From positions 1 through 64,000 of the forward strand of contig JAFSRP010000026.1 of assembly GCA_017446045.1 (NCBI GenBank): 64,000 nucleotides of DNA, read 5' to 3'. The stretch comes from Lachnospiraceae bacterium. GTDB taxonomy: Bacteria; Bacillota; Clostridia; Lachnospirales; Lachnospiraceae. Each line of letters starts with the position of its first letter. The first letter of the stretch is position 1. The notes under the pieces were generated by a model. The model searched no databases. It was not told the DNA's origin and worked only from the letters and a program-made list of their open reading frames with translations. The position numbers were made by a program, and so were the translations under genes. Shown here piece after piece: positions 1 through 64,000 of the stretch.

Positions 1-5
1 GGGTC

Positions 6-301
6 CATTTGCAAAACCTGTGTGTCCGTAGAGGGGTCCGGCCATCCTGTCGTGGCATTTGCCGTGTCCGCCAAAGGGTCTTGCCAGCAACTTTTCACAT
101 TTTAGGGCATTTCGTGTGTCCGTTCTATAGGGAGTAGTTTATTGCCTGAAATTCTTCCATCAGCATCCGGAGAGCCGTTTTAAAGAAAAAGTGAGTTCTG
201 AGATTCTTCGATCAGCACCCAGAGAGTTATTTTGAAGAAAAAGCATGGTCTGGAATTCTTCAACCGACACCTCGAGAATCATTTTGAAGAAATAGTACTG
301 T
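6..301. repeat. Two adjacent degenerate tandem arrays, period about 50-52 bp
   Basis: Words of the type CATTTG..GTGTCCG..GGGTC recur at 6, 56 and 108, and a second, better conserved unit starting CTGRRATTCTTC recurs at 146, 198 and 250, exactly 52 bp apart. The period is not a multiple of three and no frame is open across it. I see no gene between position 1 and the promoter at 569; from 302 to 436 nothing is recognisable. Confidence 0.6.
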
Positions 302-436
302 CATTGACAAAAACACCATTTATGTTTATTGCTATGCAGACGGCAGTGAACACATAATGTATCGGCAATAGTGTTTTTCATTTATGATGCGTATTAGTGT
401 GTAACCATTTAATCTACACAGCAACATGGTGTTTTG

Positions 437-460
437 GGACCGGGCGACCGGTCCTTTTTT
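437..460 (+). terminator. Intrinsic terminator, copy 1
   Basis: Stem GGACCG / CGGTCC with a six-base loop followed by six T. The 24 bases 441-464 recur exactly at 1750-1773, on the other side of the surface-protein gene. It would end transcription entering from the left. Confidence 0.7.
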
Positions 461-568
461 GATGGCAGCAGCACCCGTAGATGGTCTTGTTATCAAATGG
501 GAAACCCGGGTATGGAAATAATCCCCTTCGTCCACACAACACGAACTCCGATAATGGCGGCGAGGGTT

Positions 569-597
569 TTGCTTTATCCGAAAACTTGTATTATAAT
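569..597 (+). promoter_or_regulatory. Sigma-A-type promoter of the surface-protein gene
   Basis: TTGCTT at 569-574, 17 bp spacer, TATAAT at 592-597. The start point would be near 604, leaving a leader of about 33 nt before the ATG at 637. Confidence 0.7.
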
Positions 598-636
598 GAT
601 TATGTCTTCGACGAGCAGAAAGGAAGAATGACTGAT

Positions 637-1701
637 ATGAAAAAAGCGATAATAGTCCTGCTGACTGCGGCTGTTGCTGCGGGGATCACGCTGACTGCGG
701 CGGGTCTTCCTGTTTCAAAGGCTTATGCTGACGTGGCTACACCGGGCAATCTGGTGACCGAGGAATCCGACACCGGCGGCGAGGAAGAAACCATTAAGCC
801 GGATAATCCCACGCCCACGCCTGTTAAGAGTGTTACCGTAACGCTCACAGCAGAAAAAGATACCATAAAACTTGGTGAGAAAGTTGCAGTGAATCCAAGT
901 ATTTCTGCTGTTTCATTCTTTGTTGCCAATCCTACAGATATTATCACTGAGTTAACTTACGATATTGATAAACCAAATGATCCAACTTATAAAATATTTA
1001 CAGCTAAAAGTGGTGATAGATTAGCAACAGCATATGTTTTTGGCAATAAACCGGGAAGTAATTCCTTGATAGCAAAGTGGAAATATACAGACTCCAGTAT
1101 CACGGGCAATACTGAGGCGAAGATTAAAATCACTGTTCTTGATGAGGTATATAACCCGGATAATCCTACGCCCACGCCTGAACCCACACCCGCGCCTGAT
1201 CCTGATCCCAAGCCCGTGGCTTCGTCCGGTTCGGGAGGTTTTTCCATCGGTTCTTCTTCCCGAAGCAGTGAGCCGGCAAGGGCAAAGGCACCGTCTATGG
1301 CGGTCACGCCGGTCGAAACGGACGGCAGAGGTATCAGCCGTTTCCAAGGCTGCATCATCGCCATGCCGCCGACATTTTATTCGGAACAGGACCTTGAAGG
1401 CCTCATCAGTTCCGGAAAATGGACAATAACCGCCAATGATTACTGGCAGCTGAACACGCCCGATGCCGGGACCTTAAGGGACTGCTGGGCGCTCGTTTCG
1501 GATACCCTTTCGAGAAATCCCACGGGAAATGCCTCCTGGTATTATTTCAACAGTTATGGGTATATGGTGACCGGCTGGCAGGAGATCGGAGGGAAGTATT
1601 ATTATTTCAATGAAGAGGAGAGAAGCCTGTATGGCGCACTTCTTATGGACGGCGTAACGCCGGACGGTAATGTCGTAGATGAGACCGGCGCCAGACGCTG
1701 A
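637..1701 (+). CDS. Secreted mosaic surface protein with Ig-like domain and cell-wall-binding repeat
   Basis: A 354-residue exported protein. A signal peptide (MKKAIIVLLTAA..., probable cut after A31) is followed by an acidic linker, a beta-rich segment resembling a bacterial Ig-like domain (about 63-172), a Pro/Thr/Asp linker (PTPTPEPTPAPDPDP) and a C-terminal choline-binding-like repeat with WYYFNSYGYMVTGW and KYYYFNEE. Such repeats usually attach proteins to the cell wall. The start at 637 is preferred over 628 because AGGAAG at 621-626 is correctly spaced and the signal peptide then begins with MKK. The Ig-like segment is much richer in A/T than its flanks and is bracketed by a direct DNA repeat, suggesting it was swapped in. 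Its ligand is unknown. Confidence 0.75.
   Translation: MKKAIIVLLTAAVAAGITLTAAGLPVSKAYADVATPGNLVTEESDTGGEEETIKPDNPTPTPVKSVTVTLTAEKDTIKLGEKVAVNPSISAVSFFVANPTDIITELTYDIDKPNDPTYKIFTAKSGDRLATAYVFGNKPGSNSLIAKWKYTDSSITGNTEAKIKITVLDEVYNPDNPTPTPEPTPAPDPDPKPVASSGSGGFSIGSSSRSSEPARAKAPSMAVTPVETDGRGISRFQGCIIAMPPTFYSEQDLEGLISSGKWTITANDYWQLNTPDAGTLRDCWALVSDTLSRNPTGNASWYYFNSYGYMVTGWQEIGGKYYYFNEEERSLYGALLMDGVTPDGNVVDETGARR
799..1180 (+). repeat. 25-bp direct repeats (799-823, 1156-1180) bracketing an A/T-rich domain
   Basis: Both copies encode PDNPTPTP and differ at one base in 25. The intervening 332 bp are markedly A/T-rich compared with the rest of the gene. This fits exchange of a domain by recombination at linker repeats. 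Confidence 0.65.
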
Positions 1702-1745
1702 GACGAAAGCATCATAATTAGAAATGAAACAAATTTATAAATCAA

Positions 1746-1769
1746 GGATCGGGCGACCGGTCCTTTTTT
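1746..1769 (+). terminator. Intrinsic terminator, copy 2, after the surface-protein gene
   Basis: Stem GGATCG / CGGTCC (one G-U pair) with six T. It shares 24 consecutive bases with the terminator at 437-460. Confidence 0.75.
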
Positions 1770-1830
1770 GATGAGCCCGGGATGTCTTTACTTAATACCC
1801 TGTTCTTGTCCACATTTTGCCAGTAACTGC

Positions 1831-1858
1831 AAAAAAAGACACGCCACAAGTGCGTGCC
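1831..1858 (-). terminator. Minus-strand terminator without a recognisable gene
   Basis: Read on the minus strand: stem GGCACGC / GCGTGTC (one G-U) and seven T. The 160 bp before it on that strand hold only very short open frames, so it may be the relic of a lost gene of a mobile element near the tRNAs. A 12-base repeat (tttgattacctt) lies near 1982-2008. Confidence 0.6.
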
Positions 1859-2021
1859 TTCTATTGCTCAATCAAAGCGCAGCCTCCTCTCATAATGTAA
1901 TGCTCTTTCTGTATATTGTCCTTTTGGGGTACAATTTCAAAAAGTTTTGTGTTGACTGCTATTTTCTATAAAGTTTTGATGTTTTGATTACCTTTTTGAT
2001 TACCTTTTTTCAGAAGCAATG

Positions 2022-2047
2022 AAAAAAGCCCTTAAAATAAGGGCTTT
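2022..2047 (-). terminator. Second minus-strand terminator downstream of the tRNA pair
   Basis: Stem AAAGCCCTT / AAGGGCTTT with a five-base loop and a T run on the minus strand. It follows a copy of the tRNA-Glu 3' end, as the real terminator at 2150-2180 follows the real tRNA. Confidence 0.65.
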
Positions 2048-2052
2048 CCGAG

Positions 2053-2069
2053 TGACGCCACCGAGAATC
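2053..2069 (-). repeat. Duplicated 3' end of tRNA-Glu (possible att scar)
   Basis: Seventeen bases identical to 2183-2199, the acceptor stem and part of the T arm of tRNA-Glu. No anticodon or D arm precedes it, so it is a fragment. A tRNA 3' end repeated nearby is the usual mark of site-specific integration. Confidence 0.6.
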
Positions 2070-2149
2070 CTGGCCCCGTAGGGGCTTCAGCCTGACAAGC
2101 GTAGCGGGCAGGCTGGACCTTGTATTTCCGAGTTCGATTCGAGGAAATG

Positions 2150-2180
2150 AAAAAGGAAGTTCTCTTACAAGAACTTCCTT
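2150..2180 (-). terminator. Terminator of the tRNA-Asn/tRNA-Glu unit
   Basis: Eleven-base stem AAGGAAGTTCT / AGAACTTCCTT with a T run on the minus strand, starting two bases after tRNA-Glu. Confidence 0.8.
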
Positions 2181-2182
2181 GA

Positions 2183-2254
2183 TGACGCCACCGAGAATCG
2201 AACTCGGGTTACCACCGTGAAAGGGTGGTGTCTTGACCTCTTGACCATGGCGCC
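2183..2254 (-). tRNA. tRNA-Glu (TTC)
   Basis: A 72-nt cloverleaf: acceptor GGCGCCA / TGGCGTC with one G-U pair, D arm, anticodon loop CTTTCAC with anticodon TTC, T loop TTCGATT and discriminator A. The terminal CCA is not encoded. It is the second tRNA of a two-tRNA transcript, four bases after tRNA-Asn. Confidence 0.95.
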
Positions 2255-2257
2255 GTA

Positions 2258-2331
2258 CGCCCCAACCAGGACTTGAACCTGGGACCCCCTGATTAACAGT
2301 CAGATGCTCTAACCAACTGAGCTATTGAGGC
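2258..2331 (-). tRNA. tRNA-Asn (GTT)
   Basis: A 74-nt cloverleaf: acceptor GCCTCAA / TTGGGGC, anticodon loop CTGTTAA with anticodon GTT, T loop TTCAAGT, discriminator G as usual for Asn. CCA is not encoded. First gene of the tRNA transcript. Confidence 0.95.
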
Positions 2332-2350
2332 ACGCTTCACAAGCTTTATC

Positions 2351-2379
2351 ATTGTAAGGGATATTGTCGGGGATGTCAA
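2351..2379 (-). promoter_or_regulatory. Promoter of the tRNA pair
   Basis: On the minus strand: consensus TTGACA (2374-2379), 17 bp, TACAAT (2351-2356), about 20 bp before tRNA-Asn. Confidence 0.9.
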
Positions 2380-2500
2380 GGCAAAAATAAGCGAATTGTA
2401 ACATCAAAAAAGGGTCGGATCAAAAAGGGAAGCCCATACGCCCCGGAGCCGGCAGCAGGTCCTCCCGCAGTCATATATAGCACAAAGCACTGCGGGCAGG

Positions 2501-3856
2501 TCACCCGGCAGACACCTGTTCCCGGCTCAGCCTGCGATAGATCACCACAAAGCCGATACACTGCAGCACAGCCGTGACGAAGAAGGAGACGGGATAGACC
2601 GCGAACAGCACGTCGAAGGTCGGAAATGCCGCGAAGACCGTCCGGATATAGATCACCCGCGCGAGGCAGACGCCGAGGAGCGCATTGACCATAGCTATAA
2701 AGGAATATCCGAAGCCCTTGATGCCGCCGGAAAAGGCATCCTGGATCCCGCTCAGGAAATACAGGGAATTGATGATCCAGAGCTTGCGTACGGCATAGGC
2801 GAGCACCTCCGGGTCTTTGGTGTATATGCGGAAGATCTGCGGACCGGCAGCTATGGACGCATAACCGATCACCAGACCGAACAGGACCGCCAAAGTCACG
2901 CTGGCTGTCATGATCTTCCGGATTCGCGGAAGGTTCCCTGCGCCGTAGTTCTGCCCGACAAAACTGATGTTGGCATACTGGAAGGCGTTCATCGCGAGAT
3001 AAGTGACATTTTCAACATTAGAAGCCGCTGTGGCTGCCGCCATCACTGAAGATCCGAAACTGTTGATCGATGACTGGATCGTCAGGTTTGCGATGGAAAA
3101 CATGATATTCTGCAGCCCTGCCGGAATCCCGACCTTCAGGATCCTCAACAGGGTCGCACCATGCATGCGAAGATCACGCGCCGTCATTCTGTATTCCGGA
3201 TCGGTGCTGTTCAGGCGCCGCAGTGTCAGGATCGCGGATATCGCCTGGGAGATCACGGTCGCCAGTCCGACACCGAAGGTATCCATGCCGAAAGCTACCA
3301 CAAAGATCACGTTCAGGATCAGATTTACGATGCCCGACATCGTCAGGTAATACATGGGACGTTTGGTGTCTCCGAAAGCGCGCAGCTGCGCGGTCGAAAA
3401 GTTGTAGAGCATCATGACCGGCAGTCCGCAGAAATACACCCGGAGATATATTTCCGATTTATCGATCACGTCCGCGGGAGATCCAAGGAGCTCGAGCAGG
3501 GGCCGCGCGATCGCCTGGCCGATCATTAAGAGCAGGCATCCTCCCAGAAGACTGAGTGTCACAGCCGTACGGATCGAATTACGTACCGCATCATGATCGC
3601 CCTCTCCGATGCACTGTGCTGTCACTACATTGGCACCTACGGAAATGCCGACAAAAAGATTGGTCATCAGGAAAATGATGTTGGTCGTGGAGCCGACCGC
3701 CGCCAATGACTCCTTTCCGACAAAGCGCCCGACCACGACCATATCCGCGGCATTGAACATGAGCTGCAGGATATTGGTCAGCATCAGCGGGATCGTAAAC
3801 GCCAGGAGCCCCGTCCATATATTGCCCTGCAGCATATCGATCTTGTCTTTGCGCAT
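2501..3856 (-). CDS. MATE family multidrug efflux transporter
   Basis: A 451-residue inner-membrane antiporter of the MATE family, which expels cationic drugs in exchange for Na+ or H+. The N-terminal LQGNIWTGLLAFTIPLMLTN, the repeated glycine-rich transmembrane helices and two similar six-helix halves (GVGLATVISQ; FVGQNYGAGN) support this. The start MRKDKIDMLQG at 3856 is chosen since family members begin here; in-frame ATGs at 3880 and 3904 would add basic residues and lack a better Shine-Dalgarno. It is divergent from the patatin gene. Substrate unknown. Confidence 0.9.
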   Translation of the reverse strand: MRKDKIDMLQGNIWTGLLAFTIPLMLTNILQLMFNAADMVVVGRFVGKESLAAVGSTTNIIFLMTNLFVGISVGANVVTAQCIGEGDHDAVRNSIRTAVTLSLLGGCLLLMIGQAIARPLLELLGSPADVIDKSEIYLRVYFCGLPVMMLYNFSTAQLRAFGDTKRPMYYLTMSGIVNLILNVIFVVAFGMDTFGVGLATVISQAISAILTLRRLNSTDPEYRMTARDLRMHGATLLRILKVGIPAGLQNIMFSIANLTIQSSINSFGSSVMAAATAASNVENVTYLAMNAFQYANISFVGQNYGAGNLPRIRKIMTASVTLAVLFGLVIGYASIAAGPQIFRIYTKDPEVLAYAVRKLWIINSLYFLSGIQDAFSGGIKGFGYSFIAMVNALLGVCLARVIYIRTVFAAFPTFDVLFAVYPVSFFVTAVLQCIGFVVIYRRLSREQVSAG

Positions 3857-3915
3857 GTCAGCCCTTAACCTCTTTCCCATTCTGCGGCACGTCAACCGTT
3901 TCACCGCGCTAATAC

Positions 3916-3948
3916 ACTATAGCAGAAAATCGCCAACTATGATATAAC
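3916..3948. promoter_or_regulatory. Divergent extended -10 promoters for MATE (minus) and patatin (plus)
   Basis: Minus strand TGC-TATAGT (3916-3924) points to the MATE gene; plus strand TGA-TATAAC (3940-3948) points to the patatin gene, whose leader would be about 26 nt. Neither has a strong -35 box. Confidence 0.45.
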
Positions 3949-3980
3949 TATGAATAATTATTAATGTTGAGAGGGCGTCA

Positions 3981-4877
3981 ATGAGCAGTTCAGAAACTAA
4001 CGGCAATAAGATAGGGCTCGTCATGGAGGGCGGTTCCATGCGCGGTATGTTCACCTGCGGGGTGATCGACGTATTCATGGAACACGGGCTGACTTTTGAC
4101 GGCGGTGTCGGCGTCTCCGCCGGCGCAACTTTCGGTGCCAATATCAAATCGCACCAGATCGGCCGCGCCCGCCGCTACAACAAGCAGTTCTGTCAGGATC
4201 CGCGCTATGCGAGCTTCCATTCACTGCTCCTGACCGGTGATCTTTTCAATGTCGATTTCTGTTACCGGGAACTCCCGTTCGAGATCGACATCTGGGACAG
4301 TGAGACCTTTGCCGCGGACCCCATGGAGTTTTTCGTCGTAGCCTCGGACGTTGAGACCGGCAAGCCCGTGTACTACCGCTGCGGCAAGGGCGGACCTCCG
4401 GATATCCTCTGGTTCCGGGCTTCTGCATCCATGCCGCTGCTTTCCAGGATCGTGGAGATCGGTGACCGGCGTCTTCTGGACGGCGGTATCGCTGACTCGA
4501 TCCCGCTCCGGTTTATGGAACGGACCGGGTATGCGCGAAACGTCGTGATCCTGACACAGCCACGCAAATACCGCAAGAAGAAAAATGCCCTGATGCCCCT
4601 TGTCCGGCTGGAGTACGGAAGGTATCCCAACTTTGTCCGTTCTATGGCAAACCGGCATCTTCGCTACAATGAAACGCTCAAATATATCGAAGCGCAGGAG
4701 AATGCCGGCGCGGCGTTTGTGATCCGCCCGCCCGAGAGTCTGCACATCGGCCGGATGGAACGGGATCCCGACGAGCTTGAGAGGGTCTACCAGATCGGCA
4801 GAAGCACGGCAGAAGCCTGCATTGACGAAATGATCGCGAAGGGGTTCTGCCGAAGGTACACAGCCTCCACGGCCTGA
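3981..4877 (+). CDS. Patatin-like phospholipase
   Basis: A 298-residue cytoplasmic lipid acyl hydrolase of the patatin family. The oxyanion glycine stretch is GGSMRG (about residue 18), the nucleophile serine lies in GVSAG (GxSxG) near residue 46, and the catalytic Asp in LLDGGIADSIP near residue 168, giving a complete Ser-Asp dyad. There is no signal peptide, so it presumably acts on the inner face of the membrane. GAGAGG precedes the ATG. It starts a three-gene plus-strand run with a LysE exporter (56-bp gap) and a sirtuin (42-bp gap). Confidence 0.9.
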   Translation: MSSSETNGNKIGLVMEGGSMRGMFTCGVIDVFMEHGLTFDGGVGVSAGATFGANIKSHQIGRARRYNKQFCQDPRYASFHSLLLTGDLFNVDFCYRELPFEIDIWDSETFAADPMEFFVVASDVETGKPVYYRCGKGGPPDILWFRASASMPLLSRIVEIGDRRLLDGGIADSIPLRFMERTGYARNVVILTQPRKYRKKKNALMPLVRLEYGRYPNFVRSMANRHLRYNETLKYIEAQENAGAAFVIRPPESLHIGRMERDPDELERVYQIGRSTAEACIDEMIAKGFCRRYTASTA

Positions 4878-4933
4878 AACACCTCACATAACATCCGACA
4901 CGACCCCCAAACAACATCCCAGGAGAGTATTAC

Positions 4934-5527
4934 ATGCCTGTCAGTCTGATCCCATCTTTCATCTTTTTTGCTTTCAACAGCGGCATCACGCCCGGACCTG
5001 CGAACCTCTGCAGCCTGTCTGCCGCCCTTAACTATGGCCGTGACCAGGCCCTTAAGCAGTGGCGCGGCCTGTTTGCGGGTTTCTGGGTCGTGGCACTTGC
5101 CAGTGCTGTCGTCAGTTATTTTCTGGGCAATGCCCTCGGCACCTACGTGCGTTACATGTCTTACGTTGGCGCGGCTTATCTGATCTGGCTGGCCTGGCAC
5201 ATCTGGAAAAGCACTGACGCAGGCGACGCGGATCCTTCCAAAAGCTGCAACTTCTGGACCGGGTTCCTCGTAAACCTGACCAATGTCAAGGTCATCCTTT
5301 ACTGCATCACCGCCCTCGGATCCTATGTACTGCCTTACTCGCAGAGTTTCCGGAGCCTGCTCGGCCTCGCGGTCTTCCTTCCTTTTACCGGTCCCATGTG
5401 CAATCTGGTCTGGATCTTCGCGGGAACGAAGCTGCGCGCTCTTTTCCGGGAGCACCGAAAGCTTCTGAACGGGATCATGGCCCTGTCCCTGGTCCTCTGC
5501 GCCATCAGTATCGTAAGCTACTCATAA
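4934..5527 (+). CDS. LysE/RhtB family amino-acid exporter
   Basis: A 197-residue membrane protein with about six hydrophobic helices and the family signature SGITPGPANL near its N terminus. Relatives export basic or neutral amino acids and homoserine derivatives. AGGAGAG lies just before the ATG. The second half FLVNLTNVKVILYCITALGS is typical. It sits between a patatin and a sirtuin, probably as one transcript; the substrate cannot be read from sequence. Confidence 0.88.
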   Translation: MPVSLIPSFIFFAFNSGITPGPANLCSLSAALNYGRDQALKQWRGLFAGFWVVALASAVVSYFLGNALGTYVRYMSYVGAAYLIWLAWHIWKSTDAGDADPSKSCNFWTGFLVNLTNVKVILYCITALGSYVLPYSQSFRSLLGLAVFLPFTGPMCNLVWIFAGTKLRALFREHRKLLNGIMALSLVLCAISIVSYS

Positions 5528-5569
5528 ACAGACGCGAAATCCACCGCTTTTTATAACAGGAGATTTGAT

Positions 5570-6337
5570 ATGGATATGAACAAGATCGACACCTTGACAA
5601 GCTGGATCGAAGAATGCAGCAGGATCGTGTTTTTCGGCGGCGCCGGCGTTTCCACGGAGAGCGGCGTCCCGGATTTCCGCAGCAAGGACGGCCTTTACAA
5701 CCAGAAAGACATCCGTTTTGACATGTATTCGCCGGAGTACCTCCTGAGCCATTCCTGCCTGATGGACCATCCCGATGTGTTCTTTGAGTTCTACAAACAG
5801 AAAATGGACGCACGGCATGTAAAGCCGAACGACGCCCACATTTTCCTCGCGAAGCTCGAAGAGCTCGGTAAACTGACCGCGGTGGTGACCCAGAACATCG
5901 ACTATCTGCATCAGCGTGCCGGGAGCCACAGGGTCTATGAGATCCACGGCACCACATATACCAACTACTGCATGCGCTGCGGCAAAAAGTACGGCCCGGA
6001 CTATCTCTATGAAACAAAAGAACGAATCCCTCACTGCGAATGCGGCGGTGTGATCCGTCCGGACGTCACGCTGTATGAGGAAGCCCTGCCGGATGACGCG
6101 GTCCGTATGTCCATCCGGGCGATCCAGGACGCCGACATGATGATCATCGGCGGCACCTCCCTCAGGGTCTACCCTGCCAACAGCTATATCCACTATTTCC
6201 ACGGAAAGCACATGGTCGTCATCAACCGCGAGTCTCTCGATCTGCGCCTCGATCCGGAGCATGACCTTGAGATCAATGACCCGATCGGCCAGGTCTTCCG
6301 CGAAGTGGCAGAGCGCATGGGCGTCGAGCTCCGCTGA
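5570..6337 (+). CDS. NAD-dependent protein deacylase, sirtuin (SIR2)
   Basis: A 255-residue sirtuin that removes acyl groups from lysines using NAD+. Visible motifs: GGAGVSTESGVPDFRS (NAD loop, about 22), TQNIDYLHQRAG (about 107, catalytic His in the following EIHGT), and a zinc ribbon with two Cys pairs (YCMRC ... HCEC). Length is normal for bacterial class III/U sirtuins. AGGAGA precedes the ATG. It is the last gene of the patatin-LysE-sirtuin run. Confidence 0.95.
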   Translation: MDMNKIDTLTSWIEECSRIVFFGGAGVSTESGVPDFRSKDGLYNQKDIRFDMYSPEYLLSHSCLMDHPDVFFEFYKQKMDARHVKPNDAHIFLAKLEELGKLTAVVTQNIDYLHQRAGSHRVYEIHGTTYTNYCMRCGKKYGPDYLYETKERIPHCECGGVIRPDVTLYEEALPDDAVRMSIRAIQDADMMIIGGTSLRVYPANSYIHYFHGKHMVVINRESLDLRLDPEHDLEINDPIGQVFREVAERMGVELR

Positions 6338-6445
6338 TGTCCTGCCCCTCTCTCATCTCATAGAACGAAACGCGATGTGCCTCATTTAAAAGCCTGTCTG
6401 GGTCGGCATAACAAGAGAGGTTGTCAATATTTCAGGAAACTCAGA

Positions 6446-6650
6446 AATTGACACCATAAAACCGACCGGTTTAGTTTACATAATCTTTCCAATTTCAATC
6501 ATTTTTCAACATACGGAGTTTCTTCAAATTTGACACCATGGAAATCAACATTTTCTATGGTGTCATTTTTCAGGTTTGCCTTTATATTTAAAACGCATAA
6601 CTTATGTAAACCGTTTTCGTGTATTTTCAGCATCTCCAATGGTGTCAAAA
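6446..6650. repeat. Nested inverted-repeat intergenic element (TGACACCAT family)
   Basis: The nonamer TGACACCAT occurs at 6449-6457 and 6531-6539, and its complement ATGGTGTCA at 6557-6565 and 6639-6647. Centres are 82, 26 and 82 bp apart, so the array is symmetric about 6548. An inverted pair GTTTACATAA (6474-6483) / TTATGTAAAC (6602-6611) lies inside. The stretch is much more A/T-rich than the neighbouring genes, and no gene is credible between 6338 and 6847. Confidence 0.7.
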
Positions 6651-6742
6651 TCACAGAATACGCTTATATGGAACAGTGCCCATGGAACTAAGGTTTTCAC
6701 TCTATTGCGACAACACTTTCTGTCCACCCTCTATCTTCTTTC

Positions 6743-6794
6743 AAAAAAAGATATAACCGCTGATTACCCTTATATACTTGGATAATCAGCGGTT
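6743..6794 (-). terminator. Terminator of the dnaX-to-cvpA unit
   Basis: Perfect 12-bp stem AACCGCTGATTA / TAATCAGCGGTT with a 16-nt loop; on the minus strand a run of seven T follows. It lies 54 bp after cvpA. Confidence 0.7.
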
Positions 6795-6847
6795 AAAACC
6801 AACGCGTTTTGTCCTATTACTCTAACTCTAGCTCTATATTCATCTCC

Positions 6848-7516
6848 TCAGCGCAGCATCCCCGCGACAAACTGGGTGATCAGGTTCTCATTATATAAAA
6901 TGAACAGGAACCGGCTGTGCATGATCTGTTCCATGATGAACCGGGTATAGACAAAATCCGGCAGACCTGCCAGCAGAAACATGGCAAGCCATACATAGAT
7001 CAGTCCCTCCGCAAGCCCCAGTGCGGCCCCCAGCCAGCTGTCCACCCAGCGGATGATACCGATCGTGCGAAGTCCTCGGACGAGCAGGGAAACTGCCTTA
7101 AAGGCCAGACGGATCAGCACGAAAAGAATGATGAAAAGAAGGACCTTGATCGCGATCTCGCCGATCATCTCCCCGGCATTTTCTGCCAGACGGTCAAGAC
7201 CCACCAGCTCATAGAGCGGTGAATAGTGCGTGGAAGAATGATCAAACAGCAGGCTCCGCCCGAACTTCCGGAAGGTCTTCTCCCAGCCGGCATGTGTGTT
7301 CAGAAAATGCAGTGCCAGCGGATAGAGCCGGATCTCCGCGATCAGCGACAGAAGGACTGACCCCAGGGAGATCACCCTGGTGAGCAGTCCTTTTCTATAT
7401 CCGTTCCAAAGCATGAACAGAAGAAACGCGCACACGACGATCGCGACGATGTTGTCCTTCAGCAGGCTCTGAAAGAGCGGGATGATATTCAGAAATCTGT
7501 CAAAATACTCTGCCAT
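6848..7516 (-). CDS. CvpA family membrane protein
   Basis: A 222-residue integral membrane protein of the CvpA (colicin V production) family, with about four hydrophobic helices, the early glycine motif WNGYRKG and the later GLAEGLIYVW typical of the family. Its molecular role is poorly defined; in E. coli it affects colicin V export and purF expression. It follows the TPR protein gene by 12 bp and is the last gene of the dnaX unit, ending before the terminator at 6743-6794. Confidence 0.8.
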   Translation of the reverse strand: MAEYFDRFLNIIPLFQSLLKDNIVAIVVCAFLLFMLWNGYRKGLLTRVISLGSVLLSLIAEIRLYPLALHFLNTHAGWEKTFRKFGRSLLFDHSSTHYSPLYELVGLDRLAENAGEMIGEIAIKVLLFIILFVLIRLAFKAVSLLVRGLRTIGIIRWVDSWLGAALGLAEGLIYVWLAMFLLAGLPDFVYTRFIMEQIMHSRFLFILYNENLITQFVAGMLR

Positions 7517-7528
7517 CCGGTTCCGGGT

Positions 7529-10345
7529 TTAGAAGATAAAATCCTCTTCCTTCAGAATAAGCAGGCCGTTTTTATCATACTTACCTTTGAAGATACCGGT
7601 CAGGCGCTTGCCGATCGGAGGTTTCTCCGCGCGGTCCGCAGCCTCCTCGATCAGCTGCTCCGCATTGGCTCTGGTGAGCGGGATCCCGTCCTCTTCCATG
7701 AGTTCGATGCGTTCGTAGAGCGCCAGCATGCTCTTGCCGGTGATGCTGCAGTCAATGCTTGCGGCATACTGAGCACAATACTGCGCAAAGTCATCGATCT
7801 CCATTTCTTCGTCTCTGCCGGCAGGCGCCACAGCCTTGACGTTATTGAAGCGCTCGGCAGCAGGTTTGCCGTTGGACCGTTTCTGAGGTGCCGGTATCGG
7901 CTCTTCCTCTTCTTCCTCTTCCTCGTCGTACTCTTCGTACTCCTCGTCAAAGTCGTCGTCCGGTCTGTCTTCGTCTTCATCCTTCTCATCGATATCAGAG
8001 ATGTAATCACAGATATCAAAGAGGTCGGGACAGACATCCTCAACACGGTCCAGTCCTTCCGGCGTATCGATCATCACAACGATCGTACCGCTGCGGTCTG
8101 TGCGGATCAGGTCATACAGGTCCTCGATCACATCATCGTCCAGGTCACCCGCGTTTTCGATCACAAAGTCCTTGCCGCGGATCTTCTCCAGGATCGTATC
8201 GGTCAGGCCCTTCTGGTTGAGCTTTTCAGCGGAGGTCTTTACAGACGCATGCTGGATCCCGTTTTCCTCATGAAGCGCCTTCAGCTCATCAACCGCGATC
8301 TCCAGTCCCTGTGCACCTGTTTCCGCCTCAATGATCATGTGGAAATTCTTATCGGAGACCGGTGCCGGCTTCGGCGCTGCCGGTGCGGGCTTCGGAGGTT
8401 CGGCGGGTCTGGGCGCGGGCTTCGGGGTAAAGGAAGTCTTGGCCTGTGGTACCGGCCTCGGGGGTACCGGTCGGGACATCACAGAAGCTGCTGCTTCCGG
8501 TGCGGGTGCTGCAGGTGCATGTATCGGCGCCGGTGCGGGTGTCGGTGCAGGTGCCGGTGCTACAGGCACAACGGGTGTGGGCTTCGGCACTGCAGGCGCC
8601 GGAGCTGCAGATGCAGCCGGGATCACCGCCGGTGCGGGTGCTGCCGGAATCACCGCGGGAGCAACAGGAGCCGGGGCTGCGGGAGCGGCCTCAACAGGGG
8701 CTGCAGGCGCTGCCGGGGCGACCGGTATCACTGCCGGGGCCACTGCAGGAGTCGGAGCTGCGGGAGCGGCCGGCGCCGCCTTCTCAACGATCGGAGCTTC
8801 CGTAGTATGGATCTCCGGCGGATTTACGACATTGATATGGACCTGCTGGGTAGAGATCTCAATGGACCGCGCAGAAACGCTGGTCGGTACCGGCGCAGCT
8901 TCCCGGACGGGCTCACGTACAGCAGCCTCCTCCGGAATGGTCTCCTCCGGTGTGACTTCGGTTACCAGAACCGGTACACCGCTGCCAAAATCGAAGGTCA
9001 TCTGGCGGCCGTCCTCATCTTCCGGATACTCTTCCTCAGACGCTGCCGGGATTTCCGGGGCATCCTGCATAGCCGCTTCTGCTGCCGGAGCTTCCTCCGG
9101 TTCGCTCACAGGCGCTGCGGGAACCGGCTCTTCCGGGACATACAGGGGTGCTTCCGGCACTTCGGGAGCTGCCTCCTCCGGAACAGGTGCGGGAGCTTCG
9201 GGAACTGCCGTTTCCTCCGACGCTGCGGGCGCTTCCTCTTCCGGAACATACGCTGCGGTTTCATACGCCGCCGGCTCTTCCGCCGGTTCTGCCGCAGGCT
9301 CCTCCGCAGGGGCTTCCTGCGGAACATCCATTACGAGGGTGGGGGCGGTCCATTCCTGTGTTTCCGGCTCAGCGGGTGCTTCCTGCGCTTCCTGCGGAGC
9401 TTCGCCGCTGTATGCGGGCGCTTCATACTCTGCGGGCGCTTCCTGCTCTGCTGCCGGCTCCGCGCCGATCTCACCCAGTCCGTGCGCGCGGACATATGCC
9501 TCGAAGTAGGCATCCTCATCCTCATAGCGCTGCGCGGCCAGCTCGTCGCTGCGGCGGAACATATCCGCCGTATATGCGGTATAACTCTCGTACTCTTCCT
9601 CCGCGACCTGGATGCGGTCCAGTGTCTCGGCGACGTCCTGCTGGTCATAGCCCTCCGTCTCACCGATCAGCGGATTCTCATAGGTCTGCGCTGCCTCTTC
9701 CCGGACTGCGGACGCCTGGGCCTGCTCCTCCGTAAAGGTGCGCGGGTTCAGAATGTTGCTCTGTGCCTCACTCAGGTTGGCATAGCGCTGCTTCAGGCGG
9801 AGCGCCTTCCGGCTGTAGGGACTGTCTCCGTATAAAAGCGCGATCCTGTCGCAGGTCTTTACGCTGTCCTCGATCCTTCCGGCATACTCATAAGAAGTAG
9901 CCAGTTCATACAGCCACTTTTCATCGGGATCATGATCACAGTAACGCTCCAGCGGGATCAGCTGGCGGTCATAGGGCGCGTGCTTCGCCTTCAGCAGCAT
10001 GTACTGCAGGAGATAGTTGCCCGTATCGTCCGGCGCGATCTCATGGTACTCATGATAATAATCCTCAGCCTCTTCCATGTCACCCGAACGGACTGACAGC
10101 TCTGCCAGTTTGAACAGGATCCGCTTGCCCACGGGCGCGCGCTCCAGGGCCATGATCAGGAGGCCTCTCGACTCATCCAGCCTGTCGTTCTTCTCAAAGA
10201 CCGTCGCGGCCATCGTCAGCAGGTTGGTATTGCGTACCCGCTCCCACTCGATAGACTCGGCGATCTTGAGGGCTGTCGCGTAATCCTCCTCATTGACCAG
10301 CTTTTTCATCTGTTCGATTTTTAAATTGAACTCGTACTTGTCCAT
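7529..10345 (-). CDS. TPR protein with long Ala/Pro-rich linker and degenerate AAA+-like domain
   Basis: A 938-residue protein in three parts. Residues 1 to about 200 are helical tetratricopeptide-like repeats (YATALKIAESIEW, AEDYYHEYHEIAP). About 200-640 is low-complexity Ala/Pro/Glu, ending in PAPTPAPAP tracts. About 655-775 (ending DLFDICDYIS) resembles the Walker-B half of CbbX/SpoVK-type AAA+ ATPases (DFVIENAGDLDDDVIEDLYDLI, then IVVMIDTPEGLDRV) but has no P-loop. An acidic tract (DEEYEEYDEEEEEEEE) and a conserved-looking helical tail follow. No signal peptide or membrane helix. It sits between recR (27-bp gap) and cvpA (12-bp gap). The AAA+ resemblance is my inference; function unknown. 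Confidence 0.7.
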   Translation of the reverse strand: MDKYEFNLKIEQMKKLVNEEDYATALKIAESIEWERVRNTNLLTMAATVFEKNDRLDESRGLLIMALERAPVGKRILFKLAELSVRSGDMEEAEDYYHEYHEIAPDDTGNYLLQYMLLKAKHAPYDRQLIPLERYCDHDPDEKWLYELATSYEYAGRIEDSVKTCDRIALLYGDSPYSRKALRLKQRYANLSEAQSNILNPRTFTEEQAQASAVREEAAQTYENPLIGETEGYDQQDVAETLDRIQVAEEEYESYTAYTADMFRRSDELAAQRYEDEDAYFEAYVRAHGLGEIGAEPAAEQEAPAEYEAPAYSGEAPQEAQEAPAEPETQEWTAPTLVMDVPQEAPAEEPAAEPAEEPAAYETAAYVPEEEAPAASEETAVPEAPAPVPEEAAPEVPEAPLYVPEEPVPAAPVSEPEEAPAAEAAMQDAPEIPAASEEEYPEDEDGRQMTFDFGSGVPVLVTEVTPEETIPEEAAVREPVREAAPVPTSVSARSIEISTQQVHINVVNPPEIHTTEAPIVEKAAPAAPAAPTPAVAPAVIPVAPAAPAAPVEAAPAAPAPVAPAVIPAAPAPAVIPAASAAPAPAVPKPTPVVPVAPAPAPTPAPAPIHAPAAPAPEAAASVMSRPVPPRPVPQAKTSFTPKPAPRPAEPPKPAPAAPKPAPVSDKNFHMIIEAETGAQGLEIAVDELKALHEENGIQHASVKTSAEKLNQKGLTDTILEKIRGKDFVIENAGDLDDDVIEDLYDLIRTDRSGTIVVMIDTPEGLDRVEDVCPDLFDICDYISDIDEKDEDEDRPDDDFDEEYEEYDEEEEEEEEPIPAPQKRSNGKPAAERFNNVKAVAPAGRDEEMEIDDFAQYCAQYAASIDCSITGKSMLALYERIELMEEDGIPLTRANAEQLIEEAADRAEKPPIGKRLTGIFKGKYDKNGLLILKEEDFIF

Positions 10346-10372
10346 TTTGGCTCCTTCACGGAAGTGTAGTAA

Positions 10373-10993
10373 TTATTTCAGCTCGGTGCGTCCGCTCAGT
10401 GCGCGCTCGAGGGTAACTTCATCGATATTTTCAATGTCGCCGCCGACCGGTACGCCGGATGCGATCCTGGTGATCCTGACCGGCAGGTCCAGCATCCGGA
10501 TGAGTTTGACGATGTACATCGCCGTGCTCTCTCCCTCCACAGTCGGACTGGTGGCAATGATGACCTCCTGCACAGCGGCGCTTCCGTCCGCATTCTGCAG
10601 TCGCTGCATCAGCTCCTTCAGCCTGATGTCATTCGGGCCTACGCCAAGCAGCGGGGAAATGACGCCCTGCAGCACGTGGTAAACGCCGTCGTATCTGCCG
10701 GTACGCTCGTAGGCGGCCAGGTCGCGGGAATTCTCCACGACCATGATCATCGTATGATCGCGTTTCTTACTGCTGCAGATCGGGCAGATGTCGCCGTCCG
10801 TCAGCGTCTGGCACTGACTGCAGAAATGAACATTTTCCCTGGCGTCCACCATGGACTCCGCAATGCCCCTGACCTGTTCCTTCGGCATCCCGATCAGATG
10901 GAATGCCAGGCGCTGGGCGCTTTTCTGGCCGATGCCCGGCAGGGACTGCAATGATTCGATCAGTTTGCCGATGCTAGATCCGTAGTAATCCAA
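10373..10993 (-). CDS. recR: Recombination mediator RecR
   Basis: A 206-residue protein that with RecF/RecO loads RecA on gapped DNA. It shows the N-terminal helix-hairpin-helix (LQSLPGIGQKSAQRLAFHL), the zinc finger CSQC...CPIC (about 57-73), and a Toprim domain from MVVENSRDLAAYERTG. Length is normal. It starts two bases after ybaB, the order known from many Firmicutes (dnaX-ybaB-recR). Confidence 0.97.
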   Translation of the reverse strand: MDYYGSSIGKLIESLQSLPGIGQKSAQRLAFHLIGMPKEQVRGIAESMVDARENVHFCSQCQTLTDGDICPICSSKKRDHTMIMVVENSRDLAAYERTGRYDGVYHVLQGVISPLLGVGPNDIRLKELMQRLQNADGSAAVQEVIIATSPTVEGESTAMYIVKLIRMLDLPVRITRIASGVPVGGDIENIDEVTLERALSGRTELK

Positions 10994-10995
10994 GG

Positions 10996-11337
10996 TCAGA
11001 AACCTCCCAGGCCCAGGCCGCCGCCCAGACGTCCCATGATAGCTTCGGTCGCCTCATCTGCCTTGCCCGCGGCGTCGTTATACGCGAGCATGACCAGATC
11101 CTGCAGGGTCTCCACATCCTCGGGATCACAGGCATCCGGATCGATCTCGACCCTGGTCATGACCTTCTTGCCGTTGATCGTGATGCTCACGGCACCGCCG
11201 CCGGCTGTCCCGGTACACTCCTTCTCCTCAAGTTCCTTCTGCTGCTCTTCCATCTGGCGCTGCATGCGCTGTGCCTGCTTGAGCATGTTATTCATGTTGC
11301 CGGGCATGCCGCCCGGGAATCCACCGCGTTTTGCCAT
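10996..11337 (-). CDS. YbaB/EbfC family nucleoid-associated protein
   Basis: A 113-residue small DNA-binding protein. Family features are the Gly/Met-rich start (GGFPGGMPGNMNNMLKQAQ), a long amphipathic helix (QRQMEEQQKELEEKE), and the strand-rich core ending in DPEDVETLQDLVMLAYNDA. Members bind DNA as dimers. It lies between dnaX (78-bp gap) and recR (2-bp gap), the usual neighbourhood. Confidence 0.95.
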   Translation of the reverse strand: MAKRGGFPGGMPGNMNNMLKQAQRMQRQMEEQQKELEEKECTGTAGGGAVSITINGKKVMTRVEIDPDACDPEDVETLQDLVMLAYNDAAGKADEATEAIMGRLGGGLGLGGF

Positions 11338-11415
11338 CGTTTCTCTCCTGATATCTGTCCTGCCGGTGTTCCGGCCCTATCCTCTGTCTGCCGTGCCGGC
11401 TTCCCGGCCTGATCT

Positions 11416-13344
11416 CTAGTTCTCAAACTCAACATGGAACCGGATCCTGCTCAGCTCCTCGTCGGTCATGCGGTTATCCACCGCTTCGATCTCCCCGGGC
11501 TTTGCGATCCGGGCCATGAAGCTGACAGGGATGCCCAGACGCTCACGCGCCAGTTCCCGCAGCCTGAGTACGCCGTTTTCCTCCGGATTGCGCGCCGCCA
11601 GGGTGTAATTGATCTTATTCCTGAAAAGCAGTACAATGCTGCCCTTTTCCTCTTTCAGCATAACGCCGGAAAACAATGTCCGGTTGGATGGCGAAAGATC
11701 GTTCACCATGTCCGCCCAGTTGTGACGCAGCACATCGATCAGGCGGTCGCCGCGTTCCTCCTCCGGAAACTCTTCGGACGCTGAAACCGGAGGGATCTCC
11801 TCCTCCGCGGGCGTTGCCTCCGGCTGCCGGGAGATCTGGTTCTGTCCTTCAGCCTGCGGCTTCGGTGATGCCTGCTCAGCGGGCTCACCTATCTCCGGGA
11901 CCGGCTCTTCTGCCTGCCATACCTCCGGGACCGGTTCCTCCCGGACCGTATCCTGCCTGCGGTCATTCAGCTCCACAGTGATCCTGGCGCTCATCGGCTC
12001 CGGGGCCTTGTCCGGACCTTTCTGCTCCGCTTCCAGGTTTCGCCTGCGCTCTGCCTGGAGTCTTGCGCGGATGCTGCCCGGTTCCGCTGTTTCTGCTGCC
12101 CGTCCTGCTTCGCCTGAAGCCTCCCACAGTGTGTCTGCCGGAGCTCTCGATGCATCTCCCGGGCGGCTTTCCGCTTTTGCCGTCCGTCCCGGTACATCCA
12201 TGCTCCGCCCGCCTGCGTCTGACGGTCTGTCGGATGCTGCTGCCTGTATGGTATGCCTTGTGCAAAGGCGGATCAGTTCCACCTCCAGAAGGACTCTCTT
12301 CTGCGGCGAAAAGCGGGCACGGTTGCCCAGCTCCGCCAGCGCGGACATGATCATGATCAGGTCCTGACGGCTGGTCAGCGCCGCATCCGCGCGCGCCATC
12401 ATCAGCCGTTCCTCGGATATGTCGAGGATATCCGCCGACGCGTCGCTTCCGGCCAGCAGCACAGTGCGCAGATACCAGATAAAGTCATTGATCAGCTGGC
12501 TGATGTCACTGCCCGCTGCCGTGAGTTCATTGACTGTCTTCAGCGCTTCCTCGATCTCTCCGCGCACGACCTGTCCGTACAGGGCGGAATACACACCCGT
12601 ATCCGCAGCGCCGAGGATCTCCAGCACATTGTCGTACGTCAGCGTCTCCCCGTAATGATAGGCTGCGCACTGGTCCAGCAGGCTCAGCGCGTCGCGCATG
12701 GAGCCGTCTGCCGCTTCCGCGATATAGGAAAGCGCCCGGTCTTCGATCTTCATGCCCTCGAGCGCCGTGATCTCCCGAAGATGCGTGGCGGCCGTACGGC
12801 GGCTCATGCGGTGGAAATCGTAGCGCTGGCAGCGGCTGAGGATCGTCGGCGGGATCTTCTGCGGATCCGTCGTTGCCAGGATAAAGATCACATAGGAAGG
12901 AGGCTCCTCCAGTGTTTTGAGCAGGGCGTTGAACGCGCCTGTCGAAAGCATGTGCGCCTCGTCGATAATGTATACCTTGAACCGCCCCGTGACCGGCGGA
13001 TACTCCACCTGGTCTCGGATATCGCGGATGTTGTCCACGCCGTTGTTTGAGGCCGCATCGATCTCAAAGACGTTCATGGCACGGCCGGTACGGATCGCCT
13101 CGCAGACCTCACAGCTGTTGCACGGGCTTCCGTCATGCTCCGCGGCGTGGGGGCAGTTGACCGCCCGCGCGAAGATCTTGGCTGCGGAAGTCTTGCCGGT
13201 ACCCCTCGTACCACAAAAAAGATAGGCATGACCTATCCTGTCTGTCCTGACCTGATTCTTCAGGGTCGTTACGACCGCGTCCTGACCGACGATCTCATCA
13301 AAGGTGGCAGGCCGCCATTTTCGATACAGTGCCTGATACGACAT
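11416..13344 (-). CDS. dnaX: DNA polymerase III subunit gamma/tau
   Basis: A 642-residue clamp-loader ATPase. It has MSYQALYRKWRP at the N terminus, Walker A GTRGTGKT (about 46), a zinc site (C..CNSCEVC), DEAHML (Walker B), the sensor TTDPQKIPPTILSRC, and a Pro/Glu/Ala-rich linker before a C-terminal tau-like domain. No slippery A-run was noticed inside, so a gamma form by frameshifting is not evident. A consensus promoter lies upstream at 13468-13496. Confidence 0.97.
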   Translation of the reverse strand: MSYQALYRKWRPATFDEIVGQDAVVTTLKNQVRTDRIGHAYLFCGTRGTGKTSAAKIFARAVNCPHAAEHDGSPCNSCEVCEAIRTGRAMNVFEIDAASNNGVDNIRDIRDQVEYPPVTGRFKVYIIDEAHMLSTGAFNALLKTLEEPPSYVIFILATTDPQKIPPTILSRCQRYDFHRMSRRTAATHLREITALEGMKIEDRALSYIAEAADGSMRDALSLLDQCAAYHYGETLTYDNVLEILGAADTGVYSALYGQVVRGEIEEALKTVNELTAAGSDISQLINDFIWYLRTVLLAGSDASADILDISEERLMMARADAALTSRQDLIMIMSALAELGNRARFSPQKRVLLEVELIRLCTRHTIQAAASDRPSDAGGRSMDVPGRTAKAESRPGDASRAPADTLWEASGEAGRAAETAEPGSIRARLQAERRRNLEAEQKGPDKAPEPMSARITVELNDRRQDTVREEPVPEVWQAEEPVPEIGEPAEQASPKPQAEGQNQISRQPEATPAEEEIPPVSASEEFPEEERGDRLIDVLRHNWADMVNDLSPSNRTLFSGVMLKEEKGSIVLLFRNKINYTLAARNPEENGVLRLRELARERLGIPVSFMARIAKPGEIEAVDNRMTDEELSRIRFHVEFEN

Positions 13345-13467
13345 GTGACTCCAGCGCTATGGATCTTATATGCGCCCCTGACCGGTCTGCTTCCGGCCCG
13401 CAGATCATACAGTTCATCCCTGCAGGATACAGACCGCCTGATAGCTCATATAGATATACTCCATTAG

Positions 13468-13496
13468 ATTTTAACATCATGTTGTGTTCTATGCAA
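13468..13496 (-). promoter_or_regulatory. Promoter of the dnaX unit
   Basis: On the minus strand TTGCAT (13491-13496), 17 bp, TAAAAT (13468-13473). The leader to dnaX would be about 115 nt. Confidence 0.75.
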
Positions 13497-13622
13497 GAAA
13501 ATCATACAAGATTTCCGCCGGTTCCGACTTTAAAACAATTATGTAACGTCACCGTCAGATCCGTCGCCGGAGAGTACACGGCAGCAGTGTCGAGAATACC
13601 GGTAGCGCTTTCCCTCACGGAA

Positions 13623-13631
13623 TGCTACAAT
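13623..13631 (+). promoter_or_regulatory. Extended -10 box immediately before tadA
   Basis: TGC-TACAAT with its last base seven bases before the ATG at 13638, where the transcript should begin. There is no Shine-Dalgarno between, so the mRNA may be leaderless. Confidence 0.5.
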
Positions 13632-13637
13632 ACGCTT

Positions 13638-14150
13638 ATGAGTCTGACCCGTGAAGAAAAATACATGAAGGAAGCCATACGCCAGGCGCATAAGGCAGCC
13701 GCCATCGGTGACGTGCCCATCGGCTGTGTGATCGTGCAGGGCGACCGGATCATTGCCCGCGGGTATAACCGTCGGACGGCAAAAGGCAATGTCCTCCAGC
13801 ATGCGGAGATCATTGCCATTGACCGCGCCTGCCGCAGAACAGGCGACTGGCGGCTCGAGGAATGTGAGATGTACGTCACGCTCGAACCCTGTCCCATGTG
13901 CGCGGGCGCTGTCGTGCAGGCGCGTATACCGAAGGTGTATATCGGCGCCATGAATCCCAAGGCCGGCTGTGCCGGTTCGATCCTGGATATGTTTCATGAG
14001 ACCCGCTTCAATCACCGGGTCGAGACCGTCATCGGCACCTGCGGGGAGGAATGCATATCCCTGATGAAGGATTTCTTCCGGGACCTGCGGGAAGCGCATC
14101 CGAAGAAAGTGAAGTACATCCCCGGAGAGGGACGGATCGAACGGCAGTAA
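13638..14150 (+). CDS. tadA: tRNA adenosine(34) deaminase TadA
   Basis: A 170-residue zinc deaminase that converts A34 of tRNA-Arg(ACG) to inosine. The active site is plain: HAE (zinc His and proton-shuttling Glu) in VLQHAEIIAID, and PCPMCAG with two zinc cysteines in TLEPCPMCAGA. The start at 13638 (MSLTREEKYMKEAI) matches family N termini; upstream in-frame codons are not preceded by a usable ribosome site. It is divergent from dnaX. Confidence 0.95.
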   Translation: MSLTREEKYMKEAIRQAHKAAAIGDVPIGCVIVQGDRIIARGYNRRTAKGNVLQHAEIIAIDRACRRTGDWRLEECEMYVTLEPCPMCAGAVVQARIPKVYIGAMNPKAGCAGSILDMFHETRFNHRVETVIGTCGEECISLMKDFFRDLREAHPKKVKYIPGEGRIERQ

Positions 14151-14221
14151 CCGCAGTTTTTTCATAAACCGGGGCTGTGCCCGGATAATGCAGCATCATC
14201 CAAAAGAAAGGACCGACCATC

Positions 14222-14443
14222 ATGAACAGCAGCGCACCGTTTTGTACCTGTGACAACTATAACTGTTCCCTGCACCCCGTGAACCATGACAAGGGCTGTA
14301 ATCCGTGCATGGAGAAAAATCTCCGTGTGGGACATGTGCCAAACTGCATGATCTATGCGGTCTCCAAAGAAAAAAAGCCCGCCGGTTACACCTTCGAGGA
14401 TTTTGCGGACTTCGTAAATGAATGCAGAAGCGCTGCGGAATGA
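14222..14443 (+). CDS. Small Cys-rich DUF6485 family protein
   Basis: A 73-residue protein with cysteines in CTCDNYNCSLHP, KGCNPCMEKNL and PNCMIYAV, the pattern of DUF6485 proteins common in anaerobic clostridia. The cysteine spacing suggests a metal site, but function is not known. AGAAAGGACC precedes the ATG. The stop codon lies within the loop of the terminator at 14429-14460. Confidence 0.85.
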   Translation: MNSSAPFCTCDNYNCSLHPVNHDKGCNPCMEKNLRVGHVPNCMIYAVSKEKKPAGYTFEDFADFVNECRSAAE

Positions 14444-14460
14444 CCGCAGCGCTTTTTTTT
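14429..14460 (+). terminator. Strong terminator overlapping the DUF6485 stop codon
   Basis: Ten-base stem AGCGCTGCGG / CCGCAGCGCT, loop aatga, then eight T. The TGA stop is the last three loop bases. The convergent MATE gene begins its 3' end two bases further on. Confidence 0.9.
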
Positions 14461-14461
14461 A

Positions 14462-15793
14462 TTACCGTTTCTCACGCTGCATTTTCAGCAGATAGGCAAG
14501 GCAGAGCAGATTCTGCACCAGGGAGGAACAGGGCGTGGCCAACCCGATCCGGAAAAGAGAGACCGGCTGGATCCGGCTGAACAGCATGGACAGCGGGACT
14601 CTGACCAGGAAAGCTCCCGTGATCCCCTGCAGCATGACGAAGGCAGTCCGCTGGCAGCCGTTGAAATAACCGATAAAACAGAACAGGAATGCGGTCATCA
14701 GGCAGTCGATGGCGTACGCCCTGAGATAATCCGCGGAAGCCTGCCTGACTTCCATATCCGAGGTGAAGATCCCGCTCAGCAGACCGCCATGGAAATACGC
14801 CGCATATCCGATAAGGACACCGCAGCACAGGGAGATCCCGATGCCGTAGTACAGGGCTTTCCGTGCCCGGTCCATACGGCCTGCGCCGAAATTCTGCGCC
14901 ACGAAGGAAGAGATGGACTGGGAAAATGCCGAAGGCACAAGCATGATGAATCCGCAGAGCTTTTCTGCGACGCCGATGCCCGCGGAGGCGATGACGCCGA
15001 GCCCGTTGACGATGGCCAGGATCACCAGGAAACTGATCGAGACCAGCAGGTCCTGCAGGGCAATGGGCACGCCGATGGTCAGGATGCGCCGGATGACGCG
15101 GAGATCATATCGGATGTCCTTCACCGAAAAATCAAAGGGAAGCCCCGACTTGCGGATGATCAGCAGGGAAATGAGCACACTTAAGCCCTGGGACATGACC
15201 GTCGCCGCTGCCGCGCCTGCGGCGCCCATTCCCAGCACCGCTACGAAATACAGGTCCCCGAAAATATTGAAGACCGCGGCGATCGCCACGGTGATCAGCG
15301 GCATGCGGGAGTTGCCCATGCCGCGGAAAATGCTGCCCAGAATATTGTATGCCACGATAAAGACTGCGCCTCCGCAGCAGATCCTGAGATATGCCGTCGC
15401 CTGGGAGAACGCCTCAGCGGGCGTATGCATGATCCCGGCCGCCGCAGGTGAGAGAAACTGCATCGAAACGGCAACCAGCGCGCCCATTGACAGAAACAGC
15501 GCAATGGAGGTGCCGATGACCTTTCCACCGTCCCGGAGACGGTTCTGGCCGATCATCTGACCCAGCAGGACGGTGGTTCCGAGCGCCATATCGGTAATGA
15601 CAAAGGTGATGGACTGCATCAGCTGCGATCCGATGGAGACCGCCGATACATCGGCAGCATCGGAAAACTGTCCGACGACCAGCAGGTCGACGGCACCGTA
15701 CAGCGACTGCAGAAACATTGAAAATATAATAGGAAAGACAAACCGCACAAGAGGCGAGAGGATCTTTCCTTCGGTGAAAACTGTATTTTTCAT
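14462..15793 (-). CDS. MATE family efflux transporter (second copy)
   Basis: A 443-residue twelve-helix transporter of the MATE family. It opens with TEGKILSPLVRFVFPIIFSMFLQSLYGAVD and has the second-half motif SFVAQNFGAGRMDRA. It is only distantly similar to the pump at 2.5-3.9 kb, so this is not a recent duplication. It may be read separately from the ECF operon upstream, since a terminator-like structure lies between. Substrate unknown. Confidence 0.9.
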   Translation of the reverse strand: MKNTVFTEGKILSPLVRFVFPIIFSMFLQSLYGAVDLLVVGQFSDAADVSAVSIGSQLMQSITFVITDMALGTTVLLGQMIGQNRLRDGGKVIGTSIALFLSMGALVAVSMQFLSPAAAGIMHTPAEAFSQATAYLRICCGGAVFIVAYNILGSIFRGMGNSRMPLITVAIAAVFNIFGDLYFVAVLGMGAAGAAAATVMSQGLSVLISLLIIRKSGLPFDFSVKDIRYDLRVIRRILTIGVPIALQDLLVSISFLVILAIVNGLGVIASAGIGVAEKLCGFIMLVPSAFSQSISSFVAQNFGAGRMDRARKALYYGIGISLCCGVLIGYAAYFHGGLLSGIFTSDMEVRQASADYLRAYAIDCLMTAFLFCFIGYFNGCQRTAFVMLQGITGAFLVRVPLSMLFSRIQPVSLFRIGLATPCSSLVQNLLCLAYLLKMQREKR

Positions 15794-15807
15794 GGTTCCC
15801 TGTAACT

Positions 15808-15878
15808 ATAAAAAGGAGCTGCCGCACCGGGCTCGGAAAGACACATATCATCCACGATCCGATATGAGACAGCTCCTT
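15808..15878 (-). terminator. Terminator-like structure after the ECF operon
   Basis: Nine-base outer stem AAGGAGCTG (15813-15821) / CAGCTCCTT (15870-15878) with a long internally structured loop; T-rich on the minus strand after it. Confidence 0.55.
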
Positions 15879-15896
15879 CTGGCATTCTTTACAGCT

Positions 15897-17654
15897 TTAC
15901 AGCTGACTGGCAAAGAACCTCCAATACGGAATATACGGCATATTGGGATCCCCGATCTGGCGGGAAAGCGACGCAACGATCGTCGGCTTCAGGGCCAGAT
16001 CCCGCAGTTCCTCGTAATGATCGCGGAAGACCGTATCCGGATCGCTGTCCAGAATGATCCTGCCGCCGCTCATGACGATGACCCTGGTCGCATACTGCGC
16101 GACGACTTCCATGTCGTGCGTGACCATGATGACCGTGCCGTCATAGAACTCGATCAGCTCCTGCATCAGCTTCAGGATGCCTGCCAGGTCATTCTCGTCA
16201 AGTCCGGTCGTCGGCTCATCCAGCAGGATGATCTTCGGATTGGAGATCAGCATGGTCGCCACAGCAAGCCTCTGCCGCTGTCCGCGGGACAGGGAGAAAG
16301 GATGAGCTTCCTCTGTGCCGTTCAGCTCTACGATCTTAAGCACACGATCGACATTTTCCTTTACTTCCTCTTCCGGCCGGCCGGCATTGCGCAGTCCGAA
16401 AGCCACTTCATCAAAAACGGTATTGCAGAACAGCTGGTTGTCCGGATTCTGGAATACATACCCGATATCCCGGATGATCTCCGTTACAGCAGTATCCTTT
16501 GTGTTGTGCCCGTTGATCAGCACTTCTCCGCCCGCGGGCTTCAAAAGACCCAGGAGAAGCTTCATGACTGTCGTTTTGCCGCTTCCGTTGTGGCCGATGA
16601 TCGCAAGAAACTCATTTTTATACACATTGAAGCTGACATCCTGCACCTGTTTGAAATTGGTGGCCGGATACTGATAATCGATATGGCGCACTTCCGCGAC
16701 AAGCTCATCGCTCTTGCGAGAATAATCCTTATACTGAAGAGCCCCGAATACCTTCGGATCCTGCTTCAGTGCCGCACGCGCGTACTCGATCACTTCCGCC
16801 TGCTTCAGGGGACGCGGATCAGACCAGCTGAACCCGCGCTCATTGAGGTAATGCGCGAGACGCACATGGTCCGGGATGCGGACGCCGATCCGGTCGAGCT
16901 CATCATAATGGTCGTAGAGGATCTCCGCGGGATCGCCGTCATAGATGATGTGTCCCTCATGCATGACGATCATATGGTCGGTGAATTCCACAAGGTCCGT
17001 CAGGTCATGCTCAATGACCAGGAAGGTCATATTGATCTCCTGTTTCAGCTCTGCCAGGATATCCATGACTTCCTGCTTACTGATCGGGTCCAGGTCGGTC
17101 GTAGGATCATCCAGCACGATGATGTCCGGGCGCACAGCCAGTGAAGATGCGATGGACACCTTCTGTTTCTGTCCGCCGGAAAGGGAGAAGGTCAGCCGGT
17201 TGCTGATATCTTTGATCCTAAGCTTCTCCAGCGAATACTGTACTCTCTCTACGATCTCGTCATGCTTATATCCCTGACACTCCACGCCCAGAGCGACTTC
17301 ATCCACCACGCGGATGGAAAAGATCTGGTCCTCCGGATTCTGGAATACCATGCCGATCTTACGGCTCAGCTCATACAGCTCCACATCCGTGGTGTTCATG
17401 CCGCTGACCCACACATCACCGTACATCTCGCCGTTGGCAAGATGCGGGATAATGCCGTTCAGACACTTTGCCAGCGTAGTCTTGCCGCTGCCGGAAGACC
17501 CGCAGAGCAGCACGAACTCACCCTGTTTGATTTCAAAATTTACATCGGCGATCGCGTCAGCGTCGACCTCCGGATACCGGAAGCGCAGGTCTTTGGTGCG
17601 AATGACGACATTCTCCGGGATCTCCGCTGTTGTTTTCTCGATCTGTTCACTCAT
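15897..17654 (-). CDS. ECF transporter fused double ATPase (EcfA-EcfA')
   Basis: A 585-residue protein with two ABC ATPase domains in one chain, energising vitamin or metal uptake by an energy-coupling-factor transporter. Domain 1: Walker A GSSGSGKTT (about 53), signature LSGGQ, Walker B IIVLDDPTTDLD. Domain 2: GHNGSGKTT (about 355), signature LSRGQ (Gly to Arg, common in ECF ATPases), IILLDEPTTGLD. It follows EcfT by 33 bp. Fused A-A' proteins are a known variant. It is the last gene of the opine dehydrogenase-S-T-A unit. Confidence 0.93.
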   Translation of the reverse strand: MSEQIEKTTAEIPENVVIRTKDLRFRYPEVDADAIADVNFEIKQGEFVLLCGSSGSGKTTLAKCLNGIIPHLANGEMYGDVWVSGMNTTDVELYELSRKIGMVFQNPEDQIFSIRVVDEVALGVECQGYKHDEIVERVQYSLEKLRIKDISNRLTFSLSGGQKQKVSIASSLAVRPDIIVLDDPTTDLDPISKQEVMDILAELKQEINMTFLVIEHDLTDLVEFTDHMIVMHEGHIIYDGDPAEILYDHYDELDRIGVRIPDHVRLAHYLNERGFSWSDPRPLKQAEVIEYARAALKQDPKVFGALQYKDYSRKSDELVAEVRHIDYQYPATNFKQVQDVSFNVYKNEFLAIIGHNGSGKTTVMKLLLGLLKPAGGEVLINGHNTKDTAVTEIIRDIGYVFQNPDNQLFCNTVFDEVAFGLRNAGRPEEEVKENVDRVLKIVELNGTEEAHPFSLSRGQRQRLAVATMLISNPKIILLDEPTTGLDENDLAGILKLMQELIEFYDGTVIMVTHDMEVVAQYATRVIVMSGGRIILDSDPDTVFRDHYEELRDLALKPTIVASLSRQIGDPNMPYIPYWRFFASQL

Positions 17655-17687
17655 AGATATAGTTTCCTTCCATGTCGGATACCGGAC

Positions 17688-18494
17688 TTACTGTCCTTTT
17701 ACCAGCGGGTTGATACCCAGATGAAATACATAACGCATGACAAATGCCGCGATAAATACAGCGATGCAGAATACGAGCATGATGTAGTCCGAAGTCTTGA
17801 ATTTGAACTCCTGGTAATAATCCTTCCATGCGCGCATTCCGAAACCTTTGGATTCCACCGCGAGGCCGGTAGTGCGGCTCTTGCGCAGGCTGTTGATCAT
17901 CAGCGGTGTGACTGCCAGTTTGAAGGCGTTGAAGGTCTTCTTGAATCCGCCCTTCTCCACGCCGCGGATCGTCTGCGCCGTACTGACATTGCTCATCTCC
18001 GAGCTGACCAGCGGGAACATGCGCAGGGCACCCATCATCATGAAGGATACCGACATGGGCATATGCATCTTCATCATGGCTTTTGCGAGCTGCGCCGGGT
18101 CGGTCGTACAGATCAGCAGCAGCGCGACCACATACGGGATCACCGCGCGGATGCCCAGTGTGATGCCGGAAGTCAGACCGATCTTTGTCGCGCGCATAAA
18201 ACCGAGATCCAGCAGGACCTTGTTATCCGGATAGTCATAGTTGTAAAAGGTCGAGAACAGGACCGTGACCAGGCCGAACACCACTGCCGCCCAAAGAAGG
18301 GCGCGGATCGGACGCGGATCGATCTTGGCACTCAGCCATACCGGTACAACCAGCAGGCCGCAGGCCAGGACATACTTGGCATCCGTAAAGAACAGCGGGA
18401 TCGTACAGAATACGAGAATATAAAGCAGCTTCACTCTCGGGTCCAGCCGATGGACCCAGGTATCTTTTTCATAATTGATTGCAAAATCTGACAT
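17688..18494 (-). CDS. ECF transporter transmembrane component (EcfT)
   Basis: A 268-residue membrane protein of the EcfT/CbiQ family, coupling the ATPases to the substrate-binding S subunit. It starts DTWVHRLDPRVKLLYIL (the typical N-terminal DPR), has four to five helices, and the cytoplasmic coupling helices show IRGVEKGG and VESKGFG in place of the Ala-Arg-Gly motifs. It precedes the ATPase gene by 33 bp and follows the S component. Confidence 0.9.
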   Translation of the reverse strand: MSDFAINYEKDTWVHRLDPRVKLLYILVFCTIPLFFTDAKYVLACGLLVVPVWLSAKIDPRPIRALLWAAVVFGLVTVLFSTFYNYDYPDNKVLLDLGFMRATKIGLTSGITLGIRAVIPYVVALLLICTTDPAQLAKAMMKMHMPMSVSFMMMGALRMFPLVSSEMSNVSTAQTIRGVEKGGFKKTFNAFKLAVTPLMINSLRKSRTTGLAVESKGFGMRAWKDYYQEFKFKTSDYIMLVFCIAVFIAAFVMRYVFHLGINPLVKGQ

Positions 18495-18547
18495 TTCCGG
18501 TCAATGCTCCCTTCGTAAATGCGAAAGAAAGGCCTTTTTTTACAAAG

Positions 18548-18578
18548 ACTTCCGATGGCGTGACCCGCCACCGGAAGT
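18548..18578. repeat. Hairpin between S and T genes
   Basis: Stem ACTTCCG-x-TGGCG / CGCCA-x-CGGAAGT, one mismatch, five-base loop. Only a weak T run follows on the minus strand, so partial termination or mRNA processing between S and T is as likely as full termination. Confidence 0.45.
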
Positions 18579-18650
18579 GTCAATTTGCTATTGATCCGCG
18601 TGTATCGATGACGCGCAGATAGAACTGCCGCCTGTCGTTTCCGCAGAAGA

Positions 18651-19223
18651 TCAGTTGCTGGTCAGTTTGTGGCCCTGGATACCGACTGCCAGACCCAGCT
18701 TGGTGCCGAGCAGGGAAAGAACGACTGCGCCCAGGAAGGCAACGAGCATCATCCAGACTTCGCAGGGAACCAGGAATACATTGAAGATCATCCAGAATGT
18801 GAACCAGAAATAGAAGCACATATAGATGAAACCGAAGAGGTACATCCAATTGCTGTGATAGACATCTGTCGGATCATCCGGGAACTTTGACTTTCCGACC
18901 GCATCCATGATGAACTCCACGATAAGAGAGCCAACGAACGCATAGATCCAGTACAGCCAATGCTCACCCTGCAGGAAGAAGTCGATCGCGACCCAGCCGA
19001 TGGTGTAGTAGAAGCAGGTCCACTTTTTCTTAACGACTGCGCAGCATGCCGTGAAGCAGAACGTACTGAACATCTGCATGAACGAATGGTTGAACGGGAA
19101 GACCACGCCGGCCATCTTGAACACGAGGAACAGTACACGGACAAGAGCCGCGAACACCACGCAGGTGATCAGGTCGACCGCGTTAAACTTCAGGTTGCCC
19201 TTTTTTGCTTTTGCTTCTGCCAT
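18651..19223 (-). CDS. Probable ECF transporter substrate-binding (S) component
   Basis: A 190-residue, very hydrophobic protein of about five or six helices after a basic cytoplasmic start (MAEAKAKKGNLKFNAVDL). Size, topology and position directly before EcfT and EcfA support the S component. It lacks the N-terminal His-rich signature of Ni/Co CbiM/NikM proteins and I do not recognise a specific vitamin family. Many aromatic residues (FIYMCFYFWFTFWMIF) line the fourth helix. It lies 50 bp after an opine-type dehydrogenase gene. Confidence 0.7.
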   Translation of the reverse strand: MAEAKAKKGNLKFNAVDLITCVVFAALVRVLFLVFKMAGVVFPFNHSFMQMFSTFCFTACCAVVKKKWTCFYYTIGWVAIDFFLQGEHWLYWIYAFVGSLIVEFIMDAVGKSKFPDDPTDVYHSNWMYLFGFIYMCFYFWFTFWMIFNVFLVPCEVWMMLVAFLGAVVLSLLGTKLGLAVGIQGHKLTSN

Positions 19224-19273
19224 AATAAAAAACCTCCAATCCCCTATATATATCGTGACAGATATATCTTTGA

Positions 19274-20308
19274 TCAGGCTTTGATCAGCCTGTCAAGATC
19301 CTCTTTGGTAAACTCCACGCCTTCGTCCATATAGTTCTCACCGGTCAGGCAGGACGCGAATGTGACCAGCGCGTCGGTATAGGGCGTGGGGACGCCGTAC
19401 AGCCTGCCGATCTTGCCGACCGGCGCCACGCCGTACGGGATATCCTCCGTGATATAACGGAAATGGAACGACGTCGGTCCCATTGCGCGCTGGTAGACCT
19501 CATTCTCATGCAGCGCGTCGAAAAGGTTATCGTGCTTGATCTCCCAGAAAGAATTGATTCCGGTCAGGATGTCCGGGATCTCCAGTCCGAGCGCCTTCGC
19601 GACCTGCACTCTCTCCGCGTCGATCTTTACGATATAATCTACCGTCATCGGGGAAATGCCGTTGCCGTAGAACTTGTAAGGCTCCGCATTTTCCGTCCGG
19701 GCCGTGTTCAGGATCGTGATCGGCACATGGATGACGGGGTTGGTCGAACTTAAGGTCGTCCGGAGAATGCTGTCGTCCGGCTTCAGTGCCGGAAGGTACG
19801 GCTTCAGTTCCTCCACCAGCGCCCCGCTGCGGGCGGGATCGGTAGCAGCGAGAAGAATGTTGGATTTAAGGGAATAATGTACCCTGCCGTACTCCTTGCT
19901 GGAAGCGACGAACAGCTGGGATCCGGTCTCCGCCAGCGTGATATCCTTCTCCTCGAGAAGGCCGCCGAGCGTTGTCATCCCTTCAAACGCGCCCCAGTTG
20001 GCGTTGGTCACCACGATCTTCTGTCCGGCTTTCAGAACAGGCTTCAGTTTCTCAAAGATCTCCTTATGGACGCCTGCCGTCGTCATGATCATCAGGACAT
20101 CGCCGAACGCCACTGCTTCCGCAAAATCTGTGGTACACGCGAGCTTCCAGGTTCCCTCAACGGAACCCGTGGACGTGATGCCGCCGTTTCGGATCGCCTC
20201 CGCCTTCTCCGGATTCCTGGTCCAAAGACATACTTCCGCTCCCTGGCTCCGCAGATACGCAGCCATGGCATGTCCTGTGTTGCCCGCACCCAAAACCGTA
20301 AACTTCAT
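19274..20308 (-). CDS. Opine/octopine-type NAD(P)-dependent dehydrogenase
   Basis: A 344-residue oxidoreductase of the NAD/NADP octopine-nopaline dehydrogenase family. The N-terminal Rossmann motif is VLGAGNTGHAMAAYL; the C-terminal helical domain has NPVIHVP with the conserved catalytic His and MTVDYIVKIDAERVQVAKALG. Such enzymes join an amino acid to an alpha-keto acid, or split the product. AGAGGAAGG precedes the ATG. It is the first gene of a promoter-to-terminator unit with a whole ECF transporter, suggesting that the importer brings in the opine substrate or a metal-opine complex. Confidence 0.85.
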   Translation of the reverse strand: MKFTVLGAGNTGHAMAAYLRSQGAEVCLWTRNPEKAEAIRNGGITSTGSVEGTWKLACTTDFAEAVAFGDVLMIMTTAGVHKEIFEKLKPVLKAGQKIVVTNANWGAFEGMTTLGGLLEEKDITLAETGSQLFVASSKEYGRVHYSLKSNILLAATDPARSGALVEELKPYLPALKPDDSILRTTLSSTNPVIHVPITILNTARTENAEPYKFYGNGISPMTVDYIVKIDAERVQVAKALGLEIPDILTGINSFWEIKHDNLFDALHENEVYQRAMGPTSFHFRYITEDIPYGVAPVGKIGRLYGVPTPYTDALVTFASCLTGENYMDEGVEFTKEDLDRLIKA

Positions 20309-20384
20309 AAGCTGTCCGACCTTCCTCTTTGATCAGCCTTCCTGTTTGACCCGGAAAGCAAAGTTATATCAGCAATTGTAAATC

Positions 20385-20413
20385 ATTGTATGTGATATAA
20401 TACAAAAAAGCAA
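20385..20413 (-). promoter_or_regulatory. Promoter of the opine dehydrogenase-ECF operon
   Basis: Minus strand TTGCTT (20408-20413), 17 bp, TACAAT (20385-20390). An inverted repeat TTGTAT-N8-ATACAA overlaps the spacer and could bind a regulator. Confidence 0.7.
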
Positions 20414-20415
20414 GC

Positions 20416-20691
20416 CTATCCTTCGATTCGCTCCTCACTGCCGGCAAAAAATGCCTCTATAGCCGGCCTGTCAAAAGGCCTGCAGCCTTCCGCAAAGTCC
20501 GCCGCCATGTAGCGCAGGACCTGTGCCGCGCAGTCAGCATCCGTGATCGCGCGGTTGGACCTGAAAAGATCGCCGAACTCATCCTGGATCTCCCACCAGC
20601 TCTCATAATGCCGGCGGCTCAAAACCGCGCGCCCGTCCTTCAAATAGATCAGCCATGCTTTGACAAATTCATCCGCTCCGATCATTGCCAT
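20416..20691 (-). CDS. Small hypothetical protein
   Basis: A 91-residue soluble acidic protein, not recognised. It reads MAMIGADEFVKAWLIYLKDG..., with Trp/Tyr-rich helices (YESWWEIQDEF). GGGAGGAAAGACA before the ATG is a strong ribosome site. It ends just before the -35 box of the opine dehydrogenase promoter. Confidence 0.6.
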   Translation of the reverse strand: MAMIGADEFVKAWLIYLKDGRAVLSRRHYESWWEIQDEFGDLFRSNRAITDADCAAQVLRYMAADFAEGCRPFDRPAIEAFFAGSEERIEG

Positions 20692-20790
20692 TGTCTTTCC
20701 TCCCGATGTTCATTCTCCGATGCGATTATACACTATCCGGCCCGAAGTTAAAACACCTTCTCCGGGATCCGCCCAGCCAGCCGCAAATAA

Positions 20791-20830
20791 ATGCCCATGA
20801 AACCGACCGGTTGATCAGTTTCATGGGCAT
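20791..20830. repeat. Perfect 13-bp inverted repeat, possible terminator or regulatory hairpin
   Basis: ATGCCCATGAAAC (20791-20803) pairs with GTTTCATGGGCAT (20818-20830). The loop side contains AAACCGACCGGTT, also present at 6459-6471 inside the element there. No T run follows on either strand at once. Confidence 0.6.
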
Positions 20831-20863
20831 GATGTCTTTATACTCCTGTAATCAGGTCAAACT

Positions 20864-21049
20864 GCTGAATCAATCAGCGGCAAGCTCTGCTAAGCTCGCA
20901 CGGCGTTGCCTCTTGTGCAGCTAAAGCATCCATCTCACAACGGATAGCTTCGCTATCCTGTTCGATTAGGATTGCTAAGCGCCGTCGCACACGATTGACG
21001 TAGCGCTCATCGGCGCCCTTGCGGGCTTGATTCGCTGAGTCAATCAGCG
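20864..21049. repeat. Structured element bounded by 16-bp direct repeats
   Basis: GCTGARTCAATCAGCG occurs at 20864-20879 and 21034-21049 (15 of 16 identical; each copy is itself a partial palindrome). Between them are several short hairpins such as GGATAGCttcGCTATCC and GCCCgcaaGGGC. The right copy overlaps the last codons of the aldehyde dehydrogenase. With the hairpin at 20791 this accounts for the 348 bp between 20692 and 21039. Confidence 0.55.
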
Positions 21050-22401
21050 AACATCGCCGCCGCATCCGGAAGCGGCTTGTCGAGCAGCGTGACTGCCTTG
21101 GATACGTTCAGCATGTGGATGTAGTCCACGTTGCCTGCCAGGATGTTGTTGCCCCAGGTGCCGCAGCCTTCGGATACTGCCGGTGAGAGCGCGTTGTTGC
21201 ACGGGCCCCACGCGTACGGAGTCGGCTGGTTGATCAGGACTCTCGATACCGGGATGCGCTCGCAGTAGTATCTGATATGTGCGTCATCGTTGGAGAAGAT
21301 GCCTGCGCTGTGGCCGATGCCGCCGCTCTCTTCCATGTTCCGGATCGCCATGTCGACCGCGTTCTCGAAGGTATCATAGCTCTTCATCGTCGTGATCGGT
21401 CCGAGGATCTCCTCGTTCAGGATGTCCGCGGCGCCGATCTCCTCGACCTTGAGGGCGATGACCTTGGTATCCTTCGGGATGTCGAAGCCTGCTGCCTTCG
21501 CGATGACCGGGGCGTCCTTGCCGACCAGCTCCGGATCCGGCTTTCCGTTCTCCATGAACAGGGCTTTGCGGAACTTATCTACATCCGCCGCATCTTCGAA
21601 GACAGCGATGCCCGCCTTGCGGAATGCTGCCATCACTTCCTTCTCCAGCTCTTCCGGATACAGGAACAGGTTCTCGCCGTCGCACAGGATGCCGTTATCG
21701 GATCCGACTGCCTCTACAGACTGCACCGCCGCGTCGTCGATGTCATAGCCCCTGTCCAGGATGACAGGCGGGTTGCCCGGGCCTACGCCGTATGCCGGGG
21801 TGCCTGAGCTGTACGCTGCCTTCGTAAGGCCGAAGGAACCGGTCGCGATGATAAGGTCTGCCTTCTCCATCAGCTCTGCGGAAAGCGCGATGGTCGGCTC
21901 TTCGATGATCTGCGCCAGGTCTTCCGGAGCGCCGCACTTCCTCAGCGCTTCACGGATCAGCTCGATCGTATGGGTGGAGGACTTCTTTGCTCTCGGTGCC
22001 GGGCAGACGATCATGGCGTTCTTGCCCTTGACGATGTGCATGAAGTTGCCTAAAGGTGTAACGTTCGGGTTAGTGGCAGGAGTGATCGCCGCGATGACGC
22101 CGATCGGGTGCGCGATCTCCATGAGGCCCTGCTCAGGATCCTCGTTGATGATGCCGACGGACTTTTTATCCTTCAGATAATCCCAGAAATGTGCCGGGGT
22201 GTCGGTGTTCTTCGCGACCTTATCCTGGTAAAAGCCAAGGCCGGTCTCTTCCACTGCCTCTGCTGCCAGCTCTTCGGCATGCTTATAGATGATCTTGGCT
22301 GCTTCGTACACAAGCTTGTCGACCTGTGCCTGATCGTAATCCTTGATCGCTGCGACTGCCGCTCTCGCCTTCGCGATGCGCTCCTCAACTGTTAAGCTCA
22401 T
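21040..22401 (-). CDS. CoA-acylating aldehyde dehydrogenase
   Basis: A 453-residue enzyme converting an aldehyde plus CoA and NAD+ to acyl-CoA, resembling the N-terminal half of AdhE and acetylating (or sulfoacetaldehyde) dehydrogenases. Catalytic Cys lies in SDNGILCDGENLF (about 245); GVIAAITPATNP and GPGNPPVILD are family motifs. The start MSLTVEERIAKA at 22401 is fixed by AAGGAGAG just upstream; an upstream in-frame ATG has no such site. It has no fused alcohol dehydrogenase. Upstream in the same direction are an unknown protein, an APC permease and a PEBP-like protein. Confidence 0.88.
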   Translation of the reverse strand: MSLTVEERIAKARAAVAAIKDYDQAQVDKLVYEAAKIIYKHAEELAAEAVEETGLGFYQDKVAKNTDTPAHFWDYLKDKKSVGIINEDPEQGLMEIAHPIGVIAAITPATNPNVTPLGNFMHIVKGKNAMIVCPAPRAKKSSTHTIELIREALRKCGAPEDLAQIIEEPTIALSAELMEKADLIIATGSFGLTKAAYSSGTPAYGVGPGNPPVILDRGYDIDDAAVQSVEAVGSDNGILCDGENLFLYPEELEKEVMAAFRKAGIAVFEDAADVDKFRKALFMENGKPDPELVGKDAPVIAKAAGFDIPKDTKVIALKVEEIGAADILNEEILGPITTMKSYDTFENAVDMAIRNMEESGGIGHSAGIFSNDDAHIRYYCERIPVSRVLINQPTPYAWGPCNNALSPAVSEGCGTWGNNILAGNVDYIHMLNVSKAVTLLDKPLPDAAAMFAD

Positions 22402-22575
22402 GGTTTTCTCTCCTTTTTCAAAAATCTTATTTCGGACCACTGTATCTTTTGCCGATTCTGGTATCAGCTTATCTGAAAAAGTCCGCAAATGCTATTACCC
22501 TGCCGGGTGAATTCGCGGTTTCAGCCTTCGGCATTGTCCGAAAAAAGCACAAATGCTTCCTGTGTACTGGAATGA

Positions 22576-23211
22576 TCACAGACTGTTGTTGACCACAGCA
22601 TCCCCCAAAAGCTCGAACAGCTCGAAGAACAGTATGCATTCTTCGGTCTTTGGCAGGATCAGATTGGTGATGGGCGGAATGAGGATCCAGGTGGCGGAAC
22701 CGATCATACTTTCCATACTGATGGTAAAAGCGCCGGATCCCTCTTCGTGACGGATCTCCAGGTCAAAGATATCCAAAGCCCGGATCCGGTCCATGATCAG
22801 CGGATTGGACAGCCGGGCAAGATATGCGTCCTTTTGGGCAAAGTCTTCGCTGACCCAGCGTTTGCATACCCATTGCGTATCTTTCAATCTGAACTGAAGC
22901 TCGAAATGGCAGGTCCCCGTTTCCGTAAAGCGCTCATTGACCGGGATCTCGCTCAGCATCTGCAGATTATAGTTGACTGACATGAATCGGTTTTCCCAGT
23001 TGTAGACGAGCGTGAGCCCATTCAGGTAGCGAAACCGCTGCAGTGTCAGCTTTCTGAGCAATGTGCCGCTCTCCACGCCGGTACAGCTGCTCCCGGCAGC
23101 ATCCCGGAATTTGTCAGCGAGCACCGTGAGCTTACGCTCCACCCTCCGGGTCACAAAGCTGTTTCTGGCCTGTGCCGCATTTCTGTTTTTTTCCTTTTGA
23201 AGTAAACCCAT
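22576..23211 (-). CDS. Uncharacterised protein between permease and aldehyde dehydrogenase
   Basis: A 211-residue protein with a basic, helical N terminus (NAAQARNSFVTRRVERKLTVL) and a strand-rich remainder that includes paired aromatic/charged strands (YNWENRFMSVNYNLQML, CHFELQFRLKDTQWVCKRW). No signal peptide or membrane helix. I recognise no family. Same strand as its neighbours, 88 bp after the permease and 174 bp before the dehydrogenase. Confidence 0.65.
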   Translation of the reverse strand: MGLLQKEKNRNAAQARNSFVTRRVERKLTVLADKFRDAAGSSCTGVESGTLLRKLTLQRFRYLNGLTLVYNWENRFMSVNYNLQMLSEIPVNERFTETGTCHFELQFRLKDTQWVCKRWVSEDFAQKDAYLARLSNPLIMDRIRALDIFDLEIRHEEGSGAFTISMESMIGSATWILIPPITNLILPKTEECILFFELFELLGDAVVNNSL

Positions 23212-23250
23212 ACCAGATCCTGTTTCCTGTCGCCCGTTATCTCAGGGGGA

Positions 23251-23278
23251 ATGGGACAGGCTTCCGAGCCTGCCCCAT
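23251..23278. repeat. Hairpin between permease and unknown gene
   Basis: ATGGGnCAGGC (23251-23261) / GCCTGnCCCAT (23268-23278), one A-C mismatch on plus (G-U on minus). The T run is on the plus side, where no gene ends, so on the mRNA it may act as a stabilising stem. Confidence 0.45.
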
Positions 23279-23299
23279 TTTTCTTTATAAAACTTCAGA

Positions 23300-24739
23300 T
23301 CAAAGCGCGTTTCTGTTCTTCAGCCACTCCACGACCGCTTCATCCCAGACAGGCAGGTACTCTGTCCTGTCGCGGATCATCTTGACGGCGTCTTCCAGGC
23401 TGGAGACTTCATTGATCGGGTGACCGTGCGTCTTGTTCCAGACAATGATAAATACGATAACGACCGCGATCCAGATCAGGGTGATCGCAATGTAGGTGCT
23501 GATGGTGTAGATGGCATACAGGGAGCCGATGATACCGATCGCAAAGACCAGCGGAGCTGCCGGGACCTTAAACAGTCTCGGGAAGTCCGGATACTTCTTG
23601 CGAAGCACCAGTACGTCGACCATTGCCAGGATGTAGCAGCCGAGCCATGCCACGCAGACGATGTTGATGAACATGTTCATGATGTCGGCAGTGCCGCCCT
23701 TCATGCAGATGTAGATGGTGCAGAAGAACATCAGGAAGAAGCAGAAGATAGTGCCCCAGACCGGGATGCGGTACTTGGGATGCACGTATCCGAAGCCCTT
23801 CGGAAGCTGTCCCTGACGGGCCAGGCCGTAGAACATACGCGGCAGGGCTGCCAGCTGGGAATTCGCGGTGGTAAAGGAAGCCAGGATGGTGATGATGCTC
23901 ATGACTGCCGCGCCGATGAAGCCCATGGATCCTCTCGCGCCGTCGATATGGCTGACGCCGGAGGTGACCAGCACCTGCAGATCCGTATACTTCAGGGATG
24001 CATAGGAGAAAATGATATCGATCACATAGATGGAAATGAGAGCTGCGAAAAGAGCCTTCGGGATGACCTTATACGGCTCCCTGGTCTCTTCCGCCATCGG
24101 ACAGCAGTTCTCAAATCCGATGTACCACCAGATGGACGATCCGACCGCGCCGAACACGGCTGCATATCCTTCTGCCGGAAGATGCGGGTTGGCGACCGGG
24201 GTGCAGCCCAGCGCGCTCTCACCGACGCCCAGGAGACCCAGGACCGCGATGATCGCGTAGGCGATCATCATGCCGATCGGCAGCGCGCCTGCAAACTTGC
24301 CGTAAATGCCGACATCGAAGATATTGATCAGCAGGCAGGCGACCAGGAACAGAAGGCTCGTGATCAGGGCCGGAATGCCGGTGACTTCCTGCAGGGAGTA
24401 GCCGCTCATCGCCATCTGCGTGGATCCGTCGGCAGCTGCCAGGAGGACATAGGTGCCCAGTACCGCCAGGGTACCCCAGAAACGTCCCAGTGCCGGGTTC
24501 GTATAGTCGGAGATCATGCCGCCGCCCGGAAGCATCGCGCTCAGCTCAGAGAATGCGAGAGCCGCGCTCAGGATCGGGATCAGGCCGATCAGTGAAGTGA
24601 GCCACACGCCATAGCTGGCCTGTCCGGCGACCTGTGTTACGGAGAACATTGCGGTACCGGAGACGACGAGGCCCATGGCTGCGCCGTAGGTTGCGCTGAA
24701 ACCAAGTACACGTTTCAGTTTTGCTTGTTTCTCTTCCAT
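23300..24739 (-). CDS. APC superfamily amino-acid permease
   Basis: A 479-residue twelve-helix transporter of the amino acid-polyamine-organocation superfamily. It opens with FSATYGAAMGLVVSGTAMFSV (helix 1 unwound glycine region), has SSIWWYIGFENCCPMAEETREP, the TM6 motif with the conserved Glu before a Pro, and ANSQLAALPRMFYGLARQG. The C terminus is soluble. It belongs to a run with PEBP-like, unknown and acylating aldehyde dehydrogenase genes; substrate not determined. Confidence 0.88.
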   Translation of the reverse strand: MEEKQAKLKRVLGFSATYGAAMGLVVSGTAMFSVTQVAGQASYGVWLTSLIGLIPILSAALAFSELSAMLPGGGMISDYTNPALGRFWGTLAVLGTYVLLAAADGSTQMAMSGYSLQEVTGIPALITSLLFLVACLLINIFDVGIYGKFAGALPIGMMIAYAIIAVLGLLGVGESALGCTPVANPHLPAEGYAAVFGAVGSSIWWYIGFENCCPMAEETREPYKVIPKALFAALISIYVIDIIFSYASLKYTDLQVLVTSGVSHIDGARGSMGFIGAAVMSIITILASFTTANSQLAALPRMFYGLARQGQLPKGFGYVHPKYRIPVWGTIFCFFLMFFCTIYICMKGGTADIMNMFINIVCVAWLGCYILAMVDVLVLRKKYPDFPRLFKVPAAPLVFAIGIIGSLYAIYTISTYIAITLIWIAVVIVFIIVWNKTHGHPINEVSSLEDAVKMIRDRTEYLPVWDEAVVEWLKNRNAL

Positions 24740-24827
24740 AATTACCTCCTCTCAAAAATGCTTGTGTCGTATGTATTGCTTCGCTTTTCCGTTTTACCGT
24801 TTTGCCTTATCCCACGCGGATCCGCTT

Positions 24828-25346
24828 TCAGCCGCCGTAATACATCTTCAGGACTGCCTTATCCAGAACATGGCCTTCAATGGCATTGCGAAGATCCGCA
24901 TAATAGAAGCCCTGCTTCAGATCCGGCACAAAGTCGAGCGCATACATGGTGAGCTCATACGTATGCCGGCGGCCCGGCGCAGGTCCGCCGAATCCGACCT
25001 TTACTGCTTCGGAGAGCTCCTCATACGGCCCATAGGGCAGTGCCCAGCTGTTATGCCCGTGGATCAGGGCGGCTTCTGTCTTCGCGCCGTTTTCCGGAAG
25101 CTCATGCATGGATGCCGGAATGCCTGCCGCGATCCAATGGATCCAGATCACCCCTTCGTCCTCGGCATTGTCATAATCCATGTACTCCAATGCGTAGGAG
25201 ACGGTCCCTGCCGGCGCGCCTTCCCAGGCGAACGGGAAAGAAAGCTGCGGTACACCTTCGAGGACCGTGCTTTGGTCCGGTGTATCGATCCCGTATCTCT
25301 TGTCAAGATAGCCGTCACGGACAGCATCGCTGTACAAAATGAACAT
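24828..25346 (-). CDS. YbhB/YbcL family (PEBP-like) protein
   Basis: A 172-residue cytoplasmic protein of the phosphatidylethanolamine-binding/Raf-kinase-inhibitor-like family, with GVPQLSFPFAWEGAPAGTVSYAL, VIWIHWIAAGIPASMHELPE and the late GFGGPAPGRRHTYELTMYAL motifs forming the anion-binding pocket. Bacterial members have no settled biochemical role. GGAGG precedes the ATG. It is the first gene after the promoter at 25401-25429. Confidence 0.9.
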   Translation of the reverse strand: MFILYSDAVRDGYLDKRYGIDTPDQSTVLEGVPQLSFPFAWEGAPAGTVSYALEYMDYDNAEDEGVIWIHWIAAGIPASMHELPENGAKTEAALIHGHNSWALPYGPYEELSEAVKVGFGGPAPGRRHTYELTMYALDFVPDLKQGFYYADLRNAIEGHVLDKAVLKMYYGG

Positions 25347-25400
25347 GTTATAACCTCCTTCCCGGGATTATTTATTCATTTTCAACATAATACCAAAGTC

Positions 25401-25429
25401 ATTTTAATACGATTAGTACGTGCTTACAA
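25401..25429 (-). promoter_or_regulatory. Promoter of the PEBP-permease-dehydrogenase run
   Basis: Minus strand TTGTAA (25424-25429), 17 bp, TAAAAT (25401-25406). Confidence 0.7.
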
Positions 25430-25522
25430 TGAGATTTGTATATATTTATGTACAATTTTTATACATTTTATCGATGTCCGAAGCTTTCTATGACACTGGG
25501 AATATCCGCAAATCCCGAGACC

Positions 25523-25559
25523 AAAAAAGGAACGGCAGCATTGAAAAGCCCGTTCCTTT
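25523..25559 (-). terminator. Terminator after rsmA
   Basis: Nine-base stem AAAGGAACG / CGTTCCTTT with a T run on the minus strand, 38 bp after the rsmA stop. Confidence 0.8.
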
Positions 25560-25597
25560 GAAAACCGCGTTATTAACTAAAGTTCCTGCATGAAACA

Positions 25598-26503
25598 CTA
25601 CAAAAGGTCGCTCAGCTGCGCGAACTCCGCCAGGCTGAGACGCTCGCCGCGCACATTCGGATCCAGCCCCATCTTGGTAAGCGCCGTTTCGACCCGCTCC
25701 CTGTCAATGCCTTCTGTCTGCAGCGCCGGATCATTTTTCAGCCCGTTGACCAGGGTCTTACGCCGCTGCGCAAAAGAAGCCCTGATGACCCGGAACATCT
25801 TCGCCTCATCCGCAGGCTGCACCGGACGCTCCTCATGCAGGGAAAGACGAATGACCGCGGAGTCCACATTTGGACGCGGAATAAAGCAGTTCGCGGGAAC
25901 ATTCGCGATGATCTCCGCCTTCGTGTAGTATTGCACAGCCAGTGTCAGCGCCCCGTAGTCCTTGGTGCCGGGCTGGGCCTGCATGCGTTCGGCGACCTCC
26001 TTTTGCACCATGACGGTGATGGAATCCAGCGGAAGATCCTGCTCCAGCAGCCCCATGATGATGGGGGTGGTGATGTAGTAAGGAAGGTTTGCGACGACCT
26101 TGAACTTTCCGCCGGCGACTGCAGGCTCTGCCGTCCCGCCGCCATTTTCCGCCCGATCAGAGATCCTTTCTGCCAGTTCCTTCAGGTCCACTTTCAGGAT
26201 ATCGTCGTTGATCACCTCGTAATTATCGTACCCCGCCAGGTTCTCCACAAGCAGCGGGATCATGTCCCGGTCGATCTCCACCGCGATCACATGTCCTGCT
26301 GCCTCGCAGAGTGCCTGCGTCATGGTGCCGATACCGGGCCCGATCTCAAGGATGGTATCCGCCTTCGTAATTCCGGCGCCTTCAATGATCCGCTTTAATA
26401 CACGCGGATCGATCAGGAAATTCTGCCCGTAGCGCTTCTTCGCGCTGATGCCGTGTTCCTGCAGAAACTGTATGGTGTTGCGGGGACTGATGAGGTCTTT
26501 CAT
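25598..26503 (-). CDS. rsmA: 16S rRNA (adenine(1518)-N6/adenine(1519)-N6)-dimethyltransferase
   Basis: A 301-residue KsgA/RsmA methyltransferase acting on helix 45 of 16S rRNA during 30S maturation. SAM motif LEIGPGIGTMTQAL (about 50), EIDRDM, and the catalytic NLPYYITTPI (motif IV NLPY) are clear, with a C-terminal helical domain. It lies just downstream of the SRP RNA gene in the same direction. Confidence 0.96.
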   Translation of the reverse strand: MKDLISPRNTIQFLQEHGISAKKRYGQNFLIDPRVLKRIIEGAGITKADTILEIGPGIGTMTQALCEAAGHVIAVEIDRDMIPLLVENLAGYDNYEVINDDILKVDLKELAERISDRAENGGGTAEPAVAGGKFKVVANLPYYITTPIIMGLLEQDLPLDSITVMVQKEVAERMQAQPGTKDYGALTLAVQYYTKAEIIANVPANCFIPRPNVDSAVIRLSLHEERPVQPADEAKMFRVIRASFAQRRKTLVNGLKNDPALQTEGIDRERVETALTKMGLDPNVRGERLSLAEFAQLSDLL

Positions 26504-26539
26504 AATGGTGCGGTGCGTTTATCACAGAATGCTGTTATA

Positions 26540-26646
26540 AAAAATGCACCGAGGCGATCTGTGGCACATAGAAGTGTCTGCTTAGTGCTGCTGTGTTCCC
26601 ACCCTGACACGGTTCGCAGATTCCTATCGCACAGGACCCCGGCGCG
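26540..26646 (-). ncRNA. ffs: Bacterial small signal recognition particle RNA (4.5S)
   Basis: Read on the minus strand, about 107 nt. The ends pair (GCGCCGGGG with CCTCGGTGC, G-U allowed) and the apex carries the conserved GAACCGTGTCAGG ... AGCAGCACTAAG that forms the Ffh-binding domain IV. A T run at 26539-26544 follows the closing stem. It binds Ffh to target membrane proteins. The canonical GGAAG tetraloop side reads GGGAACACAGC here, slightly unusual. Confidence 0.88.
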
Positions 26647-26712
26647 TTATTCAGTATATTATGTTTTCATGCGGCTGTCAACGAAAAGCGGCCGCCCCTG
26701 CTGCGCGGTATC

Positions 26713-28350
26713 TTAGTTGTCTCCGGCCTCGTATTCGGTCAGCGTGAAGGTGAAGCTCTTGCGGGCCTGCTCGTCGGCTGCCAGGTACTCGTCGTAGGTA
26801 GTCATCTTGTCGATCAGCTTGCCGTCACGGATCTCCATGATGCGGTTCGCCGTCGTCTGCACGACCTGGTGGTCACGGCAGGAGAAGAGCAGCACGCCCG
26901 GGAACTTGATCAGGGCATTGTTGACCGAGGAGATGGACTCCATGTCCAGATGGTCGGTCGGCTCGTCGAGGATCAGGACATTGGCGCCCGAGATCATCAT
27001 TTTCGAAAGCAGGCAGCGCACACGCTCACCACCGGACAGCACGTTGAGATGCTTGAGGCCGTCATCGCCCTGGAACAGCATGCGTCCGAGGAAACCACGG
27101 ACGTAGGTCACGTCTTTTTCCGGGCTGAACTGCATCAGCCACTCGTAGATGGAATCGTCGGAATCGAATTCCGCCGTGGAGTCCTTCGGGAAATACGCCT
27201 GGCTCGTCGTGATGCCCCACTTGTAGTCGCCTTCGTCCGGCTTCATTTCCCCCATCAGGATCTTGAAGAGTGTGGTCTTTGCGAGCTCGTTGGGTCCGAC
27301 GAACGCGACCTTGTCCTCACGCCCGATGATGAAATTGAGGTCGTCGAGCACTTTGACGCCGTCGATGGTCTTGGAAAGGTGCTTCACCGTCAGGACTTCG
27401 TTGCCGATATCGCGGTTGGGCTTGAAGTCAACGTACGGATATTTGCGGCTGGACGGACGGATCTCGACCATCTCGATCTTCTCAAGCGCCTTCTTACGGG
27501 AAGTCGCCTGACGTGATTTGGAAGCATTGGCAGAGAAGCGCGCGATGAATTCCTTCAGTTCCTTGATCTGCTCTTCCTTCTTGCGGTTCGCCTCCTTCAT
27601 CTGACGGATCATCAGCTGGCTCGCCTCGACCCAGAAATCGTAATTGCCCGCGTAGAGCTGGATCTTTCCGTAGTCGATGTCGGCAATCGAAGTACAGACC
27701 TTGTTGAGGAAATACCGGTCATGGGAGACCGTTATGACGGTGTTCTGGAAATTGATCAGGAACTCCTCGAGCCAGGAAATGGCATCCAGGTCCATGTTGT
27801 TGGTCGGCTCGTCGAGCAGCAGGATGTCCGGATTTCCGAAAAGCGCCTTGGCAAGGAGGATCTTGACCTTTAAGGGGCCGGGCAGATCCTTCATCATCTG
27901 GTAATGGTACTCCGAACCCACGCCCAGGCCTTCCAGGAGGGTCTGCGCGTCCGCTTCCGCATCCCAGCCGTTCATCTCGGCAAACTCCGCCTCAAGCTCC
28001 GCTGCCTTGATGCCGTCATCGTCGGAGAAATCCTCCTTCATATAAATGGCTTCCTTCTCCTTCATGATCTGGTAAAGGCGCGGATTGCCCATGATCACGG
28101 TGTCCAGCACCGTGTAGGCGTCATATTTGAAATGGTCCTGCTCCAGGAAGGAAAGGCGCTGCCCCTTGCTGATAATGACATCTCCGGACGTCGGCTCAAG
28201 CTGTCCGGAAAGGATCTTCAGCAGCGTGGACTTGCCGGCGCCGTTCGCGCCGATCACGCCGTAACACTGGCCTTCCAGGAACTTGATATTAACATCTTCA
28301 AACAGGGCCTTTTTGCCGACCCGGAAGGTAAGATTCGATGTAGAGATCAT
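26713..28350 (-). CDS. ABC-F family ATPase (YbiT/YkpA type) with degenerate second ATPase site
   Basis: A 545-residue soluble protein with two ABC ATPase domains and a charged linker (KSRQATSRKKALEKIEM), the ABC-F layout of ribosome-associated translation factors. Domain 1 has Walker A GANGAGKST (34-42), Walker B LLLDEPTNN and switch His 210. Domain 2 has LSGGE (438) and LDEPTDH, but Walker A reads GPNELAKTT (352-360, Ala for Gly before Lys) and the switch-His position reads FSCRDH (Arg 492). It has no membrane helices. The domain 1 signature is also replaced (PGPLK), as in YbiT relatives. Confidence 0.92.
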   Translation of the reverse strand: MISTSNLTFRVGKKALFEDVNIKFLEGQCYGVIGANGAGKSTLLKILSGQLEPTSGDVIISKGQRLSFLEQDHFKYDAYTVLDTVIMGNPRLYQIMKEKEAIYMKEDFSDDDGIKAAELEAEFAEMNGWDAEADAQTLLEGLGVGSEYHYQMMKDLPGPLKVKILLAKALFGNPDILLLDEPTNNMDLDAISWLEEFLINFQNTVITVSHDRYFLNKVCTSIADIDYGKIQLYAGNYDFWVEASQLMIRQMKEANRKKEEQIKELKEFIARFSANASKSRQATSRKKALEKIEMVEIRPSSRKYPYVDFKPNRDIGNEVLTVKHLSKTIDGVKVLDDLNFIIGREDKVAFVGPNELAKTTLFKILMGEMKPDEGDYKWGITTSQAYFPKDSTAEFDSDDSIYEWLMQFSPEKDVTYVRGFLGRMLFQGDDGLKHLNVLSGGERVRCLLSKMMISGANVLILDEPTDHLDMESISSVNNALIKFPGVLLFSCRDHQVVQTTANRIMEIRDGKLIDKMTTYDEYLAADEQARKSFTFTLTEYEAGDN

Positions 28351-28391
28351 GCGGTTTCCCCTTCTGTAATTGAATTTCTATTTCTATGTAT

Positions 28392-28400
28392 ATGATAACA
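28392..28400 (-). promoter_or_regulatory. Possible extended -10 promoter of the ABC-F gene
   Basis: Minus strand TGT-TATCAT about 40 bp before the ATG; no good -35 box. Confidence 0.35.
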
Positions 28401-28506
28401 TGGATACGGTCTTCCCGTGTGTACATTTCCGTAAAAGAACAAACAAAAGTTGCGCTGCCCGGCCAGCCGGCATAGGCATTGCGGGATATGCCCACGGGAA
28501 TTTACG

Positions 28507-29322
28507 TCAGATCTGCGGGATCCTGTAGACGCGGTGCGCGTTTGCCCAGGTGACCTCCTCGATCTCCTCCGGCGTTCTCCCGCAAAGCTCCGCGATCTTG
28601 TCCCGGACCGCAGGCAGATAGAGCGAGGAATTCCGTACGAAGTCAATGCCCGGTTCTCTGCCTTCACGGTACGGAAGCGGTGTAAGATAAGGACAGTCGG
28701 TCTCCAGGACGACGCGCTCCAGAGGGATCCCCTGCAGGGCTTTCGTCACTTTTTTCTGTCCCTCATAGGTCACGACTCCGCCGAAACCGATATAATAGCC
28801 CATCTCCACATACTCCAGCGCGATCTCCCGGCTGTAGGAATAGCAGTGGATAATGGCGTCCTTCAGCCCCTGCTCATGCGCCTTGCGCATCATATTCAGC
28901 GTATCGGCAGCGGCATTGCGGGAATGGATGACGACCGGCTTGTCGAGCTCGACAGCCAGTTCCAGCTGGCGCCGGAACCAGTACTGCTGCAGCTCTTTGG
29001 ACGGCTTGTCTTCATAGCGGTCGAATCCGTGATAATCCAGTCCGATCTCCCCGATGGCTACAGCCTTGGGATGCTGTGCCATTTCCCGGATCGCCGCGAG
29101 CTTCTCCTCGTCCATCTCCGCCACCTCATCCGGGTGAACGCCGACTGCGGCATACACATGCGCATACCGCTCCGCGAGAGCCAGGCTGTCCACAGCGCCC
29201 CGGAAAGATGCGCCGATATTGCACACCTTCCCCACGCCGCCGGCAGGGAGGCTTTGGATCAGCTCGTCCCTGTCCTTATCATAAGCATCATCATCATAAT
29301 GTGTGTGCGTGTCGAAAATCAT
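28507..29322 (-). CDS. TatD family metal-dependent DNase
   Basis: A 271-residue TIM-barrel hydrolase of the TatD family. It begins MIFDTHTHYDDD (metal-binding HxH), has IGEIGLDYHG with the bridging Glu, PVVIHSRNAA, AIIHCYSYS, and ETDCPYLTP near the C terminus, so all metal ligands are present. AGGAGC lies correctly before the ATG at 29322; longer in-frame extension upstream is basic and not conserved-looking. The 182 bp before it hold only small GC-rich hairpins. Confidence 0.93.
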   Translation of the reverse strand: MIFDTHTHYDDDAYDKDRDELIQSLPAGGVGKVCNIGASFRGAVDSLALAERYAHVYAAVGVHPDEVAEMDEEKLAAIREMAQHPKAVAIGEIGLDYHGFDRYEDKPSKELQQYWFRRQLELAVELDKPVVIHSRNAAADTLNMMRKAHEQGLKDAIIHCYSYSREIALEYVEMGYYIGFGGVVTYEGQKKVTKALQGIPLERVVLETDCPYLTPLPYREGREPGIDFVRNSSLYLPAVRDKIAELCGRTPEEIEEVTWANAHRVYRIPQI

Positions 29323-29504
29323 AGCGTAATAAGCTCCTGACAAATGGACTTGCGTGCGCAGGCTTGCCTGCCGGCACTCATGGACTTTTGGAAGGGCACC
29401 CGGCATGAGGAAAAAAGCTGCGCGACGCCTTGGCGAGCGAAGCGGTTTCCGAATGGCGGGGACGGAAGGCGGGAGCGCGCAGCGCGGAGCCATCCGTCGG
29501 CTTT

Positions 29505-30419
29505 TTACTCCTTCTGTTCCTCAGTATGCAGCCCCAGCTGCCAGAACGCCACCGCGCTCGCGGCGGCAACATTGAGCGAATCCACCCCGTGGTACATCGG
29601 GATCCTGATCGTATAGTCCGAAGCCGCAATGGTCTCCGGCTTAAGTCCCGGTCCTTCACTGCCAAGGACGACCGCCAGCCTTTCCTCGGCATTCAGCTGC
29701 GGGTCCCGGATACTGACGGTATCATCCGTAAGGGCAAATGCCGCCAGTTTAAAACCCAGTCCCTTCAGCTGCCCGATCCAGTCTTCCCCGAGCTTTGTCC
29801 AGGGGATCTGGAACACGGTCCCCATGCTGACGCGCGCGGACCGTTTATATAAAGGGTCCGTACATCCCGGCGCGAGCAGCACCGCTTCCATCCCGAGAGC
29901 GGCTGCCGAACGGAAGATCGCACCCAGGTTGGTCGGATTCATCACCGCCTCCAGTACCGCGACCCTTCGCATTCCAACGCAGCATCCATCCTTGGAAGAA
30001 ACCTTATGCCCCGGTCTCCCGGCGCAAAGTTCTTCTACGGAAGGAAGCGCCGGCCGCCGCATCAGGCAAAGGACGCCCCTGGCAAGGTGATATCCGGTCA
30101 GCTGCTCCAGCAGTTCGGGCGCCGCGGTATAGACCGGTACCTTACAGCGCGCGATCAGTCCCGCAGCTCCGCCCGTCACCTGCTTATGCTCCACCAGCAG
30201 TGAGACCGGCTCACAGCCTCCGTCCAGTGCCCGCTCCACGACCAGGGCGCTTTCCGCCACAAAAAGGCCGCCGTGTGGCTCAAAGTAATGACGCAGTTCA
30301 TTTTCCGAAAGGCGCGCATACGGCTCCAGCACCGGATCAGACAGGTCGGTGACCTCGGTCAGTCTGCTGCCGTGGTCATTTATCATTCTGTTTATATTGT
30401 CATTTACAGTGAGATCCAT
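29505..30419 (-). CDS. TrmH/SpoU family RNA 2'-O-methyltransferase
   Basis: A 304-residue SPOUT (trefoil-knot) methyltransferase of rRNA or tRNA. Motif 1 is NPTNLGAIFRSAAALG, motif 2 VVLGSEGPGL and motif 3 IPMYHGVDSLNVAAA. The N-terminal substrate-binding domain contains HYFEPHGGLFVAESALVVERAL. The target nucleotide cannot be deduced. The gene is divergent from the lipoprotein gene at 30656; the exact start is uncertain because no strong ribosome site precedes either early ATG. Confidence 0.92.
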   Translation of the reverse strand: MDLTVNDNINRMINDHGSRLTEVTDLSDPVLEPYARLSENELRHYFEPHGGLFVAESALVVERALDGGCEPVSLLVEHKQVTGGAAGLIARCKVPVYTAAPELLEQLTGYHLARGVLCLMRRPALPSVEELCAGRPGHKVSSKDGCCVGMRRVAVLEAVMNPTNLGAIFRSAAALGMEAVLLAPGCTDPLYKRSARVSMGTVFQIPWTKLGEDWIGQLKGLGFKLAAFALTDDTVSIRDPQLNAEERLAVVLGSEGPGLKPETIAASDYTIRIPMYHGVDSLNVAAASAVAFWQLGLHTEEQKE

Positions 30420-30543
30420 AGCGTGTCCATTTTAACCGATTTGCCTCGCGGTGACAACCTGATGGCATCAGAAGTTTATGGACCTTTGGGTCCTTCTTTC
30501 CGCAAGATACGTACTTTCCGCTGTAGCCGCAGGGCGGGAGCTG

Positions 30544-30552
30544 TGATAAAAT
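30544..30552 (+). promoter_or_regulatory. Extended -10 promoter for the lipoprotein pair
   Basis: TGA-TAAAAT at 30544-30552; a stem TCCGGCAC / GTGCCGGA (30573-30598) follows in the leader. Confidence 0.4.
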
Positions 30553-30655
30553 GTATTCTGAAAATACAATGATCCGGCACCTGCCTCTTTGTGCCGGAAA
30601 ACAGCTTCCACGATTTCCGGCATCTATGTCATCATTTATCAAGGGAGGACCAAGT

Positions 30656-32872
30656 ATGAAACTGCATAAGATCGTCATCGCCGCGCTTGCCCTTACCATG
30701 GCGCTTTCAGCCTGTGCAGAGCAGACCGCGCCCGCCATAACGGAAACCACAGGCGGTTCCCACAGGGAGATCCCCGCGGATAACAGCGGAGAAAAAGCGG
30801 AGAGCGCAGCCGGAGAAGAGATCACGACCTCTTCAGGCAAAACCGCTTCCGGCAAGATCGTCACTGTGGGAAAGGATACCGCCAAGGCGGAAACTCCGGA
30901 GACCGAAGCTGAACCGGCAGAAGCTGCCGAAGCCGCCGAAGCGGCAGAAGCTGAAGCCGGGACCGAGGCAGTCTCCGAAACGGCAGAAGCATATAATGTC
31001 TTCGCCGACATGGACGGCATCATTTTCGGCTTCATGAGCGGTGTCGGCGCATGGGAGACCACCCTGGAAGTGGCGCCCGACGGAAGTTTCAAGGGGCTGT
31101 TCTACGACATGAATATGGGTGAGACCGGCGAGGGCTATGACAACGGCACTCTCTATGAATGCAGTTTCACCGGTCGTTTCTCCGAGCCGGAGCAAAAGGA
31201 TGACCTGACCTGGACCACCGAAGTTGCCGCGCTTGACTTCGAGACCGAAAAGGAAGGCAGCGACCGCTATATCGAGGACGGCATGCTGCACATCCTCACG
31301 GACCCCTATGGTCTTTCCCTTGGAGACAGCATTGAGATCCTGCTGCCCGGCACCCCTTATAAGGACCTGACGGAAGGCTTCCTGAGCTGGATGATCTGGC
31401 AGATCGAAGAGGGCAAGGACCTTCCGGAGATCGCCATTTACAATACGACCAATGAGTACGTATTCTATCCGGACCATTACGCGATGGGCGATGCGGATAC
31501 CTCTTCCGTTCCTGACGCGGAAACAGGGAGCGGGCAGGAAGACATCTCCTCCATTTATGAGTCTGCGCTCAATGCGTATGCCAACCAGCAGATGCCCGAT
31601 TATTTCATGATGCCGTACGTGCCGATCGGCACCTTCACGCCCCAAAAGCCCTACGAGAGCGTGACCGAAGCCAACCTTCAGGGACGCTGGGTCAACCGCT
31701 ACAAGGAAGGCGGCGCCGAGATCGAAGAGATCCATACGGTCAACGGCGATCACGGCAAGATCGAATGCTATCGCGACGGCGAGCCGACCTACGCATGGAA
31801 CGGAGAAGGCACCATCAGCATCGAGGATCGTTCCGACCGCAATGTCTGCCCTGCCTTCCGTATTACCAACGACGAGGGCAATGTCTGCACGATCTACATC
31901 CGCTGGGTCAAGGACAACGCGTTCTATGACGGCGGATTCCTGAACCAGTGGAAGCGGGAAGCCCCGGAGGATCCCGCCGACACCTATCTCTATGATACCG
32001 TAACGCTGGACAACCTGCAGGGACTCTGGTACAGCGAGTACGAAGACGGCGCAGGCATTTACATGACCCTGCTCAACATTGACGGCGACGAAGGCTGGAT
32101 CTTCGAGACCGTGGACGGCAGGATCAGCAGCACCTGGAACGGCGAAGGCAAGGTTTCCCTGGTCATGCAGGATTTCATGGACGACATCCGGTATCCCGAG
32201 CTGCTTCTGGACAAAAAGGACGGAACGAAGCGCAGCAATATTGCGGGCATCTATATCACGGATGTAGAGAACGACCGCTTCTATGACGCCGGCTTCAAGC
32301 GCTGGTACGTGAAGATCACACCGGATTACGGCAAAGATCTCGAGTATCTCTGGGAGCCGGGCTTTGAGGTCCATGAAGACGGCAGTGCCTGGATCGACGG
32401 CAAAAACAGCATTCTGGTCATTCCGAACGGCGAAATGAATGATGACGGCTCGTGCCTGCAGTGGACGATCCGGGTGACCAACGACGAAGGCACGGAAGAG
32501 ACCATTTCCCACGAAGTTTTCGGCGACACGATCTACACGCCGCAGGCTTATGAGGTCGTGAGCGAGGCGGATGTCAATTTCGACGACCGCATGGACCTGC
32601 TCCTATACTGTGGGACTATGGGCGCCGCCGGCGTACAGATCTATGACTGTTATCTGAACCTGGGTGACCGCTTTGTGCGCTGCGAGGGCTTTACCGATAT
32701 TCCGGATCCGGATCCCGATGCCGTCAGCCGCCAGATCATCGGCCATGCCCGCGACGGGGCCAACGCGTATGTCGAAGTATATTACACGATCCGCGGCACT
32801 TCCGCTGTGCTGATCGATGAGATCCGTTACGAGTATGATGAAGAAGCCGGAGACTACATTCCGAAAAACTGA
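30656..32872 (+). CDS. Large lipoprotein with duplicated lipocalin-like modules
   Basis: A 738-residue surface lipoprotein; signal peptide MKLHKIVIAALALTMALSAC with lipobox LSAC. An acidic Ala/Glu linker follows. Two related modules of about 113 residues begin at NLQGRWVNRYKEGG (340) and NLQGLWYSEYEDG (453), each with a WNGEG turn and a FYDxGF strand, suggesting an internal duplication of a beta-barrel-like unit. AGGGAGGACC precedes the ATG at 30656; an earlier ATG would put the signal peptide inside the protein. The next gene, 28 bp on, is another lipoprotein. I do not recognise the family. Confidence 0.75.
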   Translation: MKLHKIVIAALALTMALSACAEQTAPAITETTGGSHREIPADNSGEKAESAAGEEITTSSGKTASGKIVTVGKDTAKAETPETEAEPAEAAEAAEAAEAEAGTEAVSETAEAYNVFADMDGIIFGFMSGVGAWETTLEVAPDGSFKGLFYDMNMGETGEGYDNGTLYECSFTGRFSEPEQKDDLTWTTEVAALDFETEKEGSDRYIEDGMLHILTDPYGLSLGDSIEILLPGTPYKDLTEGFLSWMIWQIEEGKDLPEIAIYNTTNEYVFYPDHYAMGDADTSSVPDAETGSGQEDISSIYESALNAYANQQMPDYFMMPYVPIGTFTPQKPYESVTEANLQGRWVNRYKEGGAEIEEIHTVNGDHGKIECYRDGEPTYAWNGEGTISIEDRSDRNVCPAFRITNDEGNVCTIYIRWVKDNAFYDGGFLNQWKREAPEDPADTYLYDTVTLDNLQGLWYSEYEDGAGIYMTLLNIDGDEGWIFETVDGRISSTWNGEGKVSLVMQDFMDDIRYPELLLDKKDGTKRSNIAGIYITDVENDRFYDAGFKRWYVKITPDYGKDLEYLWEPGFEVHEDGSAWIDGKNSILVIPNGEMNDDGSCLQWTIRVTNDEGTEETISHEVFGDTIYTPQAYEVVSEADVNFDDRMDLLLYCGTMGAAGVQIYDCYLNLGDRFVRCEGFTDIPDPDPDAVSRQIIGHARDGANAYVEVYYTIRGTSAVLIDEIRYEYDEEAGDYIPKN

Positions 32873-32900
32873 TGACTGACCCAACTGCAGGAGGCCTGAC

Positions 32901-34712
32901 ATGAAACGAATACTCCTTACAGCCTTTGTACTGCTTCTCGGTGCCCTGTTCCTGTCTGCCTGCCAGCCCGGCACGGATCCCGGCCCTGCCGGGACGGACG
33001 GACCAGGTCCTGCCGGCACCGGCGGCGCGGCACCCGCCAAAGGCAATTCCCCGATCGGCACCTGGTACGAACAGGAAGAAAACGGCGGTGTGCTTGAAGT
33101 GACCAAAAACAAGATCCGGTACACCCCCGCAAGCGGCACCTACGTTGACGAAGCGCCGCTGAAGATCGTCAAGACCCTCGACGGATGCAAGCTGGAGACC
33201 AACGAGGAGGATTACTTCTGGTATGTGGATATCGTCTATGATCAGAAAGAAGATATGATCGAGGCGCACACGATGCCGGTCCTGGACGGCGACGGGGGCT
33301 ACAAGCTCCGCACCTTCCGCAGGGCACCCTACGAGGCTCCGCCGCCACCGGTCTACGATCCGCCGACAGACAATTCCGACCCTGACGCGCCAAAGGATTT
33401 CGACGATATGACGGTCCGGTCCATGCACGTTACCTTCTATGACAGAGGGACCTACCACGATCCTTCCTCCAACATGGCTTCCTGCCCGCCGTACCCCGAC
33501 GTGTACAGTTATGACCTTGAGGTACAGGAGGATGGTACCGCGCTCGTCTCGTCGTCCTTCTGCCATGAGCTCACGCTGCCCGCGGAATCGATGGCGGAGC
33601 TGCAGGAACTGGTCAGCAATGCGGACCTCGGCAGCATCAACGGCCTTGACATCCATACGGAAGGAATGCCCTTCGGTACAGAAGATTATACACTTGAGCT
33701 GGAACTGGCTTCGGGCGAGACCATCCGCTCTTCCGCAAACGGACCGGATGTCCCGGCTGCATGGATGGAATTCCAGCGTCCGATGCATTATCTCCTGTAC
33801 TTTGCCTTTGTCAACGCGGGCTATGAGTACAGCGGCTACGGCTTCCATCCGACCGCGCCCATGAAGCGTCTCGGGACCGGCTCGGCGCCGGCACGCGTTT
33901 CCTGGAGAAAGATGCTGGAGCAGGCTGACTATGGCTACGGCTGGCTGGAGTTTGAAGATGAGGACGAGAACGGAGGCAGCGGTGATGACAGCAACGCGGA
34001 AGAACTTAACGTAAGCTACGATTCTGTCCGCATCGAGCCCGACTGGCCAAAGGCTTATGACTATGATCTTCATACCCAATATCTGGTCTTTGAAGATGTC
34101 GAGCCGGAGTACCCCGAACTTATGAAGACCCTGCAGCAGCTGAATGCGGAATACCGCGCTGCTTCGGAGCGTTCCTTACAGGAAGACTATGAGATGATGG
34201 AAGCCGTTCCGGCCAAGGTCTGGAAAAACGCAGACCGCCGCTACTGCTACTCCTTCTTTACCGTCGCGCACGGGACCGATCACGGGCTCTTCTATTCAGT
34301 CCTGGTCTCCGAAGGCCATGCCAATTCCATGGGCGTCGGCAAATACGGCTACGGACACTACCCGAACATTCAATACAACATCAGCAAAGAGACCGGGCAG
34401 ATCATTTCCGTCGCGGACCTTTTCAAAGATAAGGAAACAGCGCTGAAACTCATCACTGACAGCCTGGTCAACAGCTGGGGCACCCACAATGAAGAGGGCA
34501 AGTTCATCCACTCCGATGAATTCCCCGCAAAGCTTGCGGAATTTATCGACAAGACCGGACGGGACGGCATCAACTGGAACGCGTATTACAGCTATCTGGA
34601 GCTGTATTTCCCGACTTCCTTCTTCACAATGTCCGATACAAGCGTCCGCCACGTCCTGTATTACGAGGATCTGCAGGATGTCCTGAATGACGACTGGTCG
34701 AGAGTCTGGTAA
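32901..34712 (+). CDS. Lipoprotein with C-terminal DUF3298 (RsiV-like) domain
   Basis: A 603-residue lipoprotein; signal MKRILLTAFVLLLGALFLSAC. After a Gly/Pro linker there is a Trp/Tyr-rich domain (GTWYEQEENGGVLEV), a middle domain, and from about 380 a DUF4163/DUF3298-like region (YDYDLHTQYLVFED...YPELMKTLQQLN, later ISKETGQIISVADLFKD). That region in RsiV is the extracellular lysozyme-binding part of an anti-sigma factor, but no sigma-binding N terminus exists here. GGAGG precedes the ATG. Probably co-transcribed with the previous lipoprotein. Confidence 0.75.
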   Translation: MKRILLTAFVLLLGALFLSACQPGTDPGPAGTDGPGPAGTGGAAPAKGNSPIGTWYEQEENGGVLEVTKNKIRYTPASGTYVDEAPLKIVKTLDGCKLETNEEDYFWYVDIVYDQKEDMIEAHTMPVLDGDGGYKLRTFRRAPYEAPPPPVYDPPTDNSDPDAPKDFDDMTVRSMHVTFYDRGTYHDPSSNMASCPPYPDVYSYDLEVQEDGTALVSSSFCHELTLPAESMAELQELVSNADLGSINGLDIHTEGMPFGTEDYTLELELASGETIRSSANGPDVPAAWMEFQRPMHYLLYFAFVNAGYEYSGYGFHPTAPMKRLGTGSAPARVSWRKMLEQADYGYGWLEFEDEDENGGSGDDSNAEELNVSYDSVRIEPDWPKAYDYDLHTQYLVFEDVEPEYPELMKTLQQLNAEYRAASERSLQEDYEMMEAVPAKVWKNADRRYCYSFFTVAHGTDHGLFYSVLVSEGHANSMGVGKYGYGHYPNIQYNISKETGQIISVADLFKDKETALKLITDSLVNSWGTHNEEGKFIHSDEFPAKLAEFIDKTGRDGINWNAYYSYLELYFPTSFFTMSDTSVRHVLYYEDLQDVLNDDWSRVW

Positions 34713-34763
34713 GCACTTTCCGGCTGACGAAGCGGCAAGCACTTATTATGTTAAAAGCCCGAA

Positions 34764-34944
34764 ATTGCTACATTTTTCATGAAATTCGCAAATAATGTAG
34801 CAAAAATAGAGGATTTTCAAAGACCTGTCCGCATACCGTGCTACGCTTCCGGCAAAAAATAGCTTTTCTGTAGCAAATTGTTAACATAAGTCAAAAATAA
34901 TGCTACGTTTTTGCGCGCTTTGCGCGAAAACGTAGCATTTTCTT
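34764..34944. repeat. Helically phased TGCTAC/GTAGCA array, copy A
   Basis: TGCTAC at 34766, 34839 and 34901 and its complement GTAGCA at 34797, 34870 and 34932. Each pair is TGCTAC-N25-GTAGCA. A GTTAACATAAGTC motif (34880-34892) precedes the third pair, which also forms a long hairpin with GCGC at its tip. It fills the 282-bp gap between two convergent genes. A homologous copy is at 62175-62352. Confidence 0.8.
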
Positions 34945-34994
34945 CATTTTAACCCTTAAGAGCTATTATTTCGTCATGAACGCCGACGAAAGCT

Positions 34995-35684
34995 TTACTG
35001 TCCCTTTTCTCCGAAGGTGTCCCGGATAAAGCTGTGGACCCGCTTCAGATAGCTGTCCGATTGGTAAATGGCAGCGATGGGGTTGTGTCCCATGACGCGG
35101 TCCTTGCCCGTCAGCACGGTGACCGGTGCGCTGCAGTGCCGGATGAAAAGGGTGTCGTGCCCGACACACAGACCCAGGATAATGCAGAGATCGCATCCCG
35201 CAGCGGAAAGAACCTCCGCTTGTCCTGCCGGATTGCACATGATCTCGAAGTCCCGGTCCGGATGGAGCTGCTCTTCCCGTGTGATCCCGATAAAAGACTT
35301 GGGAACGGAGCCGCACTTGCAGGCTGCCGCTTCGACCTCAAAGCCATTGTCCCGCAGGATCTGTGCCAGCTTGCGGGCTTCTTCCGAAAGTCCGACGCAG
35401 AAACCGATCCCGATCCGGTGATAGCCCATGCGGTATGCGAATGCCATCGTTTCCTCCAGCCGGGTCCAGCGGCAGTAGCCCTGGCTCTCGGTCCTGGCTG
35501 CGTTCAGGGCGATCTCTTTATCTTCGTCAGAATAGAGTGCCTTGAACTGCTCCGGATCGGACATCCTTGTCAGACAGACGTCCGCCGAGGGCATCTTCGA
35601 AACATCCGCCGGCTCACAGGCTTTTGTACCGCAGTCCGCGCAGGTGAATTTCCTGGTTGAGCCGTTTTTGATATCTTCCATCAT
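34995..35684 (-). CDS. DUF1847 family metal-binding protein
   Basis: A 229-residue cysteine-rich protein starting with CADCGTKAC (about 15-23) and having ACKCGSVP, MCNPAGQAE, GCDLCIILGLCVGHD, the usual DUF1847 pattern. Members are common in anaerobes and thought to bind a metal centre; no reaction is known. AGGA precedes the ATG. The gene converges on the lipoprotein pair across element A. Confidence 0.85.
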   Translation of the reverse strand: MMEDIKNGSTRKFTCADCGTKACEPADVSKMPSADVCLTRMSDPEQFKALYSDEDKEIALNAARTESQGYCRWTRLEETMAFAYRMGYHRIGIGFCVGLSEEARKLAQILRDNGFEVEAAACKCGSVPKSFIGITREEQLHPDRDFEIMCNPAGQAEVLSAAGCDLCIILGLCVGHDTLFIRHCSAPVTVLTGKDRVMGHNPIAAIYQSDSYLKRVHSFIRDTFGEKGQ

Positions 35685-35772
35685 TTTCCTGATCCCATCT
35701 CTTTCTTCTTTGAATAACGTGCCTGAAAGACGTCCTTTTCTTACGTCCTCTCCTCAGTTTCTGACTGCGGCA

Positions 35773-36690
35773 TCATTGTGTTACATACTCCAGGAATTCT
35801 ACGAGGCGGGGATGCGTTCCGCCTTCCTCATCCAGGCCGGTATCCCCGAGCTCGATCAGCTTGTTGGTCCCGTGATAATCACTTCCCGCAGTCACATACA
35901 GATCATAGTGGTCAGCCAGCGAAAGCATGAGCCGCCGCTGCTTCGGAGAAAAACCGGAATAAAAGCACTCGAGTCCCATCAGGCCGAAGTTCATGAGCTT
36001 TTCGATCCGCTCTCCCAGCTCCGGTCCCATGATCAGCTGATCTCCGTCTCCGTAAATGGCGTGAGCCAAAACAGGAACACCGCCGTCCGCAAGGACCGCC
36101 CGGATCGCCTGCTCCGGCCGGATGTGTCCTTCCGGGGGCGAGTACTTATTCAGAACGCCTTTGATCGCCTCAGAAATGCTCCGTGCGTAACCATATTTGA
36201 CCATAAGCCTGCCGATATGCGGTTTGCCGGGATTATCCAGCTGATAAAGCGCCGCCATCTCTTCCTCCGGAAAAGTAATGCCATAGGCTTCGCGAAGATT
36301 CTGGAGGCGACGGGAGAGCTTGGCCATGCGGAGCGCGTGGGTCTCATGCGTCAGACGCAGGACGTTGCCCCACTCATACTGATACCCGTATCCAAGGATA
36401 TGGTACTTGCCTTTTTCGTCTTCACATGACAGTTCGATCCCCGGTATGAAGGCAGGCAGCGGATTGCTGCCGCTGTCCTGCGAACCGGCAGTGCCATCTT
36501 CCGGCTTCCCGTCCGCGCTGTCTTTTTGCATAAGGGAAAGATGCCGACCCACCCTGAGACAGGCAGACGTGCTGTCATGGTCGGTGACCGAAAAATACTC
36601 GTATCCTGCGGCCAGGATCTTTTCCAGCAGTTCTTCCGGTGTATCAGAACCATCTGATGCTGTTGTATGCATATGCAGATCGATCTTCAT
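35773..36690 (-). CDS. PHP domain phosphoesterase
   Basis: A 305-residue hydrolase of the polymerase-and-histidinol-phosphatase (PHP) family. It opens IDLHMHTTASDG (metal His pair), has VTDHDST, PGIELSCE, and the late VTAGSDYHG with a metal-binding Asp-x-His. Relatives cleave 3',5'-bisnucleotides or 5'-phosphorylated oligonucleotides (YciV/RNase AM type); which applies is not known. AGAGGA precedes the ATG. Confidence 0.9.
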   Translation of the reverse strand: MKIDLHMHTTASDGSDTPEELLEKILAAGYEYFSVTDHDSTSACLRVGRHLSLMQKDSADGKPEDGTAGSQDSGSNPLPAFIPGIELSCEDEKGKYHILGYGYQYEWGNVLRLTHETHALRMAKLSRRLQNLREAYGITFPEEEMAALYQLDNPGKPHIGRLMVKYGYARSISEAIKGVLNKYSPPEGHIRPEQAIRAVLADGGVPVLAHAIYGDGDQLIMGPELGERIEKLMNFGLMGLECFYSGFSPKQRRLMLSLADHYDLYVTAGSDYHGTNKLIELGDTGLDEEGGTHPRLVEFLEYVTQ

Positions 36691-36755
36691 AAATGTGATC
36701 CTCTGATCATTGTGTTTTCTTTCAGCGCTCCCTCTGCTGATCGTGCCCGCTGTTT

Positions 36756-37886
36756 CTATTCTGTCGTTTTATATATCGTATCTTTCCGTATCTCTTTTTC
36801 CAGCTGCTCCGCTCGTGCCGCGTCGCCCGAGGCGACCGGATCCCGCCGGTCTTCATAACGTGCCCGCCGGTAGATCGACGTAAGCTCGTCGATCTCAGCT
36901 GTCCTCGCAGGCGCGAGACCGGCTGCTTTTCTTGCTACATCTTCACTGAGAACACTCCCAGGCAGATCTCCGAGCCCCTTCATAAGCCGTCGGAAACTCC
37001 GGCGTATGCGCCCTGCAGGACTGAAAAGATCAGACAGACGGCCCTGCGGTCTTCCCGACAGAGACGGTGCGATCCGGCTCCTTGATTCCCTTCCGGTTGC
37101 TGCTGCTCCCTGCATACCTGTACGATCCGCCAGCAGCCTGAACAGTTTCAGGATCAGACGAATCGCGATCAGGGCAGCCAGGATCATAAGCACTGCCATG
37201 ACCCATGGCGGGATGCTCCGCCCGGCTGTTTCGGCAAATACTGCCGGATCCGGCGCCAACGGCAGCCCGCCCGTTTCCTGCATCGGCATCTCTCCCTGTG
37301 AGAACAGACGGAGCAAAATAGTGGTAACCGCATAGATCACCAACCCGACCGTATAAAGCAGGACCCACAGGATGCCGCTTACAAGCGCAAGTACCGGGCC
37401 TCTCCAAAGCAACAGCAGCAGGCGGGAAATGCCGGACAGGATGCGCGTACTGCTCAAAGCCGCGCCCAGCATTCCGATCCCGAGGATAAGCAGCAGGTTG
37501 AACGCTTGAAAACGGCGCTCCGTGTAGACCGCCGGGTCCTGGCGAAGGATCCTGAACAACAGGATCTGCAGAAGGAGATACATAAGAAGCGGCGGAATGA
37601 TCAGCCGCATCAGTTCGATAAACCCTCCGTTCTCCTCACCAAGTTTCAGGATCGCAAGCAAAGGCAGGATGCCAAACAGCAGCATGATCTTCCGGAATTT
37701 ATCCAGCTGATGTCCGTAATCAGCGCCAAAATACCGCTTCCCGATCATCCACAGCACATACAGGGCGGCAGGTGCCATCAGCAGACCGGTCGGTACCCCG
37801 ATCCCGAAAAATGCTCTGAAAAACGCTGCAAAAATATACCAGACAAGAGCGTCCGTCATGAACTTCAGTACCGTGATCATGACCAT
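36756..37886 (-). CDS. Membrane protein of the MoxR-DUF58 cluster (DUF4129-like tail)
   Basis: A 376-residue membrane protein with about seven hydrophobic helices in the first 270 residues and a cytoplasmic tail ending TAEIDELTSIYRRARYEDR, like the C-terminal DUF4129 domain of TgpA-type proteins. The transglutaminase core usual in this gene position is absent. It overlaps the DUF58 gene by 10 bp, so translation is coupled. Function not known. Confidence 0.7.
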   Translation of the reverse strand: MVMITVLKFMTDALVWYIFAAFFRAFFGIGVPTGLLMAPAALYVLWMIGKRYFGADYGHQLDKFRKIMLLFGILPLLAILKLGEENGGFIELMRLIIPPLLMYLLLQILLFRILRQDPAVYTERRFQAFNLLLILGIGMLGAALSSTRILSGISRLLLLLWRGPVLALVSGILWVLLYTVGLVIYAVTTILLRLFSQGEMPMQETGGLPLAPDPAVFAETAGRSIPPWVMAVLMILAALIAIRLILKLFRLLADRTGMQGAAATGRESRSRIAPSLSGRPQGRLSDLFSPAGRIRRSFRRLMKGLGDLPGSVLSEDVARKAAGLAPARTAEIDELTSIYRRARYEDRRDPVASGDAARAEQLEKEIRKDTIYKTTE

Positions 37887-39019
37887 CTGGCGACGCCCCC
37901 CTTCTGTACGCCGAGAGCCAGCACGGGACAGCCGCTCCGGTCTTCCAGCCTTTTCGTCAGGGACAGGATATCCTCCTTTGTTCCGCCGGCGGGAGAAATA
38001 CTGCCGTCTGCCGTCCTCCCGGCGATCGATATGTCTTCCTGATCAGCATCGGGCGTGATCAGGATACAGCAGCTGTTCTTGTCCATATGGCGAAGAACAC
38101 GGTCCAGAAGATCCGTCAGACTTTCCGCCGTATCCAGAGTCGATCTGCCGAGGCCTTCCAGGATGGCATTCTTATGTGCTGTACCCAGTCCCTCGGGAAC
38201 GTACAGCCACTCGCCGATGCTCCCGGCTGTCAGCATATTGGTACATAAACTGTAGCGGATCCGGCGCTGTTCCAGAGCTTCGATCACGCCCCGTGTGCAG
38301 GACAGGGTCCTTTCCAGCAGGTCCCGGTCCACAGCATAACGGGCCGTATATGCCAGATTCAGTATCACGACGGCACTCGGATCCGACGTATGGTCATACT
38401 GGTTGACCATGGTCTGCCGGCTCCTGGCAGTCTGTTTCCAGTTGATCGCCCGCATGGGTTCCCGTCCGGTATACTCCCCCAACCCGGCTGTCAGTATCGG
38501 ATCCTCCAGAATAAAACGACGGACCGAGATCTCTCCCAGGTAACCGCCCAGGGTGTCCTCCAGTCCCGGGATCTCCTGCAGGGACGGAAAGATCACCATC
38601 TCCTCGTGCCGTTCAAAAAGCCGAACGGAACCGCGGAGGCCTACAAAATCGCCCACAAACAGGGAATTGCCCCTGAACACATAGCAGCCGCGGCTGTCGA
38701 TCACAAAAGGGATCTCTTTCACCAGCTTCTGCCGAGGCATCAGCCAGGTGCGCCAGGAAAGCCGGGTACCGCCCGCTTCCTGTTCCGGTCCGGGATCCTG
38801 CGGTGTAGCCTGCGGCGGGATCCGTTCCGTCACCGCGATCATCGATGCCGGGACCCGGGAAAGATTGCGAAGGGTAGTCTGCAGCACAAACGGGGTCCCC
38901 GGCTCCGCGGTCCTCGAAAGGAGCCTGCTCTCCGCCGAAAGAAACCCGGGAAGCTTCGTCAGGGAATAGTATTCCGCGGCACCGACGAGCACCGCAAGGC
39001 CGATCACCAGCCATATCAT
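37877..39019 (-). CDS. DUF58 domain protein
   Basis: A 380-residue membrane-anchored protein with two N-terminal helices region and the DUF58 signature EPMRAINWKQTARSRQTMVNQYD (about 190). Its C-terminal half is a von-Willebrand-like fold with a partial metal motif. DUF58 proteins act with MoxR ATPases in assembling or activating envelope proteins. The start overlaps the MoxR stop by four bases (ATGA). Confidence 0.88.
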   Translation of the reverse strand: MIWLVIGLAVLVGAAEYYSLTKLPGFLSAESRLLSRTAEPGTPFVLQTTLRNLSRVPASMIAVTERIPPQATPQDPGPEQEAGGTRLSWRTWLMPRQKLVKEIPFVIDSRGCYVFRGNSLFVGDFVGLRGSVRLFERHEEMVIFPSLQEIPGLEDTLGGYLGEISVRRFILEDPILTAGLGEYTGREPMRAINWKQTARSRQTMVNQYDHTSDPSAVVILNLAYTARYAVDRDLLERTLSCTRGVIEALEQRRIRYSLCTNMLTAGSIGEWLYVPEGLGTAHKNAILEGLGRSTLDTAESLTDLLDRVLRHMDKNSCCILITPDADQEDISIAGRTADGSISPAGGTKEDILSLTKRLEDRSGCPVLALGVQKGGVARWS

Positions 39020-39960
39020 GGACGGTCCTCCAGGGGCGGGGCGATCCCATCCAACAGACGCAGGAAATACTCTTTCGTACGTCTCGCCGTCCCTATGCCG
39101 GATGTCTGGATCCTGTGCGCAAGTACATCCGCAGCCAGTGCGCGGATATCCTCGGGAATGACAAAGCTTCTTCCCTCAAAGGAGGCTCTGACCCTGGCCG
39201 CTTTATAGAGGGCAATGCTGCCTCTGGCGGACACGCCGGCAGTGATCTGGCTGTCTTCACGGGTCGCCTGTACGATATCCATGATGTAATCGCAGCAGTC
39301 ATCACTGACCGTGACCTGCCGGCATTCCTCCCGGATGCTTTGGATCTCCGCCGGTGTAATGACCGGCTCCAGCTCGGCGATCAGCTCTTCCCTGTCCCGT
39401 CCCGCCATGACGGAGATCTCATCCTCCCTTGTCATATAACCCAGCGTGAGGCGCATGAAAAAACGGTCCAGCTGAGCTTCGGGAAGCGGAAAAGTGCCGT
39501 AGGATTCGAGCGGGTTCTCCGTCGCCATAACGATAAACGGCTCATCCAGCGGCCTCGTCTCACCGTCCACGGAGACCTGGCGCTCTGCCATTGCCTCCAG
39601 CAATGCGGACTGGGTCCTCGGCGTGGCGCGGTTGATCTCATCCGCAAGCACGACATTGGAAAACAACGGTCCTTTACGAAACTCAAATTCGCCGGTCTTC
39701 TGATTATAAAAATTGATCCCCGTGATATCGGAAGGCAGCAGGTCCGGCGTAAACTGGATGCGTCTGAACGATCCTCCCACAGTGCGCGCAAACGCCCGCA
39801 GCAGCATCGTTTTGCCGGTGCCCGGAACATCCTCGAGCAGGACATGTCCGCCGCATAGAAAAGTGATCAACAGCTTTGTGATCGTCTCTTCCTTGCCGAC
39901 GATCACGCGGCTGCAGTTTTCAAGGATGCGGCGGTATACCTCTTCCGTCTTCGTGCTCAT
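39016..39960 (-). CDS. MoxR family AAA+ ATPase
   Basis: A 314-residue AAA+ chaperone. Walker A is DVPGTGKTMLLRAFA (about 42), Walker B VLADEINRATP, and the sensor/arginine region includes MATENPLESYGTFPLPEAQLDRF. It precedes the DUF58 and membrane protein genes in a typical MoxR cluster; a lipoprotein gene lies 74 bp upstream and may belong to the same transcript. Substrate protein unknown. Confidence 0.94.
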   Translation of the reverse strand: MSTKTEEVYRRILENCSRVIVGKEETITKLLITFLCGGHVLLEDVPGTGKTMLLRAFARTVGGSFRRIQFTPDLLPSDITGINFYNQKTGEFEFRKGPLFSNVVLADEINRATPRTQSALLEAMAERQVSVDGETRPLDEPFIVMATENPLESYGTFPLPEAQLDRFFMRLTLGYMTREDEISVMAGRDREELIAELEPVITPAEIQSIREECRQVTVSDDCCDYIMDIVQATREDSQITAGVSARGSIALYKAARVRASFEGRSFVIPEDIRALAADVLAHRIQTSGIGTARRTKEYFLRLLDGIAPPLEDRP

Positions 39961-40034
39961 CTTCCTCTTCCTTTATGGCGCCTATTGTGTCAGCTCCACA
40001 CGGGCATGCCCGCAGAAACATCCTCTTATCGGCT

Positions 40035-41609
40035 TTAATAAGTAATCGGCATGTTATGCCTCCAGACCACGTCCGGTCCGGCTGTCCAGGTGTACTCGTA
40101 TACATTGAACATCCTCCGGATCCCCGCATCGCCGTCCATAGCGCCGTAGACCAGCCAGATCTTCTCGCCGTCAGTCTCTCCCTCCGGAAAACTTCCGCTC
40201 AGTGTAAGATAACCCCGGCTCAGGTCGTTCCGCCAGCTCATGGTATCGTCATGGGGCAGCGGCCCGAACGACTTCACATCCTCCGGCGGCCAACCGGTAT
40301 GGAACCAGGACCGCGGCGACACCTTGACACCGTACTTCCCTGTATCAAAGTCCACGTCTGCCAGTGCCAGCGAGCAGATAACACCCGTCTGCAGGTCTCC
40401 CGCATCCGGGGAGACAAAGATCTCGATCTCGTTGATATTATCGTCCCCGGCATAGTACCTGTCGGCAAACTGCTCTTCGGGGATCGTTATAGTCACAGGA
40501 GTTTCCTCAAAGAAATAGAGCATATCCTGGCCATCCACGCCTCTGCGCTCCGCGCGCATGCCGTCTCCTTCTTCATCGGCTTCGGCCTGATCGGGCGCGG
40601 AACCGTCTCCGATATAATAAATACCGGTCCGGTCCCAATGTCCCGGATAAACGTTTTTGATCCATTCGGGACTGTCCTCCGGATGATCTTCCTCTCCGGG
40701 TCCACCGGCTTCGCCCTCCTGCGTACTGTCTCCGGAAGCCTCCTGCCCGGCTTCATCCGCAACCCAGGAATACTCCCAGACATCCCGCATCCTGACGGCC
40801 CCCGAGATGCTGTCCCTGAAATCGAGCACCAGCCAGATCCGGTCTCCCTCTGTGACCAGCCGCGGAAAGCGGCAAACCGGTCGGAAATAATGATCTTCCG
40901 TGCTGTTATCAAGCTTCGCAGAACCGTCCTGATCTTTTTCACAGCCAAAGCAGTCCATAATGACCCGTCCCTTTGACGCTGTCCGCTCTTTCTGGAAATA
41001 CTCGCGGATGCCCGCATCCTGTCCGAAAGCATCATTACCGTCTTCGATATCCGCGAAATAAGCCGCGCCGTAAATACTGCCCGGCGCCTTCTTCAGATCA
41101 CCCGTACGACGGACCGTAAGGCTCGGTCTGCATACCTCTCCTGCTTCGTAGCGGTCCAGGATCATATCATAATGAAGGGAATACCGCATCTGGTCTTCCC
41201 CGGATGAAAAATCGAAGACCATGTCTTCCCATGCATCGGGGTCTCCGCGGAATGCCTGCATCCGGACATTCCCCTCCTGCCGCTCGGCAAAAGTCGGCGC
41301 AAAGAAAGTTTCTCCGGTCTTTTCCCAGTGACCGGGACGGATCGTATGACTGTCAGAATACTGTCTGCTGTTGTCGGGGATCACCGGAACCACTGCGGGT
41401 TCCGTCCATGAAAATGCCGCGGCTTCTTCCGCGCTGCCGGTCACACCCGCTGCAGAGCCGCTTCCCGTCGTCTCTCCGGTCTCAGCTGTACTTCCACTGG
41501 TCTCAGCTCCCGTGCTTCCGGAAGATCCCGTACTCTTCCCGGCACATGCGGCAAGTATGGCTGCCAGAGAAAAGGCTATAACCAACGCTGTCCATTTCTT
41601 ACACCGCAT
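40035..41609 (-). CDS. Lipoprotein with an internal duplication
   Basis: A 524-residue lipoprotein: signal MRCKKWTALVIAFSLAAILAAC, lipid Cys 22, then a Gly/Ser/Thr linker. Two similar halves start with PGHWEKTG (92) and PGHWDRTG (322); each ends with IWLV...G..RM..VWEY/VYEYxW. The N-terminal start is placed at 41609, where GGGGGCAGGT precedes ATG. Family not recognised. It lies between a Nudix gene (45-bp gap) and the MoxR cluster. Confidence 0.75.
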   Translation of the reverse strand: MRCKKWTALVIAFSLAAILAACAGKSTGSSGSTGAETSGSTAETGETTGSGSAAGVTGSAEEAAAFSWTEPAVVPVIPDNSRQYSDSHTIRPGHWEKTGETFFAPTFAERQEGNVRMQAFRGDPDAWEDMVFDFSSGEDQMRYSLHYDMILDRYEAGEVCRPSLTVRRTGDLKKAPGSIYGAAYFADIEDGNDAFGQDAGIREYFQKERTASKGRVIMDCFGCEKDQDGSAKLDNSTEDHYFRPVCRFPRLVTEGDRIWLVLDFRDSISGAVRMRDVWEYSWVADEAGQEASGDSTQEGEAGGPGEEDHPEDSPEWIKNVYPGHWDRTGIYYIGDGSAPDQAEADEEGDGMRAERRGVDGQDMLYFFEETPVTITIPEEQFADRYYAGDDNINEIEIFVSPDAGDLQTGVICSLALADVDFDTGKYGVKVSPRSWFHTGWPPEDVKSFGPLPHDDTMSWRNDLSRGYLTLSGSFPEGETDGEKIWLVYGAMDGDAGIRRMFNVYEYTWTAGPDVVWRHNMPITY

Positions 41610-41654
41610 ACCTGCCCCCTTTTCTGTCGTATCGTAAAACTTAAAAATCATTAT

Positions 41655-42071
41655 TTATATATCTTTCGTGCAGAGCCGCGCCCTGATAATGTCGATCACG
41701 ATCCTGTCCGCGGGCAGCCAGTTGACGCTGTCCAGCGTATCTTTCGTGAGCCAGGCGGAACTCTCCGCCTCCAGGAGTTTCAGGTCACCCTGCAGGATCG
41801 TGCAGCAGAAGCAATCCATGGAAAGATGAAACTTGGGGTAATCATACTCGACCTTGATCAGGCGTTCCCCAACGGTGATCTCTGTGTCCAGCTCCTCCCG
41901 GATCTCCCGCCGGAGCGCTTCCTCCGGGGACTCACCGGGCTCCGTCTTACCGCCCGGAAATTCCCAGTAATCCTTCCACTCCCCATAGCCGCGCTGCACC
42001 GCAAAGACCCGGTTCCCGTCAAAAATGACGGCTGCGACCACCTGTATCGTCTTTCGCTGTATTTCACCCAT
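41655..42071 (-). CDS. Nudix hydrolase (MutT-like)
   Basis: A 138-residue enzyme with a complete Nudix box GGKTEPGESPEEALRREIRE-EL (about 38-61). The small size and VVAAVIFDGNRVFAVQRGYG resemble 8-oxo-dGTP or CTP pyrophosphohydrolases of the MutT type. It is a stand-alone domain. Confidence 0.9.
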   Translation of the reverse strand: MGEIQRKTIQVVAAVIFDGNRVFAVQRGYGEWKDYWEFPGGKTEPGESPEEALRREIREELDTEITVGERLIKVEYDYPKFHLSMDCFCCTILQGDLKLLEAESSAWLTKDTLDSVNWLPADRIVIDIIRARLCTKDI

Positions 42072-42157
42072 GCTTTTCCGATCCGCTGTAACAGGGCTTT
42101 GTCTGCCCGTTATCCCGCTGCACGGCGGCAGCGCTCCTCACACTCACCTTCTGCGTG

Positions 42158-43477
42158 CTATCTTCTTCTGCGGAACACCGCGATCAGGAAGATCATAAAA
42201 ATAGCGAGCAGTGTCAGTACCGTAGACATCCAAAGTATCGTGATGCCTCCCTGCAGGATCTCGATGATCGACAACACGGATGCGAGAATGGAAACGATAC
42301 CGAAAGCCGTGATGATATTGGCCACGGTCTCAGCCCTCTCTGCCTCGAATTCCTTCTGATGCTCCGTAAGGATATTGATCTTGTGGTCAATGTCGTTGAT
42401 CGCCGCAGGCACATCGTTGACCTCCAGCAGATCCGCGTAAATATGCTTGATGTTATGCCACCTCGACAAATTGGCAGGCGCAAGCGTTCCATAAGCCTGA
42501 AATTCCAGCATGCTGGTCTTCAGCTTCTGCATGTTCCGAAGATGACGCAGGTCCGTGGTCGCCAACAGATCCGCAAAATGCAGACAGGTGTACTTTTCAT
42601 ATAGAGCAAGCATGACGATGGGAAGACCGGCTCTGGCCTGCGTGCGCATCTCCGCCTCCATGTCCATGTCCGGATCTGCCGTAACATAGGAGATCGTCTG
42701 GCTGCTGACGCAGACGCCCCAGCGATAGGAATCCAGGCTGCGGTCGATCACGGAATACACGAAACGAACATCTTCTTCTGACGTATCATAATCCGGGTCA
42801 TTCAGCGGGGTCATCAGATGCAGATTGAAAGTGACTTGCCGCATGACGCCAATCGTCGGAAAGCGCTCCGGCACGAGTGCAGCTGTATGAATAAACGCCT
42901 CCAGGAAGGGACTTCCCTTGCTTTCAAAAAACTGCCTGAGACCGGCCTTTTCTGTCACCCGGCCGATCCACTCTTCGATCACAAAAGCATGGCAGCCCGC
43001 TTCGTCATCATAGGAAAAAGCAGCCCGGCTGTTGGCATATCCAGGATTGACCATATCGGACAGGGCTTCCAGCTCGTCATAGATGATTCCCAGCGCAAAA
43101 AACGCGACATTGGAATGAAACACGTAGAGATAGCTGTCATGGAAGTCCAGATGCCGACGGCTTCCTTCCGTTTCCACAAAAAATGAATGAATGTCCGCGG
43201 AAACTGCACCACCGCTCATTTCCCGGATCAGCACATCCCGCGGGATCTTAAAGCAGCGCCCGATGCTCATCCTTCCGTCTTCATTCATCATGGACTTTGC
43301 GATCTCGGTCAGGTCCAGCGTGTCTACGGGGATCTCCTGCAGCATCTCTCCTGCATGTGCCGCGTCAACGCCGTCCTCTGTGCACTGATACGGCAGGATC
43401 AGGTAGCTTCCGAACTTCGCCTGCTGCAGCGCCGGCAGCATTTTTTTATAGTCATCCATATTTTGTGTATATTCCAA
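42158..43477 (-). CDS. Uncharacterised protein with two C-terminal membrane helices
   Basis: A 439-residue protein. Most of it is soluble (Tyr/Phe-rich strands, FFVETEGSRRHLDFHDSYLYVF); a coiled-coil (HKINILTEHQKEFEAERAE) leads to two membrane helices (IVSILASVLSIIEILQG, MSTVLTLLAIFMIFLIAVF) and a basic end. The overall pattern recalls CorA-type proteins but no GMN motif is present. I prefer a TTG start at 43477, with GGTGGAGAG six bases before it; an ATG at 43504 lies only seven bases from the predicted transcript start and lacks a ribosome site. Not recognised. Confidence 0.65.
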   Translation of the reverse strand: MEYTQNMDDYKKMLPALQQAKFGSYLILPYQCTEDGVDAAHAGEMLQEIPVDTLDLTEIAKSMMNEDGRMSIGRCFKIPRDVLIREMSGGAVSADIHSFFVETEGSRRHLDFHDSYLYVFHSNVAFFALGIIYDELEALSDMVNPGYANSRAAFSYDDEAGCHAFVIEEWIGRVTEKAGLRQFFESKGSPFLEAFIHTAALVPERFPTIGVMRQVTFNLHLMTPLNDPDYDTSEEDVRFVYSVIDRSLDSYRWGVCVSSQTISYVTADPDMDMEAEMRTQARAGLPIVMLALYEKYTCLHFADLLATTDLRHLRNMQKLKTSMLEFQAYGTLAPANLSRWHNIKHIYADLLEVNDVPAAINDIDHKINILTEHQKEFEAERAETVANIITAFGIVSILASVLSIIEILQGGITILWMSTVLTLLAIFMIFLIAVFRRRR

Positions 43478-43517
43478 TGAACTCTCCACCCTTTCCTGTA
43501 GCATGAAACACTATGCT

Positions 43518-43526
43518 ATTATACCA
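43518..43526 (-). promoter_or_regulatory. Extended -10 promoter
   Basis: Minus strand TGG-TATAAT. The start point would be near 43511, giving about 34 nt before the TTG at 43477. Confidence 0.6.
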
Positions 43527-43557
43527 CATACCTGCATGATACGCATAAAACATGAAA

Positions 43558-43586
43558 TGAAAAACCCGAGAAAGGAATTCTCGGGT
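43558..43586 (-). terminator. Terminator after the DUF1349 gene
   Basis: Minus-strand stem ACCCGAGAA / TTCTCGGGT, five-base loop, T run. Confidence 0.75.
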
Positions 43587-43667
43587 CAATAAATAATCTG
43601 AAATCGGGTCTGGAGCTCAACCTTCCCGGCTGCCGCTCTCTATTTCCTGTATCTGCTGCCGTGCCGC

Positions 43668-44276
43668 TCAGTCGGGCTGCTGCCCGTCATGCGCTTTCCA
43701 TGCACATTCCGTGATCCGCATATCCGTAAACACAGCCGTAAAACTCGAATCCTCCGGACTGCACGCATAGATACCGAAGCGGATCTTTCCGGCGCCTTCC
43801 CACATATGGCAGACACGCATCTGGGTAAACTCTGCCCCGTCACGGGAGCACTCTACACAGTAATCATCCTCCCGGCGGCTGAAGCGGTACCACATTTCCT
43901 TCACATCTGCGGGGATCGCCGTCGTCGCCCAGTCAGAATACCCATGGTTCGTCACTACGGACCCGAGATGCTGAAACTGCTCATTTTCATATTCGACCGA
44001 AGCCTTCAGCCAGTTCTCCGCATCCAGGTACATGACGATGCCGCACTGGTCAAAGCGGTGGTGGCTCCCTGTGAAATCTGTCCTGACAATAAAGGAGAAA
44101 TACTTCTCGTCCGTTTCTGTCTGCAGTACCGGGGCATTGTCATTGCGAAAATGATAATATGTCCTCTGCCAAAGATCGGTATAAGGCCGGGTGGTGATCT
44201 CGATCCTTTCCCGCCGGATTACGGAAGCTTCCGGCTCTCTCGTCCACTCCAGATGGTCAAACTTGTTCAATGACAT
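43668..44276 (-). CDS. DUF1349 domain protein (concanavalin-like fold)
   Basis: A 202-residue protein of the DUF1349 family, predicted beta-sandwich. Recognisable stretches are CGIVMYLDAENWLKASVEYENE and WYRFSRREDDYCVECSRDG. Relatives occur near carbohydrate enzymes but have no proven activity. It is downstream of, and close to, the XRE-desulfoferrodoxin regulator (49-bp gap) and ends before the terminator at 43558. Confidence 0.85.
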   Translation of the reverse strand: MSLNKFDHLEWTREPEASVIRRERIEITTRPYTDLWQRTYYHFRNDNAPVLQTETDEKYFSFIVRTDFTGSHHRFDQCGIVMYLDAENWLKASVEYENEQFQHLGSVVTNHGYSDWATTAIPADVKEMWYRFSRREDDYCVECSRDGAEFTQMRVCHMWEGAGKIRFGIYACSPEDSSFTAVFTDMRITECAWKAHDGQQPD

Positions 44277-44325
44277 AGGTATTTCCCCCCTGCTTTCAGA
44301 TGTCCGTGTGCCTCTGCTCAGGCTC

Positions 44326-44931
44326 TCACCGGCGCGTCACGCGGTCCCTGATAACCATATCAAATAATCCATGCTGATTGCAATAAAAATACAGTTTCTT
44401 CGTCCTGCGGATATCAAAACGCGCTTCCGCATCACCTTCCGGATAAAGCTTCCGGATCTCAAAGCCGTTATCACGCACCGCGGCAATAAAGGAAATATAA
44501 TGTGTCCTGGTCATCTCATGCCGGATCGTGACATAGTACTCATCCTCTATACGCTCGATCTGATACGGATGTCTGTCATCCGCCGGCTCCGCTTCGAGCG
44601 CAGGCAGCGTTACCCCGCAGCAGCTGATGACCGCCTCCCCTGTACTTTGGATCACATTTCCGCAGATCGGGCAGACGTACAGCTTCATCCGCAGCATGTT
44701 GAATGACTTGTTGGTGTTTACTACGTCCTCACCGGCGAGCAGCTCCATAACGGAAACACCGAGCGCGTCCGCCAGCGGCTCGATCAGCGTAATATCCGGA
44801 TAACCGCGTCCCGTCTCCCATTTTGATACTGCCTTATCGCTTACATGCAGTATCTCCGCCAGCTGCAGCTGGGTAAGCCCTCTTGCCTCTCGCAGCCTCC
44901 GGATCATAGGTCCTGTTACATATCGGTTCAT
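44326..44931 (-). CDS. XRE-family regulator fused to a desulfoferrodoxin-like domain
   Basis: A 201-residue predicted transcription factor. Residues 8-65 form an XRE helix-turn-helix (LREARGLTQLQLAEILHVSDKAVSKWETGRG). Then comes a desulforedoxin-like CPIC (87-90) with CC at 104-105, and a superoxide-reductase-like domain keeping His 121, His 138, His 144, Cys 184 and His 187 (YCNQHGLF), the five iron ligands of that family. The metal sites suggest sensing of superoxide or redox state, which is inference. Tandem operator-like repeats lie upstream at 45021-45047. Confidence 0.85.
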   Translation of the reverse strand: MNRYVTGPMIRRLREARGLTQLQLAEILHVSDKAVSKWETGRGYPDITLIEPLADALGVSVMELLAGEDVVNTNKSFNMLRMKLYVCPICGNVIQSTGEAVISCCGVTLPALEAEPADDRHPYQIERIEDEYYVTIRHEMTRTHYISFIAAVRDNGFEIRKLYPEGDAEARFDIRRTKKLYFYCNQHGLFDMVIRDRVTRR

Positions 44932-44984
44932 GATCTGTTCCTCCTTACGCTGCCACCATACCGCAGGTACCGGCAGAATACAAC

Positions 44985-45047
44985 CTACGCCGCGTAGAGT
45001 CCTGTCCTCGTTTTGAACATTATGTCAACTAATGTATGTCAACTAAT
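44985..45047. promoter_or_regulatory. Operator-like repeats upstream of the XRE-desulfoferrodoxin gene
   Basis: A palindrome CTACGC-c-GCGTAG at 44985-44997, and the 13-mer TATGTCAACTAAT twice in tandem (45021-45033, 45035-45047), 14 bp apart. On the minus strand each repeat contains TTGACA. These could be autoregulatory sites. Confidence 0.55.
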
Positions 45048-45112
45048 ATCGCCATGCTCATGGATCCCGCCTGAAAACTTTGATCTGTCCAATGTCTGTC
45101 CTGGGACGGAAA

Positions 45113-45142
45113 CAGCCTGCCTTTTTTCCGGCAGGCTGCTTT
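45113..45142. terminator. Bidirectional hairpin after the TRAP operon
   Basis: Nine-base stem CAGCCTGCC / GGCAGGCTG. The T run is better on the plus side; on the minus strand only three T follow. It is 65 bp after dctM. Confidence 0.6.
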
Positions 45143-45207
45143 TTCTTTTATAATTTCGGTGCCGGGCTGTGCCCCAGGCAAGCGCAGTTCATTCCCCGAT
45201 CATACAC

Positions 45208-46521
45208 TTATACGTTGAAACCGAACAGTCTCGGAAGGAACAGGGACAGGTCCGGGAAGTAAGTCGTCAGGATCAATGTGGGGATCCAGGCGAAGCAGAT
45301 GATCTTCAGGGACGGGACCAGCATATCCTTGACCGGGACCTTTGCCGTTCTGGAACCGAGGTACAGAAGGGGTGCCGCGGGAGGTGTGATGGTTCCCATG
45401 CCCAGATTCACACCGAGAATGGCTGCGAATTGAACCGGGCTGACGCCGACGGCCATGACCACGGGCAGAAGGATCGGTCCGCAGAGCAGTGTTCCGGAGT
45501 TATCATCCATCAGCATGCCGATGATGACCATGAAAATGTTGACCAGCAGCAGGATGACATTTTTATTGCTGGAAATGCCCAGCATGACTTCCACCATCTT
45601 GTTGGGAAGATTAAGCAGTACGTATAGTCTGGACAGGATCATGACCATGAACATCATGAGCATAACGACTGCTGCCGTCACGCCGGAATCCCGGAGCGCG
45701 TCGAGCAATCCTCTGACAGTCAGGCCTTTGTAGACGAAGAATCCGATCGGTATCGAATAGATGACTGCCACTGCAGCCGCTTCCGTCGGCGTCATCACGC
45801 CGCCATAGATACCGCCCAGGACGATGACCGGCATCAGCAGTGCCGGGACCGCATTGCGGAAACGGATACTGATGGGCAGCTGCTCTTCCTTCATGGCGTC
45901 TTCAAGCCGCTGTTTGTTGAATTCCACATAATCCTTATTGTGGCTGCATTCATAGACATTGATCACACAGAGCAGGATCGCCAGGATAATGCCCGGCACG
46001 ATCGTCGCAAGGAAGCACGCGAGCACGGACTGGCCCGTGACCCATGCATACATGATCTGGATACAGCTGGGCGGGATCAGGAGTCCCAACGGGGAGGCAT
46101 TCGCGATCAGTGATGCCGCGAAACCCTTGTCATAATGCGCTTCTTCCAGCTTCGGATACATAATGGATCCGATACAGGAAAGAGTCGCCGCCGCGGATCC
46201 GGAGATCGCGCCGAAGACAGCGCTCGCCACGACTACGACGATACCGAGTCCGCCGTTGATCCTGCCGACAAAGATCTGGACAAAATCCGTCAGTGCCTTG
46301 CCCAGCTTGCCCCGCTCAATAATACCGCCCGAGAGGACGAACAGCGGGATAGCAAGAAGAACGATCGTGTTGATCTTATTGAAGCCCGTAGGGATCAGGG
46401 TGGACAGCTTCTGCCCGTCCATCAGCGCTACGGTGGTAAATGACACGCCGAAGGCTGCCGGGACGCAGAGCCCTAGGATAAGACAGCCAAGCAGGATAAG
46501 AACGGAAACAATAATGATCAT
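45208..46521 (-). CDS. TRAP transporter large permease (DctM)
   Basis: A 437-residue membrane protein with about twelve helices, the catalytic permease of a tripartite ATP-independent periplasmic transporter driven by Na+. It contains LLAIPLFVLSGGIIERG, SGSAAATLSCIG and MDDNSGTLLCGPILLPV. It overlaps dctQ by four bases, so the two are translationally coupled. It belongs with dctP and the D-threonine-aldolase-like gene. Confidence 0.94.
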   Translation of the reverse strand: MIIIVSVLILLGCLILGLCVPAAFGVSFTTVALMDGQKLSTLIPTGFNKINTIVLLAIPLFVLSGGIIERGKLGKALTDFVQIFVGRINGGLGIVVVVASAVFGAISGSAAATLSCIGSIMYPKLEEAHYDKGFAASLIANASPLGLLIPPSCIQIMYAWVTGQSVLACFLATIVPGIILAILLCVINVYECSHNKDYVEFNKQRLEDAMKEEQLPISIRFRNAVPALLMPVIVLGGIYGGVMTPTEAAAVAVIYSIPIGFFVYKGLTVRGLLDALRDSGVTAAVVMLMMFMVMILSRLYVLLNLPNKMVEVMLGISSNKNVILLLVNIFMVIIGMLMDDNSGTLLCGPILLPVVMAVGVSPVQFAAILGVNLGMGTITPPAAPLLYLGSRTAKVPVKDMLVPSLKIICFAWIPTLILTTYFPDLSLFLPRLFGFNV

Positions 46522-47057
46522 TTCTCTTCATAACCTCCTTTCCTGCGTTCGCCGGCTCTTGCCATGAAATACAGCGCCCAGTACAGCGCAAAGAGCGCCA
46601 TTCCGAAAAAGCCGATCGCGATCGGGATCTGGGACGCCAGATACGGGATCTTCAGTCCGGTCGTTCTCGGCATCTTCACCATGTTGGTCTGCAAAAGCAG
46701 GATCGTCATATAGGTACACAACGAGAAAATGACGAATTCCAGTGCCTTTGCGATACCTTTGGTCATGTCCACGATATACTGATTCTTACAGAAGACATCG
46801 ATCATATCCGCTTTGATATGGCTGTCTTCCTGGCTTCCGGTGATACCCCCGAGGAAATACATCCACCATGCAAAGAGCAGGATCACCTCTTCACTGCCGA
46901 AAATATCCTTCTTAAAGCAGTAGCGGGAAATGACGGTGGCAAATACCATCAGCGTCAGAGCTGCTGCCGAAAGACTGATAAAAAAACTGTTGATCTTGTC
47001 GAAGCCGCGCCACAAACCACTTTTCTGGAAGTTTTCTAGTTTTTTATACATATTCAC
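46518..47057 (-). CDS. TRAP transporter small permease (DctQ)
   Basis: A 179-residue protein with four helices, the small membrane subunit linking receptor and large permease. It shows FGSEEVILLFAWWMYFLGG and the HIKADMI region typical of DctQ. Overlaps dctM by four bases and lies 104 bp after dctP. Confidence 0.9.
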   Translation of the reverse strand: MNMYKKLENFQKSGLWRGFDKINSFFISLSAAALTLMVFATVISRYCFKKDIFGSEEVILLFAWWMYFLGGITGSQEDSHIKADMIDVFCKNQYIVDMTKGIAKALEFVIFSLCTYMTILLLQTNMVKMPRTTGLKIPYLASQIPIAIGFFGMALFALYWALYFMARAGERRKGGYEEK

Positions 47058-47161
47058 CCCCTGAATGGTTTTTCAAGGGGAGAATGATCACGGAACCGCT
47101 TCGATCCCGCGATCATCTCCCTGACGTTTAAAGCAGATTAACTGACGTCATAGTGTCTGAT

Positions 47162-48259
47162 TTACTCGATATCCTTCTTGATCTCGTCAATGATCTCCTG
47201 ACCAACGAGATCTGCCATCTTAGCCCAGCCTTCGTCACGTACCTTGGTAGCATATGCCTCAAGCTCTTCGTCTGTCAGCGGAAGGATCTCGGTGCCGCCT
47301 TCGACCAGTCTGTCAAGTGCTTCCTGATCGAGCTTGTCCATGTTGTCGAACTGGCGGTTGGTCTCGGTAGTGACTGCCTCCTGGATGATCTGCTGCAGAT
47401 CCTCCGGCAGTTTGTTCCATGTCTCAAGGCTGATCATGTAATCAAGCGGATCGATGAATATCTTCTGCGGGACCCAATACTTGATCAGTTCCGCAAAGGA
47501 AGACTCCGCGGAGACCGGGGTAAGGCCGATCGCGCCGTCGCAGACACCGGTCTGCAGGCCGGTATACAGATCCGCGAATGCAATGGTAACGGAATTGTAG
47601 CCCATGGTCTCCAGAGCAATACGGTAAGCATCGGTGGAGGACATACGCATCATCAGGTCCTTCTTCGCGTTGGGATCATTGTAATTATCCGGATACTTGG
47701 TGTAGAGCAGGCCTACAAAACCGTCGCCGTGGATACCCAGGATCTTGACTCCCAGATCGTCAAAGATGGAGGAGTATGCCTCAAAGTAGTGAGAACCGGG
47801 CGAATATACCTTCTTTGCCTCTTCCGCGCTGGTTACAAGATACGGCAGGCTGTTGACTGCGATACGTGCGTCATAGGCATTGTTGTTGAAGAAGCATCCC
47901 ATGTCGACAGTGCCGGCCATGATATCTTCGATAACAAGCGTGGAGTCACCCAGCTGGTTCGCCGGATAGGTGGTGATCTTCAAGCGCCCGCCGGATTTCT
48001 CTTCACAGTACTGCTTGATACGCTCCATGCCCTGGCTGGACGGTGCGTCCACAGGCATGGAACCTGCAAATTTCAGTTCAAACACTTCATCTGATGTAGC
48101 CGCTGCCGGCGCTGCCGCCTCGGTCGCTGCTGCCTGCGTTTCCGCTGCCTTCGTCTCTGCAGGCGCTGCCGTGGTGGAAGTGCTGCCGCCCGAGCCTCCG
48201 CAGGCTGCCAGCGAAAGCACCATCAATGCGCTTAATAAGATCGCAATTCTTTTCTTCAT
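47162..48259 (-). CDS. TRAP transporter substrate-binding lipoprotein (DctP)
   Basis: A 365-residue lipoprotein: signal MKKRIAILLSALMVLSLAAC, lipid Cys, Ala/Thr/Glu linker, then the binding domain from FELKFAGSMPVDAPSSQGMERI. The conserved Arg that grips substrate carboxylates is probably in DLMMRMSSTDAYRIALETMG (residue about 216). In Gram-positive bacteria it hangs on the outer membrane face. Sits between the aldolase-like gene (59-bp gap) and dctQ. Confidence 0.92.
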   Translation of the reverse strand: MKKRIAILLSALMVLSLAACGGSGGSTSTTAAPAETKAAETQAAATEAAAPAAATSDEVFELKFAGSMPVDAPSSQGMERIKQYCEEKSGGRLKITTYPANQLGDSTLVIEDIMAGTVDMGCFFNNNAYDARIAVNSLPYLVTSAEEAKKVYSPGSHYFEAYSSIFDDLGVKILGIHGDGFVGLLYTKYPDNYNDPNAKKDLMMRMSSTDAYRIALETMGYNSVTIAFADLYTGLQTGVCDGAIGLTPVSAESSFAELIKYWVPQKIFIDPLDYMISLETWNKLPEDLQQIIQEAVTTETNRQFDNMDKLDQEALDRLVEGGTEILPLTDEELEAYATKVRDEGWAKMADLVGQEIIDEIKKDIE

Positions 48260-48318
48260 TTCATTTCCTCCTCATGCTTTCTTAATTAATGGTTGCTGCA
48301 AACTAAAGTGTTGCTGTT

Positions 48319-49431
48319 TTACGCGTTCTTACGCGTAGAGTTTCCGCGGATATCCACTGTGATCAGGTGGTCTACCTCGTCATTTCTGATGCCGATGAGG
48401 TAGCTGGTCAGGTTGGCACTGGAGCAGGAGTGGTTGGGAATGATGCAGATCTTGTCTCCGACCTTGATGTCCGTCGTTCCATGGACATGGAGCTTGCCGA
48501 CTTCCTCGGAAAGACCGTCCACTTCAAGCTCGGGATGTCCGATCACATGCCCGTAGCCCTTGATGGAGCTGTTGCCGTGTGCTCCCTGATCCAGACCGAA
48601 ACATTTGGTTCCTGCGTCACAGATATAAACATCCTCCCTTGGATGCGAGATCACCGACGCGAGAATATAGAGTGCGCACTGCTCCACTGTTGCTGTCTCC
48701 GTCGATAGCTGGATCGCATCATTGAACACATAATTGCCGGGATGGAAAATGCCGATCTCCGGGTCCGCGACCGACTGCCAGAAAGTAGGGGTAGATCCTG
48801 TCGTCACCAGCTTTGGGGTAAACCCGGCTGCCTTCAGGGATGCGATCGCTTCGTGCAGGGCATCACATTCCTGCTTTGCACATTCCGGAACGCCTGCCTT
48901 TGAAGACACGCCGTAAACATGTCCGGAATGACTGGAAATACCGCAGAACGCAAGGTTCCTGAACGCTTCCATTTTCTTCGCGAATTCTCCGACCTTCGCG
49001 GGTACAATGCCAAAACGGTGCAGACCGCTGTCCACGATGAGGGTATACTTCACCTTCTGTCCCGCTTCTCCTGCCGCTTTGTCAAGTGCGGCAGCACCAT
49101 CCAGGTCATCGATCCGGATGATGAAATTACATTTGGCAGACAGCTTCAGCACCCTGTCGATCGACACCTTTGTAGCAACAGGATAGGCGTACATCAGATT
49201 ATCGAATCCATGATCCGCCAGGAATTCGCATTCATCCAGCGTTCCGCACAGAAAACCGGTCGCGCCTGCTTTCACCTGCATTTCGGCGATCTCCAGGCTT
49301 TTATGGGTCTTCAGCATGGGCCAGATCTGCTTTCCATACTTTGCGGCTTCCTCTGCATACCGCCTGATATTATTCTCCAAAGCATCAAGATCCAATAATA
49401 TGGCAGGTGTATACAGCTCATCAATTTTCAT
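48319..49431 (-). CDS. D-threonine aldolase/D-serine dehydratase-like PLP enzyme
   Basis: A 370-residue fold-type III PLP protein (alanine-racemase-like barrel plus C-terminal metal domain). The PLP lysine is in PMLKTHKSLEIAEMQ near residue 40; metal ligands His and Cys are in IPNHSCSS near 335. Such enzymes split D-threonine or D-beta-hydroxy amino acids, or deaminate D-serine. AGAGGTGA eight bases before the ATG at 49431 fixes the start. It leads the TRAP operon, pointing to uptake and use of a D-hydroxy amino acid. Confidence 0.85.
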   Translation of the reverse strand: MKIDELYTPAILLDLDALENNIRRYAEEAAKYGKQIWPMLKTHKSLEIAEMQVKAGATGFLCGTLDECEFLADHGFDNLMYAYPVATKVSIDRVLKLSAKCNFIIRIDDLDGAAALDKAAGEAGQKVKYTLIVDSGLHRFGIVPAKVGEFAKKMEAFRNLAFCGISSHSGHVYGVSSKAGVPECAKQECDALHEAIASLKAAGFTPKLVTTGSTPTFWQSVADPEIGIFHPGNYVFNDAIQLSTETATVEQCALYILASVISHPREDVYICDAGTKCFGLDQGAHGNSSIKGYGHVIGHPELEVDGLSEEVGKLHVHGTTDIKVGDKICIIPNHSCSSANLTSYLIGIRNDEVDHLITVDIRGNSTRKNA

Positions 49432-49463
49432 CGTAGCAATCACCTCTTTCCTGAACTTCAAAC

Positions 49464-49516
49464 TTAAATTTTATTTAACTACATTAAATTATAGTAATGT
49501 TCTCAAAGAAAAACAA
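49464..49516 (-). promoter_or_regulatory. Promoter and palindromic operator of the aldolase-TRAP operon
   Basis: Minus strand TTGTTT (49511-49516), 17 bp, TATAAT (49488-49493). Immediately downstream the perfect inverted repeat TTAAAT-ttt-ATTTAA (49464-49478) lies over the expected start point, a good place for a repressor, probably the XRE-cupin protein encoded next door. Confidence 0.7.
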
Positions 49517-49594
49517 TTCACATAATTCAGCCCCATTTAAATTTGTAAATTTTGTTGAATATCTCTATTCATTTTTATGCATTTTTCCGCACAA

Positions 49595-49636
49595 AAAAGA
49601 CCGATGCACTGTGCCAAAACACAGGCAGCGGCCTTC
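49595..49636 (-). terminator. Terminator after the XRE-cupin gene
   Basis: Minus-strand imperfect stem GGCCG...CGGTC with inner pairing, then six T. It separates the regulator from the TRAP promoter. Confidence 0.6.
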
Positions 49637-49659
49637 AGATAATGATAGAGTTTAAAGAA

Positions 49660-50208
49660 TCAGAACTCCGGCGGTGATACGGCGAAGACCAGGACGGATT
49701 CGCCCTCTCCGACATTGGTCCAGTTATGGATCTGCTGAGGCTCGATTCGGACGCTGTCACCCTCGTGAAGAGTAAAGACTTCGCCGTCCAGATGGAGCTC
49801 AAATACACCTTTCAGGACCAGCGCCACCTCCTCTCCGGCGTGCGCCATCGGGGATTCGATCGTCGCTCTGTCCCTGCCGAGCCGGAGCATGCAGAACTCG
49901 ATGCCGCCCTGCATATCGGGCGTCAGCAGCTCATAATCCACATCATTCTTGGAAATAATATGCCTTTTGCCGGCATGTACGACCGATTCCTTCTCTTTCC
50001 TGTCCGCCATGAACAGGCTGAAAATGGGTATATTGAGCGTCCTTGCGATCAGGCGTATGGTATTCAGCGAAGGGGTCGCCTTGTCATGTTCGATCTGGCT
50101 GAGCATGGAAGGCGTGATTCCGACCGCTTCCGCCAGCTCACGCAGGGTCATTTTCTGGTTCGTTCTAAAGTATTTGATTCTCTCGCCAACACTGGTTTCT
50201 GTCGTCAT
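49660..50208 (-). CDS. XRE-cupin transcriptional regulator
   Basis: A 182-residue regulator with an N-terminal XRE helix-turn-helix (MTLRELAEAVGITPSMLSQIEHDKATPSL, about 18-46) and a C-terminal cupin barrel (HAGEEVALVLKGVFELHLDGE, HEGDSVRIEPQQIHNW). XRE-cupin proteins usually control a neighbouring uptake or catabolic operon by binding its substrate. The start at 50208 is chosen as family-like; a longer in-frame extension upstream is unlikely. It is followed by a terminator and then by the aldolase-TRAP promoter. Confidence 0.9.
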   Translation of the reverse strand: MTTETSVGERIKYFRTNQKMTLRELAEAVGITPSMLSQIEHDKATPSLNTIRLIARTLNIPIFSLFMADRKEKESVVHAGKRHIISKNDVDYELLTPDMQGGIEFCMLRLGRDRATIESPMAHAGEEVALVLKGVFELHLDGEVFTLHEGDSVRIEPQQIHNWTNVGEGESVLVFAVSPPEF

Positions 50209-50287
50209 GATCCGGGTTTCGATAGTAAGAAGGAAGTTAAAATTAGCTGCACTGTATATTATAACAGATTCTTCCTTTACAAAACAA

Positions 50288-50854
50288 TTATAAATCCGTT
50301 TCCGGAGCCTGCAATTCTTCCGGCCGTGTGAGATCGCTGATCCACGCATCCTTCGCCGCTCCCGGTGCCTCGATCTTCAGCACGTCCTCCAGCGGGATGC
50401 GGATCGCGTCGATCTGGATCGTCCGCGTCACTGCCGCATCCACATTCCGGCAGATGCCGGTGACTGTCTGATAGGTTCCCCGGCGCCCGTAGGCCTCATG
50501 GTCCTCATCGCTGCAGGGCACAAAATACGTTACCGAGACCTGCACACGGCTGTCCCTGGCCACACGGCTGTTAAAAGTCAGACTGTACAGGATCTCCAGC
50601 TGCCGCGAGAGCTTCTCCGCATCTTCCGGACTCAGGATCACCCTGTCTATGTACAGCTCATCTTTCGCGATGACCGCTGCACTGAATCCCCGCAGCGCGT
50701 CAAAGGGCGCAAATATCTTGGCCCGGCGCCCGACATCCATCTTCGGATGACGGGCCCGGAAACCATCCAGGCAATCATGCCGGGGTTTTCCCTTCAGAAA
50801 CACATCACGGTACAGGAAATCCGCCGGCATGGACATCATTCCGATTCCGCCCAT
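50288..50854 (-). CDS. YolD-like family protein
   Basis: A 188-residue protein matching the YolD-like pattern: RAKIFAPFDALRGFSAAV (about 43), FVPCSDEDHEAYGRRGTYQTVTG and a C-terminal IQIDAIRIPLEDVLKIE. YolD-like proteins commonly pair with Y-family polymerases. It starts 12 bp after the LexA-type gene, so both are probably one transcript. Confidence 0.85.
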   Translation of the reverse strand: MGGIGMMSMPADFLYRDVFLKGKPRHDCLDGFRARHPKMDVGRRAKIFAPFDALRGFSAAVIAKDELYIDRVILSPEDAEKLSRQLEILYSLTFNSRVARDSRVQVSVTYFVPCSDEDHEAYGRRGTYQTVTGICRNVDAAVTRTIQIDAIRIPLEDVLKIEAPGAAKDAWISDLTRPEELQAPETDL

Positions 50855-50866
50855 ATGTCCCTCCCG

Positions 50867-51481
50867 TCACTTTTTCTTGATCACATGACTGACCACGCCC
50901 TGGCACTCCAGCTGGTCCACATAGATGACCTTGTCGCCATACACCCTGCGGTTGCAGTAAAGGAGCATCGCCCTGCGCTCCGTCTTATCCGTACCGCCGT
51001 ACTTCTTGAGCGTATTGCGGCGGTCCGCGTCCAGCGCGATCACCAGATCGCCCTTCCTGGGCTCCGCGTCCATCCGGACCACGACCAGGTCGCCGTCCTC
51101 AATGCCCTCGTCCTCCATGGAATCCCCGGACGCGTGCAGCATATACAGCTGCCCGTCCCCGAAGATCTCCGTCGGCAGGCTCGTGACACACTCCACATTC
51201 TCTTCCTCAAAACTCAGCTCGCCGCAGGGGACCGATCCCACCAGGGGCACGCGAGCGCGCCGGTTCCGGATCTTGTCCATCTGCCCGACCTGCAGCACGC
51301 CGCCGGCATAGGAAAGCATACCGCGCCGGTTCATCTCCACCAGATAATCCTGCGACGTACTGCGGGCAATGCCGAAGCGCCGCGCGATCTCCGTCGTTGA
51401 CGGCGTCCGGTCCGACTCCGCGTAAAACTCACCGATATAAGCATTGATCTGCTTCATCAGCTCCGGATCCTTATGTCTCAT
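50867..51481 (-). CDS. LexA-type repressor (S24 peptidase)
   Basis: A 204-residue self-cleaving repressor. An N-terminal winged helix (TPSTTEIARRFGIARSTSQDYL) is followed by a cleavage site Cys 86-Gly 87 in VGSVPCGEL, catalytic Ser 121 (ASGDSMEDEGIEDGD) and Lys about 159 (NTLKKYG). The Cys-Gly bond is like UmuD; most LexA proteins have Ala-Gly. It likely represses the adjacent YolD gene and possibly the Y-family polymerase. Whether it is the cell's main LexA is not known. Confidence 0.88.
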   Translation of the reverse strand: MRHKDPELMKQINAYIGEFYAESDRTPSTTEIARRFGIARSTSQDYLVEMNRRGMLSYAGGVLQVGQMDKIRNRRARVPLVGSVPCGELSFEEENVECVTSLPTEIFGDGQLYMLHASGDSMEDEGIEDGDLVVVRMDAEPRKGDLVIALDADRRNTLKKYGGTDKTERRAMLLYCNRRVYGDKVIYVDQLECQGVVSHVIKKK

Positions 51482-51561
51482 CCTTTGCCTCCTTCCGGCA
51501 CCCCGGGTTCATGCCCGGTCTGTACCCCCGGACCATATTATAAAATAATTCCCTTCCGATA

Positions 51562-51570
51562 TGCTATAAT
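51562..51570 (+). promoter_or_regulatory. Extended -10 promoter of the deacetylase gene
   Basis: TGC-TATAAT with a poor -35 box; the start point would be near 51577, leaving a leader of about 84 nt. Confidence 0.6.
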
Positions 51571-51660
51571 ATAAAAAATGATACCGGCCACACGACCCCC
51601 GGCCCGCGGACAGGCCCGGCCGGATATACGGGTGTATGACATTATTATAGGGAGAATGTT

Positions 51661-52752
51661 ATGAAAATATTTTCAGTCAGAGTAACCGCCTTTGCAGCCG
51701 CGTTGGTCCTGGGTTCCTCTTTCGGCTTTGCGTCCGCAAAGCAGGAGGCATTTGCGGAAACGGCAGGTGAGACCGCACCCCGTGTGATCTACGCAGGGAG
51801 GGAGAGTTCCGGTACGGAAGCTGCACAGGAAGCCGCACCGCGCGTGATCTTTGCGGGGCAGTATGTCTCCGGCGGCACATCGGACACCGCGGAGGCGGCG
51901 TCTGCAGAGGTCCCTGCTTCCACCGTGCAGACCGACGTTCCCGCCGCACAGGCAGCGGCCGCCGACAGCACTTCCCAACAAGCCGCCGGGAACACCCGGC
52001 ACCGCAAGACAGCGGAAGAACTTCAGGCCGCCATGGCCACGGTCCCGGCAGGCCCTGCCAAAGCCGAGTGGGGGACCTTCTTCCTGGGCAACAACCTGCC
52101 TCCGCGAAACGACGAAGCAGAGCCCTATCTGCGCCAGTTCCACGCCTACGCCATGGTCCCGACCGAAGAAAAATTCGCCTATCTTACCTTCGACCAGGGC
52201 TATGAAAACGGCTATACGCCCGCCATCCTGGACGTGCTGGCCAAACACCGCATCAAAGTGACCTTCTTCTGCACCGGCAGCTACATCAGGGACAATCCGG
52301 AGCTCGTAAAGCGCTTTGCGGACGAAGGCCACATCATCGGCAACCATACCCTCTCTCATCCGAACATGATGAATGTCAGCACCTGGGAGGAGTTCAGCCG
52401 GCAGCTGCTGACCGTGGAAGAACAGGTCAGGGCTATCACCGGCAGGGACATGCCGCGCTACTACCGTCCGCCATCAGGCTGGTACAGCGAAGCCCAGCTC
52501 CGCATGGCGGATGCCATGGGCTATCGTACGATCTTCTGGAGCGTCGCCTACAAAGACTGGGATCCCGCCGCGCAGCCGACGCATGAGCGCGCCATGAGCT
52601 ACCTCACGACCCGGATCCACCCGGGCGCCATCATCCTGCTGCACGCCGTATCAAAGACCAACACGGAGGTCCTGGACGAACTGCTTACGACCTGGGAACA
52701 GATGGGGTATCACTTCCGCACACTCGACGAACTGCCGGAAGGGCTGAATTAA
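51661..52752 (+). CDS. PdaA-like peptidoglycan/polysaccharide deacetylase
   Basis: A 363-residue secreted enzyme. A signal peptide (MKIFSVRVTAFAAALVLGSS) is followed by two short repeats (PRVIYAG / PRVIFAG) and an Ala-rich linker, then a NodB domain: TFDQGYENGYT (motif 1, as in B. subtilis PdaA TFDNGYENGYT), GNHTLSHPNM (metal His pair, motif 2), RYYRPPSGW (motif 3) and HPGAIILLHAV. PdaA-type enzymes make muramic delta-lactam in spore cortex. It is divergent from the LexA-type gene, with its own promoter. Confidence 0.9.
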   Translation: MKIFSVRVTAFAAALVLGSSFGFASAKQEAFAETAGETAPRVIYAGRESSGTEAAQEAAPRVIFAGQYVSGGTSDTAEAASAEVPASTVQTDVPAAQAAAADSTSQQAAGNTRHRKTAEELQAAMATVPAGPAKAEWGTFFLGNNLPPRNDEAEPYLRQFHAYAMVPTEEKFAYLTFDQGYENGYTPAILDVLAKHRIKVTFFCTGSYIRDNPELVKRFADEGHIIGNHTLSHPNMMNVSTWEEFSRQLLTVEEQVRAITGRDMPRYYRPPSGWYSEAQLRMADAMGYRTIFWSVAYKDWDPAAQPTHERAMSYLTTRIHPGAIILLHAVSKTNTEVLDELLTTWEQMGYHFRTLDELPEGLN

Positions 52753-52805
52753 AAAGCTTCCCGCCTGACTGCTGACAAAAAAGCGCCTCCGCTCCGCTCA
52801 TGATC

Positions 52806-52868
52806 AAGGCTCCTGCTCATTGATATACTGCCTCCGGGCAGCATGCCACTTCCTGCGGGAGCCTTTTT
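52806..52868 (+). terminator. Terminator of the deacetylase gene
   Basis: Outer stem AGGCTCCtGC / GCgGGAGCCT with a T run. The convergent polymerase gene ends at 52883. Confidence 0.65.
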
Positions 52869-52882
52869 GTTTAAAAATCTAT

Positions 52883-54280
52883 TCAGGCCTTATGCCCACC
52901 GATCTGCTGATTGCGCTCGAGCGCCGTCGCCCCCTCCAGCATGTTCATGCCCTTGAAGACGGCGTTGGGTCCGAAACGCCTGCGCACCTCCAGCATGGCG
53001 GCGGTGAGCCTGCGGTCCCGCTCCATCGCCTCATAGTCCACAAACATATTCATCTGGAACATCCCCATATCCTCAGTCACATCGCACGCGCAGATCCCGA
53101 GCTTCCGGAAGAGCAGCCGGTGGTCGGTCTTCTCATCGAACTGCCGCACCATCGGTTCTGAGATCTGCCGCAGGTCGCTGGTCAGCGTCTGCAGCCGCAC
53201 TGTCCCGTTTGCGTGCTTCGGGTGGAGCCTTCCGTAAAAATCCACCGTCACCGGGCCTTCGTAATGCGGGCAGGCCTCCATGCTCTTATGGTCATAGGAC
53301 GCCCACCAGGTACAGCACTTCGTCACCAGCTTCTTTGTGAACAGGTCATTGCAGAGCGCCTCCAGCATCTCCCGGAAAACGAGCCTCGCCTCCGCGTATC
53401 CGTACGGCTTCGGCAGCACCTGCCCGTGGGAAAGGCTGTGCCCCTCGCTCCGGTAGCTCTTGATATCCTCCATCGTGACCGGCTCGATCCCCCAGGCGTG
53501 ATCGATCAGGATCTCCGCGTCAATGCCGAAAGTCCTGTAAAAAAACTCCTCATCCCACTGGGTCCGCTGGGCAATGTCACCCATGGTAAACATGCCGGCG
53601 CGGTAGAGCCGCCTGGCCTTGCCGGGTCCGATCTGCCAGAAATCGGTGAGCGGCCGGTGGTCCCAGAGCAGGAACTTGTAACTGTCCTCATTGAGCTCCG
53701 CGATCCGGACACCGTCCCTGTCCGCGGGACATTTCTTGGCCACGATATCCATGGCCACTTTCGCGAGATACAGGTTCGTCCCGATACCGACGGTCGCTGT
53801 GATGCCGGTCTCCTTCAGCACATCCCGGATCATGGTGATGGCCATCAGGTGCGCCGCGTTTACCCCGGTACGCTCCGCTTCCTGCTCATAAAAATGCAGA
53901 TACGCGCTGATGTCGATGAAGCACTCGTCGATCGAATACACATGCACGTCCTCCGGCGCTACGAACCGCAGGTAGATCCCGTAGATCCGCGCGGAGATCC
54001 GCTCGTACTCCGCCATCCGCGGCACGGCGGTGATGTACTCCACCTTCGTCCTGTGGGCCGCCTCGTACTCCCGGATCTTCTGCTTTGCCTCGAAAAGCCG
54101 CGGCCTGGCGGGGACGCCGATGGCCTTCAGCGACGGGGAGACTGCCAGGCAGATGGTCTGGTCGGAACGTGTCGGGTCCGCCACCAGCAGGTTGGTCTTC
54201 AGCGGGTCCAGCCCCCGGTGGACGCACTCCACGGAGGCATAGTAGGACTTCAGGTCAATGCAGATATATGTCCGCTCCAT
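52883..54280 (-). CDS. Y-family DNA polymerase (UmuC/ImuB-like)
   Basis: A 465-residue translesion DNA polymerase. It starts MERTYICIDLKSYYASVECV (first catalytic Asp), has YSIDECFIDIS (second acidic pair, about 118), the helix-hairpin-helix IGPGKARRLYRAG and a little-finger domain. GGAGAGGAGG precedes the ATG at 54280. Such polymerases in Clostridia often accompany YolD and LexA-like genes; here the deacetylase gene lies between. It copies damaged DNA with low fidelity. Confidence 0.92.
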   Translation of the reverse strand: MERTYICIDLKSYYASVECVHRGLDPLKTNLLVADPTRSDQTICLAVSPSLKAIGVPARPRLFEAKQKIREYEAAHRTKVEYITAVPRMAEYERISARIYGIYLRFVAPEDVHVYSIDECFIDISAYLHFYEQEAERTGVNAAHLMAITMIRDVLKETGITATVGIGTNLYLAKVAMDIVAKKCPADRDGVRIAELNEDSYKFLLWDHRPLTDFWQIGPGKARRLYRAGMFTMGDIAQRTQWDEEFFYRTFGIDAEILIDHAWGIEPVTMEDIKSYRSEGHSLSHGQVLPKPYGYAEARLVFREMLEALCNDLFTKKLVTKCCTWWASYDHKSMEACPHYEGPVTVDFYGRLHPKHANGTVRLQTLTSDLRQISEPMVRQFDEKTDHRLLFRKLGICACDVTEDMGMFQMNMFVDYEAMERDRRLTAAMLEVRRRFGPNAVFKGMNMLEGATALERNQQIGGHKA

Positions 54281-54461
54281 CCCTGCCTCCTCTCCGTCTC
54301 CCGGACGTTCTTCTCCGTATTCGTGTACCCGGGGCACCGCGCCGGTCCTCCTGCATCCGCTGAAAGTACTGACGCAGTGCCCCTCGCTCTATCTCGAGCA
54401 GGCTGCTCGGTTTTGTAAGATGATCATATCAGATATCCGCCCGTCTTGCAAGAGGAAATGC

Positions 54462-54546
54462 AAAGAAAAAAGCGGCTGTCAGTGTCCCGGTTCCGGGATG
54501 GCCGGATACCCCGCCATCAGGATCCCGCAGCACTGTGCCGCTTTCA
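54462..54546 (-). terminator. Terminator of the glutaredoxin-cation exporter pair
   Basis: Minus-strand outer stem AAAGCGGC / GCCGCTTT with inner CACTG/CAGTG and CCCGgttcCGGG pairing; six T follow. It lies 51 bp after the exporter stop. Confidence 0.65.
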
Positions 54547-54596
54547 TGGTATGACCGGATCGGATCTTCTCCTCCCGGTTACATCTTATATCTGCC

Positions 54597-55754
54597 TTAC
54601 TCCTCTGTAAAATCCGTATCCATGACAGCCTGGATCTCATGATCCGGGAACGCCTTCCGCACATCGGCGACTGCCTCGTCAAATGCAGTCTTCCGGTCCT
54701 TTGCGTCAAAGCTGATCACAAGATCAAAACGCATGGCCTGACGCTCTTTTTTCAGATAAAAGCCGTGCATCTGCGTGACATATTCATGCGAAAAAACAAT
54801 GTCCCGCACCTTCTTCCGCGTTCTGACCACCTCGTCGTCCTTCGTGTTGATGGAGTACACCCCGACCGCCGTCAGGAGGACCCTGTGCTCCCGGATCACT
54901 TTCATCGTAATATCACGGATCAGCTGGTCCAGCCGGTCTGCAGAATACGTATCCGGCACTTCGATATGAATGGAGCCGTTCCAGGTGTCCGGCCCATAGT
55001 TATGCAGGACCAGATCGTACGCGCCCTGCACATCGGGGAAGCTGAGGACCGTCTCCCGGATGCCCTTTGCAAGTTCCGCATCATTCCGCTCTCCAAGGAT
55101 CTGGGAAATGGTATCGCGGAGCATTTCGATGCCGGACCGGATGATCACGATGGAAATGATGGCGCCGAGCCATGCCTCAAGCGAAACATGGAAAAGCAGG
55201 AAAATGCCTGCGGCCACCAGTGTGGATGCCGAAATAACGGAATCCAGCGTAGCGTCCTCCCCGGAATTGACCAGGGAATCCGAATTCACACGGACGCCGA
55301 CGCTCTTGACATAGCGTCCCAGAAGGATCTTGACCAGGACCGCGACCGCCACGATGACCAGGGAAACGGCTGTATAGTCCGGCGTTTCCGGGTGAATGAT
55401 CTGTTTGACGGACTCCACGAAGGATGTGATACCGGCATACAGCACGATCACGGAAATGATCATCGCGCTGAGGTACTCGATACGCCCGTAACCGAACGGA
55501 TGCTTCTTGTCCGGTTCCCGCCCCGCAAGCTTCGTTCCGATAATGGTGATCAGCGAACTGCCCGCGTCGGAAATGTTGTTGACCGCGTCCAGCACGATGG
55601 CAATGGAATGGGTCATGAGTCCGATGACCGCCTTGAAAGAAGCCAGGAACACATTGGCGATGATGCCGATCACACTGGTCCTGACAATGGTCTTCTCCCG
55701 GGACGTCTCCGCTGCATTCCCGCCGGCTTCATTCATTTCATATTTATCATTCAT
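54597..55754 (-). CDS. Cation diffusion facilitator family transporter
   Basis: A 385-residue metal efflux protein with six helices. Helix 2 has the metal-site ALDAVNNISDAG, helix 5 the matching HxxxD-like pattern (SGEDATLDSVIS), and the C-terminal cytoplasmic domain starts GVYSIN. Members export Zn2+, Mn2+, Fe2+ or Co2+ in exchange for protons; which metal cannot be told. It follows a glutaredoxin-like gene by 23 bp. Confidence 0.9.
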   Translation of the reverse strand: MNDKYEMNEAGGNAAETSREKTIVRTSVIGIIANVFLASFKAVIGLMTHSIAIVLDAVNNISDAGSSLITIIGTKLAGREPDKKHPFGYGRIEYLSAMIISVIVLYAGITSFVESVKQIIHPETPDYTAVSLVIVAVAVLVKILLGRYVKSVGVRVNSDSLVNSGEDATLDSVISASTLVAAGIFLLFHVSLEAWLGAIISIVIIRSGIEMLRDTISQILGERNDAELAKGIRETVLSFPDVQGAYDLVLHNYGPDTWNGSIHIEVPDTYSADRLDQLIRDITMKVIREHRVLLTAVGVYSINTKDDEVVRTRKKVRDIVFSHEYVTQMHGFYLKKERQAMRFDLVISFDAKDRKTAFDEAVADVRKAFPDHEIQAVMDTDFTEE

Positions 55755-55777
55755 CGTAAAACTCCCCCAAAAAAGCC

Positions 55778-56071
55778 TTACTTTTCTGCCATCGCCAGAT
55801 CCAGCACCCGGCGCACCTCAGCCTTGCACTCGGCAAAACTCTCGCCGGGATGCGCCTCATAGATCTTGTCATTCCCGATATACATCGTCGGCGTGTAGTA
55901 ATACTCATGCTGTGCCACGACCTCCGCATCGTTATACTCCTCGTAGATCTTGATCGGGACCTCCCCGTAACGGCTGTCCTCTTCCTTCAGTTCGCCCAGC
56001 GCTTCAAATGCCTGCCTGCAGTACGGGCATCCGTTAAGGATAAAGAGCTTTACTTCCTTCATTTCGTTCAT
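55778..56071 (-). CDS. Glutaredoxin-like thioredoxin-fold protein
   Basis: A 97-residue redox protein with active site CPYC (NGCPYCRQAFEAL, residues 15-18) and cis-Pro in YYTPTMYI. It has a long insert with many acidic residues, unlike compact NrdH. Co-directional with and next to the cation exporter, perhaps maintaining thiols or a metal centre. Start uncertain between 56071 and the fourth codon. Confidence 0.85.
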   Translation of the reverse strand: MNEMKEVKLFILNGCPYCRQAFEALGELKEEDSRYGEVPIKIYEEYNDAEVVAQHEYYYTPTMYIGNDKIYEAHPGESFAECKAEVRRVLDLAMAEK

Positions 56072-56160
56072 CTGTCACGTTCCTCGTCTTTCTGTGCGTT
56101 GCTTCCCGCTTTCGTCCGGGCTTTGCACCCAGCCTATAAGAGTATACCAAAACAACGAGG

Positions 56161-56183
56161 AAAAAAACACCCTTTCGTGAGGG
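56161..56183 (-). terminator. Terminator after the VWA gene
   Basis: Small minus-strand stem CCCT / AGGG, six-base loop, and seven T immediately after. Confidence 0.55.
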
Positions 56184-56199
56184 GCCGGAAGATCGATCT

Positions 56200-56859
56200 T
56201 CAGGCTTTTGCCTTCCGGGAACGCTTCCTGTAGTCCGCCTCCGCCTTTTCCTTCCATTGTTTCCCAATGCCGGCACCGGCCCTGAACATCGAGGCCGCTT
56301 CGCAGACCAACTCATTGCTGTACTTTACCCCGACTGCATCCGGCATGTAATTGACGGCACGGTCCTCGGCGATCCCGAACGTCCGCGCGGTCTCTACCGC
56401 ATCGATATTGGCACCCAGGAAAATGAACTCCCACCCTGCCGATTCCTTTTGCTGTCCGATCATCTTCTTCACTTCGTCGCTCGTATACCTGTGGCTGGCA
56501 TTTTCATATCCGTCTGTCGTGATCACAAAAAGCGTATGTTCCGGCCTGTCCTCCTCCCGGATGTATTTATGCACGTTCCGGATGTGGCGGATCGCGCCGC
56601 CGATCGCGTCGATCAGCGCTGTGCAGCCACCGACAAAGTACTCCTTCTCCGTAAGCACCGGGATCTCCCGGAGATCCACTCTGTCATGTACGACCACGCT
56701 CTCATTGCTGAACAGGACCGTAGAGACCAGCGCCTCGCCGTCCTCTTTCTTCTGCTTCCCGATCATTCCGTTGAAACCGCCGATCGTATCCGTTTCCAGC
56801 CCCGCCATCGAACCGCTTTTGTCCAGAATAAAAACCATTTCCGTTAAACCTTTTTTCAT
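56200..56859 (-). CDS. VWA domain protein (TerY-like)
   Basis: A 219-residue protein with a von Willebrand A domain. The metal-ion-dependent adhesion site is complete: DKSGSM (about 12), later Thr in FVGGCTALID and Asp in VITTDGYENAS. Its size and order resemble TerY, which binds partner proteins in stress or tellurite-resistance clusters. GGAGGG precedes the ATG at 56859. No Ter genes are seen here; the next gene upstream is a conserved helix-turn-helix protein. Confidence 0.88.
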   Translation of the reverse strand: MKKGLTEMVFILDKSGSMAGLETDTIGGFNGMIGKQKKEDGEALVSTVLFSNESVVVHDRVDLREIPVLTEKEYFVGGCTALIDAIGGAIRHIRNVHKYIREEDRPEHTLFVITTDGYENASHRYTSDEVKKMIGQQKESAGWEFIFLGANIDAVETARTFGIAEDRAVNYMPDAVGVKYSNELVCEAASMFRAGAGIGKQWKEKAEADYRKRSRKAKA

Positions 56860-56938
56860 TTCGTTTTCCCTCCATGACAATTCAATTCTTTCAGACCACC
56901 TCACAGCCTCATCCTTATTCCTGTCAGCTGATACCGGA

Positions 56939-56974
56939 ATAAAAAAGTGACCGCAGGTCTGTCCTTACGGTCAC
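56939..56974 (-). terminator. Terminator after the helix-turn-helix gene
   Basis: Minus-strand seven-base stem GTGACCG / CGGTCAC followed by six T. Confidence 0.75.
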
Positions 56975-57042
56975 ATCTTAGCTGATCCCTGATTCGATTT
57001 GGTCGCGAAAAATGCGACATTTCAGCGCACGGTATCTGTGTC

Positions 57043-57684
57043 TCAGCTGCCCAGCGTCTGTTGGTCAAAAGCCAGGAGCGCATCGTTGATCTTCCAGATA
57101 TCGTAGATCCCTTTCCTGAGGAAAAACTCTACGATCACATCCGACTTATAAGAGCGGGAAAAAGCATACCCCGCCTTGCGCAGCAGCTCCTCCGTCTCCT
57201 CCATGGAAAGCTTCAGCGCTACGGCAAAAGCCAGCACCACGTTCTTCCGCGGCCTGTAATACTTGTCAGACCGGATCTTGGAGAAAAAACGGCGGTCAAT
57301 GTTGGCGCGCTTGTAGCACTCCGAGTCCTTCATCCCGGCTTCATCGATCTTGCGCAGAAGCATCTCGGTAAAACTTTCATCTGCTTCCTGCAGTGCCCGT
57401 TCGATCTCGGACATACCCGCCGCGCTGTACGGTGCCGGCGCGGATCCCACGACAGGCATATTCGCGGAAGGCCGCGGCCCGCATATGGCCTTTGCCTTTT
57501 TCTCTAAAGGTCTCGGAACCGACAGCAGCTCATCATCTTCAAGCTCAGCTGCTGATGCCTCGGATCTTTCATAGCTGTCCGGGATCGCGGATGAATAACA
57601 GATCTGCGGTTCCTCGTAATTCTCTTCCAGGAACTGAAGGAGCTCCTCATAGTATTCGCTTTTGCCTTTTCCAAATAAACGCAT
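57043..57684 (-). CDS. Helix-turn-helix-like protein of a clostridial family
   Basis: A 213-residue protein with an N-terminal variable acidic region and a conserved-looking C-terminal half (about 105-213): FTEMLLRKIDEAGM, CYKRANIDRRFFSKIRSD, VLAFAVALKLSMEETEELL. I recall this segment from many Lachnospiraceae, often near VWA or macro-domain proteins, but its function is not known. The helical pattern resembles an XRE-type DNA-binding domain. The VWA gene is 183 bp downstream, past a terminator. Confidence 0.7.
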   Translation of the reverse strand: MRLFGKGKSEYYEELLQFLEENYEEPQICYSSAIPDSYERSEASAAELEDDELLSVPRPLEKKAKAICGPRPSANMPVVGSAPAPYSAAGMSEIERALQEADESFTEMLLRKIDEAGMKDSECYKRANIDRRFFSKIRSDKYYRPRKNVVLAFAVALKLSMEETEELLRKAGYAFSRSYKSDVIVEFFLRKGIYDIWKINDALLAFDQQTLGS

Positions 57685-57745
57685 TCAGATCCTCCCGTTC
57701 CGAATGACCCTTCCCATGATCGTTTCCGTTGTCATAAGAATCATA

Positions 57746-58210
57746 CTATCCTGCTTCTGACACATCCAGAAACTCCAACAATGCCCTGCAGCCTTCGGCG
57801 ATGTCACGGTACGCCGCATCAAAATCATCCGTATACCAGGAATCCGCGATATCCCGGTCCTTCCCGGCGAATGAGAGCAGTTTGCGGATCTTCCCGTCGG
57901 GATCACCGCCGAACATGCGCCGCAGGTTGCGGATGTTCCAGTCATCCATACCGATAACATAGTCAAATGATCCGTAGTCCTTCCGGCTGATCTGCGAAGC
58001 CCTGTGCGGGAGCACCGGAACCTTCACTTCCTGCAGCTTCCGGACCGTCCCTCTGTGCGGCGGATTTCCGATCTCTTCCGTACTTGTCGCCCGGGAATCG
58101 ATCCGGAACCGATCACTCAGACCGCGTTCATTGACCATTTGCTGAAAAACGAACTGCGCCATCGGACTGCGGCAGATATTTCCATGGCAGACAAACACTA
58201 TACTTATCAT
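57746..58210 (-). CDS. Low-molecular-weight protein tyrosine phosphatase
   Basis: A 154-residue phosphatase with the P-loop VCHGNICRS (C-x5-R) near its N terminus. The general-acid loop reads ADSWYTDDF, with Ser in place of the usual Pro after the catalytic Asp. It hydrolyses phosphotyrosine and may act in exopolysaccharide control, though no tyrosine kinase gene is nearby. Confidence 0.93.
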   Translation of the reverse strand: MISIVFVCHGNICRSPMAQFVFQQMVNERGLSDRFRIDSRATSTEEIGNPPHRGTVRKLQEVKVPVLPHRASQISRKDYGSFDYVIGMDDWNIRNLRRMFGGDPDGKIRKLLSFAGKDRDIADSWYTDDFDAAYRDIAEGCRALLEFLDVSEAG

Positions 58211-58297
58211 TTTATCTTAGATCCTCTGATTCCCCGCTTACAGAATATCCCCGCTGCCGCAGAGACCTCCTTTTCGCATTTATGCCGCTCGTTTCTT

Positions 58298-58792
58298 TTA
58301 ACGTCGGAATACTAACCTGTACTGGATATAATCGTTATCCTTCGTATCAAAGTTTTCCGAAGAGATCAGGAAAATGTTATCATATCTGGTTCTGTACGTA
58401 AAATTGTTGAAAAAGGACTGCTCTTCCCCGTGTTCATCCAGTACCTTCTCAACATCATGTTCCAGAACATGGAAATCGATCTGAAGCCTTTCCGCGAATT
58501 CATCAAAATTCGCGACCGACCTGCCGATATCACAGCTAAATCCGGCCAGATCATGATCTTCTTTTTTCCCGAACTCCTCCTGCAGCAGTTCCATGATCCA
58601 GGAAAATGCCTCATTGTATCCATTGCGAATCGTGCAGTTGATAAGGGCATTGATATCTTCGTACTTTCGGCCTGTTATCAGCTGCCTCGTCAGATCGGCG
58701 ATCTCAAGAAGAAAATCCATATCATCCGGATCTTCGGGATCTATATTCCTGAGGATATCTTCCGGCATATTCATTCTTACCAGTTCTTTCAT
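58298..58792 (-). CDS. Uncharacterised acidic protein
   Basis: A 164-residue soluble, helical, acidic protein (NMPEDILRNIDPEDPDDMDFLLEI), ending in strands (NFTYRTRYDNIFLIS...YIQYRLVFRR). No domain recognised. AGGA lies 15 bases before the first ATG. Its minus-strand neighbours are a phosphatase and a PLP decarboxylase. Confidence 0.6.
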   Translation of the reverse strand: MKELVRMNMPEDILRNIDPEDPDDMDFLLEIADLTRQLITGRKYEDINALINCTIRNGYNEAFSWIMELLQEEFGKKEDHDLAGFSCDIGRSVANFDEFAERLQIDFHVLEHDVEKVLDEHGEEQSFFNNFTYRTRYDNIFLISSENFDTKDNDYIQYRLVFRR

Positions 58793-58849
58793 ATGACCAT
58801 CATGGTCCTGCGTTATGATCAGCCATTTTTTCCGCCGGTCTTCCCGGAA

Positions 58850-60253
58850 TCACGCGATAAACGGCTTTCCGATCCTGATGAGCGCGTCCGCAACCTTCTT
58901 CATATCCGCTTCCTCGATGCTCCAGTTGCTGAAGCTGCAGCGAAGATGCGGAACGCCGTCCACATCCGCCCGGTTCAGATAGGTGGTTCCTTCCTCCCGG
59001 ATCGCCTTCTCCAGATCCATGATCTCCTGACCGGTCACGCCCGGTTTATTCAGGGTAAACGCAAAACCGTTGATCAGCACAGGTCTGTGGATCTGATATA
59101 CGCCGCTTTCTTCCAGCAGATCCGCCAGGGCAGCTGCCAGCCGGCAGTCCCGTTCCACCATTTCCCTGAACCCGGTTTTCCCGTAGGCCATCAGGTTCAT
59201 CCAGACAGCCAGGGCACGGAACCTGCGGCTGCCTTCATTGCCCAGATGTTCAAGCGGGGTGCTTTCTGTCCAGTTATCATTGACCCGGACGGCCTGGGCA
59301 TAGGTCCTGTACTGCATTTCCCGGTAGTCTCTCCGGATCAGGGCGATCGCGCAGTCATAGTTCATATTCAGCCACTTATGTCCGTCGATCGTGATGCTGT
59401 CGGCTTCCTCCACACCGTCATACAGTCCGCTATATTCCGGGGAAGCCATCGCAAGCGCGCCCACGGCACCGTCCACATGAAGCCAGAAATCATATTTCTT
59501 TTTCAGATCCGCAATGGCGCGCAGATCATCCAGGTCGCCGGTGCTGGCAGTCCCCATGTTCGCGATTACGATGATCGCCTTGCCTGCCGCCTTCTGAAGC
59601 TCCGCCTCCAGCTTTGCCACATCGCCCCGGTCTCTTCCGGGCAGCTTCCCGTATTCGATGATGGAATTTCTTCCGAGTCCCAGAATGGAAAGCCCCTTAT
59701 AGATCGATGCATGGGCAAATGCGGACAATACCACCGGCCTTTCCAGACCGTAAATGCCGTCATTGGCTGTCTTTCCCTGTTTTGCCGCGGCCCATTCCCT
59801 GGCACAGGCCAGGGCGTTGGTCGTTGCCATCGTCGCCCCGGAGGTAAAGGATCCCACAAAATCTTCCCGAAGCCCCAGCAGGTCCTTCAGCCCTTCGATC
59901 GCCTCGTCTTCGATCTGCCGGTCCATGCAGTCGAGCTCACCAAAAGCGTTCTGGTCATAGAGCGATGTCATCCAGTCTCCGGCCAGCGCTGCCGGCGTGA
60001 CGCCGCCGATGACAAACCCGAAGAACCTGCTGCCGCTGTTTAACGCCAGGCCTTTGGAGTATTCGCTGATAAAAAGGTCCATAGCGCCTTCTGCACCCAG
60101 CCCGTCATCACTGATATGCCGGATGGGCTGCCGCTCCCATACCGGAAGCGCCTTGCCTGTCTCCCGCTGTGAAAAGAAGCGCTTCGCCTCCTGCTCGACT
60201 TTCTTTAAGATCTCCAGCTGACGTTCTCTGTCCGCCGCCATTTTCTGATTCAT
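58850..60253 (-). CDS. PLP-dependent group II decarboxylase
   Basis: A 467-residue fold-type I PLP enzyme of the aromatic/glutamate/tyrosine decarboxylase group. PLP-stacking His in SAFAHASIYK, the Asp of LHVDGAVGA and the Schiff-base Lys in TIDGHKWLN are present. The end of the protein has the LR C-term motif HLRCSFSNWSIEEAD. Substrate not predictable; relatives decarboxylate aromatic amino acids or aspartate. AAGGAGG precedes the ATG at 60253. Confidence 0.9.
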   Translation of the reverse strand: MNQKMAADRERQLEILKKVEQEAKRFFSQRETGKALPVWERQPIRHISDDGLGAEGAMDLFISEYSKGLALNSGSRFFGFVIGGVTPAALAGDWMTSLYDQNAFGELDCMDRQIEDEAIEGLKDLLGLREDFVGSFTSGATMATTNALACAREWAAAKQGKTANDGIYGLERPVVLSAFAHASIYKGLSILGLGRNSIIEYGKLPGRDRGDVAKLEAELQKAAGKAIIVIANMGTASTGDLDDLRAIADLKKKYDFWLHVDGAVGALAMASPEYSGLYDGVEEADSITIDGHKWLNMNYDCAIALIRRDYREMQYRTYAQAVRVNDNWTESTPLEHLGNEGSRRFRALAVWMNLMAYGKTGFREMVERDCRLAAALADLLEESGVYQIHRPVLINGFAFTLNKPGVTGQEIMDLEKAIREEGTTYLNRADVDGVPHLRCSFSNWSIEEADMKKVADALIRIGKPFIA

Positions 60254-60349
60254 CTATGACCTCCTTATGCTGCTGTTATGCCGTGATGATCCTGATGAAC
60301 GCCATCCCGGACTTGCTGTTCATAAGAAATAATAGCATAAAACAGAGAA

Positions 60350-60418
60350 ATATTGTTGCGTTCTCAACAATATAGAAGATACTATATTCTATAGGGTTGT
60401 AATATGTTGTCTCATATT
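60350..60418. promoter_or_regulatory. Three palindromes in the divergent decarboxylase/60456 gene promoter region
   Basis: ATATTGTTG-N6-CAACAATAT (60350-60373), CTATA-ttc-TATAG (60382-60394) and AATATG-N6-CATATT (60401-60418). They fill the space where both divergent promoters should lie, so binding here could control both genes. Confidence 0.6.
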
Positions 60419-60455
60419 GTTTCTTTTTTGATTTATGAAGGAGCGTGAAATCATT

Positions 60456-60890
60456 ATGGGAATTACTCTTTTTGAACGCTGGAGTCCGGAATACGCATTG
60501 GAAAATGCCTTTGACGATATGAGAAAGTCAGGGCTGGACGGATTGAAAAAACATCTCACCTCGAATGCTCTTCAGACTGTGAACACTCTCGAATCTTTCT
60601 CCGGAAGGCCGGAAGTCTCTCTGCTCACAACAGCTTTTATGGGCGGCAACGCAGTGAATTTTCTGCTGGAGAAACTCAATGAATGTGACTGGACTATCCG
60701 TGACGTGATGAAAGGATCCGAATCCTCAAAAGCGGTCATCGGTTTCGAATATCAGGATATAATGGCCGGAACCATCGAACTGACGATGATCAAAGAGGAC
60801 AGCATATGGAAGATCGACAGTCTGGCTATGCCGAAGTTCGATAAATTTGCTCTGCCGCAGAAAGAGTCGGGTGAAACTGCTGAATCATAA
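60456..60890 (+). CDS. Small soluble protein, possibly NTF2-like
   Basis: A 144-residue acidic protein of alpha+beta type: an N-terminal helix (AFDDMRKSGLDGLKKHLT), strands FEYQDIMAGTIELTMIKEDSIWKI and a C-terminal tail, resembling small NTF2-like/DUF4878 folds. The ATG at 60456 is used because AAGGAG stands 12 bases before it; an ATG at 60435 has no site. It is alone on the plus strand between palindromes and its terminator. Confidence 0.65.
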   Translation: MGITLFERWSPEYALENAFDDMRKSGLDGLKKHLTSNALQTVNTLESFSGRPEVSLLTTAFMGGNAVNFLLEKLNECDWTIRDVMKGSESSKAVIGFEYQDIMAGTIELTMIKEDSIWKIDSLAMPKFDKFALPQKESGETAES

Positions 60891-60924
60891 GAATAACACT
60901 GCTGATACGAACAAAGCATATACG

Positions 60925-60956
60925 AACAGCGGAAGGAAAGATCCTTCCGCTGTTTT
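60925..60956 (+). terminator. Terminator of the 60456 gene
   Basis: Eleven-base stem AACAGCGGAAG / CTTCCGCTGTT followed by T. Confidence 0.8.
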
Positions 60957-60987
60957 CATGTCCGAACAGATATCTGCCTTTTGTTTT

Positions 60988-61941
60988 TCAGCTCACGACA
61001 TTGACCGGATTGCCTTCAAAGAACCCCCGGATGTCATCCGCCACAACGCCCACCAGGCGCTGCCGGGTCTCGAAGCCCTTCCAGCCCATGTGCGGCGTCA
61101 GGATCACGTTGCCCATGGTATAGAGCGGGTTATCCTCCGCCGGCGGTTCCGTCTCCTGTACATCAAGTCCCGCGCCGGCGATCCGCTTCTCTTTGAGCGC
61201 GCAGATCAGGGCCGGTTCATCGATCAGGGCACCTCTGGACGTGTTGATGAGGAACGCCGTCGGCTTCATCATCGCAAGCGTTTCTTCATTGATCAGATGA
61301 CGCGTCTTGTCATTCAGCGGACAATGCAGGGAAATATAATCACTTTCCCTGAGCAGCGTTTCCAATGACACAAAGCTCACGCCATCCACATCCTCCCGCG
61401 GCGTCCGGGTATGGCAAAGCACCTTCATATCCATCGCCTGTGCCACTTTGATGACCTGACGGCCGATATTTCCGTATCCTATGACGCCGATCGTCTTGCC
61501 GTTCAGCTCTACGTGCGGCACCTGGAGATATTTCGTAAAATTGCTCCTGTCGCCCTTTGCAAGCATCCCGATCTGTGTCTGCATCGCGGAGGAAAGGTTC
61601 AGCATCAGCATGACTGCCGTGTGCGCCACTCTGTGGGAGCTGTATGCAGGAACATTGCAGACGGTGATGCCTCTTTCCCTGGCAGCGTCGATCGCAATGT
61701 TATTATATCCCGTACCTGCTTCGCAGATCAGTTTTACACTTGCCGGAAAGCGGGCGATCATCTCCGCCGGAACCGGAAGCTCCTTTGTCACGACAGCTGC
61801 AGCGCCTTCTATGCGCCCGAGGATCTGATCCGGCGCACTGTCTTCATATACGACCGTATCCGGTGAGAGGACACTGAAATCCAGCAATCCGTCATAGTTC
61901 ATCTTCCCGGCATTCAGTACAACAACTTTCTGATTCCCCAT
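60988..61941 (-). CDS. D-isomer specific 2-hydroxyacid dehydrogenase
   Basis: A 317-residue NAD-dependent oxidoreductase. The Rossmann motif is GVIGYGNIGRQV (about 152), with catalytic Arg in NTSRGALID, Glu in LDVQETEP and His in TPHMGW, so the active site is complete. N-terminal EAGTGYNNIAIDAA is the usual substrate-domain signature. Substrate (lactate, glycerate, hydroxypyruvate or others) unknown. Confidence 0.92.
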   Translation of the reverse strand: MGNQKVVVLNAGKMNYDGLLDFSVLSPDTVVYEDSAPDQILGRIEGAAAVVTKELPVPAEMIARFPASVKLICEAGTGYNNIAIDAARERGITVCNVPAYSSHRVAHTAVMLMLNLSSAMQTQIGMLAKGDRSNFTKYLQVPHVELNGKTIGVIGYGNIGRQVIKVAQAMDMKVLCHTRTPREDVDGVSFVSLETLLRESDYISLHCPLNDKTRHLINEETLAMMKPTAFLINTSRGALIDEPALICALKEKRIAGAGLDVQETEPPAEDNPLYTMGNVILTPHMGWKGFETRQRLVGVVADDIRGFFEGNPVNVVS

Positions 61942-62174
61942 TTTTTCCTCCGTTCTCTTACTGAAAAACGATACCGGTCACGATCAGCACGACCTTCTTC
62001 CATCTGCTCTGTTTTCCTGATCCATAGTATATCTGATCCTTGCATGGATCAGCCTAAGCACAGATGTCTACAAAGATAAATTATATCGCGGATCCGTGCC
62101 CATCGCAACTGAACAGGTCCCGGGCAAGGCTCTTTTTCACGTCCGCTTCAGAACTCTGAGGTTCAAATGCCTAA

Positions 62175-62352
62175 ATTGCTACGTTTTTCCTGAAAATCAG
62201 CTGAAATGTAGCAAAAACAGACCCTTCAAAAGCTTTTTGCTTACTTCGATGCTACGTTTTTCTTTAAAATATACTTCTTTGTAGCAAAAGGTTTACATAT
62301 GTCGAAAATAATGCTACGTTTTTACGCTTTTGGGACGAAAACGTAGCATTTT
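62175..62352. repeat. Helically phased TGCTAC/GTAGCA array, copy B
   Basis: TGCTAC at 62177, 62250 and 62312; GTAGCA at 62208, 62281 and 62343. Every spacing equals that of copy A at 34764-34944, though the intervening bases differ. The motif GTTTACATATGTC is at 62291-62303. It lies in the 574-bp region between divergent genes (61942-62515), in which no other gene is seen. Confidence 0.8.
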
Positions 62353-62471
62353 CGTTATTTCCCATTTTATAGCATTTGCAGCATTGATCTACTGCGTTAT
62401 AGCTTATCAGATCCCCGGTTCGCCCCGGCACTGAAAGCCGTTGGCACTACATAGATTTTGTGATAGCATGT

Positions 62472-62480
62472 TGATATAAT
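62472..62480 (+). promoter_or_regulatory. Extended -10 promoter of the GH25/C39 gene
   Basis: TGA-TATAAT with weak -35, about 36 bp before the GTG start. Confidence 0.6.
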
Positions 62481-62515
62481 AAGATATCGCCAAAAGGTAA
62501 AAGAGGATCCGGAAA

Positions 62516-64000
62516 GTGACAAAAGGAAGAAGCCGAAAAAAGCGTTCGGGAAATCATACCAGTAAGATCATTATTGCAGTACTGCTTGTTCTGGCTGCTG
62601 TTCTTTTCGTGATCATCCGGATAAAGCAGGCTCCGAAAGAGCCGGGCCCCACGACAGGTCCCGCTGTTACGGAAACTCCGACAGAAAGCGCATCACAGCC
62701 GCCGGAAACGACCACGGAAACGGAACCGGTCACAGAAACGGAGCCTGAGCCCGAGTGGCGCTATTACATCGATAAATCCGGAAAGGAGCAGAGGTATCTT
62801 CTGGAGGAAGGCGCAGCCTTAAGAGAATTCGAATGGAATATCCCGCGGACAGATGAAAACGGAAATCCCGTATTTGAAAAGACAGATGACTCCTTCCCCG
62901 ATTATGAGATGATCCGGGGTATCGATGTCTCGAAGGAACAGGGGACGATCGACTGGTACCAAGTCAGAGATGCGCGCTGCGATTTTGTGATCCTGTGTGC
63001 CGATGAAAGATTTGAAGAGAACTATCGGGGCGCCTATGCACTGGGAATGAAGATCGGGGCATATTATCGCTCAAATGCGGCAACAGAAGAAGAAGCCCGG
63101 GAAGATGCCCGGGAATTCCTTGCATACCTTGAAGGAAAAGAGCTTGACCTTTTTGCGGCCTATGTTCCTGAAGATATGACGGACGGACAGCTTTTCCAAG
63201 AATCAGAGACCCCCCGAACGCGCATTGCCGAAGCATTCTGCGATACTGTGGAAACAGCAGGTTTTCAGCCTGCCATCTATGCGTCCATGTTTTCGGAAGC
63301 AGAGCGTTATGATATGTCAGAGCTTGCCGGAAAGTACGCTTTCTGGTATTCGGAATTCGCGGGTACTCCGGTGACCCCCTATCCCTTCTGCTGCTGGCAG
63401 TACTGCCTTACGGGCGGTATCCGGGGCGTGACCGGACCGGTCAACCTGGATGTCCTGCTTCTGCGGCCTTATGAGGAAAAGGAGGATGAGAAATCCATCT
63501 ACTCCTATACCCAGTTTTACGAGGAAGCTTACCAGATGACCACATGGGTGAACAAACGGGTGAGCGCAGCGGGATGGAACGGCGACTGGGCAAAGATCCA
63601 GGCCGCCGGCCGGGAATTCATGATGTTCGGCTGCGGCGTCTGCTGTCTGTCAAATTCCGTCAGTACACTGACAGACCGGGTGGTCGATCCCGAAGAAATG
63701 TATTATGCCCTGAAGGATCAGACCAACTATTATCCGGAATCGGGAGTAGGGGCTGTGAGCTGGGAATACCTGAAGTCCATGTGCGGATATTATGGTCTCA
63801 ATATGGATCTTCGCAGAAAACCTTCGGATTATGAGAGCTTTGTGAAGGAGATCCAGGCTTCCCCCACAGCCATCGTCCTCGTGGACGGGAACAATGACAA
63901 ACGGCTCTGGTGGTACACAGACGGACATTATGTGAATATCTGGAAGTACGACCCGGCGACCGGTACGGTCTTCGTGACGGATCCTTCCACGCATTTTAAC
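62516..64000 (+). CDS. Membrane-anchored GH25 lysozyme-like and C39-like peptidase protein (3' truncated)
   Basis: The first 495 residues of a gene running off the window. The GTG at 62516 follows AAGAGG at proper distance. A basic start and one membrane helix (IIIAVLLVLAAVLFVII) precede a Thr/Glu/Pro linker. From about 135 a GH25 muramidase fold (GIDVSKEQGTIDWYQV, KIGAYYRS, PAIYASMF, CWQYC) is seen; two acidic positions are changed (V217-P-E219 for DxE, N310-L-D312 for D-L-N). From about 373 a C39-like peptidase domain starts with GCGVCC and has HYVNIW (His 471). Likely a peptidoglycan hydrolase or binder held at the membrane. Confidence 0.8.
   Translation, partial: MTKGRSRKKRSGNHTSKIIIAVLLVLAAVLFVIIRIKQAPKEPGPTTGPAVTETPTESASQPPETTTETEPVTETEPEPEWRYYIDKSGKEQRYLLEEGAALREFEWNIPRTDENGNPVFEKTDDSFPDYEMIRGIDVSKEQGTIDWYQVRDARCDFVILCADERFEENYRGAYALGMKIGAYYRSNAATEEEAREDAREFLAYLEGKELDLFAAYVPEDMTDGQLFQESETPRTRIAEAFCDTVETAGFQPAIYASMFSEAERYDMSELAGKYAFWYSEFAGTPVTPYPFCCWQYCLTGGIRGVTGPVNLDVLLLRPYEEKEDEKSIYSYTQFYEEAYQMTTWVNKRVSAAGWNGDWAKIQAAGREFMMFGCGVCCLSNSVSTLTDRVVDPEEMYYALKDQTNYYPESGVGAVSWEYLKSMCGYYGLNMDLRRKPSDYESFVKEIQASPTAIVLVDGNNDKRLWWYTDGHYVNIWKYDPATGTVFVTDPSTHFN

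Follow-up and report, generated by a model that had tools for sequence, protein, structure and literature searches.

Two word arrays in the window and three elsewhere in the genome

The window, the whole stretch of 64,000 nucleotides analysed here, lies in contig C62 of the source genome (G000), whose assembly is 78.88% complete and has 63 contigs totalling 2,264,095 bases. Between two divergent ORFs (starts at 61941 on the minus and 62516 on the plus strand) lies a repeat, copy B, which blastn with 600-bp flanks delimited at 62158-62360 (+) as the part shared with copies A and C. Six alternating words, TGCTAC and its inverse GTAGCA (w1 to w6), together span 62177-62348 and form three units, to which no strand is assigned and in which the word starts lie 31 bp apart: unit 1 at 62177-62213 (TGCTAC at 62177, GTAGCA at 62208), unit 2 at 62250-62286 (62250 and 62281) and unit 3 at 62312-62348 (62312 and 62343). 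Units 2 and 3 are joined by a core linker, GGTTTACATATGTCGAAAATAA (62290-62311, +), recognized by the invariance of TTNACATANNTCNAANA between w4 and w5 in all five copies of the genome (5/5) and by a blastn block (705-742 in the copies with their 600-bp flanks) that is shared with copies D and E. The 23-nt arms of copy B, 62165-62187 and 62338-62360, are 83% complementary.

Copy A occupies 34750-34949 (+), as shared with B in blastn, between convergent ORFs (ends at 34712, +, and 34995, -). Its six words span 34766-34937, with unit 1 at 34766-34802 (word starts 34766 and 34797), unit 2 at 34839-34875 (34839 and 34870) and unit 3 at 34901-34937 (34901 and 34932), again without strand; the third unit is also a terminator-like hairpin with a tail. 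The core linker between units 2 and 3, GTTAACATAAGTCAAAAATAA at 34880-34900 (+), was placed from the copy alignment and blastn. The word starts give intervals of 31, 42, 31, 31 and 31 bp in each copy, so the first-pass annotation was right that A and B share all five, and the ORF ends and starts agree with its placement of A between convergent genes and of B in a divergent region. With up to two mismatches allowed, TGCTACGTTTTT matches the window at 10 places, which exceeds chance: the mean is 2.63, and none of 100 shuffles gave as many.

Three further copies were found in the same genome: C on contig C8, by blastn with B, and D (contig C17) and E (contig C54), both by a filler-blind search for TGCTAC, 25 bp and GTAGCA. 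A pattern of four words (24 bases in all) at fixed gaps, with as many as three mismatches allowed, matched exactly five loci in this genome, all with 0 mismatches, and a reversed control pattern matched none. A sequence-only model of the five copies revealed no sixth clear copy there; besides matches to these loci on the opposite strand, its one weak match is on contig C52 (E 0.2). This brings the total to five arrays with 15 units in a 79%-complete assembly. Word orientation alternates strictly in all five, the interval order 31, 42, 31, 31 is kept in 5/5 copies, and the last interval measures 31 in A and B and 32 in the other three.

All five copies lie between ORFs. The context is convergent for A, C (aldo-keto reductase and Hsp20) and E (a 318-aa ORF and a HIGH nucleotidyl transferase), divergent for B and co-directional for D, and neither a promoter nor a terminator position is therefore common to the copies. 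For A and B, it had already been argued that no terminator or simple promoter role suits the two copies alike, and indeed a terminator-like match lies inside the array only in A (34899-34939); the match in the intergenic region of B (61976-61994) is outside the array. TGCTAC was also considered as an extended -10 element, since TTNACA precedes w5 by 17 bp; this was rejected, as no other word has a fitting upstream hexamer and transcription in A and C would be antisense. D and E begin with a sequence resembling a T-arm (GGTTCGATGCC), a reading that was dropped because copy A does not have it. No genes for replication or partition were noticed in the ORFs that adjoin the copies. The 318-aa left neighbour of E (L032, 5964-6920) has no Pfam match and shows C-terminal similarity to the PADLOC candidate PDC-S68 (E 3.5e-25).

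Conservation of words and spacing within and between species

In the five-copy alignment, 36/36 word columns are invariant, versus 35/138 filler columns (hypergeometric p 9e-18). Copies A and B, which blastn aligned at 76% over 205 bp (B and C: 78% over 204 bp), are 100% identical in the words (36 columns) and 60% identical in the filler (136 columns), with no gap column in the core. Filler identity is 57% for A/C, 69% for B/C and 88% for D/E, and only 39-43% between the subfamilies A/B/C and D/E, the words of which are identical. Copies A, B and C were first found by sequence reading and blastn, with no exact word required. The word match of D and E at w1-w4 is partly selected, because both were found by those words; w5 and w6 lie outside the search pattern, are intact, and are the sole unselected word test there. 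A purine directly follows TGCTAC in 30/30 words of A-E.

The TGCTAC array (up to three mismatches) is absent from 24 other genomes of the genus and from 396 other sampled genomes of the family. Arrays with other words were found in relatives. A genus member, G004, was reached by a weak model match (15 bits, E 0.03) through the core form GTTTACATAATTC; the word at that locus is TACAGTC/GACTGTA. This genome has three full arrays and a partial one on contig C31, the full arrays having intervals of 31,18,31,52,31,21,32,18,32 (C6), 32,18,31,53,31,21,31,18,32 (C117) and 31,18,31,53,31,21,32,18 (C123, where one word has a mismatch), kept to within 1 bp across the three. One word of the C123 array overlaps the longest-start version of an ORF. 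The exact pair pattern of G004 occurs in 1/25 genus genomes, namely G004 itself. At the end of contig C117, a short direct repeat, CACAGCCCGTCCTGACTGTCCGGGGTGAACCAGATTA, is seen just beyond the array (L099, 1880-1958).

Another genus member, G008, carries arrays of TGTAAGCC on contig C46 and, as a near-duplicate, at C14:24980, and an array of TGTGAGCC at C14:5656-5916, with pair spacings of 31-33 bp and some degenerate words. A Lachnospiraceae MAG from horse faeces (L007, JAKSPC010000001.1), reached through a contig search with a neighbouring GH25 protein, has ATACATATAA/TTATATGTAT pairs 32 bp apart between convergent ORFs. In another genus, G052 has TACGGTTC/GAACCGTA at 31,22,31,22,31,22,31,22,31; G050, also of another genus, is less alike, with AGTACGT/ACGTACT at 35,18 in tandem. 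L242 17837-18090 and L240 3200-3560, from genomes of other genera, are two tandem arrays whose period is 53 bp and whose words are TACGGTTC and AGTACGT. The word starts of the inverted pairs are thus 31-33 bp apart in G000, G004, G008, L007 and G052. Arrays have about 3-6 units, whose number and between-unit spacing vary by species, and the within-unit spacing is constant. Strict alternation is also seen in G004 C117 and G052, and it is partly degenerate in G008 and G004 C31.

Some of the arrays in three genus members contain a recurring core, GTTTACATAA. The form GTTTACATAATTC stands in D and E and is changed in A, B and C; TTTACATAA is found in 2/3 full G004 arrays and GGTTTACATAAT in the G008 array at C14:5656. 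The core is absent from the other C14 array of G008 and from G052, and no exact core was found in the L007 sequence.

To survey arrays independently of the word, we scanned 99 stretches (1,724,719 bases) from 12 genus relatives, some of them picked for RAYT or model matches, and found arrays of this kind only in G008. A further 20 stretches, drawn from 20 genera other than this one (together 306,200 bases; 15 reach 13 kb or more), included two with arrays, those of G052 and G050. By these counts the array class is probably not rare in Lachnospiraceae. The strict detector, which calls an array where two or more 7-mer pairs with a separation of 28-36 bp fall within 320 bp, had 0 matches in 1,362,101 Markov-resampled bases. 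It flagged only two (L030, L031) of the four stretches with G000 copies (L030-L033) and so misses about half; its misses therefore mean little. Looser spacing gave many single matches, which were not counted. Two candidates were judged to be of another kind: a GC-rich GGGCTGC/GCAGCCC repeat with 12/36 spacing and three units (L227, 3043-3160, among the 20 stretches of other genera) and a CATCATC repeat (L257). Weak model matches in L065-L067 (E 4e-4 to 0.01) showed no array by eye or by repeat search. Copy C had no match in plasmid and phage collections, nor the L007 array in plasmids. One search of viral contigs gave 0 matches and another a single one, by eye a stretch of collagen-type repeats; three viral-contig matches to the L007 word pair were found, and the array detector fired in none of them. 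A literature search by title, in which subscription papers were thinly covered, found none describing such arrays.

The three full G004 arrays repeat with another word what was seen in G000: word identity is 93-99% and filler identity 38-49%, the word columns being defined from exact occurrences, which somewhat favours word identity. Paralogous units are not independent of one another. The arrays are conserved by selection on words and spacing, and those of G000 belong to a broader class in which each species has its particular word. Such selection had been called likely from A and B, the bases between their words being described as largely diverged. That view has held up in the alignment of all copies for word, spacing and filler, where five copies keep 36 word bases, filler identity runs from 88% down to 39%, and the words are better conserved than the filler. 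The species-to-species change of word, the A/T phasing and the shared core go beyond that first annotation.

An explanation by neutral repeats that gene conversion or recent duplication keeps similar, the words being under no selection, is disfavoured and very improbable. Recent copying would fit D and E, which are 91% identical over 284 bp, and the two near-identical arrays of G008; however, conversion would homogenize the filler too, and the subfamilies differ there while sharing every word.

The D/E pair also bears on whether the repeats are a MITE family, that is, DNA-transposon remnants with terminal inverted repeats, copied by a transposase encoded elsewhere, whose words would be subterminal binding sites with no host role. 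The similarity of D and E lies between unrelated flanks (no blastn match), and the arms of copy B give the repeat palindromic ends. The bacterial MITEs RUP, BOX and bcr1, named in the accessible part of PMC3733652, are alike in being intergenic, about 200 bp long, palindromic at the ends and without coding capacity. They differ in that the conserved part of the arrays is a set of internal words at fixed spacing, and in that the word changes between related species with the layout kept. No target-site duplication was recognized by eye at the ends of D and E, which are not sharply defined. In addition, words are intact in copies with a filler difference of 31-43%, and a fixed within-unit spacing combined with unit number (3, 4 or 5) and spacing that vary between species would be atypical of transposon ends. 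We consider a MITE origin unlikely.

A/T phasing and folding of the units

When units were aligned at their centres, the central base was A/T in 39/39. The A/T fraction at the centre and at 8-10.5 bp to either side, versus that at 3-6 bp, was 0.92/0.41 in G000, 0.96/0.49 in G004 and 0.77/0.24 in G008 and L007 combined, values reached in 0/5000 shuffles each, the offsets having been chosen after the profile was viewed. G052, which was found later and has near-identical units, agrees (0.91/0.42, 0/2000 shuffles). All intervals of G000 are near multiples of 10.4 bp; the between-unit intervals of 18 and 21 bp in G004 break the helical phase, so only the within-unit distance is general.

Pairing between symmetric inner positions is near chance, with 35/78 against 30.1 expected in G000, 36/85 against 33.5 in G004, 12/32 against 14.7 in G008 and 4/15 against 6.4 in L007. 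Outer pairing leans above shuffled values (38/75 vs 31.1 in G000, 32/65 vs 28.0 in G004, 11/15 vs 6.5 in L007). With the words fixed and the filler shuffled, unit folding gave mean z values of -2.1, -0.8, -1.5 and -2.1 (G000, G004, G008 and L007) with wide scatter. Some units lie far below the mean z in this test, and complete arrays have a better fold than shuffled sequences (z of -4.65 in B and -4.19 in D); both points count against recognition as a bent duplex and leave a hairpin role conceivable. RNAalifold found two-sided changes in 11/49 pairs, yet its covariation term was unfavourable (+1.56). No fold is common to all copies: the preferred fold has three local hairpins in A, B and C and is nested in D and E. 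We read this as recognition of the duplex, with bending, more than as recognition of a hairpin.

The same folding energies, together with the terminator score of unit 3 in copy A, would suit hairpins that act in transcripts, as terminators, attenuators or structured RNA. We regard this as improbable: the gene contexts in G000 are mixed, array B has no terminator match, and the preferred fold differs between the subfamilies. In Rfam 15, four matches in the window exceeded the gathering score, none of them at A or B. A Clostridiales-1 RNA was located at 29329-29505 (+) and a bacterial small SRP RNA at 26545-26643 (-), both above that score.

Relation to known repeats and a candidate DNA-bending system

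Plasmid iteron and centromere arrays are built of repeated protein-binding words in a fixed register that differ between relatives. They occupy one site per replicon, unlike the five dispersed loci on chromosomal contigs described here. REPINs consist of two inverted REPs around a variable spacer and form a dispersed family within a genome. The arrays resemble them in their dispersal and in the conserved inverted words that flank a variable middle; they differ in that their words are 6-8 bp long, where REPINs have long REP ends, and in having 3-6 units per array, a low copy number and no linked RAYT shown.

An alternative is that the arrays are non-autonomous repeats of the BIME or REP type: a REP-associated tyrosine transposase (RAYT) would excise the palindromic units in the form of single-stranded hairpins and move them, and a change of transposase would bring a change of word. 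The accessible part of PMC2817692 describes BIMEs as alternating, regularly spaced, extragenic and species-specific palindromes with several units per cluster, which matches the layout of the short extragenic arrays in each respect, and as binding proteins such as IHF and gyrase. Furthermore, G000 encodes a Y1_Tnp protein above the NCBIfam cut-off for REP-associated tyrosine transposases (REP_Tyr_transpos; 86 bits vs 80). The best evidence for this alternative comes from G008, where a similar protein of 251 aa (L180, 3007-3762) is encoded about 1.9 kb from the array at 5656-5916, on the contig that also carries the array at C14:24980. This proximity is, however, a selected observation, since the contig was fetched for its RAYT and four RAYT loci were examined (G000, G008, G009 and G013), and the array does not flank the gene.

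At the RAYT loci of G000 and G013, different sequences were found. The 3.3-kb locus around the G000 gene has no exact TGCTAC, and the gene is bracketed by its own inverted repeat of 32 nt, 81% complementary and of another sequence; on contig C11 (L179, 2572-3438), this repeat, of the GGGGACGGTTCTC type and unrelated to TGCTAC, encloses the RAYT-like gene at 2648-3403. The accessible part of PMC3733652 mentions RAYT genes that have long TIRs on their flanks in place of REPs. The G013 gene adjoins other hairpins, TTTTTGATT. These hairpins, with TGGCGTCAGGGGA flanks, are seen on contig C85 of G013 (L181, 1606-1670, 7192-7310 and 9281-9400) near the RAYT-like gene and form a separate REP-like family with shorter spacing. 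In G004, a 79%-complete genome with arrays, no long RAYT match was found, only a short IS200-type match.

The arrays also lack the unpaired GTAG tag of REP elements. In G000, GTAG occurs only inside the inverted word GTAGCA, and it is missing from the words of G004, G008, L007 and G052 (TACAGTC, TGTAAGCC, ATACATATAA and TACGGTTC). In the accessible part of PMC3733652, GTAG repeats are listed for Proteobacteria, Cyanobacteria, Chloroflexi and the PVC group, and Firmicutes are not named there. Unlike BIME and REP families, which usually exceed 100 copies, the arrays number five in the 79%-complete G000, do not flank the RAYT gene of the same genome, and have a fixed word spacing of 31-33 bp, A/T phasing and a recurring core. 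We treat mobilization by a RAYT as a less likely but serious alternative.

The observations comprise the words and their spacing, the invariance of the words where the filler has diverged, the A/T phasing, the dispersed positions, the different words of relatives and the recurring core. Proceeding from these, our preferred reading is that the dispersed intergenic arrays are double-stranded sites for a putative DNA-bending protein whose target word differs by species, to which we assign a probability of roughly one half. Each unit, an inverted pair of a 6-8 bp word with starts 31-33 bp apart, corresponds to about three helical turns. If the DNA is bent, the A/T-rich steps at mid-unit and about 9-10 bp to each side would have their minor groove facing inward. 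A protein dimer could grip both words and bend the DNA between them, and three to five neighbouring units of an array may join into one nucleoprotein body, with the core GTTTACATAA as a possible second contact in some arrays. The arrays would come to occupy further intergenic sites as they spread, and the protein and its word may change together, so that each species would have its own word. The cellular role might be in local chromosome structure or in the spread of the element itself. More tentatively, judging from the sequences compared here, the arrays could represent an undescribed, Lachnospiraceae-wide class of nucleoprotein arrays, in which the geometry is kept and all words of a genome change in concert through a co-evolving, dedicated DNA-bending protein.

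If this is right, the arrays would amount to a natural experiment: each species would have exchanged the recognition word of a DNA-protein complex throughout its genome and preserved the layout of that complex. The co-evolution of a DNA-binding protein with its dispersed sites would become directly testable. The arrays would also mark, in common gut bacteria, a system that organises the chromosome or is mobile. Should a RAYT prove to drive them, the range of BIME-like clusters would still grow to include Lachnospiraceae, where their fixed geometry is unusual.
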